Virus record (IMG/VR): IMGVR_UViG_3300025652_000122
Coordinates: 1-48,206 of that record
Strand: one strand, 5' to 3'
Length of the DNA stretch: 48,206 nt
Origin: a virus
Under the pieces are notes generated by a model. It made no database searches and was not told the origin of the DNA. It worked only from the letters and a program-made list of their open reading frames with translations. Position numbers and translations under genes: made by a program. The number at the start of each line of letters is the position of its first letter. Positions within the stretch are counted from its first letter, which is position 1. Of this stretch, positions 1 through 48,206 are shown piece by piece.

Positions 1-1
1 C

Positions 2-973
2 CAGCCTGACTTTGTTTGGGGTAAAAGCAGAACTAATGTTAGAAACCACAACTTATATGATTCTGTGCGCGGTGCTGGTAATATGCTTCTTACTAATGGC
101 ACAACCCAAGAACTTACTGGTGGGGAGTTAACGGGGTTTAATACTGACGGCTTTACGCTTGGCTCTAATGTCTATCAGTTAAATGCATCAGGTGATAGTA
201 TGGTTGCATGGAACTGGAAAGCTGGTACAGCCTTTAGCAACGACGCAGGGACTAACGGCGCAACAATTGCAAGCGTGGGGTCGGTGAACCAAGACGCTGG
301 GTTTAGCGTGGTGACTTATACGGGTAACTCAACTAGCGGGGCAACCGTTGCTCATTCGCTTGGGGCAGAGCCTAAAATGGTGATTGTTAAAGCTAGAGGA
401 ACGCCGAATGGGATTGCCAGAAGTTGGTTTGTGTATCACGGTGAGTTGGGGGGTACAAAATTTATATACCTTGACCTCACAACCAGAGACCAAACTGGAA
501 GTACTGTTTGGAACAACACAAACCCTTCAAGCACGGTGTTTACTTTAGGCAACGAAAACGCAGTAAACCAATCAACTTACGATTATGTAGCCTACTGCTT
601 TGCCGAAGTAGAAGGGTATAGCAAGATGGGGAAATGGCAAAACAACAATTCGACAGACGGTACGTTTGTTTATTTGGGCTTCCGACCTCGATTCATTCTC
701 CTCAAAAACTATGACAACGCAGAGTCTTGGTATATCTGGGATAGCGTAAGGCAAACATATAACGTTCCCCCACCATCAAACAATTGGTTAAGCCCTAACC
801 TATCTAATTCGGAAGCGGCAAATAGCGCCACTACCGTAGCAATTGATGGGTTATCAAACGGCTTCAAAATCAGGACAACAAACCCTGCAACTGGTGAAAT
901 TTCGTTTGGAACACGCAACTACATCTACATGGCCTTTGCCGAGAACCCCTTCAAGAACAGCCTCGCACGATAA
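2..973 (+). CDS. DUF7483-type phage tail/appendage protein, 5' end missing
   Basis: The reading frame is open from base 2 with no start codon, so the gene begins upstream of the window; 323 codons are visible. The first visible residues (QPDFVWGKSRTNVRNH, then LYDSVRGAG) and later blocks (SDGFT-like TDGFTLGSN, VAWNWKAG, AEVEGYSKMGKW, FVYLGFRPRFILLK, YIYMAFAENPF) are the repeated signatures of the DUF7483 family, common at the distal tail of aquatic phages. The fold is probably beta-rich and the likely role is receptor binding or tail decoration; the family assignment is firm, the role is inferred. A GTG at 65 lies inside the domain and is not the true start. It is followed after 9 nt by the next gene. 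Confidence 0.85.
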   Translation, partial: QPDFVWGKSRTNVRNHNLYDSVRGAGNMLLTNGTTQELTGGELTGFNTDGFTLGSNVYQLNASGDSMVAWNWKAGTAFSNDAGTNGATIASVGSVNQDAGFSVVTYTGNSTSGATVAHSLGAEPKMVIVKARGTPNGIARSWFVYHGELGGTKFIYLDLTTRDQTGSTVWNNTNPSSTVFTLGNENAVNQSTYDYVAYCFAEVEGYSKMGKWQNNNSTDGTFVYLGFRPRFILLKNYDNAESWYIWDSVRQTYNVPPPSNNWLSPNLSNSEAANSATTVAIDGLSNGFKIRTTNPATGEISFGTRNYIYMAFAENPFKNSLAR

Positions 974-982
974 GGAAAACAT

Positions 983-1513
983 ATGTACAAAGTAAACAAC
1001 AAAACCCTCCCACTCGACCGTGCCTTTACGCTCGGCGACATTCAATACCCAAGCAACTGGTTACGCAGGTCAACAGCTATTGCTCGACTAGCCTTGGGTA
1101 TTACATGGGAAGCTGAACCAGCGCGTGCTGATGACCGCTTCTATTGGAATGGCGACATTAACAACCCCAAGGCATTGGAAGACCGTGAAGAAGTCGATGA
1201 AGAAGGCAACCCCCTGTACGTGCAAGAATGGGATGCTGAAGCCGAGGTCATGACCAATACCAATGAGCGTTTGGTCACCAAGGGCTTGAAGTCCAACTGG
1301 ATTGCTCAAGTTAAAGCTACTGCTGGTGGTCTGCTGGCTGGTACTGACTGGATGGTTATTCGCAAAGCAGAGCGTGATGTAGCGATTGATGCCGACGTAG
1401 TTACTAAACGAGCCGCGATTCTTGCGGAGGCTAACCGACTGGAGCCAGCCATTGCCGCCTGCACAACTGTTGAAGAGTTGATCGCTGTTGTATCTGCCCA
1501 GAACTGGGAGTAA
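983..1513 (+). CDS. Hypothetical protein, possible tail-fibre assembly protein
   Basis: A 176-residue protein with an AAGGAAAAC ribosome site before the ATG. The N-terminal half is mixed and carries an acidic segment (about residues 60-85). The C-terminal half is helical (about 120-176) and ends LEPAIAACTTVEELIAVVSAQNWE-like, a helical end often seen in small proteins placed after phage fibre genes (XkdW/DUF4376-like tail proteins and fibre chaperones). The position directly downstream of a fibre-like gene supports a fibre-assembly role, but I do not recognise a definite family. Confidence 0.55.
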   Translation: MYKVNNKTLPLDRAFTLGDIQYPSNWLRRSTAIARLALGITWEAEPARADDRFYWNGDINNPKALEDREEVDEEGNPLYVQEWDAEAEVMTNTNERLVTKGLKSNWIAQVKATAGGLLAGTDWMVIRKAERDVAIDADVVTKRAAILAEANRLEPAIAACTTVEELIAVVSAQNWE

Positions 1514-1516
1514 TCG

Positions 1517-1960
1517 TTGCTTGCTGAACTCGCTATAGCCAATGCCGCCTTTGGTGTTATTAAACAGACCATTGCCAACGGTGGCGACATTATGGCTGCG
1601 GGCCAGCACATCTTTAAGTTCTTCGACTCCAAGTCAGAGATTGCCAAGAAAGCAAACGCAAGCGGCTCAGACTCAGAGGCGTTCTTTGCCCTTGAGCAGA
1701 TCAAGCAGAACGAAAAAGACCTGCAAGAGATGTTTATATACCAAGGCCGTGCGGGTTTGTGGGACGACTGGCTAAAGTTCCAAGCTGACGCCAAGCGCAA
1801 ACGGGAGGCAGAGGCAAGAGCGCTCGCACTAGCAAAAGCAAAGCGTAAAGCGAAAATCTGGGCTTGGATTAACGGCGTTCTGATTGTGATCTCAGTCGTT
1901 AGTGGGTTGATATTTATCGCTATGGTGGTGTGGGTCATAGCCAACCGGGGCCTTGAGTGA
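1517..1960 (+). CDS. Single-pass membrane protein of the lysis cassette
   Basis: A 147-residue protein starting at TTG 1517, three bases after the preceding stop. The N-terminal half is helical and amphipathic. Residues about 85-113 are very basic and alanine-rich (KRKREAEARALALAKAKRKAK), followed by one hydrophobic helix at about 116-140 and a short tail. The C-terminally anchored, positively charged layout and the position upstream of the holin and endolysin suggest a lysis or membrane-linked function; a spanin-like role cannot be shown. An internal ATG at 1591 is an alternative start. Confidence 0.6.
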   Translation: MLAELAIANAAFGVIKQTIANGGDIMAAGQHIFKFFDSKSEIAKKANASGSDSEAFFALEQIKQNEKDLQEMFIYQGRAGLWDDWLKFQADAKRKREAEARALALAKAKRKAKIWAWINGVLIVISVVSGLIFIAMVVWVIANRGLE

Positions 1961-2146
1961 ATGCTCTATGTCATATACTTTTTCACCATAGTCAGCGGGC
2001 GTAACGTGATTATAGATACCATGCCGGTGCCAAACGAGCCCATGTGTGTAGAGATAGTCAGGATGATTAACAGCCAGCCCAGTGCTGGCGGCAGGCGGGT
2101 CAAAGCGGCTTGCTACATAAATGTTAACGGAGCAAAAAATGGATGA
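1961..2146 (+). CDS. Small exported Cys protein (hypothetical)
   Basis: A 61-residue ORF whose ATG directly abuts the preceding TGA, with no clear Shine-Dalgarno, so translation is probably coupled. The N-terminus (MLYVIYFFTIVSG) is hydrophobic like a signal segment. Cys29 and Cys51 remain outside it, and the end (KAACYINVNG) resembles the end of the small protein at 2651-2851. It overlaps the holin start by 8 nt. It may be a small periplasmic lysis accessory; no family recognised. Confidence 0.45.
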   Translation: MLYVIYFFTIVSGRNVIIDTMPVPNEPMCVEIVRMINSQPSAGGRRVKAACYINVNGAKNG

Positions 2147-2636
2147 TCTTATTGGAATGGTTAAGGGCTTCGCGCCCGGTATCGCTACTGCGCTTGGTGG
2201 CCCTTTGGCTGGTATGGCAGTTAGTGCGCTTTCTAAACAGCTTGGCGTCAAGGATGAAGTAGATGCCGTGATGAAGGCGATCAACAAAGACCCAGAGGCG
2301 GAAGCCAAAATTAAACAACTTGAACATGACAAATTTAAAGCTATTCTTGCAGATAAAAACAGCGCTCGTGAGCGCGAGATGGCTATTGCTGCAAGTGCGA
2401 ACGCGCCTCTTCTTAATAAAATCGTCACGCCAGCTCTGGCTCTTGGCGTCACAGGCTTATCATTCATTCTGTTCACGGTGCTCATCTTTGTGGAAGTAAA
2501 GCCCGAAGCCAAAGACATCCTGATCTACATTCTCGGCGTCCTGTCTGCTGCGGTGACACAGATCCTGTCCTACTACTTCGGTAGCAGCATGGGAAGCAAA
2601 GACAAAGGCGATCAGTTGAGGTCCGCTGTGAAGTAA
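2139..2636 (+). CDS. Holin-like protein (GTA_holin_3TM type)
   Basis: A 165-residue protein. ATG 2139 is preferred over ATG 2121 because GGAG (2129-2132) sits 6 nt upstream of it. A glycine/alanine-rich N-terminal segment (about 9-30) is followed by a charged helical middle. Two hydrophobic helices lie at about 97-119 and 125-146, then YYFGSSMGSKDK, the C-terminal signature typical of phage/GTA holins of the three-TM type. It would form membrane lesions that release the endolysin encoded 200 nt downstream. Family is likely; holin activity is inferred from context. Confidence 0.75.
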   Translation: MDDLIGMVKGFAPGIATALGGPLAGMAVSALSKQLGVKDEVDAVMKAINKDPEAEAKIKQLEHDKFKAILADKNSAREREMAIAASANAPLLNKIVTPALALGVTGLSFILFTVLIFVEVKPEAKDILIYILGVLSAAVTQILSYYFGSSMGSKDKGDQLRSAVK

Positions 2637-2650
2637 TTTGGAGTACTGCT

Positions 2651-2851
2651 ATGTCCGTCTGGCTACCCGTATTGTTTATCTGCTTGTCTACTAACAACTG
2701 CGAGTTTTACTCCGGCGACATATCAGTCTCTGTTGAGCAGTGCGCCGCCCAGAACGATAAAGCCGAGACTCTGATAAAGGCCAGCGGCAAGGCACAGGCA
2801 TACCGAATGGCCTGCATTGAAATCAAACCAAAAGCGAACGATTCATTATGA
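2651..2851 (+). CDS. Small exported Cys-rich protein (hypothetical)
   Basis: A 66-residue protein with GGAG 7 nt before the ATG. It has a hydrophobic N-terminus (MSVWLPVLFICL) and four cysteines (11, 17, 31, 55). Its C-terminal block YRMACIEIKP parallels VKAACYINVNG of the 1961-2146 product. Its stop overlaps the endolysin start (ATGA at 2848). An export signal is plausible; no canonical lipobox is seen. It may be a periplasmic lysis accessory; function unknown. Confidence 0.6.
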   Translation: MSVWLPVLFICLSTNNCEFYSGDISVSVEQCAAQNDKAETLIKASGKAQAYRMACIEIKPKANDSL

Positions 2852-3312
2852 AACTAACTGCCAACTTCTCCCTCGCAGAAATGACAAAGAGCGACACCGC
2901 CCTGCGCCATGACATCGATAACACCCCTGACGCCGAGCAGCTAGAGAACCTGACCATCCTGTGTGAGTGCGTGCTACAGCCTGTGCGCGAGCGCTTCGGC
3001 CTGCCTGTTAAAGTCAATTCAGGCTTCCGTAGCGCCGATGTAAATACCAAGGTCGGTGGATCACGGACCTCGGACCATTGCCGTGGTATGGCTGCGGACA
3101 TCGAGATTCCCGGTCTAGCTAACGCTGAGTTAGCGCAGTGGATTGTGGACAACCTGAGCTTCCGCCAAGTAATCCTTGAGTTTTACACTCCCGGTATTCC
3201 AGATTCAGGTTGGGTGCATGTTAGCTACAACCCCGGGGATAACAAGAAGCAGGTGCTTACCGCTACCAAAAAAGACGGTAAAACAGTATACTTAACAGGA
3301 CTTATTGCCTAA
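2848..3312 (+). CDS. Endolysin, M15-family zinc peptidase
   Basis: A 154-residue Peptidase_M15-type protein, the usual size for a single-domain phage endolysin. It would cleave peptide bonds in peptidoglycan (D-Ala carboxypeptidase or L-Ala-D-Glu endopeptidase-like fold). Zinc ligands are visible: the SDHCRGMAAD block supplies His77 and Asp84, and WVHVSY supplies His124. The N-terminal FSLAEM segment is typical of this family. There is no signal peptide, so export should depend on the upstream holin. Its start overlaps the previous stop by 4 nt. Confidence 0.92.
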   Translation: MKLTANFSLAEMTKSDTALRHDIDNTPDAEQLENLTILCECVLQPVRERFGLPVKVNSGFRSADVNTKVGGSRTSDHCRGMAADIEIPGLANAELAQWIVDNLSFRQVILEFYTPGIPDSGWVHVSYNPGDNKKQVLTATKKDGKTVYLTGLIA

Positions 3313-3321
3313 GAGTTCGCC

Positions 3322-5208
3322 ATGCCGCTACAAAAACTATTGCTCAGGCCCGGTGTAAACCGAGAAAACACTCGATATACTTCCGAAGGGGGCTGGTACG
3401 ATTGCGATAAAATTCGCTTTCGCCAAGGCACGCCCGAAAAAATTGGGGGTTGGACACGATTTTCTGATTCTTCGTTTCTTGGAACATGCCGCTCCCTGCT
3501 TAACTGGGTTACGCTAGGATCCCTTAATCTGATTGGTCTAGGTACTAACCTCAAGTACTATGTAGAGCTGGGCGCAACTTTTTACGACATCACGCCTATT
3601 CGCGCCACCACTGCCGCAGGTGATGTTACGTTTACTGCCACATCTGGCTCGACTTCCATTACCGTAACTGACGTAGCGCACGGGGCTACTATTAACGATT
3701 TCGTTACCTTCAGCGGTGCCGACAGTCTCGGCGGGGCTATTACGGCGGATGTTCTAAATAAAGAATACCAAGTCACAGGCCTTATTGATAACGACAACTA
3801 CATCATCACGTCTGCTGTAGCAGCTGATGGCTCTGACACAGGTGATGGTGGCTCGTCTACAGTTGGGGCGTATCAGATTACCACGGGTCCAGCGGTTCAA
3901 GCCGCTCAGGCCGGATGGGGCGCTAGCTTTTGGGGCTTTGGTCCTTGGGGTATTGGGCAGTCAGCTCTCGACTCGCTGCGTATTTGGAACCACGCCAACT
4001 TTGGTGAAGACTTAATCTTCGGCCCACGCAGCGGTGGGATTTACTACTGGGATGCCTCAAATACAGTTAGTAACCGAGGGGTTACGCTCGCCAGCCTGAG
4101 CGGCGCATCCGGGGTGCCGACGCTGCAAAACAATATTCTGGTTTCTGATGTTTCTCGTTTTGTCCTTTGTTTTGGGGTGAACCCAATTGGCGAGACTACC
4201 TTAGACCCCATGCTGGTTCGTTGGTCGGACCAAGAAGATCCTGCTAACTGGACCCCCACCGCCACTAATCAAGCAGGGGATCTGCGATTATCCATAGGAT
4301 CTCAAATTGTTACGGCAAGCCAACAACGGCAAGAAATACTGGTTTGGACAGACGCGGCGCTGTATTCTTTACAGTACCTCGGTCCCCCGTTTGTCTGGGG
4401 CGCTCAGTCTGTGGGGGAAAACACTTCTATTATTGGCCCTAACGCGGTTGCTACGGCAAACAACATTACTTACTGGATGGGCACAGACAAATTTTATAAA
4501 TACGATGGTCGCGTGCAAACTCTGCGCTGTGATTTACGGCAATTTATTTTCCAAAATTCCAACCCAGATTTGAATTTAAACCCTGACCAGAAAGAGCAGG
4601 TTTTTGCCAGTACGGTTGAGGCCTACAACGAAATATGGTGGTTCTACTGTTCCTCTGTGTCAAATACGCCTAACCGATATGTGGTTTATAACTACGCGGA
4701 GGACGTTTGGTATTACGGAACTATGGAACGCACGGCGTGGATCGACAGCGGTGTACGATCTAACCCAGTAGCTACGACGACCTCCGGCTTCTTAATAAAC
4801 CAAGAGTCCGGCGTGGATGACGGGGAAACAGGCACCCTTCTTCCGATAGAAGCCTTTATCCAGTCCGCTGAGTTTGATTTAAACGACGGGCACAACATGA
4901 GTTTTGTGTGGCGACTGCTTCCTGATTTGACCTTCCGGGGATCGACTGCGGCAAGTCCTACGGCCAGCTTTACACTTACGCCGCTAAAGAACTCTGGCTC
5001 GGGGTACACGGACCCCGCATCAGTGGGCGGGGACAATGCAGCGGACGTTGTACGTACAGCGACGGTCCCCGTTGAGCAGTTTACGGGGCAGATTTATACC
5101 CGGGTTCGTGGTCGGCAGTTGGCGATTAAGGTTTCCTCTGATGGGCTGGGAACTACATGGCAGCTTGGTGCCCCACGTATTGACATCCGTCCGGATGGGC
5201 GTCGATAA
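3322..5208 (+). CDS. Virion structural protein, P22 gp10-like (phage stabilisation) type
   Basis: A 628-residue protein beginning MPLQKLLLRPGVNRENTRY, with many short beta repeats (GLGTNLKYYVE, LVWSDQEDPANWTP-like blocks, ALYSLQYLGPPFVWG) suggesting a beta-propeller-like body. The N-terminus and lay-out resemble P22 gp10-like phage stabilisation/tail hub proteins and the large group of aquatic-phage structural proteins usually annotated only as structural. It would sit at the head-tail connector or tail hub. The ribosome site is weak; the next gene overlaps by one base (TAATG). Confidence 0.65.
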   Translation: MPLQKLLLRPGVNRENTRYTSEGGWYDCDKIRFRQGTPEKIGGWTRFSDSSFLGTCRSLLNWVTLGSLNLIGLGTNLKYYVELGATFYDITPIRATTAAGDVTFTATSGSTSITVTDVAHGATINDFVTFSGADSLGGAITADVLNKEYQVTGLIDNDNYIITSAVAADGSDTGDGGSSTVGAYQITTGPAVQAAQAGWGASFWGFGPWGIGQSALDSLRIWNHANFGEDLIFGPRSGGIYYWDASNTVSNRGVTLASLSGASGVPTLQNNILVSDVSRFVLCFGVNPIGETTLDPMLVRWSDQEDPANWTPTATNQAGDLRLSIGSQIVTASQQRQEILVWTDAALYSLQYLGPPFVWGAQSVGENTSIIGPNAVATANNITYWMGTDKFYKYDGRVQTLRCDLRQFIFQNSNPDLNLNPDQKEQVFASTVEAYNEIWWFYCSSVSNTPNRYVVYNYAEDVWYYGTMERTAWIDSGVRSNPVATTTSGFLINQESGVDDGETGTLLPIEAFIQSAEFDLNDGHNMSFVWRLLPDLTFRGSTAASPTASFTLTPLKNSGSGYTDPASVGGDNAADVVRTATVPVEQFTGQIYTRVRGRQLAIKVSSDGLGTTWQLGAPRIDIRPDGRR

Positions 5209-6350
5209 TGGCTAACGTTATTACGGCAAACGACGACCTCAACAGGGTCGCTGCGCCGCGCTTACCTACGGCTACCCAGCAGTACGAACGCCAGTATCAG
5301 GATCAGTACAACAACATTCTGCGCCTGTATTTCAACCAAATAGATAACATTCTGGGGCAGTTAGACTGGAATAAACCGGTTGACTACCTTGACTTCAATA
5401 CTACGGCCCCCGATGTCCCTCACGCGCATCAGGCAGGCCGAGTAAGCTGGGACGTTCCTGACGCCTGTCTCGAAATAGACCTAGCGTACGGAGTCGTACA
5501 GCAAGTAGGGCAGGAAATATACGCCCGGGTTCAGAACGTAACAGGGGTGACTATCCCTAACGGCACGGTTGTTGGGTTTGCCGGAGCGACGGATGACGCT
5601 CTACAGGTAGCGCCTTATATTGCTGACGGTTCGCAGCCCTCGTTGTATATTTTGGGTGTCATGACCCATGATCTGCCAGATTCTGGAGAAAAAGGCTACT
5701 GCACGACGTTTGGCTTTGTGCGTGACGTAAACACCAGCGCGTTTACCCAAGGGGATCTTCTGTATGCGTCCCCCAGCGTAGCCGGGGCATTTACAAACAT
5801 CAAGCCGACGGCACCTAATAATGTCGTGGCGGTTGCGGCGGTTATAAAGGTCGGAACTACCGATGGTATTATCTTTGTGCGTCCAACCATTACGGCGCAG
5901 AAGTACTACGGAACTTTCGCCCGCACAACCAACTACGCCCCTGCAGTTGCTAATACGGCCTATGCTATTCCTTTTGACTCGACTATTATCGCCAACGGCA
6001 TATCTGTTGGGACACCTACTTCACGCATAGTAGTGGCAGACTCGGGTTTTTACAGCGTTGCGTGTACTTTGCAGTACTCCAGCAGCAACGCATCGGCTAA
6101 AAACGCATACGTATGGCTCCGCAAAAACGGTACAGATGTTCCTCAATCTTCTCGGTTGGTGTCAGTGGACACTAACGGCGGTTATCGTCTTGGGGTTGTG
6201 AACGAATCAATCTCGCTACTTGCGGGCGACTATATTGAGATTATGGTTGCGGTTACAAATACTGCACTTACTCTGGCGGCGGTTGGTGCCACCGCGTTTG
6301 CTCCCGGGTCTCCTGCCGCTAACCTGACCATTCAGCAGATTCAGGAATGA
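5208..6350 (+). CDS. Tail/appendage structural protein with C1q/TNF-like C-terminal domain
   Basis: A 380-residue protein. The N-terminal part (about 1-70) is helical with YERQYQDQYNNILRLYFNQ, a segment seen in phage virion proteins that attach to the particle. The centre (about 90-225) is beta-rich. The C-terminal about 140 residues (YGTFARTTNYAPAV..., GFYSVACTLQYSS, YVWLRKNGTDV, LLAGDYIEIMVAV) have the jelly-roll pattern of C1q-like trimeric domains at fibre tips. The start codon overlaps the preceding stop by one base. A host-surface contact role is inferred. Confidence 0.65.
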   Translation: MANVITANDDLNRVAAPRLPTATQQYERQYQDQYNNILRLYFNQIDNILGQLDWNKPVDYLDFNTTAPDVPHAHQAGRVSWDVPDACLEIDLAYGVVQQVGQEIYARVQNVTGVTIPNGTVVGFAGATDDALQVAPYIADGSQPSLYILGVMTHDLPDSGEKGYCTTFGFVRDVNTSAFTQGDLLYASPSVAGAFTNIKPTAPNNVVAVAAVIKVGTTDGIIFVRPTITAQKYYGTFARTTNYAPAVANTAYAIPFDSTIIANGISVGTPTSRIVVADSGFYSVACTLQYSSSNASAKNAYVWLRKNGTDVPQSSRLVSVDTNGGYRLGVVNESISLLAGDYIEIMVAVTNTALTLAAVGATAFAPGSPAANLTIQQIQE

Positions 6351-6411
6351 GCCCTATACCACAGCCTAATAATTTTGTAAAATACTGACATATTGGATCG
6401 AGGACATAAAG

Positions 6412-8718
6412 ATGGCAACAGCACCTAAAGCAGCAGGGATCATGGACCTCCCCGAAAACGAGGACATGAATCAGCCCCCACAGCTTTCCCCTATGGAGTC
6501 ATATGACGCCGTCACAACGGCGTTGAACACTGCCAGCCCTGACGCTGCTTCTCAGTACGAGCAGACGATGAACATGTCGCTGCCCCCGGAACTGATGGAA
6601 ATGTCCGCGGAAGAGATCAGCCAGATCTTGCAGCTGTTCCAGTATCTCCAAGAGAATCCCGAAGAATACCCCGCCGCCATTGCTGACCTTGTTGAAGAGG
6701 GTGTTATTGAAGCAGGCGACCTGCCCCCAGAGTACGACGAGGAAGTGCTGGCTACAGTAAATGCCTTGTTGATGCAAGCTCTAAGAACAAAGCAGGGCGG
6801 TATGCCCCAGCAGCCTCAGGGCTTTGCCATGGGCGGTATTGCTGATGCTGCACGCATTGTTGCAAATCAGGGCCGTGGTCAAGATACTATGCTGGCGCAC
6901 ATTACGCCAGAAGAAGCTCAATTGCTCCGCAGCCGGGGCGGCATGGGCACTATCAACCCGATGACGGGCTTGCGTGAATACGGCTGGTTTAAAAAGACAT
7001 TTGGTTTCTCCAGCAAGAAAATTCCCGGCGTCGGCGCCATAAAAAAAATCGCCGCTCCTCTTGTCAGCGCAGCTAAGAAAATTGTTGCCAGCCCTATTGG
7101 CCGGATTGTTGCTACCGTTGCGTTGACCGCGTTCCTCGGACCAGCAGGGGCTGCAATGGGAGGTGGATTCTTTGGCGCAGCTGCTGCGGCGGGCGTGGCG
7201 GGCACAAGTATTGGCTTACTGTCTGGGCAGAGCCTTAAAGATAGTTTAATTAGTGGTGCTACAGCATACTTTGGCGCTCCCGGCGGTCCGGTGGCTAACT
7301 TCGTTGGGCAGGCTGGAATTACCAGCATAGCGGGCCAAGCGGCGGCGGCCAGCGGACTTATTGGCACTGCTGCCTCTTTGGCAACAGGAAAGAACCTCAA
7401 AGAGTCTATTAGAAGTGGTTTGACGCAAGCCGCTATCGGTGGAGGCTCTGCGATAGTTAGTAACTATATGGCGCAGGCCGACGGCTCTAAGAGCCTCATG
7501 GATGCTGTTAACCAAGACGCTCCAGTTTTGACCCCTGAAGGTGTTTTGAAAGGGGATACAGCGCCAACGGAAAATAAAAATATTGACAGCAACTATGGGG
7601 AAGCCGCGCCCGTAATAGGTAGTGGTGAGGGAGTCCAGCCCCAACAGGCGCCCCTGACTGACGCCGACTACCGGGCTCTAAATCGAAACTACTACGACCA
7701 AGTTAATGGGGTCAAAGCCTTACCGGGCGTGGATGGGCTGGGATCAGCTCCAACCAGTAACGTCATGGACCCCGCAATTGCAGCACGTGCAGCACGAGGT
7801 GATATGTTTGCGAGCGCCAACACAGCCCCCGCTGGTGCATACCAACCTCCCGGAATATTTGATTCAGCCAAGCGCATGGGCTCGGGGATCATGGACATTG
7901 GACAAGGCAATTTTGAACAGGGCTTTAAGGATCTTACTGGCGGCGCTGGCGACTTGTTTATGCCATCGGGCCCCACCGATGCTCAAATAATAGATTCTCC
8001 TGAATATGCCAAGCTAAGTAAGGCAATTGGAGGCAAGGCTGCGCTTGAGCGACTTTCAACGCAAATGTCCCCCGGCATAATCCGTACCTATGGTCCCGGC
8101 GTTGCCGCGGGCCTTGGCGCTACGGCCATGATGGGTGGATTTGAGCCCCCAGAGACGCCTGACTCTCAGATGAAGCAGGACATGTACGGGACTCCGGGCC
8201 TTGATCGGATCAACGCGGACCCCAACAAGTACATCATTCAAAACCTCCCCGGTGTTAACTACACTGAGCAGGGAAATATTGCTGGGTCAGGAAATTGGGC
8301 TCCGGGCCAAACACTGGATGATATTAGAGTCAGTGGTAATACAACTTCTGGCAGAAACCTACGGGGCAACATATATACCCCTCCAATGTATTCGCCTACA
8401 GGGTCTGGAGGCGGGGGTATCGCACAGCCGTACAATCAAAGGAACATGTACGATTTCATGCCAAGGTACGCGGCTCAGGGCGGCATGATGAGTGGTGGTA
8501 TTGCAAACTTGGCCGGAGGTGGGTATCCTCGACGTACTGGTCAAATAGAAGGTCCGGGGACCGAGAAGTCTGATTCAATCCCTGCAATGTTGTCTGACGG
8601 CGAGTTTGTTATGACAGCGGGCGCTGTCCGCGGCGCTGGGAATGGCAGCCGCAGAGCAGGCGCAAAGAAAATGTATGCTTTGATGCATCAACTTGAACAA
8701 AACGCAGCACGGGGTTAA
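6412..8718 (+). CDS. Large putative internal virion (ejection) protein A
   Basis: A 768-residue protein with GAGGA 8 nt before its ATG. Residues 1-130 are acidic and helical. A basic stretch and a long glycine/alanine-rich region with two or three amphipathic or membrane-like helices follow (about 205-345). A low-complexity linker leads to the C-terminal block SDSIPAMLSDGEFVMTAGAV (about 723-742), a recurrent signature in structural proteins of aquatic phages. The motif FAMGGIA occurs at 138-144 and recurs in two other proteins here. Membrane-like helices and location suggest a protein ejected into or across the host envelope; this is an inference. Confidence 0.6.
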   Translation: MATAPKAAGIMDLPENEDMNQPPQLSPMESYDAVTTALNTASPDAASQYEQTMNMSLPPELMEMSAEEISQILQLFQYLQENPEEYPAAIADLVEEGVIEAGDLPPEYDEEVLATVNALLMQALRTKQGGMPQQPQGFAMGGIADAARIVANQGRGQDTMLAHITPEEAQLLRSRGGMGTINPMTGLREYGWFKKTFGFSSKKIPGVGAIKKIAAPLVSAAKKIVASPIGRIVATVALTAFLGPAGAAMGGGFFGAAAAAGVAGTSIGLLSGQSLKDSLISGATAYFGAPGGPVANFVGQAGITSIAGQAAAASGLIGTAASLATGKNLKESIRSGLTQAAIGGGSAIVSNYMAQADGSKSLMDAVNQDAPVLTPEGVLKGDTAPTENKNIDSNYGEAAPVIGSGEGVQPQQAPLTDADYRALNRNYYDQVNGVKALPGVDGLGSAPTSNVMDPAIAARAARGDMFASANTAPAGAYQPPGIFDSAKRMGSGIMDIGQGNFEQGFKDLTGGAGDLFMPSGPTDAQIIDSPEYAKLSKAIGGKAALERLSTQMSPGIIRTYGPGVAAGLGATAMMGGFEPPETPDSQMKQDMYGTPGLDRINADPNKYIIQNLPGVNYTEQGNIAGSGNWAPGQTLDDIRVSGNTTSGRNLRGNIYTPPMYSPTGSGGGGIAQPYNQRNMYDFMPRYAAQGGMMSGGIANLAGGGYPRRTGQIEGPGTEKSDSIPAMLSDGEFVMTAGAVRGAGNGSRRAGAKKMYALMHQLEQNAARG

Positions 8719-8720
8719 TC

Positions 8721-9785
8721 ATGGCAGAAGTAACAGAACAGATAGTCCGGGAAGCCCCGGAGATTGAGGCCTATAAATTAGGCCTTTTAAAGTCAGCTCA
8801 AGCACTACAGGCTCCAACCCTGCCCGACTACCAAGTGCAGGGCATGTCGCAAAGGCAGATAGATGCATTAACCACAGGCGAAGCAGGCATTGGGGCCTAC
8901 GCCCCATTCCTCACAGCTGGATCGACCGCCCTAACAAGCGGGCAGGCAGCAGTCGGGGAAGCCGCGGACATTATGCGCGGCGCGGACACTCGGGAACAAT
9001 TTGTTGCGGCCCAACAAGCAGCTAACGATGCTGCCGCGGGTACTTTGGCGCAGGCAGCGCCAATTGGCGAAAGCCAGATCAGCCAGTACATGAACCCCTT
9101 TACCAACCTTGCCTTGCAGCAACAGTTGGATGAAATGGGCCGTCAAGGGCAGATCCAGCAGCAGGGTTTAAACGCGCAGGCTGTCCGCTCTGGCGCATTT
9201 GGCGGGTCACGCCAAGGTATTGCACAGCAAGAGCTGAACCGCAACTTGATGCAGACCCAAAACCAAGCTATTGCCAACGCTATGCAGGGCAACTATGGAC
9301 AAGCCTTGGCTGCCGCTCAGCAACAACAGCAAGCCGGAATGGCAGGCTACGGCCAACTGGCTAACATTGGCCAAGGTATTGGATCTTTGGCAAACCAGCA
9401 GTTTGGTGTTGGCCAAGGCATGGCGCAAGGTATTGCTGGTCTGGGCACACAACTGGGCAACATTGGTGTACAGCAGGCTGCTTTGGGTGCACAGGAACAG
9501 CAACTGGGCCAAAACGATGTCAACTTCTTGTACAACCTTGGTTCTGCAGAGCAGCGCCAAGATCAAGCAGAGCTGGATGCGCTTCGTGCCTCCAAGATGC
9601 AAACAGCGCTTCAGCCGCAACAGCAACTGGCATTTGTGTCCGACATTTACAAAGGTGCGCCGTCTTCGCAGATGTCGGTCAGCCAGCAGCAACAGCCCGT
9701 ACCCAGCCCATTCCAGCAAATTGCAGGTTTGGCAACAGGCACGGTGGGCACGCTCGCCGCAGGGAAAACTGCTGGAATATTTTAA
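8721..9785 (+). CDS. Glutamine/alanine-rich putative internal virion protein B
   Basis: A 354-residue protein, extremely rich in Gln, Ala and Gly, mostly helical. It is nearly fused to the previous gene (stop 8718, ATG 8721). The N-terminal MSQRQIDALTTGEAGIGAYAPFL block and repeated (G)IGQG(I/M) segments resemble proteins next to the SDGEFVMTA protein in other aquatic phages. Likely part of the ejection complex with its neighbours; no enzymatic motif seen. Confidence 0.55.
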   Translation: MAEVTEQIVREAPEIEAYKLGLLKSAQALQAPTLPDYQVQGMSQRQIDALTTGEAGIGAYAPFLTAGSTALTSGQAAVGEAADIMRGADTREQFVAAQQAANDAAAGTLAQAAPIGESQISQYMNPFTNLALQQQLDEMGRQGQIQQQGLNAQAVRSGAFGGSRQGIAQQELNRNLMQTQNQAIANAMQGNYGQALAAAQQQQQAGMAGYGQLANIGQGIGSLANQQFGVGQGMAQGIAGLGTQLGNIGVQQAALGAQEQQLGQNDVNFLYNLGSAEQRQDQAELDALRASKMQTALQPQQQLAFVSDIYKGAPSSQMSVSQQQQPVPSPFQQIAGLATGTVGTLAAGKTAGIF

Positions 9786-9794
9786 GGAAAAGAC

Positions 9795-12176
9795 ATGAAA
9801 GACGACATCCTACAGCGGGCTATGTTTGCCATGCCTTTATCAAAAGAGGCAAAAAACAGCGGCATCATGTCCGGTTTTGAGGACGACATTAATGACACGG
9901 ATGACGAGGATGAGATGACTCCCATGGAGCGTACTCCCCAGAATCCTGAGATCATGATGAACACTCTGCGCGGCGACATGCGGTCTACCGATGCGCGGTA
10001 CATGGAGCTTGCTCAGATGGTTGGCGAAGAAGCCGCCATGGAAACACCCCCCGAAGTTCTTGCCATGTTGCAACAGCACTTTGCTATGACGCAGCAGCCT
10101 CAGGGTGGTATCGGTGCTTTACCTCAGGGCGGCGAGATGATGCCTCCTCCAATGCCCGGACAAGATCCGATGGCAATGCCCGGACAAGATCCGATGGCAA
10201 TGCAGGGAGCGCCAATGCCCATGGACCAAGGACCAATGATGCCTCCCGGGGGTGAGGGAATGCCCGGCCCTTTCCCGCAGGGCGGGGCTGAACAAGCTCC
10301 GCCAACCCCTGATGGCATGCCCCCGCAGCAGTTTGCTATTGGAGGGATTGCGCAGGGCATAGCCCGTGGCGCTCAAATGCTTGGTCCCCGTATTGCACAG
10401 GGCGCACAGTCAGCAAACGCTGCTTTGGGCCGTATGTTCATGAATCCCCGTGTATCGCAGCCTTTTTTAGAGAATGTTCGGGGTGCGGGCGGTCGATACA
10501 CTAAAGAGCAGGTTGCCCGTGGCGGTGACTTAATGTATCCAACGCTGACGCAAGGCTTGAACCAAGGTTTAAACCAGTTGGCCGCGCAGTACCCTAAGGC
10601 AGGGCCTGTTCTATCAAGCGCTGCAGCAATGCTGGCGGGTTTAGACGGCGGACCCGAAGCTGAGCCGGATCGCACTGGTCGCCAAGCTATCGGCTATGAA
10701 GTGCCTATGATGGCTCCTGCCAGCGGAGCTGGTGGCGGTCGCGGTTTTATTGATGAGCGGTACTACGAGAATGTTCCCGGCATGAGCCGCGGAGAGGCGG
10801 CAACAGAGGCAGCGGCGGCGACAGAGGCAGCGGCAGCGGCGGCAGCAGAGGCAGCGGCGGAAGAGCAGAGCGGTTATGACTTACCCCCCGCAGGAAATGA
10901 CCCTAATGAGGCCCCTTATAAAGGAGAGGGCCTTAGTGCTGCTGAAGACCTAGCTAAGGTAACAGGCGTGCCGCCTAAAAAACTTAGCAAGATAGATCGA
11001 ATCCGCGCATCACGAGATGAGTACGCTCCGCTGTTCCAAGAGTTAATGGGCGACAACAAAGCAGACATGAAGACCAACGCACTGCTGATGCTCGCAGACG
11101 CGGGCTTTAAGTTTGCAGGAGCCACTGAGCCCACAATGGCAATGTCTCTGGCTAAATCCGCAGAGGGTATTCCAAAGGGCTTTGCCGCCTTGATCGCACA
11201 GGCTAAGGACCGCAAGCTGAAGTTGGATTCCGCCGCCCTGACTCAGGCCATTACAGATGTTAACGCTCAAGATACCTTTGCTAAACAGCAGCAGATGGAG
11301 ATCCTTAAAGGGGATTACAGGTTACTTGCGGCACAAGCAAAACAAAAGGGCGATAAGGTTTCTGATGTAGGCCTTGGTGGACGTATTATTGAGGATAAGA
11401 ACGGCAGCTTCCTAGGCTTCTCTATTGCCGAAAACGACCCAAGTGTTCGCAGCGCCATTAACAGTGCTTACACACTTCGTGACACAGACAATCCGTTTGT
11501 TGAAAACTTGGGCGAGGCACCTACTACTGTTGAGACAGACAAGGGCGAGCGCATTAAGTTGGGCACCGGCTTGCGGTCTATTGACAATGCGCTTTCACAG
11601 CTGAACTCAATGAAGCGGGACTTCACCGAGCTGTACAGCCCCGGCACATGGGTCTCGTCTCAGGTCAACAACATATTGGTGCCTGTCACTGGCGGCCTTA
11701 TTCGGCCTGATGTTGATCAGGCAAAAGCCGCGACTTCTGTCAGCACTAAGTTGAACCGCATCCAAAAGGCCATTGCCTCTGCTAACGACACTGGTCGCGT
11801 AGCAGTGCAGGAGCAGGAGTGGGTACGTAATACAACTGAGGGCATCAATGACCCAGAGGCATTCTTTACCAACAAAGAACTTGCCGCTGCCCAACTCAAC
11901 GCGTTGGAAACAGAGCTGCGTAATTCTCGCCAGCAGATTCTTACCCAGTTGGGATACGAGAAAAACAACTTCGTCATGAACACGCCGAATACAGGCACAC
12001 AAAGTGACCCGTTTGTTATTGGATCGGACCCAGATGCGCAACGCCGCATGTATACTTTCTTACAGGGAACCGTAGGCAAAGCGCAGGATCCAAATGCCGC
12101 AGTATATTTGAAGATGCCCAACGGCAGCGTTCAAGCATTTACAGCAGGTCAACTTCGGGGCATGAACCTTAAATGA
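9795..12176 (+). CDS. Large putative internal virion (ejection) protein C
   Basis: A 793-residue protein with an AAGGAAAAGAC ribosome site. Acidic N-terminus (about 28-45), then a Met/Pro/Gly/Gln-rich stretch (about 95-175) holding two exact MPGQDPMA repeats, then FAIGGIA at 180-186. An alanine/glutamate run lies at about 335-358. The C-terminal half (about 400-793) is charged and helical with EGIPKGFAALIAQAKDRKLKLD and similar blocks. The mix of disordered and helical parts and the position fit an ejection or internal core protein. Its stop overlaps the next start (ATGA at 12173). Confidence 0.6.
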   Translation: MKDDILQRAMFAMPLSKEAKNSGIMSGFEDDINDTDDEDEMTPMERTPQNPEIMMNTLRGDMRSTDARYMELAQMVGEEAAMETPPEVLAMLQQHFAMTQQPQGGIGALPQGGEMMPPPMPGQDPMAMPGQDPMAMQGAPMPMDQGPMMPPGGEGMPGPFPQGGAEQAPPTPDGMPPQQFAIGGIAQGIARGAQMLGPRIAQGAQSANAALGRMFMNPRVSQPFLENVRGAGGRYTKEQVARGGDLMYPTLTQGLNQGLNQLAAQYPKAGPVLSSAAAMLAGLDGGPEAEPDRTGRQAIGYEVPMMAPASGAGGGRGFIDERYYENVPGMSRGEAATEAAAATEAAAAAAAEAAAEEQSGYDLPPAGNDPNEAPYKGEGLSAAEDLAKVTGVPPKKLSKIDRIRASRDEYAPLFQELMGDNKADMKTNALLMLADAGFKFAGATEPTMAMSLAKSAEGIPKGFAALIAQAKDRKLKLDSAALTQAITDVNAQDTFAKQQQMEILKGDYRLLAAQAKQKGDKVSDVGLGGRIIEDKNGSFLGFSIAENDPSVRSAINSAYTLRDTDNPFVENLGEAPTTVETDKGERIKLGTGLRSIDNALSQLNSMKRDFTELYSPGTWVSSQVNNILVPVTGGLIRPDVDQAKAATSVSTKLNRIQKAIASANDTGRVAVQEQEWVRNTTEGINDPEAFFTNKELAAAQLNALETELRNSRQQILTQLGYEKNNFVMNTPNTGTQSDPFVIGSDPDAQRRMYTFLQGTVGKAQDPNAAVYLKMPNGSVQAFTAGQLRGMNLK
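10152..10199 (+). repeat. Two exact 24-bp tandem repeats inside CDS 9795-12176
   Basis: The 24-bp unit occurs at 10152-10175 and 10176-10199 and encodes MPGQDPMA twice; a degenerate third copy (MQGAPMPM) follows. The repeat is in frame and looks like recent slippage or duplication in a disordered linker. Confidence 0.95.
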
Positions 12177-15100
12177 GCACAATCACCAATATCAACGGCG
12201 AAGTAGTCGACATGATGACCGGCGAGGTCGTCGGTCGATCCAAAGACGCGGTAATGGAGAAAGACCCGCGGTCCGCGGCTGGCGCTGATCAAGCGTTTAC
12301 CAGCACGGATGACGCCGTAGGTGGTTTAATTAACAATACGACATGGGGCATGCAAAGCGCTCTTTTTGCAATTCCTGATGCAGCAACGCTGGGTATCGGC
12401 AAAGCCTTGGGAATGAAGGAGGATCAAGTCCAAACCTTGGGCAAGCTCTTTAACAAACTGCAGGTGGGTATCGGGGGCGATAAGATCCGAGCACCTAAGA
12501 ACGAGGCCGAGCGTTATGCCCGAGCTATTGGCGAAGGCATTGGAGCTAACCTCCCGTTTACAGGCATATTGGCATGGGCGGCGAACAAGGCACCAATGGT
12601 CCGCACGGCCACCCCTAGCCAAGGCCTGATCAAGAACATTGCAAACGAAGCGGTTGATTTTGTTAAACGCAATCCCCGGGGGGCCGTTGCCTTGGACGTG
12701 GCATTTGGTGCGGGATATGAGGGTCTTCGCCAAGCGGTTGAAGAGAACGTGGATGACAGCAATGAGATGAAGTCCGTGTACAAAGAGCTGCTCCCGGCGG
12801 CTGCTTTTATCGGCGGCCCACTTGCGCTTAGCCAGCTACCCTCTGTCAAGCTGGGAACCGCCGCAGGCAAAAAACTCAAGGGCTTGTTTGACGGGATGGG
12901 GGACGTTGAGAAAGATGTTTTAGGCGAACTTGGGGGTGCCTATAATCTTCCCGGCGTGAAAATCTTGCCGAAGATGTTCATCCAAAATGCTGAAAAGAAA
13001 CTGGAACAGGTGTTTGGTCCTATCGCGCAGAGCAAGGAAGCACAAGAAGCATTAGCCTCGTTAAAAGCGGCCCTTGAAGACCCCCGGGTTGCCGAAGCAG
13101 GGTTTGTGTTTGATGCGGCGGAATCAACTATGTTTACCCCGTTGGTACAGCGCAAACTTGAGCTGCTCAAGGACCTTGGGCCAAAGGAATTAGATGCAAT
13201 AAAGGTTAGAATTAACGAAAACCAGACGAAATTACAGGACTTATTTGATAGTTTCTCCCCAGAAGCTCGCACCCCGATTGTTGAAGCATTCCAAAAGGTT
13301 CAGGGAGATCGCCAAGGGTTCTTTGAATCTATGCTGCGCGAGCAGGCGGACCTCACTGAGGCGGAGATTCTTGCATTGTCCGAGCGCCTTGGGCCACAGA
13401 ATATTGATGCACTGAACGATGAACTGCGTGGTGTGCTGATGGCCGGGATGGAGATGAACGCTGACATGCGTAAGAATGTTCTTAGCCGCATGGGCCTGCG
13501 TCAAGCTATTTCTCCAGAAGGTCTGCCAATGCCTACGCGGGAAGACGGCAAGTCTTTGTTTGAAGCGCAGGACATGGAAGAGGCAGCTGTAAAGCTGATC
13601 GAGAAGTACCGCATTGAACGCCCCTCCGCACGCAGCCAAGTCCCAGAGCCTATCCGCATACTGGAGCGCTTTGTTAAATCCCAGCAAACAGCGCGGGAAT
13701 CCATGCAGGCTCGCATGGAGCGGGACCTTACTGATGAGTCAATTCGTGACCAAATAGCAGGCCTTGATCCCGATGTCCAAGCCAGTGTTCGCCAAACAGT
13801 TTCGGAAATAATGGAAGGTAAGGCAGCAAAGGGCCGAAAGCGCGGAGTCTCTCTAAGCGATATTGCCCAGTCCGCGGGGCGTGACAAAGAGGGGAACATT
13901 TCGATCCCCACAGGTATCCCCGGAAAGCGGGTCGTGGTCAACCCAGAGCAGATAAAACGAGATGCGGAGCTTATAGCCCAAGATTCTACAAAGATCGACA
14001 TCAACGTCCCTGAAGCACTGGACTACTTAACCGCTGCACAGCGTTTCCGCAACGATTCTGTAAGCGGGTATAACGCTGCCATGATGAAGGGCCGCACGCG
14101 ACTGACCGATGCCCAGAAGATTGTGGATACGGGCGACACCGTGTTTAAGGACATCGAAAAGCTGATCATGGACCACGTGCCAAAGGTCAAGCGCGAGTAC
14201 GAGGGCATGAAAATGGTCCTCGACGATTACAAAGCAGGCTACGAAAAAGCGTTGCCCCTGCTGTTGTCAAGCACAAAGCGCGGCGGACAAGAGTATCTCT
14301 TGCCAAACGAATCCCTAATGCAAACAGCGTTTAGTAACGCGGACAATCTGCGTCAACTGCGTGTGACCTTAGGTGGCGGGGAGCAAGCAGACAGCTTGAT
14401 GACACGTGGTGCCATTGACTGGCTGTCTCGCAAACCTATCTTTGACAAGAACGGGCTTGTTGATCCAAAGAAAATTCGTTCTATTTTGGACAAGAACAAA
14501 GGCATTGTCGATGCGCTGCCGGAAAATATCCGCACTAAGCTGACAGCCGAAGTAGGCTTTGCAGATGACTACGCCCGTCGCATCGCCGAGATTGATCAGC
14601 GCCGTATGGCGGCAAAGGACAGCGAGCTGGATAACTTGCTTGCAAAGGCCTCTCGGGAAGACGCCGATCCGGCCCAATCAATTGCCATGGCGATTAAGGA
14701 TCCTGCGGCAATGCGCAAGCTGGTTGATCAAGCGGGGAAAGATCCCGAAATGCTTGCTGCCTTGCGCCGTGCGGTGTTTCAAACAGCTACAGATGGTGCG
14801 AAGCAGGGCGGCCTACTGTCCTCTTTTATTCAAGCAAACGAAAAGAGCTTGAAGGTGCTGTTCAAAAACAGTAAACATCTAGAGGATTTAAAAACGCTTG
14901 CTGAGCTGCAGCGCCGCGTAAATGCTTTTGCAGGGGTGACTGGGCAGATCCCAGAATTCAACTCTCTGGATGAGAACCTTAAAAAGGTGTTTGGATCAGG
15001 CCTGCAGTACATAACTACAACCGCCCGCGAAGCCGCCGTAGGTCGCATTCGCCCTGAAACAGGGGCCCTAGCGCTTTTGATTCGCATGGCGGGTGGGTTA

Positions 15101-15568
15101 GAAAACCGAGTTTACAATAGCATTTTTGTGAAGGCGCTGGAGGATCCAACCTTTGCTTCTCGAATTTCCAGCATAGGTACGCCAGAGCAGGCCGCCAAGG
15201 CTGCCGCTGAGCTGACTAAAGTCGGTGTACCGCGGTCCTTTTTCCAGCAGCTGGTGACCGCTCCCGGCGCTTCACGCGCCGCGGCCCAAGAGCTGCGAGA
15301 ACTGGCACTAGAAGACGAGACGGCGTCCACTGGGGTAAACCCTAATTTACCTGTAATGGGAGCGGCTAGGCAGATGCTTCGTAATCTGCCCCCGGCTCCC
15401 CCAAGCCGTGGTATGCCGCAACCCCAACAGGGTCCTAACTTGCGTGCCCCATCTTTCCAACCCCCCGCAAGGCCTGCGAGTAACGTGGGCTTGATGTACC
15501 CCACGCTGTTCCCTAACGATCCAATTAGCGCAATGTTGCAACAACGACAAGCAGGATTAACACAATGA
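12173..15568 (+). CDS. Very large putative internal virion/ejection protein D
   Basis: An 1131-residue, largely helical protein translationally coupled to the gene before it (ATGA). The N-terminus contains two hydrophobic Gly/Ala-rich stretches (about 118-145 and 200-225). Long charged helices follow (about 260-1000), and the C-terminal 100 residues are Pro/Arg/Gln-rich. No catalytic motif is evident. Size, helical content and the run of four such genes after the gp10-like gene parallel the internal core proteins of short-tailed phages. A role in DNA ejection is inferred. Confidence 0.6.
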   Translation: MSTITNINGEVVDMMTGEVVGRSKDAVMEKDPRSAAGADQAFTSTDDAVGGLINNTTWGMQSALFAIPDAATLGIGKALGMKEDQVQTLGKLFNKLQVGIGGDKIRAPKNEAERYARAIGEGIGANLPFTGILAWAANKAPMVRTATPSQGLIKNIANEAVDFVKRNPRGAVALDVAFGAGYEGLRQAVEENVDDSNEMKSVYKELLPAAAFIGGPLALSQLPSVKLGTAAGKKLKGLFDGMGDVEKDVLGELGGAYNLPGVKILPKMFIQNAEKKLEQVFGPIAQSKEAQEALASLKAALEDPRVAEAGFVFDAAESTMFTPLVQRKLELLKDLGPKELDAIKVRINENQTKLQDLFDSFSPEARTPIVEAFQKVQGDRQGFFESMLREQADLTEAEILALSERLGPQNIDALNDELRGVLMAGMEMNADMRKNVLSRMGLRQAISPEGLPMPTREDGKSLFEAQDMEEAAVKLIEKYRIERPSARSQVPEPIRILERFVKSQQTARESMQARMERDLTDESIRDQIAGLDPDVQASVRQTVSEIMEGKAAKGRKRGVSLSDIAQSAGRDKEGNISIPTGIPGKRVVVNPEQIKRDAELIAQDSTKIDINVPEALDYLTAAQRFRNDSVSGYNAAMMKGRTRLTDAQKIVDTGDTVFKDIEKLIMDHVPKVKREYEGMKMVLDDYKAGYEKALPLLLSSTKRGGQEYLLPNESLMQTAFSNADNLRQLRVTLGGGEQADSLMTRGAIDWLSRKPIFDKNGLVDPKKIRSILDKNKGIVDALPENIRTKLTAEVGFADDYARRIAEIDQRRMAAKDSELDNLLAKASREDADPAQSIAMAIKDPAAMRKLVDQAGKDPEMLAALRRAVFQTATDGAKQGGLLSSFIQANEKSLKVLFKNSKHLEDLKTLAELQRRVNAFAGVTGQIPEFNSLDENLKKVFGSGLQYITTTAREAAVGRIRPETGALALLIRMAGGLENRVYNSIFVKALEDPTFASRISSIGTPEQAAKAAAELTKVGVPRSFFQQLVTAPGASRAAAQELRELALEDETASTGVNPNLPVMGAARQMLRNLPPAPPSRGMPQPQQGPNLRAPSFQPPARPASNVGLMYPTLFPNDPISAMLQQRQAGLTQ

Positions 15569-15723
15569 CAAAAGAAGTATGGGACAAGAAGCGCCCCAAG
15601 TCCGTAGGCAAGCCAAAGGCTTTGACCCCCGCAAAGAAAGCAGCCGCAAAAGCGGCTGCTAAGAAGGCTGGGCGACCCTATCCAAACCTAGTGGACAACA
15701 TGCGGGCTGCCCGCAAAAAGTGA
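15565..15723 (+). CDS. Small basic Lys/Ala-rich protein
   Basis: A 52-residue ORF (MTKEVWDKKRPKSVGKPKAL..., ending NLVDNMRAARKK) whose ATG overlaps the preceding stop (ATGA). About a third of the residues are Lys or Arg and it has an Ala/Lys block (residues 24-35) like histone H1 tails. Tight coupling to the ejection-protein operon suggests a small virion DNA-binding protein. It is the last gene of the rightward structural run. Confidence 0.65.
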   Translation: MTKEVWDKKRPKSVGKPKALTPAKKAAAKAAAKKAGRPYPNLVDNMRAARKK

Positions 15724-15738
15724 GTTACCGTCGCTTCT

Positions 15739-16473
15739 TCAAGGGGTTTCTCCACCCTTGGCGGTAATTAGCTCTGGTGGCTGGTCCACCAGAGCCTTTT
15801 TTGCTTTCTCAAAAGCATCTACACGACGCCACCACTTGTCGATGTAGCCGTCAAACTCCCGGCCACACGTCGTGAATTCCTGCACTTGTCCGTCTTGTGC
15901 GACCATCATGATTACGCCCTGCCGTATCTTGGTCCCGTGAACCTCGTTGTGTGCCGCAGCATACGCGGCCAGCTGTACAAAGTAGTCTTCAATCCACTCC
16001 CGACGCTTCATTTTGTTCGTCTGCTTAAAGTCGATGATGGATTCATTGTTCTTGTACACGCCTACGCAGTCTGAGGTGCCCGCGTAGCGCTTTGGATAGT
16101 ACAAGGGTATCTCTGCCCCCCAAACCTCCTGAACGCTTGGGAAGAAGTGTTCTATGAGCTGGTAGCCCATGCGGTAGCCCTTGACCGCGAGCCATGTGCG
16201 AGGAGCAGGCAGATCACGGTTCAACAGCAGGCGTTCAACGACGTTGTGCATGTGCGTACCAACCGTGGCGGCTTCGTTCTTAATACGGTCCGCTTCTGCC
16301 TCACCAACCCTCGCGGCCCACGCATCAAGGTGGGACTTGTCTTTGGTATCTGACAGAACATTGGTGACGCTGGGCAGGGGGGCTGTATCTACAATGTAGA
16401 CACGCCCGTCCTCCCGATCCTCACGTTTTAGGCGTTCGTAGACGTACTTTTTACGAATAGGTATAAGCTGCAT
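15739..16473 (-). CDS. RecB/Cas4-like PD-(D/E)XK nuclease
   Basis: A 244-residue nuclease. All core motifs are visible: GTHMHNVVE (His76, Glu80), EIPLYY (Glu121), GTSDCVG (Asp135), IIDFKQTNK (Asp148, Lys150) and QLAAYA (Gln167, Tyr171). It probably acts as a DNA exonuclease in recombination, replication-fork processing or host DNA breakdown. ATG 16473 is preferred over TTG 16485 because it overlaps the helicase stop (TGATG), giving translational coupling in a two-gene leftward operon. The last about 20 codons double as a terminator for the opposite strand. Confidence 0.88.
   Translation of the reverse strand: MQLIPIRKKYVYERLKREDREDGRVYIVDTAPLPSVTNVLSDTKDKSHLDAWAARVGEAEADRIKNEAATVGTHMHNVVERLLLNRDLPAPRTWLAVKGYRMGYQLIEHFFPSVQEVWGAEIPLYYPKRYAGTSDCVGVYKNNESIIDFKQTNKMKRREWIEDYFVQLAAYAAAHNEVHGTKIRQGVIMMVAQDGQVQEFTTCGREFDGYIDKWWRRVDAFEKAKKALVDQPPELITAKGGETP
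15771..15802 (+). terminator. Rho-independent terminator of the rightward structural operon
   Basis: A 10-bp stem (GCTCTGGTGG 15771-15780 with CCACCAGAGC 15786-15795), a 5-nt loop (CTGGT), then CTTTTTT. It faces rightward transcription from the structural genes and lies wholly inside the 3' end of the opposite-strand nuclease gene. Confidence 0.9.
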
Positions 16474-17924
16474 CAGACGATCCAATCTTTTAGTTTCTCG
16501 CCCAGCACTTCGCTGGCGATGTTGATTTTGTTGCGTAGGGCTTTGACAATGTGCTCGTCCACAGTCCCCACAGTAATGAAGTCCACATAGGTAACCTTGC
16601 TGGTCTGGCCGATACGGTGAGCACGGTCCTCTGACTGCAGGCGTACCTCCAAGTCAAAGCTGTTGCTGTAATACACAACCAAGTTGGCTGCAGTTAGGGT
16701 TAACCCGTAGCCACCAGTGCGGGGGTTACCCACAAAGAAACGTAGATCGCTTTCAGGGTCCTGAAACTTCTCCACAATCTCTTGGCGCTCCTCTGCTTCT
16801 GTGTCCCCGTAGTACGTTGCAACGCTGGTCATGCCGTATTCTTTTGCTAGTGCAATGCGGATGTTTTCAATGTCCCGCCGGTAGTTGGCCCAGATAATTA
16901 CCTTGCCCTGCGTCTCCGCAACTGTTGACAACAACTCCCCTATGCGGTTGCTTGGAATGTCTAACTGCTGGCCGTCGTCGGTCTTGACATGTCCGCAAAC
17001 AATTTGATGCAGGCGCATTAACTGCGTTAGCGCATTGTTGGTGGTCATCAGCCCGCCCTCAACTTCTGCCAACGCCATCAGCTTCATCTGATCGTATGCT
17101 TTGCGTTGCTCTGCGGTAAGCTCGATCTCACGGCGCGTGTAAACTTTGTCTGGCAAGTCCAAGCACTCTTCCTTAGTCACGCGGAACGAGAAATCATTTA
17201 GCTTATGCTGCAGCTCATCCAGTCTGCGGTAGCCAACAATCTGCTTGAATGTGTGCGTAGACATCTTGCGCTCAACAAGGATCGCGTACCGCGCTTGGAA
17301 TGCGTAGTAGCTGTAAACGTTTAAGCAATCAGGGCTTAGGAATTCGCATTGCGAGTACAGATCAAGCGGGCTCTTTGTCACAGGCGAACCCGTTGCAATC
17401 CGCTTGTAGACTGCGTCTTTGCCTACCTTGATGATATTCTTTGTGCGCTTCGCCGTAGGCGTTTTGATCGTCGTGCTTTCATCAATCGACATGAACGAGT
17501 TTGTTACACGCAAAAACGTGCGTGCATACGTCATGCCTTTTTCTGTGCTAAACGCTTCGATGTTCATGATCAAGATGCGCAGCTCATCAACGCAGTTCCA
17601 CATCTCCTCCATCTCTTGGCGTTCTGCCTTGCGTGGGGACGGGGACCAGCACGCCATCTTGTACGACACATGATCCGGCATATGCTTGGGTATCTCGGAC
17701 TTGTACCAGTTACGGTACACGCCTTTAGGTGCAACGATCAGCATAGAGTTGATCTTGCCTTTGTCGTACAGCATAGCTGCGTTGTTGATGAGCATGAAGC
17801 TCTTTCCAGTGCCCATGTCAGCAAGTAACGCAACGTGCGGATCCTCCCAGAAACGCTGTAAATACGCGGCTTGGTGGACAAACGGTTTGTTCTTAAACGG
17901 GTACTTCTCTAGAAACCAATCCAT
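16473..17924 (-). CDS. SNF2-type DEAD-like helicase/translocase
   Basis: A 483-residue superfamily 2 protein. Walker A is DMGTGKS (36-42), with Lys41. Motif II reads DEST (148-151) in place of the usual DEAH/DEGH. C-terminal motif VI reads HRIGQTSKV (436-444) with the arginine finger at 437, followed by TVDEHIVKAL, typical of SNF2/RapA-like proteins. It probably translocates on duplex DNA; phage members may remodel replication or recombination intermediates with the coupled nuclease. AAGAAAGGAAG precedes the ATG; the gene diverges from the replication operon. Confidence 0.88.
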   Translation of the reverse strand: MDWFLEKYPFKNKPFVHQAAYLQRFWEDPHVALLADMGTGKSFMLINNAAMLYDKGKINSMLIVAPKGVYRNWYKSEIPKHMPDHVSYKMACWSPSPRKAERQEMEEMWNCVDELRILIMNIEAFSTEKGMTYARTFLRVTNSFMSIDESTTIKTPTAKRTKNIIKVGKDAVYKRIATGSPVTKSPLDLYSQCEFLSPDCLNVYSYYAFQARYAILVERKMSTHTFKQIVGYRRLDELQHKLNDFSFRVTKEECLDLPDKVYTRREIELTAEQRKAYDQMKLMALAEVEGGLMTTNNALTQLMRLHQIVCGHVKTDDGQQLDIPSNRIGELLSTVAETQGKVIIWANYRRDIENIRIALAKEYGMTSVATYYGDTEAEERQEIVEKFQDPESDLRFFVGNPRTGGYGLTLTAANLVVYYSNSFDLEVRLQSEDRAHRIGQTSKVTYVDFITVGTVDEHIVKALRNKINIASEVLGEKLKDWIV

Positions 17925-17949
17925 GACTTTCTTCCTTTCTTTAAAAAAA

Positions 17950-17981
17950 CCTGTTGACAGGCCGAAAAATTATTGTACACT
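17950..17981. promoter_or_regulatory. Divergent promoter pair with shared palindrome
   Basis: Rightward: TTGACA (17954-17959), 16-bp spacer, TACACT (17976-17981), leading to the gene at 18014. Leftward: a TACAAT -10 (17977-17972) with a weak -35 leads to the helicase at 17924. The quasi-palindrome CCTGT-TG-ACAGG (17950-17961) contains the rightward -35 and would form a hairpin near the 5' end of the leftward transcript. The rightward leader starts with a small ACG-TTTT-CGT hairpin. One factor bound here could switch both operons. Confidence 0.6.
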
Positions 17982-18013
17982 ACGTTTTCGTTTTGAAGAA
18001 AGGATAACTTAAC

Positions 18014-18346
18014 GTGCCAAATGTTTATGTAGTACAAGAGATGCCAAACCACGACATTGCTTCGGCGATGAAGTTTGGTGAGTTAAGGGTGCTTCTGCCC
18101 TCTAACACTCAAATTGCTTTTTCAACAGCCCCTGCGGTTCGGACTCTGCGCCGCAAACTTAGGGAATATACTGATGAAGATTACTTGCTTTTGACTGGTG
18201 ACCCTGTTGCAATTGGGTTAGTATGTGCAATCGCAGCAGCCTATAACGGTGGTCGGTACACGGCCTTGAAGTGGGACCGCCGCGAGAGGATGTATATACC
18301 CGTTAAACTAAACGTAACCGAGAATGGAGAAAGAGATGACTTCTAA
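18014..18346 (+). CDS. Conserved hypothetical early protein
   Basis: A 110-residue protein starting at GTG 18014, with AAAGGAT upstream. First gene of the rightward replication operon. The N-terminus MPNVYVVQEMPNHDIASAMKF is followed by mixed alpha/beta segments and DDF at the end. Similar small proteins accompany phage replication genes, but I know no function. It overlaps the next gene by 11 nt. Confidence 0.6.
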   Translation: MPNVYVVQEMPNHDIASAMKFGELRVLLPSNTQIAFSTAPAVRTLRRKLREYTDEDYLLLTGDPVAIGLVCAIAAAYNGGRYTALKWDRRERMYIPVKLNVTENGERDDF

Positions 18347-18896
18347 AATACAAGACATTTTTGAAGAGGACGCAGGCGCTCTGCAGATTAAGAACGAAGA
18401 CCTGTCTTCTGTTGGCAAACTTGCTAAGCGTGCCAAGGAGCTGGACAACGAGATCAAAGAGCTAGAGAGCGTAGTGTCCGAGCGCAAAGATCAACAGCGC
18501 AAGTTGTTGGAAGAAACAATCCCAGCTATGCTTGCTGAGCTGGGTATGACTTCATTCAAAATGGGCGATGGCTCACAGATTGATGTCAAGCCCTTTTACA
18601 GCGCTAGCATCAAAGAAGAAAACCGTGCGGAAGCCTACGAGTGGCTGCGCAATAACGGTTTCGATGACATCATTAAGAACACCGTCAGCGTTCGGTTTGG
18701 TCGCGGTGAAGACCAACTGTGCGATGGCTTACTAGTCCAATTGCGTGAGCAAAACTATCCAGTTGAGCAAGCGCAAAAGGTGGAATCCCAAACCTTAAAG
18801 GCTTGGGTCCGTGAAATGGTAGAGCGCGGAGGCGAGTTCCCTACCAAGCTGTTTGGCGCATACGTGGGTCAAAAAGCAACAATCAAATCAGCATAA
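18336..18896 (+). CDS. Conserved coiled-coil phage protein (DUF7173-like)
   Basis: A 186-residue protein; ATG 18336 (GGAG 6 nt upstream) is preferred over ATG 18324. Residues about 20-60 form a charged coiled coil (KLAKRAKELDNEIKELESVVSERK), followed by a compact domain with FKMGDGSQIDVKPFYSASI and EWLRNNGFDDIIKNTVSV. It resembles a family found beside phage SSB and primase genes (DUF7173-like by memory). It may bind DNA or partner the SSB-like protein encoded next; inferred from position only. Confidence 0.6.
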   Translation: MTSKIQDIFEEDAGALQIKNEDLSSVGKLAKRAKELDNEIKELESVVSERKDQQRKLLEETIPAMLAELGMTSFKMGDGSQIDVKPFYSASIKEENRAEAYEWLRNNGFDDIIKNTVSVRFGRGEDQLCDGLLVQLREQNYPVEQAQKVESQTLKAWVREMVERGGEFPTKLFGAYVGQKATIKSA

Positions 18897-18908
18897 AGGA
18901 AAACGAAA

Positions 18909-19685
18909 ATGGCTACGAAAAATGAAGTTGCAGTTAAATCTGAAAACGCAATGGTATTAGCAGGTGACTTTGAGGCGGACGCTTCAGGTGGTTTTGAGAG
19001 CATGCAGCAGGACGACTTTGCCCTGCCGTTCCTGCGCTTGTTGACCAACGTGTCCCCTGAGATCGGTGAGATTGACGGCGCGATGCCCGGCATGATCCTT
19101 AACTCTGTGACCAACCAATTGTTTGACGGCAAGAAAGGCGTGACTGTTATCCCATGCGCTTACGTTCGTCAATACATTGAATGGGCACCGCGTGGTAGCG
19201 GATCAGGCGCACCGTTGGCTATCTACCCGGCCACGTCCGACATCCTAAGCCGCACGCACCGCGAACCGGGCGACAACAAAGACTACTTGGACAATGGCAA
19301 TTACATTGAGAACACGGCGAACCATTACGTCATGATCATCAATGATGATGGCATCCCCGAGGCAGCTTTGATTGTCATGAAGTCAACGCAGTTGAAGAAG
19401 TCCCGCAAGTGGAACAGCATGATGATGTCCACAAAGATGATGGGCAAGAATGGTCCTTACACTCCCCCCATGTATTCGCAGGTATACCGCCTGACGACGC
19501 AGGGCGAGTCGAACGACAAGGGCAAGTGGTTTGGCTGGGAGATCGAGCGCATCGGCCCAATCGAAGACATGAATGTCTACCACGCAGCAAAGGCGTTTGC
19601 TCTGCAGATCGGTGCAGGCGATGTCAAGGTGAAGCATGAGGGCGATGTGCCTACAGCAGGGAACGTTGCAGACGCGCCGTTCTAA
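18909..19685 (+). CDS. Putative ssDNA-binding protein with Pro-Phe tip
   Basis: A 258-residue protein with AAGGAAAAC before the ATG. An acidic N-terminus is followed by DDFALPFLRLLTNVSPEIGEIDGAMPGMI and a beta-rich body (about 45-215), a pattern common in phage proteins located between replication genes. The C-terminus is VADAPF, comparable to the acidic Pro-Phe tip of bacterial SSBs that recruits partners. Followed by a hairpin that could set its level above that of the primase. The SSB role is likely from context but not proven. Confidence 0.55.
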   Translation: MATKNEVAVKSENAMVLAGDFEADASGGFESMQQDDFALPFLRLLTNVSPEIGEIDGAMPGMILNSVTNQLFDGKKGVTVIPCAYVRQYIEWAPRGSGSGAPLAIYPATSDILSRTHREPGDNKDYLDNGNYIENTANHYVMIINDDGIPEAALIVMKSTQLKKSRKWNSMMMSTKMMGKNGPYTPPMYSQVYRLTTQGESNDKGKWFGWEIERIGPIEDMNVYHAAKAFALQIGAGDVKVKHEGDVPTAGNVADAPF

Positions 19686-19690
19686 TTAAT

Positions 19691-19720
19691 GGGGACGCCT
19701 GAACAGGCGTCCCCTTCTAT
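19691..19720 (+). terminator. Hairpin between SSB-like and primase genes
   Basis: A 10-bp perfect stem (GGGGACGCCT 19691-19700 with AGGCGTCCCC 19705-19714), GAAC loop, then TTCTATAT. The U-tract is poor, so it probably acts as a partial terminator or as a 3' stabiliser of the upstream message. It ends just upstream of the primase start. Confidence 0.65.
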
Positions 19721-19733
19721 ATAGAGAGTATTG

Positions 19734-21269
19734 ATGACCGATCAACTAAAAAGATTCCAAGCGATATTCAAGGGCTTGGATATTGCCTATGGCACATATG
19801 TAATTAAGTCGGAGCGCAATGATGGAAAGCAAGCAGGGAAAGCCACGGTGGTTAGAAAACCGCCGACCGATGACCTTTGGGAGAAGCATCTTGGCGGTGT
19901 TGAGCCTTCCCTTGGAATTATTCCTATACGTGCTGATAATAGTTGTATATGGGGCTGTATTGACATCGACCAATATCCTCTGGACCATAAGGGTCTGGTG
20001 GAAAAAGTTAGTCAACTAAAACTTCCACTGGTTGTATGCCGCAGTAAATCTGGCGGTGCGCACGTCTTTCTTTTTACGAAAGAACCGATACCCGCTGCGG
20101 AGATGCAGGAGTATCTGAAGAATGCGGCTGCTCTGCTCGGAGAAGCTGGGCGCGAAATATTTCCAAAGCAATCTGAAATTCTTGTTGACCGTGGCGACAC
20201 GGGAAACTTTTTGAACCTGCCATACTTTGGCGGGGATGCAGGGACACGCTATGCCTTCCACCCCAATGGCGAATCCGCCAGCCTCGAAGAATTCTTTCAG
20301 CTCTACGACGAGAACGTCCAAGAGCTACCAGTTAAAATCCCGGAACCTCCAGCACAAGCGGAAAGTCCCATTAAAGATGGTCCGCCTTGCTTGCAGGCTC
20401 TTTGTGCTCAAGGGTTTCCCGAGGGGACTCGCAACAATGGACTATTCAACATTGGTGTCTACCTTAAAAAAGCACACCCCGATGACTGGGAAGATAAGAT
20501 GGTGGAATACAACTTCAAGTACGTGTCGCCGCCTCTCCCGAATAACGAAGTTCAAGTGGTCCTAAAGCAGGCCGGGAAAAAAGATTACCAGTACAAGTGC
20601 AAAGATGTACCGCTCAATGCTTTCTGTAATAGCGGTCTGTGCCGCACGCGCAAGCATGGTATCGGATCTAACGGTCCTGATGCGCCGCAAATGTCTTCTC
20701 TGTCTAAGTATGCAAGCGAGCCGCCGCTGTGGTTCCTTGATGTAAATGGACGCCGCGTAGAACTGGATACAGATAGCTTGTACAACCAGATGGCTTTTCA
20801 AAAAGCATGCATGGAGAAGCTCAACCTTGTGCCTCCGACCCTGCGTAAACAGGATTGGGAACAACTGCTTAACGCGCTACTGAAAGAAATGGTAGAGACG
20901 CAAGCAATCACCGAGGCGAGCGAAGACACAAGCATCACGGGCCGCTTTACCGATCTTCTAGAAGAGTTCACCACGCACATGCAACAGGCACTCGACCGAG
21001 AAGAAGTGATCATGGGCCGACCATGGCGTGATGATGATGAAGCTAAGACGTACTTCCGGATCAAGGATCTAGAGGGCCACTTAAAGCGCAACTCCTTCCT
21101 TGGGCTTAGCGCACCTAAGATGGCTCAGCGCCTGCGTGACATGGGCGGCGAACCAATCTCTATGTTTATTAAGGGCAGGACAATCCGCTGCTGGCGCATA
21201 CCGAGCTTTGATAAACAGGACTCGCCGTTTGAATCGCAGACTAAGCGATCTACTGAAGCACCGTTCTAG
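19734..21269 (+). CDS. Archaeo-eukaryotic-type (AEP) DNA primase
   Basis: A 511-residue protein starting at ATG 19734 (TTG 19731 directly before it is possible). AEP catalytic signatures: CIDIDQY with Asp77 and Asp79 (metal ligands), SKSGGAHVFLF (104-114) with His110, and the NLPYFGGDAG segment after it, as in AEP primases of the TOTE/primpol class. Residues about 215-330 resemble a PriCT-like helical linker plus a Cys-containing stretch (YKCKDVPLNAFCNSGLC). It would make primers for the family A polymerase downstream. C-terminus STEAPF echoes the SSB-like tail. Confidence 0.82.
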   Translation: MTDQLKRFQAIFKGLDIAYGTYVIKSERNDGKQAGKATVVRKPPTDDLWEKHLGGVEPSLGIIPIRADNSCIWGCIDIDQYPLDHKGLVEKVSQLKLPLVVCRSKSGGAHVFLFTKEPIPAAEMQEYLKNAAALLGEAGREIFPKQSEILVDRGDTGNFLNLPYFGGDAGTRYAFHPNGESASLEEFFQLYDENVQELPVKIPEPPAQAESPIKDGPPCLQALCAQGFPEGTRNNGLFNIGVYLKKAHPDDWEDKMVEYNFKYVSPPLPNNEVQVVLKQAGKKDYQYKCKDVPLNAFCNSGLCRTRKHGIGSNGPDAPQMSSLSKYASEPPLWFLDVNGRRVELDTDSLYNQMAFQKACMEKLNLVPPTLRKQDWEQLLNALLKEMVETQAITEASEDTSITGRFTDLLEEFTTHMQQALDREEVIMGRPWRDDDEAKTYFRIKDLEGHLKRNSFLGLSAPKMAQRLRDMGGEPISMFIKGRTIRCWRIPSFDKQDSPFESQTKRSTEAPF

Positions 21270-21280
21270 GAGAATTACTG

Positions 21281-21514
21281 ATGCTAAAAATTGATGGACA
21301 CGACAACGCGATCCTTGGCCCAGCGCTGGTCTGGGGCGGCAATGGCCGCACCGATGTTCTGGTCTACGACGGCGAAATTATTCGCAATAACCTGATGGAC
21401 GAGGGCATGGGCATAGATGAGGCTCGTGAGTACATTGAATTCAACATCGAGGGCGCATATGTCGGAGAAGACACGCCTGTGATTGTTTGGACATTGGACA
21501 TTTGGGATGAGTAA
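21281..21514 (+). CDS. Small acidic hypothetical protein
   Basis: A 77-residue protein with TAGGAGAATTACTG before the ATG. It is strongly acidic, with MLKIDGHDNAILGPALVWG at the start and a C-terminal VWTLDIWDE. Overlaps the UvrD-like helicase start by 8 nt, so the two are coupled. The short alpha/beta layout is seen in many phage replication operons; no function known to me. Confidence 0.65.
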   Translation: MLKIDGHDNAILGPALVWGGNGRTDVLVYDGEIIRNNLMDEGMGIDEAREYIEFNIEGAYVGEDTPVIVWTLDIWDE

Positions 21515-23009
21515 TGTCAACAAAATCTTCGGCCCTCCCGGGGCCGGGAAAACCACATACCTGCTCAACGTAGTTGACAAGGAGCTGGGTGATGGCGTTG
21601 CCTCAGAAAGAATAGGGTATTTTTCTTTCACGAGAAAGGCCTCCACCGAGGCACGCGACCGTGCGATCAAGAAGTTTCCGCATTTGAATGCTAAGACAAA
21701 CTTCCCGTATTTCCGCACCCTACACAGCCTCGCGTTCCACAGCCTTGCCGTGCGAACCGATGACATGATGCAGGCAGAGCACTTCAAAGACTTTGCAATG
21801 CAAGCAGGCATCGAGCTGAACATTGCACGCGACGAGGAGCTGGACTTTGTCAAAACCGACAACCCTATCCTTAACGAGATTAACCTTGCGCGGATCAAGG
21901 GCCTTGACCTGCGCCAGCATTACAACCAATCAGGCCTCGACATCGAGTGGCACCACTTCGAGTTTGTAGAGCGCAGCTACCGGCACTACAAAAGTAGCAG
22001 AGGCCTGCTGGACTTCACAGACCTGCTGGAGCTGATCGTTTCCGAGCCCGACCGCCTACCTGAACTGGAAGTGCTAATCGTTGATGAAGCACAAGACCTG
22101 TCCCGCTTGCAGTGGCGCATGGTTGAAGAACTATCGAAAAAGTCTAAGCGCACATTCATTGCAGGGGACGACGACCAAGCCGTGTTTACATGGGCCGGGG
22201 CAGATGTCAACAGCTTCCTGTCCTTCGGCGGCAACATCACCGTACTAGATCAATCCTACCGCGTACCAGCGACCGTGCACCGACTGGCCGATGCCATCGT
22301 ACAGCGCATTAGGCACCGCCAAGAAAAGGTGTGGAAGCCGCGTGACTTCGACGGCTCAGTACTGACGTACCACCGCTTTGAAGACGTTCCCGTGGGCCAA
22401 GGCCAATGGCTCATCCTTGGCAGTACAAACTACCTTCTCAACCCCGTGCATGAGTGGCTGAAAACCATGGGCATCCTTTTTGAGCGCAATGGGGTATCCA
22501 GCATTACAGATGCCGTCTACAATGCTGTGCTCAATTGGGAACGACTTAGAAAGGGAACCGCTATCAGCTACGAGGCCGTTAAAACCGTCTACCGCTATCT
22601 GGATACAGAGGCAGTTGAGCGGGGGCACAAAACCTTTAAGCACGGCGACCCTACCCTGCTCTACGGGATGCAGGAATTGCAGAGTAAATATGGACTCAAG
22701 ACTGATCTGATATGGCATCAGGCCTTGACCAAGATCGCTGACGATAAGCGCGACTACCTGATCTCGGTCCTGAAGCGCGGCGGCAACTTCTCAGACATGC
22801 GCCGAGTGCGACTGTCTACGATTCACGGAGCAAAGGGCGGGGAGGCGGACAATGTCTTACTGCTCATGGACCTTTCGCCCAAGTTTGCAAAAGAATATGC
22901 CCACAACTCGGACAATATCCACCGGCTGTTTTATGTCGGCGTGACCCGGGCTAAACAATCACTTCACCTTGTAATGCCCCAGAAAATAGAAAAAGGATTC
23001 AGACTTTGA
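21507..23009 (+). CDS. UvrD/PcrA/Rep-like superfamily 1 DNA helicase
   Basis: A 500-residue SF1A helicase. Motif I GPPGAGKTT (9-17, Lys15), motif Ia FTRKAS (41-46), TLHSLAF (71-77), motif II VDEAQD (192-197), motif III GDDDQAVFTWAGA (220-232), motif IV QSYRVP (249-254), motif V TIHGAKGGEAD and motif VI RLFYVGVTRAK (473-483, Arg481). Shorter than bacterial UvrD because the accessory subdomains are reduced. Likely the replicative or fork helicase of this phage, 3'-5' by family. ATG 21507 is chosen because the upstream in-frame codons overlap the previous gene. Confidence 0.9.
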   Translation: MSNVNKIFGPPGAGKTTYLLNVVDKELGDGVASERIGYFSFTRKASTEARDRAIKKFPHLNAKTNFPYFRTLHSLAFHSLAVRTDDMMQAEHFKDFAMQAGIELNIARDEELDFVKTDNPILNEINLARIKGLDLRQHYNQSGLDIEWHHFEFVERSYRHYKSSRGLLDFTDLLELIVSEPDRLPELEVLIVDEAQDLSRLQWRMVEELSKKSKRTFIAGDDDQAVFTWAGADVNSFLSFGGNITVLDQSYRVPATVHRLADAIVQRIRHRQEKVWKPRDFDGSVLTYHRFEDVPVGQGQWLILGSTNYLLNPVHEWLKTMGILFERNGVSSITDAVYNAVLNWERLRKGTAISYEAVKTVYRYLDTEAVERGHKTFKHGDPTLLYGMQELQSKYGLKTDLIWHQALTKIADDKRDYLISVLKRGGNFSDMRRVRLSTIHGAKGGEADNVLLLMDLSPKFAKEYAHNSDNIHRLFYVGVTRAKQSLHLVMPQKIEKGFRL

Positions 23010-24871
23010 AAACAATGCCAATGTTTCCCATCGCAACAGAGTGGGTGGCCCCGGAGATTTTCCCTAACCTATCTACCGCAAAGGAGATTGCAATTGACTT
23101 GGAAACTTGTGACCCTAATTTGGAGAAGTTTGGGCCCGGTTGGCCTAGAAATGACGGCTTTATTGTTGGCTACGCGGTTGCTGTAGACGGCTGGAGCGGT
23201 TATTTTCCCATTGCCCATGCCGGAGGTGGGAACCTTGATAAAAAACGCGTAGAGCGCTGGATAAAGGACGTGATGGCCCTTCCATGCGACAAGATCATGC
23301 ACAACGCCGCTTACGACTGCGGCTGGCTACGCGCAGCAGGGTTCGAGGTCAATGGACGCGTCTATGACACCATGCTCGCCGCACCCCTGATCGATGAGAA
23401 CCGCTACTCCTTCGCCCTAAACTCCCTTGGCTTTGACTACCTCAAAGAGATTAAGTCAGAGCAGGGCCTGAAACAGGCTGCCAACGACTTTGGTGTACAC
23501 CCAAAAAAGGAATTGTGGAAGCTCCCGGCCATGTATGTAGGCAACTACGCTGAGCAAGATGCAGCCCTGACCTTGAAACTGTGGCATTACATGAAGACCC
23601 AACTGCGCAAAGAAGAAGTGGAATCCATCTTTCAGCTGGAAACCGATGTGTTCCCTGTGCTGTTGGACATGACCTACAAGGGTATCCGCTTTGACCGTGT
23701 CAAGTGCGAGACACTTATCGGGGAACTTCAGAAGCGGGAGAAGCAGCTGCACAAGGATATAAAAGCCATGGCGGGATCTTCTGTCGATATTTGGGCCGCA
23801 GCCAGTATCGCCCATGCGTTTGACTCCCTCAACTTGTCTTATCTCAAGACAGCGAACGGCCAACCCAGCTTTACCAAAGGCTTTTTAGACTCATGTGAGC
23901 ATCCAGTCGCTAAATTAATCGTCGAAGCTCGGGAAACAAACAAGACACACAGCACTTTCTTGCAGCCCTACCTCGACTTCAGCGAAAAAACCGGGCGAAT
24001 CCACCCGCATGTCAACCAAATGCGCTCGGATGACGGCGGCACGGTTACCGGACGACTGTCCATGGCCCAACCTAACCTACAGCAGGTCCCTGCCCGCCAC
24101 GAAATCATCGGACCCATGGTCCGCGGACTGTTCCTTCCAGAAGAGGGCGACGTGTGGGCCTCTTGTGACTTCTCGTCCCAAGAACCACGGCTCTTGGTAC
24201 ATTACGCCAGCCTGCTCGATCTTCCCGGTGCCAGTAACATGGTTGACGCCTACCAAAACGACCCGGACACGGATTTCCACCAAATGGTTGCCGATATGGC
24301 CGGAATTAAGCGTAAACAGGCAAAAACCATTGGCCTTGGCTTGATGTACGGCATGGGTAAGGCTAAATTAGCTAATGAGTTGGACTTGGATGTGACAGAA
24401 GCTACAGAATTGATACAGCAGTTCCATAGAAACGTGCCGTTCCTAAAGGGTACAGTCAATGCAGTCATGGGCCGCATCGATCATCCGGCAACTGGCGGTG
24501 CAATTCGCACGCTTTTGGGCCGTAAATGCCGCTTTCCGCTGTGGGAACCCGTCGAATGGGGCGTCAACAAGGCTTTGCCCCGCGAACAAGCAGTCATTGA
24601 ATATGGACAACGGATCAAGCGCTCAGGCACCTACAAGGGCCTGAACCGACTGATTCAAGGATCGGCTGCCGACCAGACAAAGAAAGCCATGCTGGCGCTA
24701 CATTCCGCAGGCTATCGATGCCTACTGCAGGTGCATGATGAAGTTGTGATCAGCGTGCCCGAAAAAAAGGACGCTATAGAAGCGTCCAAACTCATGGTCA
24801 ATGCGGTTGAATTAGCCGTCCCCAGCAGGGTTGACGTAGAAGTCGGTCCAAACTGGGGCGCGGCTAAATAA
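23006..24871 (+). CDS. Family A DNA polymerase with 3'-5' exonuclease domain
   Basis: A 621-residue PolA-type replicase. The exonuclease domain has AIDLET (Asp31, Glu33), NAAYDCGW (Asp104) and YAEQDAAL (Asp185). The polymerase domain has motif A SCDFSSQEPR (Asp388), motif B RKQAKTIGLGLMYG (Lys440, Tyr448) and motif C QVHDEV (His577, Asp578, Glu579). Leu444 occupies the position of E. coli Phe762. No 5'-nuclease domain. TTG 23006 is preferred because AAAGGA lies 9 nt upstream; it overlaps the helicase stop. ATG 23015 is the alternative. Confidence 0.95.
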   Translation: MKTMPMFPIATEWVAPEIFPNLSTAKEIAIDLETCDPNLEKFGPGWPRNDGFIVGYAVAVDGWSGYFPIAHAGGGNLDKKRVERWIKDVMALPCDKIMHNAAYDCGWLRAAGFEVNGRVYDTMLAAPLIDENRYSFALNSLGFDYLKEIKSEQGLKQAANDFGVHPKKELWKLPAMYVGNYAEQDAALTLKLWHYMKTQLRKEEVESIFQLETDVFPVLLDMTYKGIRFDRVKCETLIGELQKREKQLHKDIKAMAGSSVDIWAAASIAHAFDSLNLSYLKTANGQPSFTKGFLDSCEHPVAKLIVEARETNKTHSTFLQPYLDFSEKTGRIHPHVNQMRSDDGGTVTGRLSMAQPNLQQVPARHEIIGPMVRGLFLPEEGDVWASCDFSSQEPRLLVHYASLLDLPGASNMVDAYQNDPDTDFHQMVADMAGIKRKQAKTIGLGLMYGMGKAKLANELDLDVTEATELIQQFHRNVPFLKGTVNAVMGRIDHPATGGAIRTLLGRKCRFPLWEPVEWGVNKALPREQAVIEYGQRIKRSGTYKGLNRLIQGSAADQTKKAMLALHSAGYRCLLQVHDEVVISVPEKKDAIEASKLMVNAVELAVPSRVDVEVGPNWGAAK

Positions 24872-24895
24872 AAAGAGGGCCATTGCCCTCTTTTT
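24871..24895. terminator. Bidirectional terminator between replication and leftward operons
   Basis: Perfect stem AAAAGAGGGC (24871-24880) with GCCCTCTTTT (24885-24894), CATT loop. A-tract and T-tract flanks let it work both ways, ending the polymerase message and the leftward small-gene operon, whose last gene stops at 24921. Confidence 0.92.
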
Positions 24896-24920
24896 AAAAC
24901 AGGTACTCCAGATCAGTTTC

Positions 24921-25073
24921 TTAATAACAATTTGTGTTGCAATTGTTACCGTAGCAGCATGTCGTGCATGACGTATACTTGCCGTTGGCGTAGTAGGTAT
25001 GTGTAGCACATGCCGCAAACACCGCCGTATTGGCGCACAGCACTAAAGCTAAAGCAATTACGTTTTTTACCAT
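24921..25073 (-). CDS. Exported cysteine-rich microprotein, 50 aa
   Basis: The ORF reads MVKNVIALALVLCANTAVFA, a textbook signal peptide with A-x-A-type cleavage (VFA|AC), followed by a mature part of about 30 residues holding six cysteines (22, 36, 39, 40, 45, 49) in a C-x2-CC-x4-C-x3-C core. AAAGGA lies 8 nt before the ATG. It is the last gene of the leftward operon, 12 nt after the DUF3310 gene. The sequence suggests a disulfide-bonded or metal-binding periplasmic or secreted peptide; no family recognised. Candidate roles are envelope modification, superinfection exclusion or inhibition of a host envelope factor. Confidence 0.75.
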   Translation of the reverse strand: MVKNVIALALVLCANTAVFAACATHTYYANGKYTSCTTCCYGNNCNTNCY

Positions 25074-25085
25074 TTCAATTTTCCT

Positions 25086-25337
25086 TTAGGTTACATCTTC
25101 ACCACGAAATGTGGTATCTGGGACAATCTCCAACAGCTTGTCCAAGTAATGCCTCGCTTTTAACAAATCGGCGCGAGGCGTGCCCTTCTCCTTGTAACGG
25201 CTTACATATTTGACAATGTTCCCCTCCAAGTAGCCTAGGTTGTTCGACACAATGTAGTCCCAAGGCTGTATGGCCTTGGACTTGTAATGGTCCCCAGAGA
25301 CCTGTGTTTGGTTTGCTGAGACGGAGTTATTGCTCAT
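25086..25337 (-). CDS. DUF3310 (SaV-like) protein
   Basis: An 83-residue protein with the DUF3310 signature: DHYKSKAIQPWDYIVSNNLGY, GNIVKYVSRYKEKG and DLLKARHYLDKLLE. This family is widespread in phages and sometimes called nucleotide kinase-like, without a firm biochemical role. ATG 25337 with GAGG 6 nt upstream is preferred over ATG 25349. Overlaps the previous gene by 11 nt. Confidence 0.88.
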   Translation of the reverse strand: MSNNSVSANQTQVSGDHYKSKAIQPWDYIVSNNLGYLEGNIVKYVSRYKEKGTPRADLLKARHYLDKLLEIVPDTTFRGEDVT

Positions 25338-25551
25338 CTTCGTCCTCATTCATTAAAGCTAAACGGGTTAGCGCATAAATATGCTCAAGTTTATGGCGAA
25401 GACGCAGCGCTTCGTCCAAAGCATTATCCAGCCGCGCACGCAGCACCCGGTTCTCCCTGTGAAGTTCCAGCTGCGCTAACTGCTGCATGTGCGTCTCATT
25501 GCGCAGATCAGCCACTTCCAAATCCAAACGCTCAAACTCTGCTCGATCCAT
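25327..25551 (-). CDS. Small coiled-coil protein
   Basis: A 74-residue protein starting at ATG 25551 (AAGGATACGAAG upstream). Almost entirely one charged amphipathic helix (LDLEVADLRNETHMQQLAQLE and following), consistent with a dimeric coiled coil, with an acidic end EDEDEQ. Overlaps the upstream gene by 20 nt and the next by 11 nt. Function unknown. Confidence 0.65.
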   Translation of the reverse strand: MDRAEFERLDLEVADLRNETHMQQLAQLELHRENRVLRARLDNALDEALRLRHKLEHIYALTRLALMNEDEDEQ

Positions 25552-25984
25552 CTTCGTATCCTTCCCTAAAAATAAACTTACTGCCAACCCTACTTGGGCA
25601 TTTTAAAAAGTCATTGCACCCGGGGCGCGTGTCTTCCGGATTAAACGAATTGCCTGTGTATGGACCTACCGGCACAAACCGAGTAACCTTCGTCGCCTTA
25701 GTCACCTCAATCAAGTCTAAAGGAAATTTAGACTGCAGCTCAAGATACCTCTCGAAACCCTTGTCAGTAAGCCTTACCATCTCACCCCGTTGCTCGGCCC
25801 ACCCACCACGGAGCATGGGGTCCGCAACCATTTTGGTCCACATGGCCTTGCTCTGATTGATCGAATGGGTCTTACCATAAAGACCCTGATCCCCAAAAAG
25901 CGGCGCTTCCCCATTAGTCAACCAACCCAAAAACCGATGCGCACACGTCTTCGGCTTTGGAATAAATATTTTTGTATAACTCAT
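25532..25984 (-). CDS. Hypothetical protein
   Basis: A 150-residue protein beginning MSYTKIFIPKPKTCAHRFLGW. The N-terminal half (about 15-85) has a helix-turn pattern ending GWAEQRGEMVRLTDKGFERY, which looks like a winged-helix recognition segment, but this is weak. The C-terminal part is Pro/Gly/Asn-rich. Start overlaps the preceding stop (ATGA at 25984). No family recognised. Confidence 0.6.
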   Translation of the reverse strand: MSYTKIFIPKPKTCAHRFLGWLTNGEAPLFGDQGLYGKTHSINQSKAMWTKMVADPMLRGGWAEQRGEMVRLTDKGFERYLELQSKFPLDLIEVTKATKVTRFVPVGPYTGNSFNPEDTRPGCNDFLKCPSRVGSKFIFREGYEDGSSRV

Positions 25985-26280
25985 GACAATCTAACTCCTT
26001 GTTTTTGTATCAACTCCGACTGTTCCTTTGCGATCTCCATCTCAGCAATGTCAGTCACACTCTGCATCAGGCTCATGATCGTCGCCGACTCCGTCATCTG
26101 CACAAGCAAAATCAACTGCTCCAACTGCGTGAAGTTAAATGAACTCCAGTCCAAGTTGTCCTCCTCCGCAGGCAATAACCCCGCTGCGCGGATCAAGGCC
26201 ACCGACATCTCCCTGTTCACATGGGGCTCCTTTAGTTTCAAATTCTTCAATGTGTCTATCTCATGCTGCATATAGTTCAT
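25981..26280 (-). CDS. Hypothetical helical protein
   Basis: A 99-residue acidic helical protein (MNYMQHEIDTLKNLKLKEPH at the start; SFNFTQLEQLILLVQMTESA in the middle). ATGA overlaps on both sides show it belongs to the coupled leftward train. Function unknown. Confidence 0.65.
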   Translation of the reverse strand: MNYMQHEIDTLKNLKLKEPHVNREMSVALIRAAGLLPAEEDNLDWSSFNFTQLEQLILLVQMTESATIMSLMQSVTDIAEMEIAKEQSELIQKQGVRLS

Positions 26281-26453
26281 GTCTTCCCCTTTAATTTGGC
26301 TTCTGGTTCCGAGGTTCTAGCATCATAAATCTCAAAATGTTTTTGGCAGATGAACCCGCATTCAATCGCTGGCTGTCCTTCCCGAGAAAAGGTGTCCCAC
26401 TCGGCTTCAATACTGAAGTCGTCAGCCTTACACCCACAAGAGAGAATAATCAT
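26277..26453 (-). CDS. Small Cys/His protein, possible zinc-binding
   Basis: The ORF encodes 58 residues beginning MIILSCGCKADDFSIEAEWD. Cys6, Cys8, Cys32, Cys36 and His39 form a CxC ... CxxxCxxH pattern that could bind zinc. AGAGGAG precedes the ATG, and ATGA overlaps join it to both neighbours, which supports it as a real gene. Function unknown; protein- or nucleic-acid-binding is plausible. Confidence 0.7.
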   Translation of the reverse strand: MIILSCGCKADDFSIEAEWDTFSREGQPAIECGFICQKHFEIYDARTSEPEAKLKGKT

Positions 26454-26770
26454 GTGTTCTTCTCCTCTGGTAAAAACTCAGCCTTTATAAGGTTAGCAGC
26501 AACCTGCCAATAGTTGTGACTGCCATTAGCCGCCTCGTGTTGAATCATCAGCAGGTTTACGATGCGCTGGCGTTCTGTCCTTACAGCGGCTTCTTTGGCT
26601 TCATGTAACTCGCGCATGACCTCGATGACCGCCAGTTCATGTTTGAGCATGATGGCCTTAATCATCTCGATGGGCGTCTCAATCATCGCCATCGCCGCCG
26701 CCTTGGTCTTGTCCTGCTCGGTCTTGGCTTTGATGATTGCCTCTTGGTGGAGTTTGGATAAAGACTTCAT
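26450..26770 (-). CDS. Hypothetical helical protein
   Basis: A 106-residue protein, almost wholly helical and heptad-like (KLHQEAIIKAKTEQDKTKAA, MIKAIMLKHELAVIEVMREL), ending FLPEEKNT. ATGA overlaps at both ends. The end matches that of the 27000-27185 product (GKNT), reflecting a shared AAGAACACATGA junction. Function unknown. Confidence 0.65.
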   Translation of the reverse strand: MKSLSKLHQEAIIKAKTEQDKTKAAAMAMIETPIEMIKAIMLKHELAVIEVMRELHEAKEAAVRTERQRIVNLLMIQHEAANGSHNYWQVAANLIKAEFLPEEKNT

Positions 26771-27003
26771 GGCTTGAACCCCACAACTGCCAGCGCAGAC
26801 AACTCCTTGAAATCGCTCTCATCCATCGTAATGTTTACGCTTGTGTCCTTACCAATACCAACGGTGCTGGTAATCCAGCCATCGCCGTAATATTCGGTCC
26901 TCTTAGCGGCTCGTTGGAACCCATTACGCCTGACCAATTCAAACAGCAACTGCTCGTCGCTAAATGTCTCAATGGCTCTGTCCCATGTGTTGTTTTTGCT
27001 CAT
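26767..27003 (-). CDS. Small hypothetical protein
   Basis: A 78-residue protein. ATG 27003 is chosen because it forms an ATGA overlap with the upstream stop and has AGGGGAAG upstream; ATG 27033 is less likely. Contains SDEQLLFELVRRNGFQRAA (helical) then a beta-rich part (TEYYGDGWITSTVGIG). No family recognised. Confidence 0.6.
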   Translation of the reverse strand: MSKNNTWDRAIETFSDEQLLFELVRRNGFQRAAKRTEYYGDGWITSTVGIGKDTSVNITMDESDFKELSALAVVGFKP

Positions 27004-27185
27004 GTGTTCTTCCCCTTTACTATCGGTGCCCACTTGGTGCGCGGCTCATTAGCGTGTTTAATATAGAAATGAATCAGGTGATCAAAGATCTGAACGTACG
27101 TCATGCGCACCCCCGTCTCACCCTGTATGAAATCCCGTATATCGTCTATGCTCTCAGCTATTTCCACAGTTATGCGCTTAGTCAT
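27000..27185 (-). CDS. Possible ribbon-helix-helix DNA-binding protein
   Basis: A 61-residue protein. An N-terminal strand (MTKRITVEIAES) is followed by two helices (DDIRDFIQGET and TYVQIFDHLIHFYIKHA), the order and size of Arc/CopG-type RHH proteins, which bind operators as dimers. It could be the regulator for this operon or the nearby octamer cluster. Fold call is by pattern only. ATGA overlaps at both ends. Confidence 0.5.
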   Translation of the reverse strand: MTKRITVEIAESIDDIRDFIQGETGVRMTYVQIFDHLIHFYIKHANEPRTKWAPIVKGKNT

Positions 27186-27652
27186 GTCTTCTCCGCTATA
27201 GCCGTGGCCCGCCCACCACGAATCTCAGACTTCACCAAATCTAATGCCCTCTCCATTTGCTGCACATTGATCACGTCCAACTGCGCATCATGCAACTCCA
27301 TCACCGTATTGAGCGCAGCCATCTCATCACTCTTCAATACAAACCGACCAAGCTCCATGGACCGCCGACCAACCGAACGTAACGCCTCCAACCCAGCACG
27401 AACCTCCGAGCTGTACTCACGGCCCACGCCCAAACGATACAAAGCCTCAGTCATGTTCACCATTGCAATCAATACATCAATGTTCGCCCTGTTCGCCTTG
27501 CCCGTCACCAACGCCTCCAACGCAGAATGAGACCGCAGCCGCATCGTCACCAACGCACTACCATGCTCCGCTATCGGCGTGAAACCCTGCTTGATATAAG
27601 CCATCGGATCAAGAATCACGCCCTTAGGCCGATATTTACTCTTCTTCCTCAC
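27182..27652 (-). CDS. Conserved hypothetical phage protein
   Basis: A 156-residue helical protein starting at GTG 27652, with GGAGG about 8 nt upstream, overlapping the preceding gene by 17 nt. Begins MRKKSKYRPKGVILDPMAYI and has long helices in the centre (ANIDVLIAMVNMTEALYRLG, ALNTVMELHDAQLDVINVQQ). Similar proteins are common in phages of proteobacteria; function not known to me. Confidence 0.65.
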   Translation of the reverse strand: MRKKSKYRPKGVILDPMAYIKQGFTPIAEHGSALVTMRLRSHSALEALVTGKANRANIDVLIAMVNMTEALYRLGVGREYSSEVRAGLEALRSVGRRSMELGRFVLKSDEMAALNTVMELHDAQLDVINVQQMERALDLVKSEIRGGRATAIAEKT

Positions 27653-27806
27653 CTAAGGCCTCCACTATCTCTAATAGCATCAACGTCACGTCTAGGTGAA
27701 AGTCATCAATGCTAAACCCCTCCTCCCACTTTTCCAACAAATGCCTCGCCTGATGCAAGGCAGAATCTTTCTTCTCAATAGCCGCAATAATTTCCTCTGT
27801 TTTCAT
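27636..27806 (-). CDS. Small acidic helical protein
   Basis: The ORF encodes 56 residues, MKTEEIIAAIEKKDSALHQA at the start and ALGEEEE at the end. AGGAG sits 6 nt before the ATG and the gene is placed exactly between two train members (8-nt gap upstream, 17-nt overlap downstream). Function unknown. Confidence 0.65.
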   Translation of the reverse strand: MKTEEIIAAIEKKDSALHQARHLLEKWEEGFSIDDFHLDVTLMLLEIVEALGEEEE

Positions 27807-27814
27807 ATGCTCTC

Positions 27815-28255
27815 CTATTTCCGGCGTCCAACGGAGCCGCCTTTTACTATGTTCCCGTTAGTGTCATTGTTCCGGTTTGAGTAAGCCAAAGTAGACATGT
27901 CTATTCGCTTCTCGTCTCGGTGCATGGCGTGTCTCGCGTTTGCTACCTCCGCATCACGAATCGCTTTTTTCAGACAGTCGTAATTGCTACCCTCCAATTT
28001 GCGCAGTAAGTCAATGTCTCTGTCGGCATTGTGATCCCACATCCATGTATTGATTTTGGGCAAGTGTGCGGCAGCAAAAACCCGTACCCCTACGTACCAA
28101 GGTAGCCCTATGGGTGGAATTCGTTTTAGTGGGGGGTCACAATCTACCGCGTACTTGCCACTCAGCGCGGCGAACAATTTAAGGGCATCCCCCACGTTCG
28201 CATTAGTACGCCAAGTTTTTATCAGCGCCGCATCCCAGTTCTTTTGATCGCTCAT
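27815..28255 (-). CDS. Hypothetical protein
   Basis: A 146-residue protein, MSDQKNWDAALIKTWRTNAN at the start, with a hydrophobic centre (LPWYVGVRVFAAAHLPKI) and a basic end (GGSVGRRK). Start overlaps the preceding stop (ATGA). No recognised family. Confidence 0.6.
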   Translation of the reverse strand: MSDQKNWDAALIKTWRTNANVGDALKLFAALSGKYAVDCDPPLKRIPPIGLPWYVGVRVFAAAHLPKINTWMWDHNADRDIDLLRKLEGSNYDCLKKAIRDAEVANARHAMHRDEKRIDMSTLAYSNRNNDTNGNIVKGGSVGRRK

Positions 28256-28434
28256 AATTTAAAAATGGCAGACGCCACCCCCACAATAAATGCTACCAAC
28301 CCAACAGCTGCAATGGCCGTTACCGCCCATACCAACATGTCAGCCCACTCACTAAACCCATCATCCAACTCCCGCCAATCCCCAATAGGACGCGGCTCCA
28401 CCGGATTTTCCTTAGTGTCTCGTTTCACCAGCAT
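28252..28434 (-). CDS. Small single-pass membrane protein
   Basis: A 60-residue protein; ATG 28434 is preferred since GGAGG lies 6-7 nt upstream, while earlier in-frame codons overlap the previous gene. A soluble charged N-terminus (about 1-32) is followed by one hydrophobic helix at about 34-58 (WAVTAIAAVGLVAFIVGVAS). C-tail-anchored inner-membrane protein of unknown role. Confidence 0.65.
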   Translation of the reverse strand: MLVKRDTKENPVEPRPIGDWRELDDGFSEWADMLVWAVTAIAAVGLVAFIVGVASAIFKL

Positions 28435-28753
28435 CATCACCCTCCTCATCAGATTCATCATCATCTTCCTCCTCAATATCAATCGTCTGCACTTTCGTGT
28501 CCCGATACGCAGACATCACCGCCCCCAACAACTCATGCAAATCCATACTCTGCAACTTCGCTAACGCCGCCACAGCAACCACCATCCCACCTAATGACCT
28601 AGGATCCTCCATATCCTGCGGATCATCACCCCCTATGTACTCCAACAACAGCCCCGCAGCTATCGCACAATCCTCACGAAACTCACCATCATCCGGGTTA
28701 TTAGGATCAAACATATATGCACTCTTAGTTAAAAATTTAGTTACGTTTATCAT
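28412..28753 (-). CDS. Hypothetical protein with acidic tail
   Basis: A 113-residue protein starting at ATG 28753, which forms an ATGA overlap with the preceding stop. The central helix pair (DCAIAAGLLLEYIGG, GGMVVAVAALAKLQSMDLHE) precedes a very acidic end (IEEEDDDESDEEGDDAGE), reminiscent of DNA-mimic or SSB-type tails. Function unknown. Confidence 0.65.
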   Translation of the reverse strand: MINVTKFLTKSAYMFDPNNPDDGEFREDCAIAAGLLLEYIGGDDPQDMEDPRSLGGMVVAVAALAKLQSMDLHELLGAVMSAYRDTKVQTIDIEEEDDDESDEEGDDAGETRH

Positions 28754-28959
28754 AGCTCGTCGTACCAATCATCTATCTGAATGAATAAATCAAAAAAATC
28801 ATCCTCAGTCAATAACGACGTAACATCCAAGGTCCCCGGACCATGGACCACGCTTACCTTAAAAATTCTGGACTCACCATTCTCATCGAGACCATATTCG
28901 ACCTGCACGGGCAAATTAAGTAATAAGTCTGCCGTGTACCGCGCTTCAGGGACTAACAT
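28750..28959 (-). CDS. First gene of leftward operon, small acidic protein
   Basis: A 69-residue protein starting MLVPEARYTADLLLNLPVQV, ending IQIDDWYDEL. The leader AACAGAAAGGATAGTGT before the ATG matches the AGAAAGGATA leader used by the rightward accessory genes. It begins the 15-gene leftward train driven from 28999-29027. Function unknown. Confidence 0.7.
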   Translation of the reverse strand: MLVPEARYTADLLLNLPVQVEYGLDENGESRIFKVSVVHGPGTLDVTSLLTEDDFFDLFIQIDDWYDEL

Positions 28960-28998
28960 ACACTATCCTTTCTGTTGTTCACTTGTTAAGATAGGTAC

Positions 28999-29027
28999 AG
29001 TTTAGGTTCAGGGGCTACAGAAGTCAA
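28999..29027 (-). promoter_or_regulatory. Promoter of the leftward small-gene operon
   Basis: On the minus strand TTGACT (29027-29022), a 17-bp spacer and TAAACT (29004-28999) lie about 40 nt upstream of the first ATG at 28959. Sigma70-like, moderately good match. Confidence 0.6.
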
Positions 29028-29099
29028 CCAGTTTGTGTCGAAATCCGTAGGGGTTTACCCTAGTAAATGGCTGTTTTTGCGGAAACCTATAGAGATATT

Positions 29100-29230
29100 T
29101 CTGGAGAAAATAAAAAAAAATATTTTTTTGTGAGATTTGACGTAATAGACGTAATGCCGTAATAAGTGAGTGTTTATGCGGGTTTTGGGCTAGTCGGTGA
29201 CATTACGTCTGTATTTTAGACGTAATTTTC
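29100..29230. promoter_or_regulatory. AT-rich region with GACGTAAT octamer cluster (candidate origin/operator)
   Basis: Within the 408-nt divergent gap 28960-29367. Octamers: GACGTAAT at 29139 and 29148, GCCGTAAT at 29156, ATTACGTC (inverted) at 29202-29209, and GACGTAAT at 29219-29226. The last two form a 9-bp perfect inverted repeat (ATTACGTCT / AGACGTAAT, 7-nt loop). A run of A then T (about 29108-29129) lies beside it and could unwind easily. The layout fits initiator iterons or a repressor operator controlling both flanking promoters. Confidence 0.6.
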
Positions 29231-29309
29231 TGGGGGGTTGTCGCATTTTAATTTTTTAGTTTTAATTTTTCTTTTTCTCAGACTGCCCTATATAGGTTTT
29301 GAAAATAGG

Positions 29310-29338
29310 TTGAGGCCCCTGTGTACACTAGATATACT
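29310..29338 (+). promoter_or_regulatory. Promoter for the terminase small-subunit operon
   Basis: TTGAGG (29310-29315), 17-bp spacer, TATACT (29333-29338), 29 nt upstream of the TTG start at 29368. A second TACACT hexamer overlaps just upstream (29324-29329). Confidence 0.6.
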
Positions 29339-29367
29339 TAGGCAACAGATAACACAAGGAAATCGTT

Positions 29368-29583
29368 TTGATACAGATTGAAGCAGGGATTGTAATCCCT
29401 AGTCACCGTTCGATGTACCCGTTTTCAGAGATGCTACCGGGCGATAGCTTTCTTGTACAAGACCGTAAGAAAGCAGACTCAGCTAGGGTGGCATCCATTC
29501 GCTTTGTCAAGCGCCAAGAGCCCGATTGGGCCTTTGTTATGCGCAAGGTGGCGGATGGCTGGCGCATCTGGCGGACTGCCTAA
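29368..29583 (+). CDS. Small hypothetical protein before terminase small subunit
   Basis: A 71-residue protein starting at TTG 29368, with AAGGA 7 nt upstream. Content MIQIEAGIVIPSHRSMYPFS, a beta-rich core (SFLVQDRKKADSARVASIRF) and WAFVMRKVADGWRIWRTA resemble short phage proteins with a replication- or transcription-associated beta domain; no family certain. Stop overlaps the next start (TAATG). Confidence 0.65.
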   Translation: MIQIEAGIVIPSHRSMYPFSEMLPGDSFLVQDRKKADSARVASIRFVKRQEPDWAFVMRKVADGWRIWRTA

Positions 29584-30245
29584 TGCCAAAGCGCGACGTT
29601 TGGAACGTTCCCCCTGTTGTCCCTGACAAGGCAAAGAATCGCCTTGCGACCGAAGTAAAGCCGCTGCGCAAGCAAAAGGTATTGAATGCTAAGGAATGGA
29701 AGTTTGTCCAAGAGTATGTGTCAGGAGATGGCCGGGTCACTTTGAAAGAGGCGGCTATCCGGGCAGGGTATAAAGAGGGCAGCGCGTCAGTTATGGCGTG
29801 GAAGTTGACCAACCCGAAAGAGTATCCTCATGTTGTGGCTGCAATTCAGGCATATCGCGCCGAATTGGCTTCTAAGTACAACACCAGCTATGAGCGGCAC
29901 ATGCGGGACTTGCAGGTCATCAGGGATAAGGCCATGGACAGCGGAGCATGGGCGGCTGCGGTGCAGGCGGAGTACCGCCGGGGCCAAGCCCTTGGGACTA
30001 TTTATGTCGAGCGCAAAGAGATCAGGCACGGCACCATTGATAGCATGAGCAAAGAAGAGGTGCAGCGCAAGCTGGACGAGTTAAAGCAGCTGTACGGTCC
30101 CCCGCCTACTGCCTTGATCGATGCGGATAGCGGGCAAGTATTGGATACCATTGAGCGGGAGAAAGACCCTGTTTTTGATCCCGGCGTGGCCGAACCGCCA
30201 TTAGATATTTTCGAGCGGGATAATGACAATGGCCCTGACGCCTGA
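29583..30245 (+). CDS. Terminase small subunit
   Basis: A 220-residue protein from ATG 29583 (one-base overlap with the previous stop). The block LNAKEWKFVQEYV, TLKEAAIRAGY and VMAWKLTNPKEYPHVVAAI (about 38-90) is the helix-turn-helix of Terminase_2/small-terminase proteins. RHMRDLQVIRDKA and EYRRGQALGTIYV follow. It would recognise the packaging site and recruit the large subunit, which lies about 5 kb downstream, separated by accessory genes. Confidence 0.85.
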   Translation: MPKRDVWNVPPVVPDKAKNRLATEVKPLRKQKVLNAKEWKFVQEYVSGDGRVTLKEAAIRAGYKEGSASVMAWKLTNPKEYPHVVAAIQAYRAELASKYNTSYERHMRDLQVIRDKAMDSGAWAAAVQAEYRRGQALGTIYVERKEIRHGTIDSMSKEEVQRKLDELKQLYGPPPTALIDADSGQVLDTIEREKDPVFDPGVAEPPLDIFERDNDNGPDA

Positions 30246-30627
30246 GGCTAGGTTTTCCGCGAGGGTCCGCGATGGGTTGAAGGCATGCGGCTGTGATGTT
30301 GAGCGCATTGAAAACCGGGTGAACCTTGGGGTGTCCGATATGGTCATTGGCGTCGGCCCCTTGTTTGTCACGGTGGAATTGAAGGTTGTAGCTCGTGGGC
30401 TACAAGTGAAGCTGCGACCGCATCAAATATCGTTTTTGACCCGGCATGCCTTGAAGGGCCGCCCGGCTTTTGTCCTTGTTAAATACGATGCTGCCGACGA
30501 GGTGCGGTTATATCATGGCCGCCAAGCCGTCGAGCTTGCGACCGAAGGTTTACGGCTGCAGCCGATAGCAGCGTGGCCGTCCCGGGGCATGCCTTGGGAT
30601 AAACTATCAGAAGCCCTTAGCCAATAG
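30223..30627 (+). CDS. VRR-NUC-like nuclease
   Basis: A 134-residue protein overlapping the terminase gene by 23 nt. Carries the VRR-NUC pattern: LGVSDMVI (Asp39), TVELKVV (Glu52, Lys54), LRPHQISFL (Gln69) and a strand AFVLVKY. Stand-alone VRR-NUC domains cut branched or structured DNA and may resolve replication intermediates before packaging. ATG 30229 is an alternative start two codons in. Confidence 0.8.
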   Translation: MTMALTPEARFSARVRDGLKACGCDVERIENRVNLGVSDMVIGVGPLFVTVELKVVARGLQVKLRPHQISFLTRHALKGRPAFVLVKYDAADEVRLYHGRQAVELATEGLRLQPIAAWPSRGMPWDKLSEALSQ

Positions 30628-30637
30628 AAAATAATCA

Positions 30638-30684
30638 TTGGACAGTCGGACTTGCTGGGTTATTATTGCTTTGCGTTTTCGCAA
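30638..30684 (+). promoter_or_regulatory. Promoter plus 5' hairpin, cassette A
   Basis: TTGGAC (30638-30643), 17-bp spacer, TATTAT (30661-30666). Four bases later a hairpin TTGCG-TTTT-CGCAA (30671-30684) would sit at the 5' end of the message, then TTTTAGAAAGGATAGAGAG and the ATG at 30704. Confidence 0.65.
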
Positions 30685-30703
30685 TTTTAGAAAGGATAGA
30701 GAG

Positions 30704-30895
30704 ATGACACACGATCAGTTTATTGATCGGCTGGCCTTAGAGGTTGCCGATAGCATGGACCACGATAACCTTTGGTTTTTCGCTGTTCGAGTATTGGGCG
30801 ATGAGTATTCACGTCTTAGTAATGATGAGCTGGCCGCGACTGTTGCGAGCCATGCCCCCCAGCTGCTGGATGAGTTAATGGAGTTGCCGAAATGA
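30704..30895 (+). CDS. Small acidic hypothetical protein
   Basis: A 63-residue protein, MTHDQFIDRLALEVADSMDH at the start, helical and acidic. The ATG at 30704 follows AGAAAGGATAGAG; a TTG at 30638 overlaps the -35 box and is not used. Coupled by ATGA to the next gene. Function unknown. Confidence 0.7.
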   Translation: MTHDQFIDRLALEVADSMDHDNLWFFAVRVLGDEYSRLSNDELAATVASHAPQLLDELMELPK

Positions 30896-31086
30896 AAAAA
30901 GAGCCTGATTATTTCGCTATCTCCCGTGTATGGGATGAAGGCGTTGCTTGCGCGGACTGCATGCATTGTCATACTCGTAAAGAGACCCGGCCATATGGTG
31001 AAGGTTCCGTTTATGAGACTTTCCGGGAATGCGATATTCTGGACGAGCTGGCCGATGGGGATTGCCCCGGCCTTGGAACGAATTAG
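30892..31086 (+). CDS. Small Cys-rich protein, possible zinc-binding
   Basis: A 64-residue protein with CADCMHCH (Cys20, Cys23, Cys26 in C-x2-C-x2-C) and later Cys47 and Cys58. Pattern fits a small zinc-binding domain. ATGA overlap with the preceding gene. Function unknown. Confidence 0.68.
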   Translation: MKKEPDYFAISRVWDEGVACADCMHCHTRKETRPYGEGSVYETFRECDILDELADGDCPGLGTN

Positions 31087-31101
31087 GGTTTCACCTAAGT
31101 C

Positions 31102-31133
31102 GGGCTTAGAATTTTAGAGGCTATACTAAGCCC
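31102..31133 (+). promoter_or_regulatory. -10 element enclosed in an inverted repeat, cassette B
   Basis: GGGCTTAG (31102-31109) and CTAAGCCC (31126-31133) are perfect 8-bp arms around a 16-nt centre. The -10-like TATACT (31122-31127) overlaps the right arm. The common leader CTAGAAAGGATAG follows (31141-31153) before ATG 31158. Unlike the other cassettes the repeat surrounds the promoter, so it may be an operator or an upstream 3' hairpin. Confidence 0.5.
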
Positions 31134-31157
31134 TCACCAACTAGAAAGGATAGAACG

Positions 31158-31853
31158 ATGATTAAAACCGTCACACAATCAGGCAACAAAAAAACCGGGG
31201 CGATAGCGGTAACTTATCGCGCTGGGAAGACTAGCCCCTACGGGAGCTGCCCGGCCACTTGTTCACTCATGCCCGCGAATCATTGCGGAACCGTTGAAAT
31301 CGACCCGGAATATATGGCCGCTGTTGAAAACGCAGTACCCCGTCGTGGTATCGCGTGGACTTATTCACATTTCCCAGCCGAAGCCCTGCCCCTGCCGAAG
31401 AAGGGTAAAACCGTTTTTAATGCGAGCTGCGAGACGGTGGCGGAAGCCGTGCGAGCGGTAGAGCTTGGCCGCCCTGCTGTTATGGCCGCCGGGTTAGATA
31501 CCGTGGGGAGCTGGCCGCGTAAGGTGCATGGCGTGCAGTTTGCACAATGCCCCGCGGAACTGTCCGACAATTTCAGCTGCGCACAATGTGGCGGTGGTTC
31601 CCCGCTATGTGCGCGTGGTGACCGTGGATTTGTCGTGGTGTTTATCGCGCACGGAACCAGCAAAAAGAAAGTCGGCGCAGCCGAAAAGGGGGGCTGCTAT
31701 GGTTCAAGTGGTCCCGTGATGATTCAATGGAAAGCCGCGCAGGATAAGGGCTTGGAAAACGACGCGGAGGCGCTGGGTAGATTCGCGGCAACATTACCGC
31801 CCGGTTCGATGTTGCGGCACCATGTCGTCGGTGATGTGGGGGTGGCGATATGA
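31158..31853 (+). CDS. Conserved Cys-rich phage protein (DUF7227-like)
   Basis: A 231-residue protein starting MIKTVTQSGNKKTGAIAVTY. Cysteines are clustered: SCPATCSL...NHCG, then FSCAQCGGGSPLCARG and GGCYGSS, suggesting metal binding (possibly an Fe-S or zinc site). The N-terminal TYRAGKTSPYGSCPATCSL block recurs in phages of beta- and gammaproteobacteria; I associate it with DUF7227, function unknown. Coupled to a 20-residue membrane ORF by ATGA. Confidence 0.65.
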   Translation: MIKTVTQSGNKKTGAIAVTYRAGKTSPYGSCPATCSLMPANHCGTVEIDPEYMAAVENAVPRRGIAWTYSHFPAEALPLPKKGKTVFNASCETVAEAVRAVELGRPAVMAAGLDTVGSWPRKVHGVQFAQCPAELSDNFSCAQCGGGSPLCARGDRGFVVVFIAHGTSKKKVGAAEKGGCYGSSGPVMIQWKAAQDKGLENDAEALGRFAATLPPGSMLRHHVVGDVGVAI

Positions 31854-31912
31854 TTTTAATTTTAGTAGTAGCGGCTATTTTTTATATTGGCTGGGTTTTA
31901 TTTGATAGCTAA
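31850..31912 (+). CDS. 20-residue single-pass membrane microprotein
   Basis: The ORF reads MILILVVAAIFYIGWVLFDS, one hydrophobic helix with an acidic tip. Its ATG overlaps the stop of the upstream gene (ATGA), the junction used by bona fide coupled genes in this genome. No separate ribosome site. May be real or chance. Confidence 0.4.
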   Translation: MILILVVAAIFYIGWVLFDS

Positions 31913-31931
31913 GGGAAAGCCCTAATATGCG

Positions 31932-31980
31932 AGCCTTAATTTCAGGCTAAAATTGATTCACCGCTGCACGTCGTAGCGGT
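31932..31980 (+). promoter_or_regulatory. Promoter plus 5' hairpin, cassette C
   Basis: TAAAAT (31948-31953) is the -10; no good -35 is seen. An AGCCT/AGGCT inverted repeat (31932-31936 with 31944-31948) lies just before it. Six bases after the -10, ACCGCT (31960-31965) pairs with AGCGGT (31975-31980). TTTTATAAAGGATAGAGTA then leads to ATG 32000. Confidence 0.6.
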
Positions 31981-31999
31981 TTTTATAAAGGATAGAGTA

Positions 32000-33007
32000 A
32001 TGTCACATATGATTGATGAAACTACGGGCACCGCCGCAATTGCTTATGCAGGCGCGACACCATGGCACGGACTAGGGCAGGCGTTAACGCCCGGACAGTC
32101 AATTGAGACGTGGACAAAAGAAGCCGGGCTAGACTATACGGTTCTGGAAAGCCCCGTGATGTATGACAGCCCCGCGGCTAGTGTTCCGCAAGTATGGCCT
32201 AATCGCAAGGTTTTGCACCGTAGCGACACCGGGGCACCGCTGGCCGTAGTGAGTGACAATTACAACGTCGTCCAGCCGTCCGCCGTGATGGGTTTTTTTA
32301 GCGAGCTGGTGAGAATCGGGGGCTTTGAGATGGAAACCGCCGGAGCCCTTAGCGATGGCCGCCGGGTTTGGGCGCTGGCTAAAGTAGGCGATGCCGCCCC
32401 GGTGGTGGACGGTGACCTAGTCAAGCCTTATATTTTGCTGGGCACGTCATACGATGGCACCATGGCAACCGTGGCAAAGTTTACCGCTATACGCGTGGTT
32501 TGTAATAACACCATAACCGCCGCCGTGGGGGGATACAGTAACGGGGCACCGATACGCGGGGAAGCCGACAGCGAGAAAGGCTATTTAAAGTCCGCGGTGC
32601 GTGTATTGCATAGCGCGAATTTTGACCCGGACAGCGTCCGCTTACAGCTGGGTATTGTGGCGAATCAATTCGAGCGTTTTATGGTGACCAGCCGCCAACT
32701 TGCAGGCGAAACCATGAGCGCAGCCGAAGCCGATAGTTTCGTGGCCGAATTGCTCAAGCCCTATCACACAAGCCGCTTGGATATTAGCGAGAGCAAAGCA
32801 TATAAGCGCATCATGCAGTTGTTCAACGGTGCGGCTATTGGCGCGGACATACAAGGCGTGGCTGGTACGCGCTGGGCGGCACTCAATGCCGTTACCGAGC
32901 TAGTTGACCATGAGCGCGGACGCACGGCTAATACGCGCATGGAAAGCGCATGGTTTGGCACGGGTTCTGCCCTTAAAAACCGCGCTTTAGAGCTACTTTC
33001 TGCCTAA
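32000..33007 (+). CDS. DUF932 phage/plasmid-like protein
   Basis: A 335-residue protein of the DUF932 (TIGR03299-like) family: AYAGATPWHGLGQAL near the N-terminus, SDNYNVVQPSAVMGFF, FTAIRVVCNNTI and the C-terminal NTRMESAWFGTGSALKNRAL. The family is common in phages and plasmids, usually near replication or accessory genes, with no established reaction. Monocistronic here, with its own promoter and a 3' hairpin. Confidence 0.92.
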   Translation: MSHMIDETTGTAAIAYAGATPWHGLGQALTPGQSIETWTKEAGLDYTVLESPVMYDSPAASVPQVWPNRKVLHRSDTGAPLAVVSDNYNVVQPSAVMGFFSELVRIGGFEMETAGALSDGRRVWALAKVGDAAPVVDGDLVKPYILLGTSYDGTMATVAKFTAIRVVCNNTITAAVGGYSNGAPIRGEADSEKGYLKSAVRVLHSANFDPDSVRLQLGIVANQFERFMVTSRQLAGETMSAAEADSFVAELLKPYHTSRLDISESKAYKRIMQLFNGAAIGADIQGVAGTRWAALNAVTELVDHERGRTANTRMESAWFGTGSALKNRALELLSA

Positions 33008-33018
33008 TTGCTTAACCT

Positions 33019-33055
33019 GCCCCATAATTGCCCAAAATACGGGTAATCGTGGGGC
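33019..33055 (+). terminator. Long 3' hairpin after the DUF932 gene
   Basis: The left arm 33019-33033 (GCCCCATAATTGCCC) pairs with 33041-33055 (GGGTAATCGTGGGGC) with one mismatch and two wobbles; 7-nt loop. Followed by TTGTGGCTTTATT, a poor U-tract, so it may be a weak terminator or a 3' stability element. Confidence 0.6.
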
Positions 33056-33175
33056 TTGTGGCTTTATTAGGTGCTTTTTTGTCATGTTGCTTTTACTGGT
33101 GTAAACCGGTTCCGGGGTGCTTGTCGCTTGGTGCGTGAGACGTGGCGCGCGGTGCGTGCGCCGTGTTGCATGGTT

Positions 33176-33198
33176 CGGGGCACGGGAACCGTGCCCCG
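33176..33198 (+). promoter_or_regulatory. Leader hairpin upstream of gene 33226
   Basis: CGGGGCACGG (33176-33185), GAA loop, CCGTGCCCCG (33189-33198): 10 perfect base pairs. It lies 27 nt before ATG 33226. No clear -10 precedes it; the nearest, TGTAAA near 33102, is weak. The remaining 33056-33175 stretch is G/T-rich and holds no gene I can support. Confidence 0.6.
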
Positions 33199-33225
33199 TG
33201 GGGCTTTATCTATTGGGGGTTTGTG

Positions 33226-33411
33226 ATGTATTTGTTTTTTATTGAAACCGCGAGCGGTGAGCGTGTGGTGTGGCGGGGCTTGTCGCGCCACATGGCGGTG
33301 CGGATGTACAACGCCACGGGGCGGTGCGCGGTGGCCAAGCGCTGGGGCTGGGAGGAGGAAAGGGAACCGTGCGCCGTGGGGCTGGACAATGATTGTATTT
33401 CTGGTGTATAA
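33226..33411 (+). CDS. Small hypothetical protein
   Basis: A 61-residue protein starting at ATG 33226 (GGGGGT upstream); an upstream GTG 33142 would run through the hairpin. MYLFFIETASGERVVWRGLS then MAVRMYNATGRCAVAKRWGW and an acidic C-terminus. Its TAA (33409-33411) lies inside the TATAAT box of the next cassette. Function unknown. Confidence 0.6.
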   Translation: MYLFFIETASGERVVWRGLSRHMAVRMYNATGRCAVAKRWGWEEEREPCAVGLDNDCISGV

Positions 33412-33440
33412 TTACTGAACCGCACCAGCTGGTGCGGTTC
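33383..33440 (+). promoter_or_regulatory. Promoter plus perfect 24-bp palindrome, cassette D
   Basis: TGGACA (33383-33388), 18-bp spacer, TATAAT (33407-33412). Four bases later comes a perfect 24-bp palindrome (33417-33440) with arm GAACCGCACCAG, which would fold into a hairpin at the predicted 5' end of the RNA. AACTAGAAAGGATATTCATC and ATG 33461 follow. Confidence 0.75.
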
Positions 33441-33460
33441 AACTAGAAAGGATATTCATC

Positions 33461-33886
33461 ATGGGACTCGATATGTATTTGACCGCTTCCGCTAATATGC
33501 TGGACAGCGAGGGCGTAGAGATTGAGGGGCTGGATGCTGGCGGCATGGAGATTGCCGCCGTGGAGTATCGCGCGGGCTACTGGCGCAAGGCTAACGCGGT
33601 GCATGGCTGGTTTGTCCAGCACGTTCAAGGCGGCGAGGACAACTGCCGCCCGTATGAGGTGGAGCGCAAACAGTTGGAACAGTTGCGCGACTTGTGCGCG
33701 TATATCCTGAAAGATAAGGACACCGCCGGACTGCCGCCGACGGCTGGTTTTTTCTTTGGTGCCGCCGAAATCGATGATTGGTACTGGGAAGACCTGCGCT
33801 TGACGGTGAATATATGCAATAACGCGCTGGGGCTGGCGGACAGCGGGCGCCATTATTGGACATTTAATTACCAGTCCAGCTGGTAA
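33461..33886 (+). CDS. Conserved hypothetical phage protein (MGLDMYL type)
   Basis: A 141-residue protein beginning MGLDMYLTASANML, with AGYWRKANAVHGWFVQHVQG, NCRPYEVERKQLEQLRDLC and DWYWEDLRLTVNICN. This family is widely found in phages, often misnamed; no reaction is established. The WRKAN(A)VHxWFV signature suggests a compact alpha/beta domain. Led by cassette D. Confidence 0.78.
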   Translation: MGLDMYLTASANMLDSEGVEIEGLDAGGMEIAAVEYRAGYWRKANAVHGWFVQHVQGGEDNCRPYEVERKQLEQLRDLCAYILKDKDTAGLPPTAGFFFGAAEIDDWYWEDLRLTVNICNNALGLADSGRHYWTFNYQSSW

Positions 33887-33928
33887 TTCTGGGGTATAAT
33901 TCAGGCATGCACCCGGCCGGGTGCATGC
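33868..33928 (+). promoter_or_regulatory. Inverted repeat, TATAAT and perfect 24-bp palindrome, cassette E
   Basis: TTACCAG (33868-33874) / CTGGTAA (33880-33886) spans the end of the previous gene. TATAAT is at 33895-33900 with no good -35. After four bases a second perfect 24-bp palindrome (33905-33928, arm GCATGCACCCGG) follows, unrelated in sequence to that of cassette D. AACTAGAAAGGCATAGAG leads to ATG 33947. Confidence 0.75.
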
Positions 33929-33946
33929 AACTAGAAAGGCATAGAG

Positions 33947-34432
33947 ATGACAAAATTTGACTTGACCCAGTATCGTAACCGGATGTTCGCCGACCGCGGC
34001 ACGGACATCAACGACGCATTAGACTATGCGTTATCCTTGACCACCGGAAACCCTGAGGGGTTAACGGCCATGTATGTGGTGTTGAATACGGTAATCAACG
34101 CTGTGCAGGCCGACAGCCTAGCGTCCGCCGCGGTGGCCGCCGCCGCCCCTGAGCCTGAGCGTATGCCGACCGCGGTTATCATATCCGCCGCGGTGCGCGA
34201 TTGGCTGGCGGACAACGCCAGCGAGATGGTGTCCGACTGGTGCGAGGACAACGCCAACGAAACTATCACCGACTGGTGCGGTGACAACCACGACGTGGAG
34301 GACTGGCTGGGCGAGCACGCCGACTCGCTCATTGAGCATTGGATGAACTACAACGCCAAGCATAGCGTGGAGGAAATAGTCACCGAAAAGGTGGAGAGCA
34401 TGAGCTTCACAGTCAGCGCAAAAGTGTTATAA
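33947..34432 (+). CDS. Hypothetical protein with acidic DW repeats
   Basis: A 161-residue protein. The N-terminal part is MTKFDLTQYRNRMFADRGTD. The C-terminal half has repeated acidic segments built on DW: VRDWLADNASEMV, VSDWCEDNANETI, ITDWCGDNHDVED and WLGEHADSLIEHW, spaced about 15 residues. These could be a helical repeat or metal-binding acidic surface. Its TAA lies inside the next TATAAT box. Function unknown. Confidence 0.65.
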   Translation: MTKFDLTQYRNRMFADRGTDINDALDYALSLTTGNPEGLTAMYVVLNTVINAVQADSLASAAVAAAAPEPERMPTAVIISAAVRDWLADNASEMVSDWCEDNANETITDWCGDNHDVEDWLGEHADSLIEHWMNYNAKHSVEEIVTEKVESMSFTVSAKVL

Positions 34433-34461
34433 TTGACCCAGCCCCACCGTCCGGTGGGGCT
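34406..34461 (+). promoter_or_regulatory. Promoter plus hairpin, cassette F
   Basis: TTCACA (34406-34411), 16-bp spacer, extended -10 TGT-TATAAT (34428-34433). Six bases later AGCCCCACCG (34440-34449) pairs with CGGTGGGGCT (34452-34461), a 10-bp stem. TAATCAGAAAGGATATTTATC then leads to ATG 34483. Confidence 0.75.
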
Positions 34462-34482
34462 TAATCAGAAAGGATATTTATC

Positions 34483-34776
34483 ATGACTCATACAGTCAAA
34501 ACCATCACTATCGGTCACACCACGCTGGAGCTACCAGCCAGTATGCCCAACAAGGATATCCAGCAGTTGGCTGGATACTTGGCAACTCTCCGCCGCGTGG
34601 AGAGCCACGGCCTCTGGGCGGCGGAATACCAGACGGTGTTCTACGTTGACACCAACGGCCCGACTATTACGCTAGGCGAGCATGAGGTACACACCAAGCA
34701 TGAGGCCGATGAACTGCAGGCCGCCGACCGATTAGCACGCGAGGCGAAAGAGAAAGCAGAGCGCGCAATGGGGTAA
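34483..34776 (+). CDS. Small hypothetical protein
   Basis: A 97-residue protein, MTHTVKTITIGHTTLELPAS at the start (beta hairpin), a helix, and a charged C-terminal helix (EADELQAADRLAREAKEKAE). Last gene of the accessory block before a strong terminator. Function unknown. Confidence 0.68.
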   Translation: MTHTVKTITIGHTTLELPASMPNKDIQQLAGYLATLRRVESHGLWAAEYQTVFYVDTNGPTITLGEHEVHTKHEADELQAADRLAREAKEKAERAMG

Positions 34777-34783
34777 CCCCCTA

Positions 34784-34836
34784 CTGGGGCAACCGCCCCA
34801 GTCGCATAAGCCAGCCCCGTGGGGCTGGCTTTTTTA
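34784..34836 (+). terminator. Tandem hairpins with rho-independent terminator
   Basis: CTGGGGC-AACC-GCCCCAG (34784-34801) is followed by AGCCAGCCCC-GT-GGGGCTGGCT (34809-34830) and TTTTTATT. The second is a strong intrinsic terminator ending the accessory block. Confidence 0.93.
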
Positions 34837-34838
34837 TT

Positions 34839-34919
34839 GCCTAATCGCAGAGGGATTAGGCAGGCAGCGTGCAATAGGTACATACCCCTATTGACACGGC
34901 ACGCGCCGCGTGCCGTGTC
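34839..34919. repeat. Two further inverted repeats in the gap before terminase
   Basis: GCCTAATC (34839-34846) / GATTAGGC (34854-34861), 7-nt loop. Then GACACGGCACGCG (34893-34905), one C, CGCGTGCCGTGTC (34907-34919), a 27-nt near-perfect palindrome followed by a pyrimidine run (TCTCTCTTCTTCTG). The rest of the 413-nt gap 34777-35189 holds no gene I can support; G-rich runs occur at about 34950-35030 and 35100-35152. The area may hold packaging-related signals. Confidence 0.8.
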
Positions 34920-35120
34920 TCTCTCTTCTTCTGTATTTTTTCCCTTAAAGGTGGTGGAGGGGGTGGGCGGGCCCGACTCACTACTGTTTTCTTATATTGA
35001 AGTTTAGGTATTAGGAGAGGGGGAGGGCCATTTAGGCACCGGGTTCAACCAGCGAAGCGCGTAGCTCAAATTTAGCCCCTGAAATAGCTTTCAAGAACGA
35101 AGGGGGAGGGTTCAAAAAGG

Positions 35121-35158
35121 CCCCCCTTGTTTTTAAAAAGGCCATAGGGGGGTATACT
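35121..35158 (+). promoter_or_regulatory. Candidate promoter of the late packaging operon
   Basis: TATACT (35153-35158) with a poor -35 (TTGTTT at 35127-35132, 20-bp spacer). CCCCCC (35121-35126) and GGGGGG (35147-35152) form an inverted repeat directly upstream of the -10, enclosing TTTTTAAAAA. It may need a phage-encoded activator. Confidence 0.45.
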
Positions 35159-35189
35159 TATAAAAATTTCAGAACCTGAGGGTCTGCCT

Positions 35190-36659
35190 GTGCAAAACGA
35201 CACACAAGATATTGAAGCCGAACGACTGCGCCTAGAACTGCGGTTGAAGTTATTAGAAACACGAGAGCGTGCTACTGGCAATTTCATAGACTTTGCCAAG
35301 TATGTATGGCCCGAGATGCTTGTTGGGGAGCACCACCGCATTATTGCGGAAGCCTTTGACAGGGTCATTGAGGGCAAATGCAAGCGGCTAATGATTGCCA
35401 TGCCTCCGCGCCATGGTAAATCTCAGCTTGGGAGCTACTTGTTCCCTGCCTACTTGATGGGCAAGCTGCCTCAATCAAAGCTCATTGTGGGTTCTCACAC
35501 CGCGGAACTGGCTCAGCGCTTTGGCCGCATGATCCGTAACCTTGTAGATGAGGAGCGGTATAGGGAGCTTTTCCCGGACATTGGCCTTTCTGCGGACTCC
35601 AAGGCTTCGGGCCGGTGGAACACGAAGAACGGAGGGGAGGCGTTCTTCATTGGTAAGGGCGGTGCGATGACGGGCCGTGGTGGTGACATCGTGATTCTGG
35701 ATGACATCTTGGACGAGCAGGATGCTTTGTCGGACACGGCCATGGAGAATACTTGGGAGTGGTATACCTCTGGTCCGCGGCAGCGATTACAGCCTAATGG
35801 CTCAATCATTGTGATTAACACTCGTTGGAAGACGGACGATCTTACGGGGCGCTTGATGCGTCAATCGGGGCAGTTGAAGTCTGATCAGTGGGAGGTGATT
35901 GAGTTCCCTGCTATTTTGCCGTCGAACACGCCGCTTTGGCCTGAGTACTGGGATCTTGAGGAGTTAGAGAAGGTCAAGGTCAGTATTGGGATGAAGAAGT
36001 GGCAGGCTCAGTGGCAGCAGCAGCCGACCAATGATGAGGGGGCTATTCTGAAGCGGGAGTGGTGGCGCAAGTGGACTAAGGATTTTGTCCCGGAGTGTGA
36101 GTACATTATCCAGTCGTATGATACGGCGTACTCGAAAAAGGAGTCTGCTGACTACTCTGTTATCAGTACTTGGGGCGTATTTACCCCTGACGCAGACTCG
36201 GGCCCCAACTTGATTCTACTAGATGTCAAACGTGGTCGGTGGGACTTTCCTGAGTTAAAGCGGATTGCGCGGGATGCTTATAAGTACTGGAACCCGGACA
36301 ATGTTTTGATTGAGGCGAAGGCGACGGGTACGCCGTTGCAGCAGGAACTGAGGCGGGTGGGTATTCCGGTGACCATGTACAGCCCCGGGGGCCGTCGCAC
36401 GGGCCAAGATAAGGTAAGCAGGGCTAATGCTGTGGCACCTTTGTTGGAGTCGGGGATGATTTGGTATCCTGAGGGGGAGGAGTGGGCCGAGGAGCTTGTA
36501 GAGGAGTGCGCGTCATTTCCTGCGGGGTCAAATGATGACCAAGTGGATTCGGCGGTTATGGCTTGGACGCGATTTCGTCAGGGTAACTTTTTGTCATTAA
36601 ACGACGATGACGATGATGAGGACGAGGAGCCGCAGGACAATATACTTGAGTATTATTAG
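35190..36659 (+). CDS. Terminase large subunit
   Basis: A 489-residue ATPase-nuclease that drives DNA into the capsid. Starts at GTG 35190 with GAGGGT upstream. Walker A-like PPRHGKS (72-78), Walker B VILDD (168-172), a coupling segment INTRWKTDD, then the RNase H-like nuclease: QSYDTAYSK (first Asp), LIEAKATGTP (Glu) and NDDQVDSA (Asp). Ends in an acidic run (DDDDDEDEEP). Length is normal for the family. The small subunit is encoded about 5 kb upstream. Confidence 0.95.
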   Translation: MQNDTQDIEAERLRLELRLKLLETRERATGNFIDFAKYVWPEMLVGEHHRIIAEAFDRVIEGKCKRLMIAMPPRHGKSQLGSYLFPAYLMGKLPQSKLIVGSHTAELAQRFGRMIRNLVDEERYRELFPDIGLSADSKASGRWNTKNGGEAFFIGKGGAMTGRGGDIVILDDILDEQDALSDTAMENTWEWYTSGPRQRLQPNGSIIVINTRWKTDDLTGRLMRQSGQLKSDQWEVIEFPAILPSNTPLWPEYWDLEELEKVKVSIGMKKWQAQWQQQPTNDEGAILKREWWRKWTKDFVPECEYIIQSYDTAYSKKESADYSVISTWGVFTPDADSGPNLILLDVKRGRWDFPELKRIARDAYKYWNPDNVLIEAKATGTPLQQELRRVGIPVTMYSPGGRRTGQDKVSRANAVAPLLESGMIWYPEGEEWAEELVEECASFPAGSNDDQVDSAVMAWTRFRQGNFLSLNDDDDDEDEEPQDNILEYY

Positions 36660-36673
36660 CTTTTCGTTACAAT
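36646..36673 (+). promoter_or_regulatory. Candidate promoter between terminase and the 1459-aa gene
   Basis: TTGAGT (36646-36651), 16-bp spacer, TACAAT (36668-36673). CAATAG (36670-36675) and CTATTG (36684-36689) form a 6-bp inverted repeat at the expected transcript start. GATAAGGACC precedes the ATG at 36708. Confidence 0.5.
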
Positions 36674-36707
36674 AGGCATACTTCTATTGAGATAAGGACC
36701 GCGGTTC

Positions 36708-39700
36708 ATGGCCCAAGATATTGTAGCAAAGATACAGGCTGCTGCGCAGGCGAGCGGTGTTGATCCGGATGTTGCGTTGCGCATTGCGGGTGTTGAGAGT
36801 AGTTTTAGGCCTGCGGCCAAGAACCCGGAGTCAACTGCGGCTGGTTTGTTTCAGGTGACGGGTCCTACTTGGAAGCAGTATGGTGGTAAGCCGGGCAAGC
36901 AGCGCGATGTAGATGAGAACATTCGCGTGGGCATGAAGATCTTGTCTAGTAATAAGGCGAGCATGCAGGAGTTCTTGGGCCGTGAGCCTTTGCCCTCTGA
37001 CATTTATGCTGCGCACTTTTTTGGTCCTACGGGGGCGCGGGCGGTGATGTCGGCGGATCCTTTGGCTCCTGTAGCTTCTGTGGTGTCGAAGCAGGTTATG
37101 GAGGCGAACCCGCAGTTGGTGGGCAAGACGGTCAATGAGGTATTGACTGGTTATCGCCAGACGTTTGACAAGGGTGGCAAGCGTTATCCGACGAGCGAGC
37201 CGGTGAAGACAACGACCGTGGGGCAAGGAACACGAACCATGGATCAAGAGGCGGGTGCAGCTGCGCCCGCCCTTAGTAATCGATCCAGTGCTAGAGATCG
37301 CATTGCTGGCATGGGTTCTAATTATCAGGCTGCTTTGGCGGCGATGATGTTGGGTGAGGCGTCGGACGAGGACGATAAGGACGACGATACTGATACGCCT
37401 AAAGAGGCGTATACGGCCCCGACGGCGGCGAATGCTTTGTCGGAATTGGATTTAGGCAGGACTGCCAGTCCGTTTGATGCGATGGAGCCTGCTGTCCAGC
37501 CAGAGGGGGCGAAGTACCCGATGCGGTTTGCTAAGGGTGGTGAGGCAAGTGCGCCTATCACGGTAGATAACGTAACTGGCTTTTTGTCGGACATGGCGGT
37601 GCCTGCTGTGTTGGGGGCTATCAATCCTGCGTTGGGCAAGGCTTATAGTTTATATAGCGCGTATAACACGGTTAGTGATTTTGCTAATGAGGCGCAGCCT
37701 CCAGCGCCTGTGGTTTCTTTAAATGAGGCGGTTACTGAGGCTGGGAAGACAACGCCTTTTGGGGCACGCTCTTTTATGCCTAGTGGACCGGCCCCTGTGG
37801 TTAGTGCGCAGGATCATGGCATTATAAGTGTCCCGGCTTCTGGTTCTGAGCACTGGGGCGGAACGCCTTCTCCAGCTCCAGCTCCAGCTCCAGCTCCCTC
37901 CACAGATTATGGCTCAATTAACGACTTTGGTGGTTCTGGTCCAAGCGTGGGCGCGGCGACAGACAGTGGTTTTGATGCCGGATTTGGATTTGGTATGGGG
38001 TTTGCCGAGGGCGGTGAGGCAAGCACGGATGATTACCCGGGGCTCAAGGACCTTGAAGGTTATGCCATTAGGGCATCTGAGCAGATGTTCCCAACTGAGG
38101 TGGGGCAGGATGATCGCCGGGATGCTGCGCGGCACATGTTAGCTGCTGCGGTGGCGGCGCAAAAGGTTGGTCCGGGGGCCGCGGAGTTTTTAGGTAAGGC
38201 GCATGAGCGTTTAAGCAATGCCGAGTCGTTTTTCAACATGTTTGGTGTTGGCGAGCCGCGATACGACTACGACATGGATGTGCAGAACAACCGGATTGGT
38301 ATTGGCTTGGCGGATCAGGCCACGAGCCGTGAGGAGTTGGAGGCGCTTGTAAAGCAGATGGCTCAGCGCACGTCTACTAGTAGAAACCCTAACTTACCAT
38401 GGACCATGGATCAGGAGCAGCGCGATGCGTTGATTGAGGATCGCAAACGTCGCTTGGAGACGCCGCAATATAAAAACGACGGTGGTGAGATGGTGGCGGA
38501 TGAGACGTTTAGTGGGGATTTTGAGGGCTACAAGGCGCTTAACCCTCGTGCGGTGGAGGAGGCGATCTACAGAAGTAGGAATCTGACAAAGAAAACAGAC
38601 CCTGATAGTTGGCCGAGCCCCGGCAATCCTAGAAGATCGATTCCAAACGAACCAAGGGATTACCCTACCCGTGCTGGGCAGGAGCTTTTAGAGTTTTTGA
38701 AGCAGGCGGACAGGATGCCTACGGTGGTGGAGCCTCGTCGTTATCCCAATGGCAGCTACGACGCCCCGGGGTTTACCTACCGCAGCAATAACCCCGAAGA
38801 TCGCGGCGTAGTGGAGGTTCCCACTTTTACAAAAGATGGTTATGGAACCTTAGTGCACGAGCTTACACACTCCGCGGACCGTGCCATGGACGTTGAGCAG
38901 TTAAGGCTGTCTCAGAAGGTAAGGGCGGGCGAGCCGCTTACGCCAAAGGAGCAGCGGTTTTACGACGGGTACAGTAAGCTGTATAAGACTAAGACAAATC
39001 TGCCTTTGGACATTTCGGACGAAAGCACGTCAGATCGCCAGAGGCGCTACCGAACAAGTGCCAAAGAGCTAAGAGCATTTGGCACGGGCAACATGGCACA
39101 GGATCAGCCTGAGCCGGGCCGTTACAGCCTAGAGGACATTGGCGCAACGCTAAATCCTCATGTAGATCCAACCATGGCCCAAGAAGCGGCAATCATGCGT
39201 GATTTGTATTTACGCAGAGGCGAGGTACGTGGTCGGGCGGAAGGATCACCCCCTGAGGGCGAATATGCGGACCCTGAGGCGGCCTTTATGGCTGGAGCAG
39301 GGGATGCGCCAGCCCCTAATGCAGAAAACGCTGCAGCAGCCCTTGCTGCCCTTCGCGGCCTAGGGGAATACCCTTATAACCTTGTTGGTGGCGGAGTGGA
39401 TCTAGCGGCTATGGCTATGCGCCCGTTTGGTTACGACGTAGAAAAGCCCGTACTTGGTTCTGATTGGATAAAAGAGAAAGCGACTCAGTTAGGTATTCGA
39501 CCGCCGGAGGAAACCGATCCAACGCTGCGAGACATTCGCATGGGAACGGAAATAGCTACTTCTGTGTTGGATCCTTCCGCTGGTGCTCGTGCCGTGGGGT
39601 CCACGCTTCGCGGAGCCGGGGAGTTAGCTACATCTGAGCCAGCACGTGCAATGCTGAACAGGGCAATGGAGGCGGGGGGATCTGGCCCAATGTACGCGGT

Positions 39701-41087
39701 CCGCCCACCCGGTGGAGTAATGATTCAGCAACCGGCGCAAATTACCACTGACGTTACTGATGGGGGGTTCCGCATTATTCCTGCAGGGGGTGTGGAGGGA
39801 GCGCTACGGCCTGCCGACGACGTCATTGGTGGTTTAGACCAAATGATGGACACGGCAATTTTGCAGACAACTCTTGAAACAGAAAACCCAGAGGTATTCA
39901 AGGCCGTTTCTGATTTCTTAATGACCAAGGGGCGTCAGTATTTTTCCAAAAATTACGCCTCTACTAAGGACCCAATATACGACGCGTTGAAGGACGGTCG
40001 GATTAAGCCGTTGCCTGACGATGAAAGGGGGTTTCGTAGTTACATGTTGGCCGCAGCGCGGGAGGGGGATCCAGAGGCCCTGACCGATTTAGTCAGCCGC
40101 TACGACAAAGGTATCAAGGGCTACGTGGATGACAAAAAGCCCGGGGGCATAGACTCAAGGCCCGCTACTCTTGATTTGCGGGCTAAGGCCCAAGAGGCGG
40201 CTGCCCGATCTGGGTTACTTCCAGAGGAAGTAACTGTGGATGAGGACGTGTTCCGTTTGTTTGACGCAAGCCCTTTCAGTCACCCTAGGAAGGCTATAAA
40301 GGCGGGTATTCCAGAGGTGCTGGAGGCTTCAAAGTACGATGAGCCTATTTTTGACATGGCAGGGTATGAAGTACCGAGCTTTATGAGCCCAAAGGTTGTT
40401 GCACAAGAGCTGGTAAATATTCCTGTGGACAAGTTGCAAAAAATGAGTTATCCAGAGGCTGTTATAGCGGTAAATAAAAACTTGCGGTTTAAGGAAGATT
40501 TAAATGCCGCAATGGAGCGGGTTAGGCAGGGGAAAGATGTTCCAAAAGAGATAATGCTATTTGGGACAAGCCCAGTTAAAACTGCTACTGAAAACAGCAA
40601 TCTGGGCTGGGTTAAATTGACGGATAGCCGTGCAACCGCAATGGAGGGCGAAGCAATGGGCCATTCTGTTGGGGGCTATAACAGGCTAGGCGGTTACAAT
40701 GCGGGCGGCAAAGAGGCATTTGATAGTGGCGTGGCTGAGATTTATTCTTTGCGGGATAAAAAAGGAAGGCCTGTAGCTACGGTAGAGGTGCAGAATCTCC
40801 CGGGAGGCCCTCAAGGAAATACAGAACGAGTGGTAACTGACATCCGAGGTAAATATAACTCCCGCCCCCCTGATGATAAAGCAATATTTGAACTGTTTGA
40901 TCAAATTAAACCCACTAGTGTTAGAAAAAAAGCATACGTTAGAGATCGAAACAATGAGCCCCTAGAGGACTCGGTTTTTGCAGATTGGGACACTGACTAC
41001 GCAGAATGGCGCTTGGGCAATCCACAAGGCTTTGCCAAGGGTGGACTTGTTGAACGCAACGTGTACAATCACCAGAAATACCTGTAA
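36708..41087 (+). CDS. 1459-aa multidomain virion protein: lytic transglycosylase, toxin-like domain, HExxH, PcfJ-like end
   Basis: Domains in order: SLT-type transglycosylase (about 1-130; catalytic Glu30, GLFQVTGPTW at 46-55), which would open peptidoglycan during DNA entry. Then a disordered Pro/Gly region with FAKGGEA (274-280) and FAEGGEA (432-438). Then a DUF6973-like block (about 445-560: DAARHM 472-477, HERLSN from 499, DMDVQNN 522-528). Then a zinc-peptidase motif HELTH (717-721). Finally a PcfJ-like end (about 1300-1440: MEGEAMGHSVGGY, EIYSLRDKKGRPVATVEVQ, IRGKYNSRP) and FAKGGL at 1442. Probably ejected with the DNA; several activities are inferred. Confidence 0.82.
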   Translation: MAQDIVAKIQAAAQASGVDPDVALRIAGVESSFRPAAKNPESTAAGLFQVTGPTWKQYGGKPGKQRDVDENIRVGMKILSSNKASMQEFLGREPLPSDIYAAHFFGPTGARAVMSADPLAPVASVVSKQVMEANPQLVGKTVNEVLTGYRQTFDKGGKRYPTSEPVKTTTVGQGTRTMDQEAGAAAPALSNRSSARDRIAGMGSNYQAALAAMMLGEASDEDDKDDDTDTPKEAYTAPTAANALSELDLGRTASPFDAMEPAVQPEGAKYPMRFAKGGEASAPITVDNVTGFLSDMAVPAVLGAINPALGKAYSLYSAYNTVSDFANEAQPPAPVVSLNEAVTEAGKTTPFGARSFMPSGPAPVVSAQDHGIISVPASGSEHWGGTPSPAPAPAPAPSTDYGSINDFGGSGPSVGAATDSGFDAGFGFGMGFAEGGEASTDDYPGLKDLEGYAIRASEQMFPTEVGQDDRRDAARHMLAAAVAAQKVGPGAAEFLGKAHERLSNAESFFNMFGVGEPRYDYDMDVQNNRIGIGLADQATSREELEALVKQMAQRTSTSRNPNLPWTMDQEQRDALIEDRKRRLETPQYKNDGGEMVADETFSGDFEGYKALNPRAVEEAIYRSRNLTKKTDPDSWPSPGNPRRSIPNEPRDYPTRAGQELLEFLKQADRMPTVVEPRRYPNGSYDAPGFTYRSNNPEDRGVVEVPTFTKDGYGTLVHELTHSADRAMDVEQLRLSQKVRAGEPLTPKEQRFYDGYSKLYKTKTNLPLDISDESTSDRQRRYRTSAKELRAFGTGNMAQDQPEPGRYSLEDIGATLNPHVDPTMAQEAAIMRDLYLRRGEVRGRAEGSPPEGEYADPEAAFMAGAGDAPAPNAENAAAALAALRGLGEYPYNLVGGGVDLAAMAMRPFGYDVEKPVLGSDWIKEKATQLGIRPPEETDPTLRDIRMGTEIATSVLDPSAGARAVGSTLRGAGELATSEPARAMLNRAMEAGGSGPMYAVRPPGGVMIQQPAQITTDVTDGGFRIIPAGGVEGALRPADDVIGGLDQMMDTAILQTTLETENPEVFKAVSDFLMTKGRQYFSKNYASTKDPIYDALKDGRIKPLPDDERGFRSYMLAAAREGDPEALTDLVSRYDKGIKGYVDDKKPGGIDSRPATLDLRAKAQEAAARSGLLPEEVTVDEDVFRLFDASPFSHPRKAIKAGIPEVLEASKYDEPIFDMAGYEVPSFMSPKVVAQELVNIPVDKLQKMSYPEAVIAVNKNLRFKEDLNAAMERVRQGKDVPKEIMLFGTSPVKTATENSNLGWVKLTDSRATAMEGEAMGHSVGGYNRLGGYNAGGKEAFDSGVAEIYSLRDKKGRPVATVEVQNLPGGPQGNTERVVTDIRGKYNSRPPDDKAIFELFDQIKPTSVRKKAYVRDRNNEPLEDSVFADWDTDYAEWRLGNPQGFAKGGLVERNVYNHQKYL
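37872..37895 (+). repeat. CCAGCT hexamer repeat (4 copies)
   Basis: Four exact CCAGCT copies encode the centre of a Pro-Ala run in the 1459-aa protein. In-frame linker microsatellite. Confidence 0.95.
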
Positions 41088-41096
41088 GGAAACAGA

Positions 41097-43469
41097 ATGC
41101 CAGTAGAAAAAGCAACTAGCGCGGACGATCTGCCAATGGGGCAGACGCTTGATATTGAAATTGACGCGGAAGAGGAGATGCCCGATGTCGAGATTGAGTT
41201 TGATCCTGAGGGAGGCGTGGTCGTTAATATTGGTGAAGACGAGGACGAGGACGTACCTTACGATGCGAACTTGGCGGAAGTTCTTCCGGAAGATGTTTTA
41301 AGCGAGATAGGGTCTACGTTGTCTGTGTTATTTGACGCAGACAAGTCCTCACGAGCCACGTGGGAGGATCAATACAGCAAGGGCATGGAGTTGCTAGGCT
41401 TTTCAATGGAAGAGCGTACAAAGCCGTTTAAGGGCGCTTGCGGCGTGTATCACCCATTGCTGTCAGAAAGCGTTGTGCAGTTCCAGTCACAGGCTTTAAA
41501 AGAACTGATGCCTGCAGGGGGTCCTGTGCGCACGCAAGTGCTGGGCAAAGAGACGCGTGAAAAGTTGATGCAGGCTGATCGTGTTCGTGATTTCATGAAC
41601 TACCAGATTACTTGCGAGATGCCTGAGTACACACCTGATTTTGACCAGTTGTTGTTCTATGTAGGCTACGGCGGCTCTGCGTTTAAGAAGATTTGTTATG
41701 ACGAGTCTTTGGGCCGCATGGTAAGCACTTTGGTGTTGCCTGATGACTTGTACATCCCATACCATGGCTCCTCTGTAATGAGCAAATGCGAGCGCATTAC
41801 GCACCGCGTGTTTATGTCGGAGAATGCTTACCGCAAGGCGGTGGTGGCAGGCAAGTATTTGGATGTAGCGGAGTTGACGGACGAGGCATCACCCTCACAG
41901 ATACAAGAGAACGTAGACAAGATTACAGGCATGTCCCCAAGTGGCGATCAATCTGAGATTGTGTTGCTAGAGTTTCAGATTGACTACGATCTGCCCGGGT
42001 TTGAGGACATGGGCGAAGACGACGAGCCTACCGGCATTAAGCTGCCGTACATCATTACGATGGATGAGGCAAGCGGCAAAATTATTGGTGTTCGCCGCAA
42101 CTGGAAAGAAGGCGACGAGACCACTTCACGCAAGGAATATTACATCCACTATTTGCTTGTGCAGGGTCCGGGCTCCTACGGCCTTGGCTTCTTGCATTTA
42201 ATTGGGGGCTTGTCAAAGACTGCTTCTTCTGCGTTGCGTCAGTTGACCGATGCGGGCACGTTGGCTAACCTGCCTGCGGGCTTTAAAGCCAAGGGCGCAC
42301 GCATCATGAACGATGACGTGCCGTTGCAGCCCGGTGAGTGGCGTGACATGGATGCTGGTGGTATGGAGCTAAACGGCTCGCTGCTGCCCTTGCCGTACAA
42401 AGAGCCAAGCCAGACGTTGTTTGCGTTGCTTGGTTTCTGTGTGGATGCAGGCCGCCGCATGGCGAGCATTACGGATATTCAGGTAGGCGACAGTAACCAA
42501 AACGCTGCGGTGGGAACCACAATTGCTTTGTTGGAAAAAGGGTCGTCAGTTATGTCTGCGATCCACAAGCGCTTGCACTACAGCCAAAAACTGGAGTTCC
42601 AGTTGTTGGCAAAAGGTTTTGCGGACTACTTGCCAGAAGAATATCCGTATGATGTGCCCGGCGAAAGCCGCGCCATCAAGGCAATGGACTTTGATGACCG
42701 CATCGACATCCTGCCTGTGTCAGATCCCAACATCTTTTCTGTTGCCCAGCGCATTACGATGGCTCAGACGCAACTGCAGTTGGCACAGAGCGCCCCTCAG
42801 ATGCACAACATGTATGAGGCTTACCGCCGCATGTATGAAGCGATTGGCGTGCGCGACATTGACACAATCCTGAACACCCAAGATATTGATAAGCCCAAAG
42901 ATCCTGCGGGGGAAAACTCTCAGTCTTTGGATGGATCGCCGCTCAAGGCATATGCAGGGCAGCAGCATGATGCGCATATTCAGACGCATGTCTTGTTTGC
43001 GCTGTCCCCGATGGTTGCTCAGATGCCAAACGTGGCGACGGTCTTGTTGAAACATGTACTGGAACACGTACAACTCAAAGCAGAAGAGGCCGTAGAGGCA
43101 GAGCTGTTTACGCAGTACGGAACCGACCCAGACCGCATGGTATCGTCATTGCAGCGTGAGGCAATGGTCGCAATTAAAGTTGCGCAGTTTTACCAAGAAG
43201 TCAAAGATCTACAGTCTCAGTTGTCTGGGGAAGGTCAAGAGCAGCCTGACCCATTGGTTGAGCTGAAGAAGCAGGAGCTTGCACAATCTGCACAGCGGGA
43301 CCAGAACAAGGCGCAAATGGACCAAGCACGCATTTCCTTGGATCAGCAGAAAGAACAGAACGATGTTTCTTACGATCAGGCCCGTATTTCAACGCAGCAA
43401 CAGCTTGCAAACGAGCGCAATCGGCTTACACTAATGCAAATGCAACAAAGGGGCGGACAAAATGGATAA
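41097..43469 (+). CDS. Portal protein
   Basis: A 790-residue portal of the P22-like/aquatic-phage class; forms the dodecameric channel at one capsid vertex that docks terminase. An acidic N-terminal arm (about 12-60) precedes SSRATWEDQYSKGMELLG, VYHPLLSESVVQFQSQALKE and GGPVRTQVLG. The core includes LLFYVGYGGSAFKKICYD, DDLYIPYHG, GLGFLHLIGGLSKTASSAL and ITDIQVGDSNQNAAVGTT. The last about 120 residues are a Gln-rich helical barrel/crown. AAGGAAACAG precedes the ATG. Confidence 0.93.
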   Translation: MPVEKATSADDLPMGQTLDIEIDAEEEMPDVEIEFDPEGGVVVNIGEDEDEDVPYDANLAEVLPEDVLSEIGSTLSVLFDADKSSRATWEDQYSKGMELLGFSMEERTKPFKGACGVYHPLLSESVVQFQSQALKELMPAGGPVRTQVLGKETREKLMQADRVRDFMNYQITCEMPEYTPDFDQLLFYVGYGGSAFKKICYDESLGRMVSTLVLPDDLYIPYHGSSVMSKCERITHRVFMSENAYRKAVVAGKYLDVAELTDEASPSQIQENVDKITGMSPSGDQSEIVLLEFQIDYDLPGFEDMGEDDEPTGIKLPYIITMDEASGKIIGVRRNWKEGDETTSRKEYYIHYLLVQGPGSYGLGFLHLIGGLSKTASSALRQLTDAGTLANLPAGFKAKGARIMNDDVPLQPGEWRDMDAGGMELNGSLLPLPYKEPSQTLFALLGFCVDAGRRMASITDIQVGDSNQNAAVGTTIALLEKGSSVMSAIHKRLHYSQKLEFQLLAKGFADYLPEEYPYDVPGESRAIKAMDFDDRIDILPVSDPNIFSVAQRITMAQTQLQLAQSAPQMHNMYEAYRRMYEAIGVRDIDTILNTQDIDKPKDPAGENSQSLDGSPLKAYAGQQHDAHIQTHVLFALSPMVAQMPNVATVLLKHVLEHVQLKAEEAVEAELFTQYGTDPDRMVSSLQREAMVAIKVAQFYQEVKDLQSQLSGEGQEQPDPLVELKKQELAQSAQRDQNKAQMDQARISLDQQKEQNDVSYDQARISTQQQLANERNRLTLMQMQQRGGQNG

Positions 43470-43605
43470 ATCAGGTAACAAAAAAGCACCTAAGGCTAAG
43501 CCCGTGGCTAGGTCAATTAAAAAAACAGGGAACCAGCCCGTTAAAAAAGGCGACATTACCTACGTTTATAGAAAAGATGCGTTTAACAAGGTAAAAATTA
43601 GTTAA
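43462..43605 (+). CDS. Small basic protein after portal
   Basis: A 47-residue ORF, MDKSGNKKAPKAKPVARSIK at the start, DITYVYRKDAFNKVKIS at the end, overlapping the portal stop by 8 nt. Strongly basic. Comparable tiny basic proteins follow portal genes in related phages. May bind DNA or capsid. Confidence 0.6.
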   Translation: MDKSGNKKAPKAKPVARSIKKTGNQPVKKGDITYVYRKDAFNKVKIS

Positions 43606-43610
43606 ACTAC

Positions 43611-43654
43611 TGTATAGTGTGTATGTAGCCCCCGAACAAGGCTTATTTTGTTCG
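43611..43654 (+). promoter_or_regulatory. Putative promoter and 5' hairpin upstream of gene 43672
   Basis: TATAGT (43613-43618) is a -10 candidate with no good -35. CGAACAA (43633-43639) pairs with TTGTTCG (43648-43654), 8-nt loop, 17 nt before the ATG. The arrangement resembles cassettes A-F but the leader (TTGGAGAAATCC) differs. Confidence 0.5.
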
Positions 43655-43671
43655 CCTCATTGGAGAAATCC

Positions 43672-43857
43672 ATGCTTGAATTTACAGAAAATCTGCAACA
43701 CGAGATAAAACAGTTGAAACAAGATGCTCAGGGCACAATCCTGAGTGGTCGAGTGACAACCATGGAGCAGTATAGGCACTTAATGGGCCGGATTGAGGGC
43801 TACGTATTCGTAGAAAGTGTGATCCAGCACCTTCTGAAACAAAACCCAATAGATTGA
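43672..43857 (+). CDS. Small hypothetical helical protein
   Basis: A 61-residue protein; ATG 43672 with GGAG 6 nt upstream is preferred to TTG 43648, which lies in the hairpin. MLEFTENLQHEIKQLKQDAQ and RIEGYVFVESVIQHLLKQNP are amphipathic helices. Such proteins are common between portal and capsid genes; function unknown. Confidence 0.7.
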   Translation: MLEFTENLQHEIKQLKQDAQGTILSGRVTTMEQYRHLMGRIEGYVFVESVIQHLLKQNPID

Positions 43858-43868
43858 AGGACCATAAG

Positions 43869-44321
43869 ATGTCAATGACTGCTTTGGAGCAGAAATGGGC
43901 AGAGGAAACGGCGGCCAAGAAGCCTGAACTTTCTGATGCCTATACACGAGACGGTGGAATGAACGTTGACAAGCTCGACGAAGCCGTTATGGATCGTATC
44001 CCGAAGCCTACAGGCTGGCGGATTGTGATTCTTCCTTACCGCGGAACTAATAAAAGCAAGGGCGGTATTGCACTTGCTGACCAGACCATCGAACGCCAAC
44101 AATTGACCACTACTTGCGGGTATGTTTTGAAGGTAGGCCCCTTGGCCTATGCGGATGAAGCTAAATTCCCTCACGGTGCGTGGTGCAAGGAAGGCGATTG
44201 GATCATTTTTGGCCGCTATGCGGGGGCTAGGATGAATATTGATGGCGGTGAGATCCGGATCCTAAACGACGATGAAATACTTGCCGTTATTAGCGATCCT
44301 GAAGATATTCTGCACATGTAA
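43869..44321 (+). CDS. GroES-like phage co-chaperonin
   Basis: A 150-residue protein; ATG 43869 with AGGA 7 nt upstream. Residues about 43-142 match the Cpn10 pattern: KPTGWRIVILPYRG (first strands), mobile-loop-like NKSKGGIALADQT (61-73; GGIAL parallels GGIVL of GroES), GYVLKVGPLAYADE, KEGDWIIFGRYAGARMNIDG (GD at 109-110) and EIRILNDDEILAVI. It would cap host GroEL while phage head proteins fold. The N-terminal about 40 residues are an extension. Placed between portal and scaffold. Confidence 0.85.
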   Translation: MSMTALEQKWAEETAAKKPELSDAYTRDGGMNVDKLDEAVMDRIPKPTGWRIVILPYRGTNKSKGGIALADQTIERQQLTTTCGYVLKVGPLAYADEAKFPHGAWCKEGDWIIFGRYAGARMNIDGGEIRILNDDEILAVISDPEDILHM

Positions 44322-44330
44322 GGAGAATCT

Positions 44331-45257
44331 ATGTCAGCAGACGACCAATTGGAATTTAATCTAGGGGATGAAGAAACGGAAACCGATGTTGCGATTGAGC
44401 AATCGGAAGACGGTTCTGAGGCCAAGGCAGAAGTTGTTAAAACGGAGCCTGAGACAGACGTAGAGCAGGAAGAGGCCCCGTCGGCGCACCGTGAGGAGTT
44501 GGAGTCGGTCAGCGATGCCGTCCAAAAGCGTATTTCTAAGCTAACGGCTCGCATGCGCGAGGCCGAGCGCCGGGAACAGGCGGCTATTGATTACGCTAAA
44601 GGCCTGCAAAACCAAACAAATACTCTGCAGCAAAAGCTGGTAAATACGGACTTTAGTCGCTTAAACGAGACAAAGAGTCGCCTTGAGACGCAGCAGCAGA
44701 CGCTTCGTGCAATTATTAAACGTGCTCGTGAAGAGGGCGATATTGATACTGAGACAGAAGCCCACCAGCGCCTAACCGACATGGTAATGGAGCAGCGGCA
44801 GGTTGCGGGCTATTTGCAGCAGCAGACTGAAGAAATAGAGCGCATGAAGCAGCAGCCGCAGCCGCAGCAGCCGCAGCAGCAACAAGCGCCACAAAGGGTA
44901 GCACCCAGTCCTAGGGCCGAGCGCTGGGCTGAAGATAACCCATGGTTTGGTCAAGATCGTGTTTTAACTTACGCGGCATGGGGAATGCATCAAACATTAG
45001 TTGAACAAGAGGGTGTTGACCCTAATACTGAAGAGTACTATACTCAACTGGACCAAAGACTTCGGGACGAGTTCCCAAAGCGCTTTGCGCCACAACAATC
45101 CAGACAACAGCGTTCCGTGCCAGCTGTTGCACCTGCTTCCCGTAGTTCCGGGGTAAATAGTGCACGCCGTACTGTCCGGTTATCACCGAGTCAGGTTGCT
45201 ATAGCAAAGAAACTGGGTGTTCCAATTGAGGAATATGCCAAGTACGTAAAGGAGTAA
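44331..45257 (+). CDS. Scaffolding-like protein
   Basis: A 308-residue protein with AAGGAGAATCT before the ATG. A very acidic N-terminus (1-50), a long coiled coil (about 60-165), a Gln/Pro run (about 170-188), then ERWAEDNPWFGQDRVLTYAA and a basic C-terminus (SARRTVRLSPSQVAIAKKLG). The composition and location two genes before the capsid genes fit an internal scaffold that guides procapsid assembly and leaves. Confidence 0.8.
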   Translation: MSADDQLEFNLGDEETETDVAIEQSEDGSEAKAEVVKTEPETDVEQEEAPSAHREELESVSDAVQKRISKLTARMREAERREQAAIDYAKGLQNQTNTLQQKLVNTDFSRLNETKSRLETQQQTLRAIIKRAREEGDIDTETEAHQRLTDMVMEQRQVAGYLQQQTEEIERMKQQPQPQQPQQQQAPQRVAPSPRAERWAEDNPWFGQDRVLTYAAWGMHQTLVEQEGVDPNTEEYYTQLDQRLRDEFPKRFAPQQSRQQRSVPAVAPASRSSGVNSARRTVRLSPSQVAIAKKLGVPIEEYAKYVKE

Positions 45258-45259
45258 TC

Positions 45260-45730
45260 ATGAGCGATTCAAAAGTAACTATCGACCGCGCTTCCCGCAC
45301 TTCGCGTGAGAAGGAAGTTCGTCGCAAGCCATGGGCACCCCCATCACGTCTTGACGCACCCCCCGCCCCTGCTGGTTTCAAGTATCGTTGGATACGTTCT
45401 GAAATTAATGGATTTGAGGATAAGCAAAACGTCTACGGGCGTATGCGTGAGGGCTACGAGTTAGTCCGAAACGAAGATTTGCCTGAAGAATACCGTAATA
45501 CTATGCCTACTATTGAAGAAGGCCGTAATACAGGTGTTGTGTCGGTTGGCGGCTTGCTGCTGGCGCTTATCCCCGAAGAAACTATTCAAGAGCGTAACGC
45601 GTACTTCCAAGGTAAGGCTCGGGATCAATTAAATGCTGTGGACAACGAGATGATGCGGGAAAACGCCCACTCATCTATGCGTATCCAGAACCCCGAGAGG
45701 AGTTCACGCACAACCTTTGGTTCCCGCTAA
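45260..45730 (+). CDS. Conserved head-region protein
   Basis: A 156-residue protein two bases after the scaffold stop, with AAGGAG. Block APPAPAGFKYRWIRSEINGFED, NVYGRMREGYELVRNEDLP, VVSVGGLLLALIPEETIQER is found between scaffold and capsid genes in many aquatic phages. Basic N-terminus. Probably a minor head or assembly protein. Confidence 0.75.
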   Translation: MSDSKVTIDRASRTSREKEVRRKPWAPPSRLDAPPAPAGFKYRWIRSEINGFEDKQNVYGRMREGYELVRNEDLPEEYRNTMPTIEEGRNTGVVSVGGLLLALIPEETIQERNAYFQGKARDQLNAVDNEMMRENAHSSMRIQNPERSSRTTFGSR

Positions 45731-45764
45731 ATAGGCGGAAAATTCTACTTTTTAGGAGCTACAA

Positions 45765-46346
45765 ATGGCAAACGTCGATAAAGCCTTTGGCTTGCGTCCT
45801 ATTGGCAATCTTTCAGGCACCGGTGCACAAAAGCAGTACGGCTACGAGATTGCTGATAACCAAGCTGGAGCAATTTACCAAGGTGACTTAGTCACCGTCT
45901 TTGATGGCTACATCGTTAAGTTCGCACCTGCTACCCACACGGCAGCAGTTGGTGTGTTTAACGGCTGTAACTACACCGACCCAACTACGGGTAAGCCCAC
46001 ATGGAGCAACTACTACCCCGGTAGCGTAAACATCACTTCTGGTGTTATCGCAGCTGATGTACTAGATGATCCTAGCCAGTTGTTCATGGTGCAAGCAAGT
46101 GCTGGCATGACGCAGGCAGACATTGGCAAGAACGCCGATGTTGTAGGCACTACCGGCAGTGCCGTTAACGGTATTTCTGCCATGGAGTTGGACTCGGCTA
46201 CTATCGCCAACACGGCGGCATTAAACCTTAAAATCGTAGGCCTGTCTGCTTCTCCAGACAACGCTTTCGGCACTAACGCGGTTGTTGTCGTTAAAATCAA
46301 TGAACACATGTACGGCAGTGCAGGTGTTGCAGGTCAAGGAGCTTAA
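45765..46346 (+). CDS. Putative head decoration/minor capsid protein
   Basis: A 193-residue beta-rich protein, MANVDKAFGLRPIGNLSGTG at the start, with YEIADNQAGAIYQGDLVTVF, VGVFNGCNYTDPTTGKP and a C-terminal VVKINEHMYGSAGVAG. Proteins of this type directly precede the major capsid gene in related phages and are taken as structural; a decoration role is inferred. Confidence 0.72.
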   Translation: MANVDKAFGLRPIGNLSGTGAQKQYGYEIADNQAGAIYQGDLVTVFDGYIVKFAPATHTAAVGVFNGCNYTDPTTGKPTWSNYYPGSVNITSGVIAADVLDDPSQLFMVQASAGMTQADIGKNADVVGTTGSAVNGISAMELDSATIANTAALNLKIVGLSASPDNAFGTNAVVVVKINEHMYGSAGVAGQGA

Positions 46347-46348
46347 TC

Positions 46349-47266
46349 ATGGCAATTTCACGCGCACAACTGGTCAAGGAACTAGAGCCCGGCCTGAACG
46401 CATTGTTCGGAATGGAATACAGCCGCTACGAGAACGAGCATGCAGAAATCTTCGCAACCGAGAGCTCAGACCGTGCTTTCGAAGAAGAAGTTATGCTGAC
46501 CGGTTTCGGTGCAGCCCCCACTAAGAGCGAAGGCGCTGGCGTCTCATATGATTCTGCACAAGAATCATTTACCGCTCGCTACCAGCACGAAACCATTGCT
46601 ATGGCGTTCGCGTTGACAGAAGAAGCCATTGAGGACAACCTCTATGACCGACTGTCAGCTCGTTACACCAAGGCTTTGGCTCGTTCAATGTCCCACACGA
46701 AGCAGGTTAAGGCTGCGTCTGTGCTGAACAACGCGTTCAACACTAGCGGTTCTTATAACGGTGGTGACGGCGTTTCCTTGTGTAACGCTTTGCACCCCAC
46801 CGCTTTGGGCGCTGCTTTCAGCAATACTCCTGCAGTAGCTGCTGATTTGAACGAAACATCTTTAGAGCAAGCAATTATTGATATTGCCGCTTTCACTGAT
46901 GAGCGTGGTTTGAAGGTCGCCGTACAGGCCCGCAAGATGATCATTCCTAAGGAACTGCAATTTACTGCAGAGCGCCTGATGAAGACCACTTTGCGTACTG
47001 GTACAGCGGACAACGATACCAACGCTATTCGTTCAATGGGCATGGTTCCAGAGGGCTATAAGGTAAACCACTTCTTGACCGACTCAGACGCATGGTTCTT
47101 GTTGACCGACGCGCCTAACGGCTTGAAGATGTTTAACCGCTCGCCTGTTAAGACTGCCTTTGAGGGCGACTTTGACACTGGTAACGTCCGCTACAAGGCT
47201 CGTGAGCGTTACAGCTTCGGCTGGAGCGATCCACGCGGCATTTACGGCTCTGCCGGTGCAGCGTAA
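46349..47266 (+). CDS. Major capsid protein
   Basis: A 305-residue protein with CAAGGAGC before the ATG. Blocks NALFGMEYSRYENEHAEIF, GVSYDSAQESFTARYQHETI, AMAFALTEEAIEDNLYDRLS, HPTALG, PKELQFTAERLMKTTLRTGT and RYKARERYSFGWSDPRGIYG belong to a capsid family known from aquatic phages with an HK97-type fold. Followed by a palindrome and a strong terminator, giving a defined 3' end to the abundant message. Confidence 0.92.
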   Translation: MAISRAQLVKELEPGLNALFGMEYSRYENEHAEIFATESSDRAFEEEVMLTGFGAAPTKSEGAGVSYDSAQESFTARYQHETIAMAFALTEEAIEDNLYDRLSARYTKALARSMSHTKQVKAASVLNNAFNTSGSYNGGDGVSLCNALHPTALGAAFSNTPAVAADLNETSLEQAIIDIAAFTDERGLKVAVQARKMIIPKELQFTAERLMKTTLRTGTADNDTNAIRSMGMVPEGYKVNHFLTDSDAWFLLTDAPNGLKMFNRSPVKTAFEGDFDTGNVRYKARERYSFGWSDPRGIYGSAGAA

Positions 47267-47284
47267 TTAGGGTATACCCTAATT
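47265..47284. repeat. Perfect 20-bp palindrome after the capsid gene
   Basis: Arm AATTAGGGTA followed by its exact complement (47265-47284), starting within the capsid stop codon. May protect the 3' end of the message or be a binding site. Confidence 0.85.
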
Positions 47285-47286
47285 GA

Positions 47287-47652
47287 TTAAGGGCTCCTTC
47301 GGGAGCCCTTTTCATTGTAGTGATGGATTCTGTGGCAATTAGCGCAGAGCACAATGCATTTCTTTACTTCTTCTCGTGCCTTTGCATATCTTCGCTGTCC
47401 TGTAAGGTAGTGCACACTGTGCTCTTTTGTAGCGGGGTCTTTGTGGTGAAAATCCAGCGCAGCCGGGTGACTAAACCCGCATTTTGCGCAGGAAAGGGTT
47501 GCTTTGTATTCGCTCCACAGCTTTTTTCTTCGGGCTTTATCCGCCTGTGAAGCGGCAATAACTGCCTCCCGATTCTTTCGGTAATGCCTTGCTGCATACT
47601 CTCGCTGCTTTGCTTTTTTCTCGTCAGGGGTTTTTTCTGCCATTTGCGCCAT
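47287..47652 (-). CDS. HNH homing-type endonuclease
   Basis: A 121-residue protein on the strand opposite to all surrounding genes. A basic N-terminus (about 1-50) precedes the HNH core: CAKCGFSHPAALDFHHKDP (Cys pair plus DFHH) and CIVLCANCHRIHHYN. Free-standing HNH genes of this size are typical selfish insertions in phage genomes, or can act at cos sites in packaging. Its last codons encode the capsid terminator on the other strand. The start might be the ATG 3 codons in (MAEKTPDEK). Confidence 0.9.
   Translation of the reverse strand: MAQMAEKTPDEKKAKQREYAARHYRKNREAVIAASQADKARRKKLWSEYKATLSCAKCGFSHPAALDFHHKDPATKEHSVHYLTGQRRYAKAREEVKKCIVLCANCHRIHHYNEKGSRRSP
47289..47313 (+). terminator. Terminator with TTCG tetraloop
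   Basis: AAGGGCTCC (47289-47297), TTCG loop, GGAGCCCTT (47302-47310), then TTCATT. A classic rightward intrinsic terminator of the capsid operon; it lies inside the 3' end of the opposite-strand HNH gene. Confidence 0.92.
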
Positions 47653-47657
47653 TATAG

Positions 47658-47752
47658 TTGCACCGACTGTTGTAAAGTGCTATATTTGAGTCAATCCGGG
47701 GTTATCCGGTGTATCTGACAGTCCCGGCTGACGACATGCAGACAGATACGCC
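47658..47752 (+). promoter_or_regulatory. Promoter and long leader hairpin before the tail genes
   Basis: TTGCAC (47658-47663), 17-bp spacer, TATATT (47681-47686). GGTGTATCTG (47708-47717) pairs with CAGATACGCC (47743-47752), one wobble, with an inner CAG-TCCCGG-CTG stem (47719-47730). It ends 23 nt before ATG 47776, after which AAGGAAATATC serves as the ribosome site. Confidence 0.6.
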
Positions 47753-47775
47753 ACACTTGCATGTAAGGAAATATC

Positions 47776-47958
47776 ATGGCTCAAACCACATTCTCCGGCC
47801 CAGTCGTATCTACAAACGGCTTTACTGGCCCCGTCACCACCACGGAAGATGTCAGCATGACTGGCACTGCTAACGTAATCGTTATCCCAACATCTGACCC
47901 CGGCGTTGCTGGCGCAATTTGGAATAATGCAGGTACGTTGGCCGTATCCGCCGGTTAA
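47776..47958 (+). CDS. Small structural protein, tail or decoration
   Basis: A 60-residue Thr/Val/Gly-rich protein, MAQTTFSGPVVSTNGFTGPV at the start, ending NNAGTLAVSAG. The beta-strand-like repeats and position after the capsid gene are typical of small virion proteins in aquatic phages. Function inferred from position only. Confidence 0.68.
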   Translation: MAQTTFSGPVVSTNGFTGPVTTTEDVSMTGTANVIVIPTSDPGVAGAIWNNAGTLAVSAG

Positions 47959-47966
47959 TCTAGCTC

Positions 47967-47994
47967 ACCCCGGCAACGGGGTTTAATTTGTTTT
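47967..47994 (+). terminator. Short hairpin with GCAA loop
   Basis: ACCCCG (47967-47972), GCAA (GNRA-type loop), CGGGGT (47977-47982), then TTAATTTGTTTTT. Partial terminator or leader element between two small structural genes. Confidence 0.6.
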
Positions 47995-48008
47995 TAAGGA
48001 GCTAGATT

Positions 48009-48206
48009 ATGGGATACATGAGTGACGTAAAAAGTACGCGCTTAGCCGGAGCAGGGGGAGCCATTTTTGGTGGTCCTGCACGCGTTAAAGGTGTGTATAT
48101 TGTCGCCAGCGGCACTGGCGGTTCTGTTGTGATTCGAGACGGCGGAGCCACCGGCACAATTGTCGCCACATTAGATACTCCTGCGGCAGCAGGGATGGTC
48201 TATATG
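48009..48206 (+). CDS. Small tail/structural protein, 3' end missing
   Basis: AAGGAGCTAGATT precedes the ATG. The 66 visible residues, MGYMSDVKSTRLAGAGGAIF at the start with ARVKGVYIVASGTGGSVVIR, match a small beta-rich family found after capsid genes in aquatic phages. The frame is open at the window end. Confidence 0.78.
   Translation, partial: MGYMSDVKSTRLAGAGGAIFGGPARVKGVYIVASGTGGSVVIRDGGATGTIVATLDTPAAAGMVYM

Follow-up and report, generated by a model that had tools for sequence, protein, structure and literature searches.

Candidate 5'-terminal mRNA hairpins repeated ahead of individual genes in a lineage of mostly uncultured phages

Why would a phage place a separate promoter, followed at once by a hairpin, ahead of each of five genes, with hairpins that keep their position and their pairing and share little of their sequence? 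This question is raised by a locus of the window, by which we mean the whole stretch of DNA that was analysed, an IMG/VR virus record of 48,206 bases. According to a protein scan, the window codes for TerL (35190), a portal protein (41097), a small terminase, a family A DNA polymerase, UvrD-type and SNF2-type helicases and an AEP-type primase. The repeated elements, here called cassettes, are located between the small and large terminase genes, ahead of a DUF932 gene and of small genes with no known function. A megablast comparison of positions 28000-40000 with named phages gave no match, and Rfam 15 at gathering score gave none in the window and seven relatives.

Five leaders of common layout in the window

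The first-pass annotation had described a shared architecture for five genes with ATGs at 30704, 32000, 33461, 33947 and 34483, and direct reading bears out both the coordinates and the spacing. Each ATG is preceded by a -10 box, a hairpin and a AGAAAGGATA-like ribosome-binding leader. The -10 boxes begin at 30661 (TATTAT), 31948 (TAAAAT), 33407, 33895 and 34428 (TATAAT in the last three), with 4, 6, 3, 4 and 6 nt between box and stem start in cassettes 1 to 5, respectively, while 18-21 nt separate the stem end from the ATG. With one mismatch at most, AGAAAGGATA occurs at 10 sites in the window versus 2.0 +/- 1.5 expected.

All five leaders, which lie on the + strand, were folded from the predicted transcript start and scored against shuffles. 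Three hairpins fold far better than shuffles. Cassette 3 (33383..33460) includes a -35 element TGGACA (33383-33388), the -10 box TATAAT (33407-33412), the hairpin TGAACCGCACC-AGCT-GGTGCGGTTCA (33416-33441) and the leader AGAAAGGATA (33445-33454); it folds at -19.8 kcal/mol (z=-5.3) and precedes a 141-aa protein of unknown function, phrog_7971 (33461..33886, +). Cassette 4 (33895..33946), with -10 box TATAAT (33895-33900), hairpin GCATGCACCC-GGCC-GGGTGCATGC (33905-33928) and leader AGAAAGGCATA (33933-33943), folds at -20.5 kcal/mol (z=-3.5) and serves a 161-aa protein of unknown function (33947..34432, +), whose orthologous leaders carry different hairpins. Cassette 5 (34428..34482), with -10 box TATAAT (34428-34433), hairpin AGCCCCACC-GTCC-GGTGGGGCT (34440-34461) and leader AGAAAGGATA (34467-34476), folds at -19.0 kcal/mol (z=-3.2) ahead of a 97-aa protein of unknown function (34483..34776, +).

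Folding of the other two leaders was less decisive. Cassette 2 (31948..31999) consists of the -10 box TAAAAT (31948-31953), the hairpin ACCGCTGC-ACGTC-GTAGCGGT (31960-31980) with one G-U pair, a run of five T residues and the leader ATAAAGGATA (31985-31994), and belongs to the DUF932 gene (32000..33007, +; 335 aa; PF06067, E=5.6e-53). Its folding is moderate (-12.8 kcal/mol, z=-2.3), and in relatives the orthologous leader is paired and covarying. Cassette 1 (30638..30703) is the weakest, with -35 element TTGGAC (30638-30643), -10 box TATTAT (30661-30666), hairpin TTGCG-TTTT-CGCAA (30671-30684) and leader AGAAAGGATA (30689-30698) ahead of a 63-aa protein with weak DUF7326 similarity (ATG 30704, +). 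Since it folds no better than shuffles (-5.1 kcal/mol, z=+0.3), this hairpin is not supported on its own, and its sole homologue for comparison is identical and hence no informative orthologue. The initial description of the hairpin sequences as unrelated was nearly right, except that an inner stem CCACC/GCACC...GGTGG/GGTGC recurs within the window's clade.

Partial versions had also been suggested at the promoters of the leftward operon and the helicase. The leftward SNF2-helicase leader does have a hairpin, although merely a small one (CCTGTCAACAGG); the leader at 28973 (-), like that at 17997 (+), has the promoter and AGAAAGGATA without a hairpin. A further dyad, GGGCTTAG...CTAAGCCC (31102..31133, +), upstream of a DUF7227 gene (ATG 31158), was rejected as an example of the cassette: a -10-like TATACT (31122-31127) lies within it, so it is not a transcript-start hairpin, and folding of this leader from the start site onward gave nothing stable.

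Recurrence and register of the hairpin in related phages

With the DUF932 protein as query, a scan of viral contigs gave 260 related loci, 80 of which were kept; a DUF7227 scan gave 20. Nearly all DUF932 leaders contain a -10 box, a hairpin, a leader of the GAAAG or AGGAG type and the ATG. Among the matches listed by a pattern scan for TATAAT-N24..52-AGAAAGGATA, which is blind to the hairpin, the architecture turned up again on contigs belonging to this group, with several copies on a contig. In a hand tally of listed TATAAT...AGAAAGGATA...ATG leaders, a start-site stem is present in 12 of the 16 on contigs with similarity to the DUF932, DUF7227 or TerL of the window but in 3 of the 34 on contigs without such similarity, and the idea that the hairpin goes with every leader of this type was rejected. 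The architecture is spread over a large group of mostly uncultured IMG/VR phages. The single relative that has a name is phage DSL-LC04, which was assembled from Dishui Lake metagenomes and whose hosts are predicted only. Six bacterial DUF932 loci (43-55% identical; Azohydromonas, Accumulibacter) are without the cassette and thus point to no host.

In 1.09 Mb of sequence from relatives, hairpin, -10 box and AGAAAG stand together 104 times, compared with none in a reversed-sequence control. Altogether 145 non-redundant promoter+AGAAAG+ATG leaders, picked without a hairpin criterion, formed the test set. Their mean MFE is -12.1, compared with -7.1 for dinucleotide shuffles, and 95 of them are equalled in folding by at most 2 of 40 shuffles. 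Stems of at least six Watson-Crick pairs are present in 91 leaders (63%) versus 6% of letter-shuffled leaders. About one third of the promoter+AGAAAG leaders have no strong stem, so the hairpin is not obligatory. By the shuffle criterion, strong folding extends over several families, including DUF7227-like (18 of 28), DUF932 (22 of 25), the 34483 family (11 of 11 orthologous leaders) and the 33947 family (6 of 7), all of these being counts of related sequences and not of independent events.

The position of the stem relative to the promoter is narrowly defined. In 81 of 91 leaders it starts 3-7 nt past the -10 box, with a mode of 6 and none at 8-9, whereas stem starts in shuffled leaders are spread out with no such peak. 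Position 6 after the box is C or T in 72 of 84 leaders and position 7 is A or G in 61 of 84, as in the usual initiator; the stem base therefore falls on the predicted +1, and about 0-2 nucleotides would stay unpaired. Where stems start 3-4 nt past the box, transcription would leave out the outermost pairs and the end would still be flush. The gap between stem and AGAAAG is broad (mostly 3-13), and that between stem and ATG is likewise much looser than the distance from -10 box to stem, which ties the hairpin to the transcript start and not to the start codon. This anchoring in relatives lends good support to the early proposal that the hairpin occupies the 5' end of the transcript, with the start site taken from prediction. 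Stem length and loop vary freely (stems typically 6-11 bp, loops mostly 3-6 nt), and the leader downstream is mostly unstructured, A-rich and conserved, with a consensus of about AACCTAGAAAGGATA.

Pairing in the RNA and the likely role of the hairpin

Alignment of 34 DUF932 leaders showed that 90.4% of cells pair. Double changes occupy 27 cells compared with 12.2 in shuffles (0 of 500 reach 27), and sliding the register by 1-3 columns lowers pairing to 34-57% and double changes to 3 or fewer. At columns 21/38, U-G is the commonest type (18 of 34), and across all leaders internal G-U exceeds A-C by 39 to 14, two counts expected to be similar without RNA selection. In the 33947 and 34483 families, orthologous leaders have different stems, nearly all of them strongly paired. 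The persisting pairing and the G-U excess place the structure in the RNA rather than in a DNA operator, and the view of the first-pass annotation that position and structure are conserved, not sequence, is well supported by these compensatory changes. If the inverted repeats were operators for a dimeric repressor at the start site, one would understand why many arms are perfect palindromes overlapping +1, the classic repressor position, and why an inner CACC...GGTG recurs among members of the window's clade. The preference for G-U over A-C and a position that is mostly U-G are, however, not what a DNA palindrome predicts, and 73 distinct arms were counted among 84 leaders, differing between promoters within one genome. 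Together with the covariation, these features of the leaders strongly disfavour a single DNA operator, and we regard this reading as improbable.

In our assessment, with a probability of roughly 0.6, the hairpins are best explained, in line with the role proposed by the first-pass annotation, as 5'-terminal stabilising structures of the ompA/papA/T7 gene 10 kind, built as a per-gene module behind host-type promoters. Each cassette would be a self-contained expression module, one per gene, in which a host-type sigma-70 promoter, presumably read by the host RNA polymerase, starts the transcript at the hairpin base or within about 1-2 nt of it. Downstream of the hairpin would come the open, A-rich ribosome-binding leader and then the ATG. 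The hairpin itself would act as a sequence-independent shield of the 5' terminus: with no single-stranded 5' end available for conversion by a pyrophosphohydrolase (RppH-type) or for 5'-end sensing by RNase E, the short mRNA of each gene would live longer. The rarity of U-tracts, the unchanged accessibility of the leader and the published protection by 5' stem-loops make 5'-end stabilisation the most likely role. A wider version of this reading, tentative and somewhat doubtful at present, is a lineage-wide, modular and sequence-free structural "5' cap". In it the start site and hairpin base would be co-selected to leave no overhang and a set of accessory mRNAs would, in the infected cell, be spared 5'-end-dependent decay, while the stems would turn over fast with pairing and register kept.

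Next in our ranking, although unlikely, is an action of the hairpin in early transcription (promoter escape, pausing or anti-backtracking) instead of mRNA lifetime. Action on nascent RNA would give the same anchoring to the start site, and a signal for transcription antitermination, the rrn boxA-like GTTCTTTAAC[AC], comes after a similar hairpin in some relatives. The boxA (about TGCTCTTTAACA) is, however, absent from the five window cassettes, which do not qualify as rrn-type boxB-boxA antitermination leaders, and the freely varying stems and loops are more in line with a passive barrier than with an element that binds a factor. Less likely again is an effect on translation, the alternative already named by the first-pass annotation. 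The hairpin would tune or insulate translation by fixing the structure of the 5' part, and so keeping the AGAAAGGATA leader open irrespective of the sequence upstream, or by serving as a standby site. The hairpin is usually accompanied by the leader, which is A-rich and conserved; the predicted unpaired probability of that leader, however, is 0.66 in native sequences versus 0.64 with the 5' part shuffled, and the distances from hairpin to leader and ATG vary widely where that from the -10 box does not. Lowest of all we place a role as intrinsic terminators or attenuators, in sense or antisense orientation, by which neighbouring genes would be insulated. The G+C-rich stems within intergenic gaps and the TTTTT directly after the 32000 hairpin would suit this role, yet 6 or more T among the 8 nt that follow the stem were found in just 3 of 84 sense and 4 of 84 antisense cases, which sets the hairpins apart from this class. 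The original remark that the hairpins lack a U-tract is mostly true of the family and, because of the TTTTT at 32000, not universal. The other suggestion of the first-pass annotation, a phage-specific RNA-handling system, gained no positive support, as none of the scanned proteins of the window was recognised as a phage RNA polymerase, an RNase or a decapping enzyme.

If 5'-end stabilisation is indeed the role of the hairpins, natural selection would be seen acting on the free 5' end itself, and expression design would gain a large natural collection of stems that sit flush with the start site. It would also become testable how far phage mRNAs rely on escaping 5'-end-dependent decay.

Comparison with known systems

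Single stabilising 5' hairpins are already known. In the open-licence literature we found neither the same architecture, the nearest being T7 gene 10 and the Extended Start-Associated Sequences (ESAS) of mycobacteriophages, nor a report of a phage lineage in which the start sites of many genes have such a hairpin built in, each with its own new stem. At the vRNAP promoters of phage N4, a conserved hairpin upstream of +1 is the promoter itself; the cassette hairpins vary in sequence and are placed after a sigma-70-type -10 box, and so do not belong to this class. The late mRNAs of T7 are made by T7 RNA polymerase, whose promoter includes the first transcribed bases, so that these mRNAs all begin with one sequence. 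Unlike T7 gene 10, the cassettes have host-type promoters and hairpins of differing sequence that are selected for pairing. The likeness, as far as the account in PMC2254391 citing Mertens 1996 goes, is that of a phage mRNA with a 5'-end stem upstream of an A/U-rich ribosome-binding region, the T7 gene 10 (phi10) stem being 8 bp long and reported as stabilising.

In Cluster K mycobacteriophages, Start-Associated Sequences form a conserved ribosome-binding leader repeated ahead of many small genes, and about half of these leaders are preceded by the inverted repeats of the ESAS (PMC3203893). The layout is similar. The ESAS repeats, however, have a 17-bp consensus, and inspection by the authors gave little support for RNA pairing, so that a DNA-binding site was preferred (PMC3203893), whereas the cassette arms vary and their pairing in RNA is supported; the cassettes are therefore not ESAS.

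The closest functional parallel would be with stabilising stem-loops. Those at the 5' ends of ompA and T7 gene 10 mRNA protect against RNase E (PMC2254391), and bla mRNA, too, is made more stable by a 5' hairpin, which also impedes RppH (PMC3997798). The B. subtilis RppH requires at least 2 unpaired 5' nucleotides (PMC3997798), and the sharp limit at 7 nt past the -10 box fits a constraint of this kind. Counting against the stabilisation reading, certain E. coli mRNAs, namely rpsO and T7-transcribed lacZ, do not respond to a 5' hairpin (PMC3997798). The ompA and papA cases concern single chromosomal genes with measured lifetimes, in contrast to the repeated per-gene module of the phages, which is known from sequence. 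Common to both would be a sequence-independent 5'-end stem that limits the access of RppH and RNase E (PMC3997798; PMC2254391). The cassettes share with such stem-loops a stem that, on the predicted start site, stands at the 5' end and leaves no more than a few nucleotides unpaired there, a conservation of structure and not of sequence, and pairing in the RNA.

boxA-like leaders in related phages

In several relatives, the leaders follow the order TTGACA-like box, TATAAT-like box, hairpin (for example TTGTCA...TGACA), GTTCTTTAAC[AC] and ribosome-binding leader. The element GTTCTTTAAC[AC] that comes after the hairpin resembles the rrn boxA. Among viral sequences other than the window, such boxA-like leaders were found on the plus strand of L128 (789), L131 (7521), L134 (7328) and L137 (1345), on the minus strand of L132, L144, L158, L160, L163 and L195, and in L106. 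The same phages that carry the hairpin cassettes may thus possess an rrn-type boxB-boxA antitermination leader.

Promoter variants and a large protein

In further promoter variants (viral sequences L151 at 7427 and 7967, and L152 at 11827), the -10 box itself lies inside a large inverted repeat, AGCCCTGCTGGGG...CCCCAGCAGGGCT, and only a weak hairpin occurs from the start site onward. Two divergent promoters overlap at 17930-18013 of the window, where both use the palindrome CCTGTTGACAGG that surrounds the -35 region; on its rightward side the arrangement ends in AGAAAGGATA and has no hairpin. Between TerL and the portal gene, the window encodes a 1459-aa protein (36708-41087), whose transglycosylase-like and tail/baseplate similarities are confined to the first ~280 residues.

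Fixed-loop stems in other phages

Different phages, L003, L052 (contig IMGVR_UViG_2703719118_000001) and L064, have a TATAAT promoter per gene with a short stem downstream. The stem letters vary (GGAC/GTCC, GGAG/CTCC, AGAG/CTCT), the enclosed loop, AAGGAAA(A), is nearly constant, and AAACCAGAAAGGA comes after the stem-loop. Because the stem lies farther from the -10 box than in the window-type cassettes, this arrangement is a separate design.
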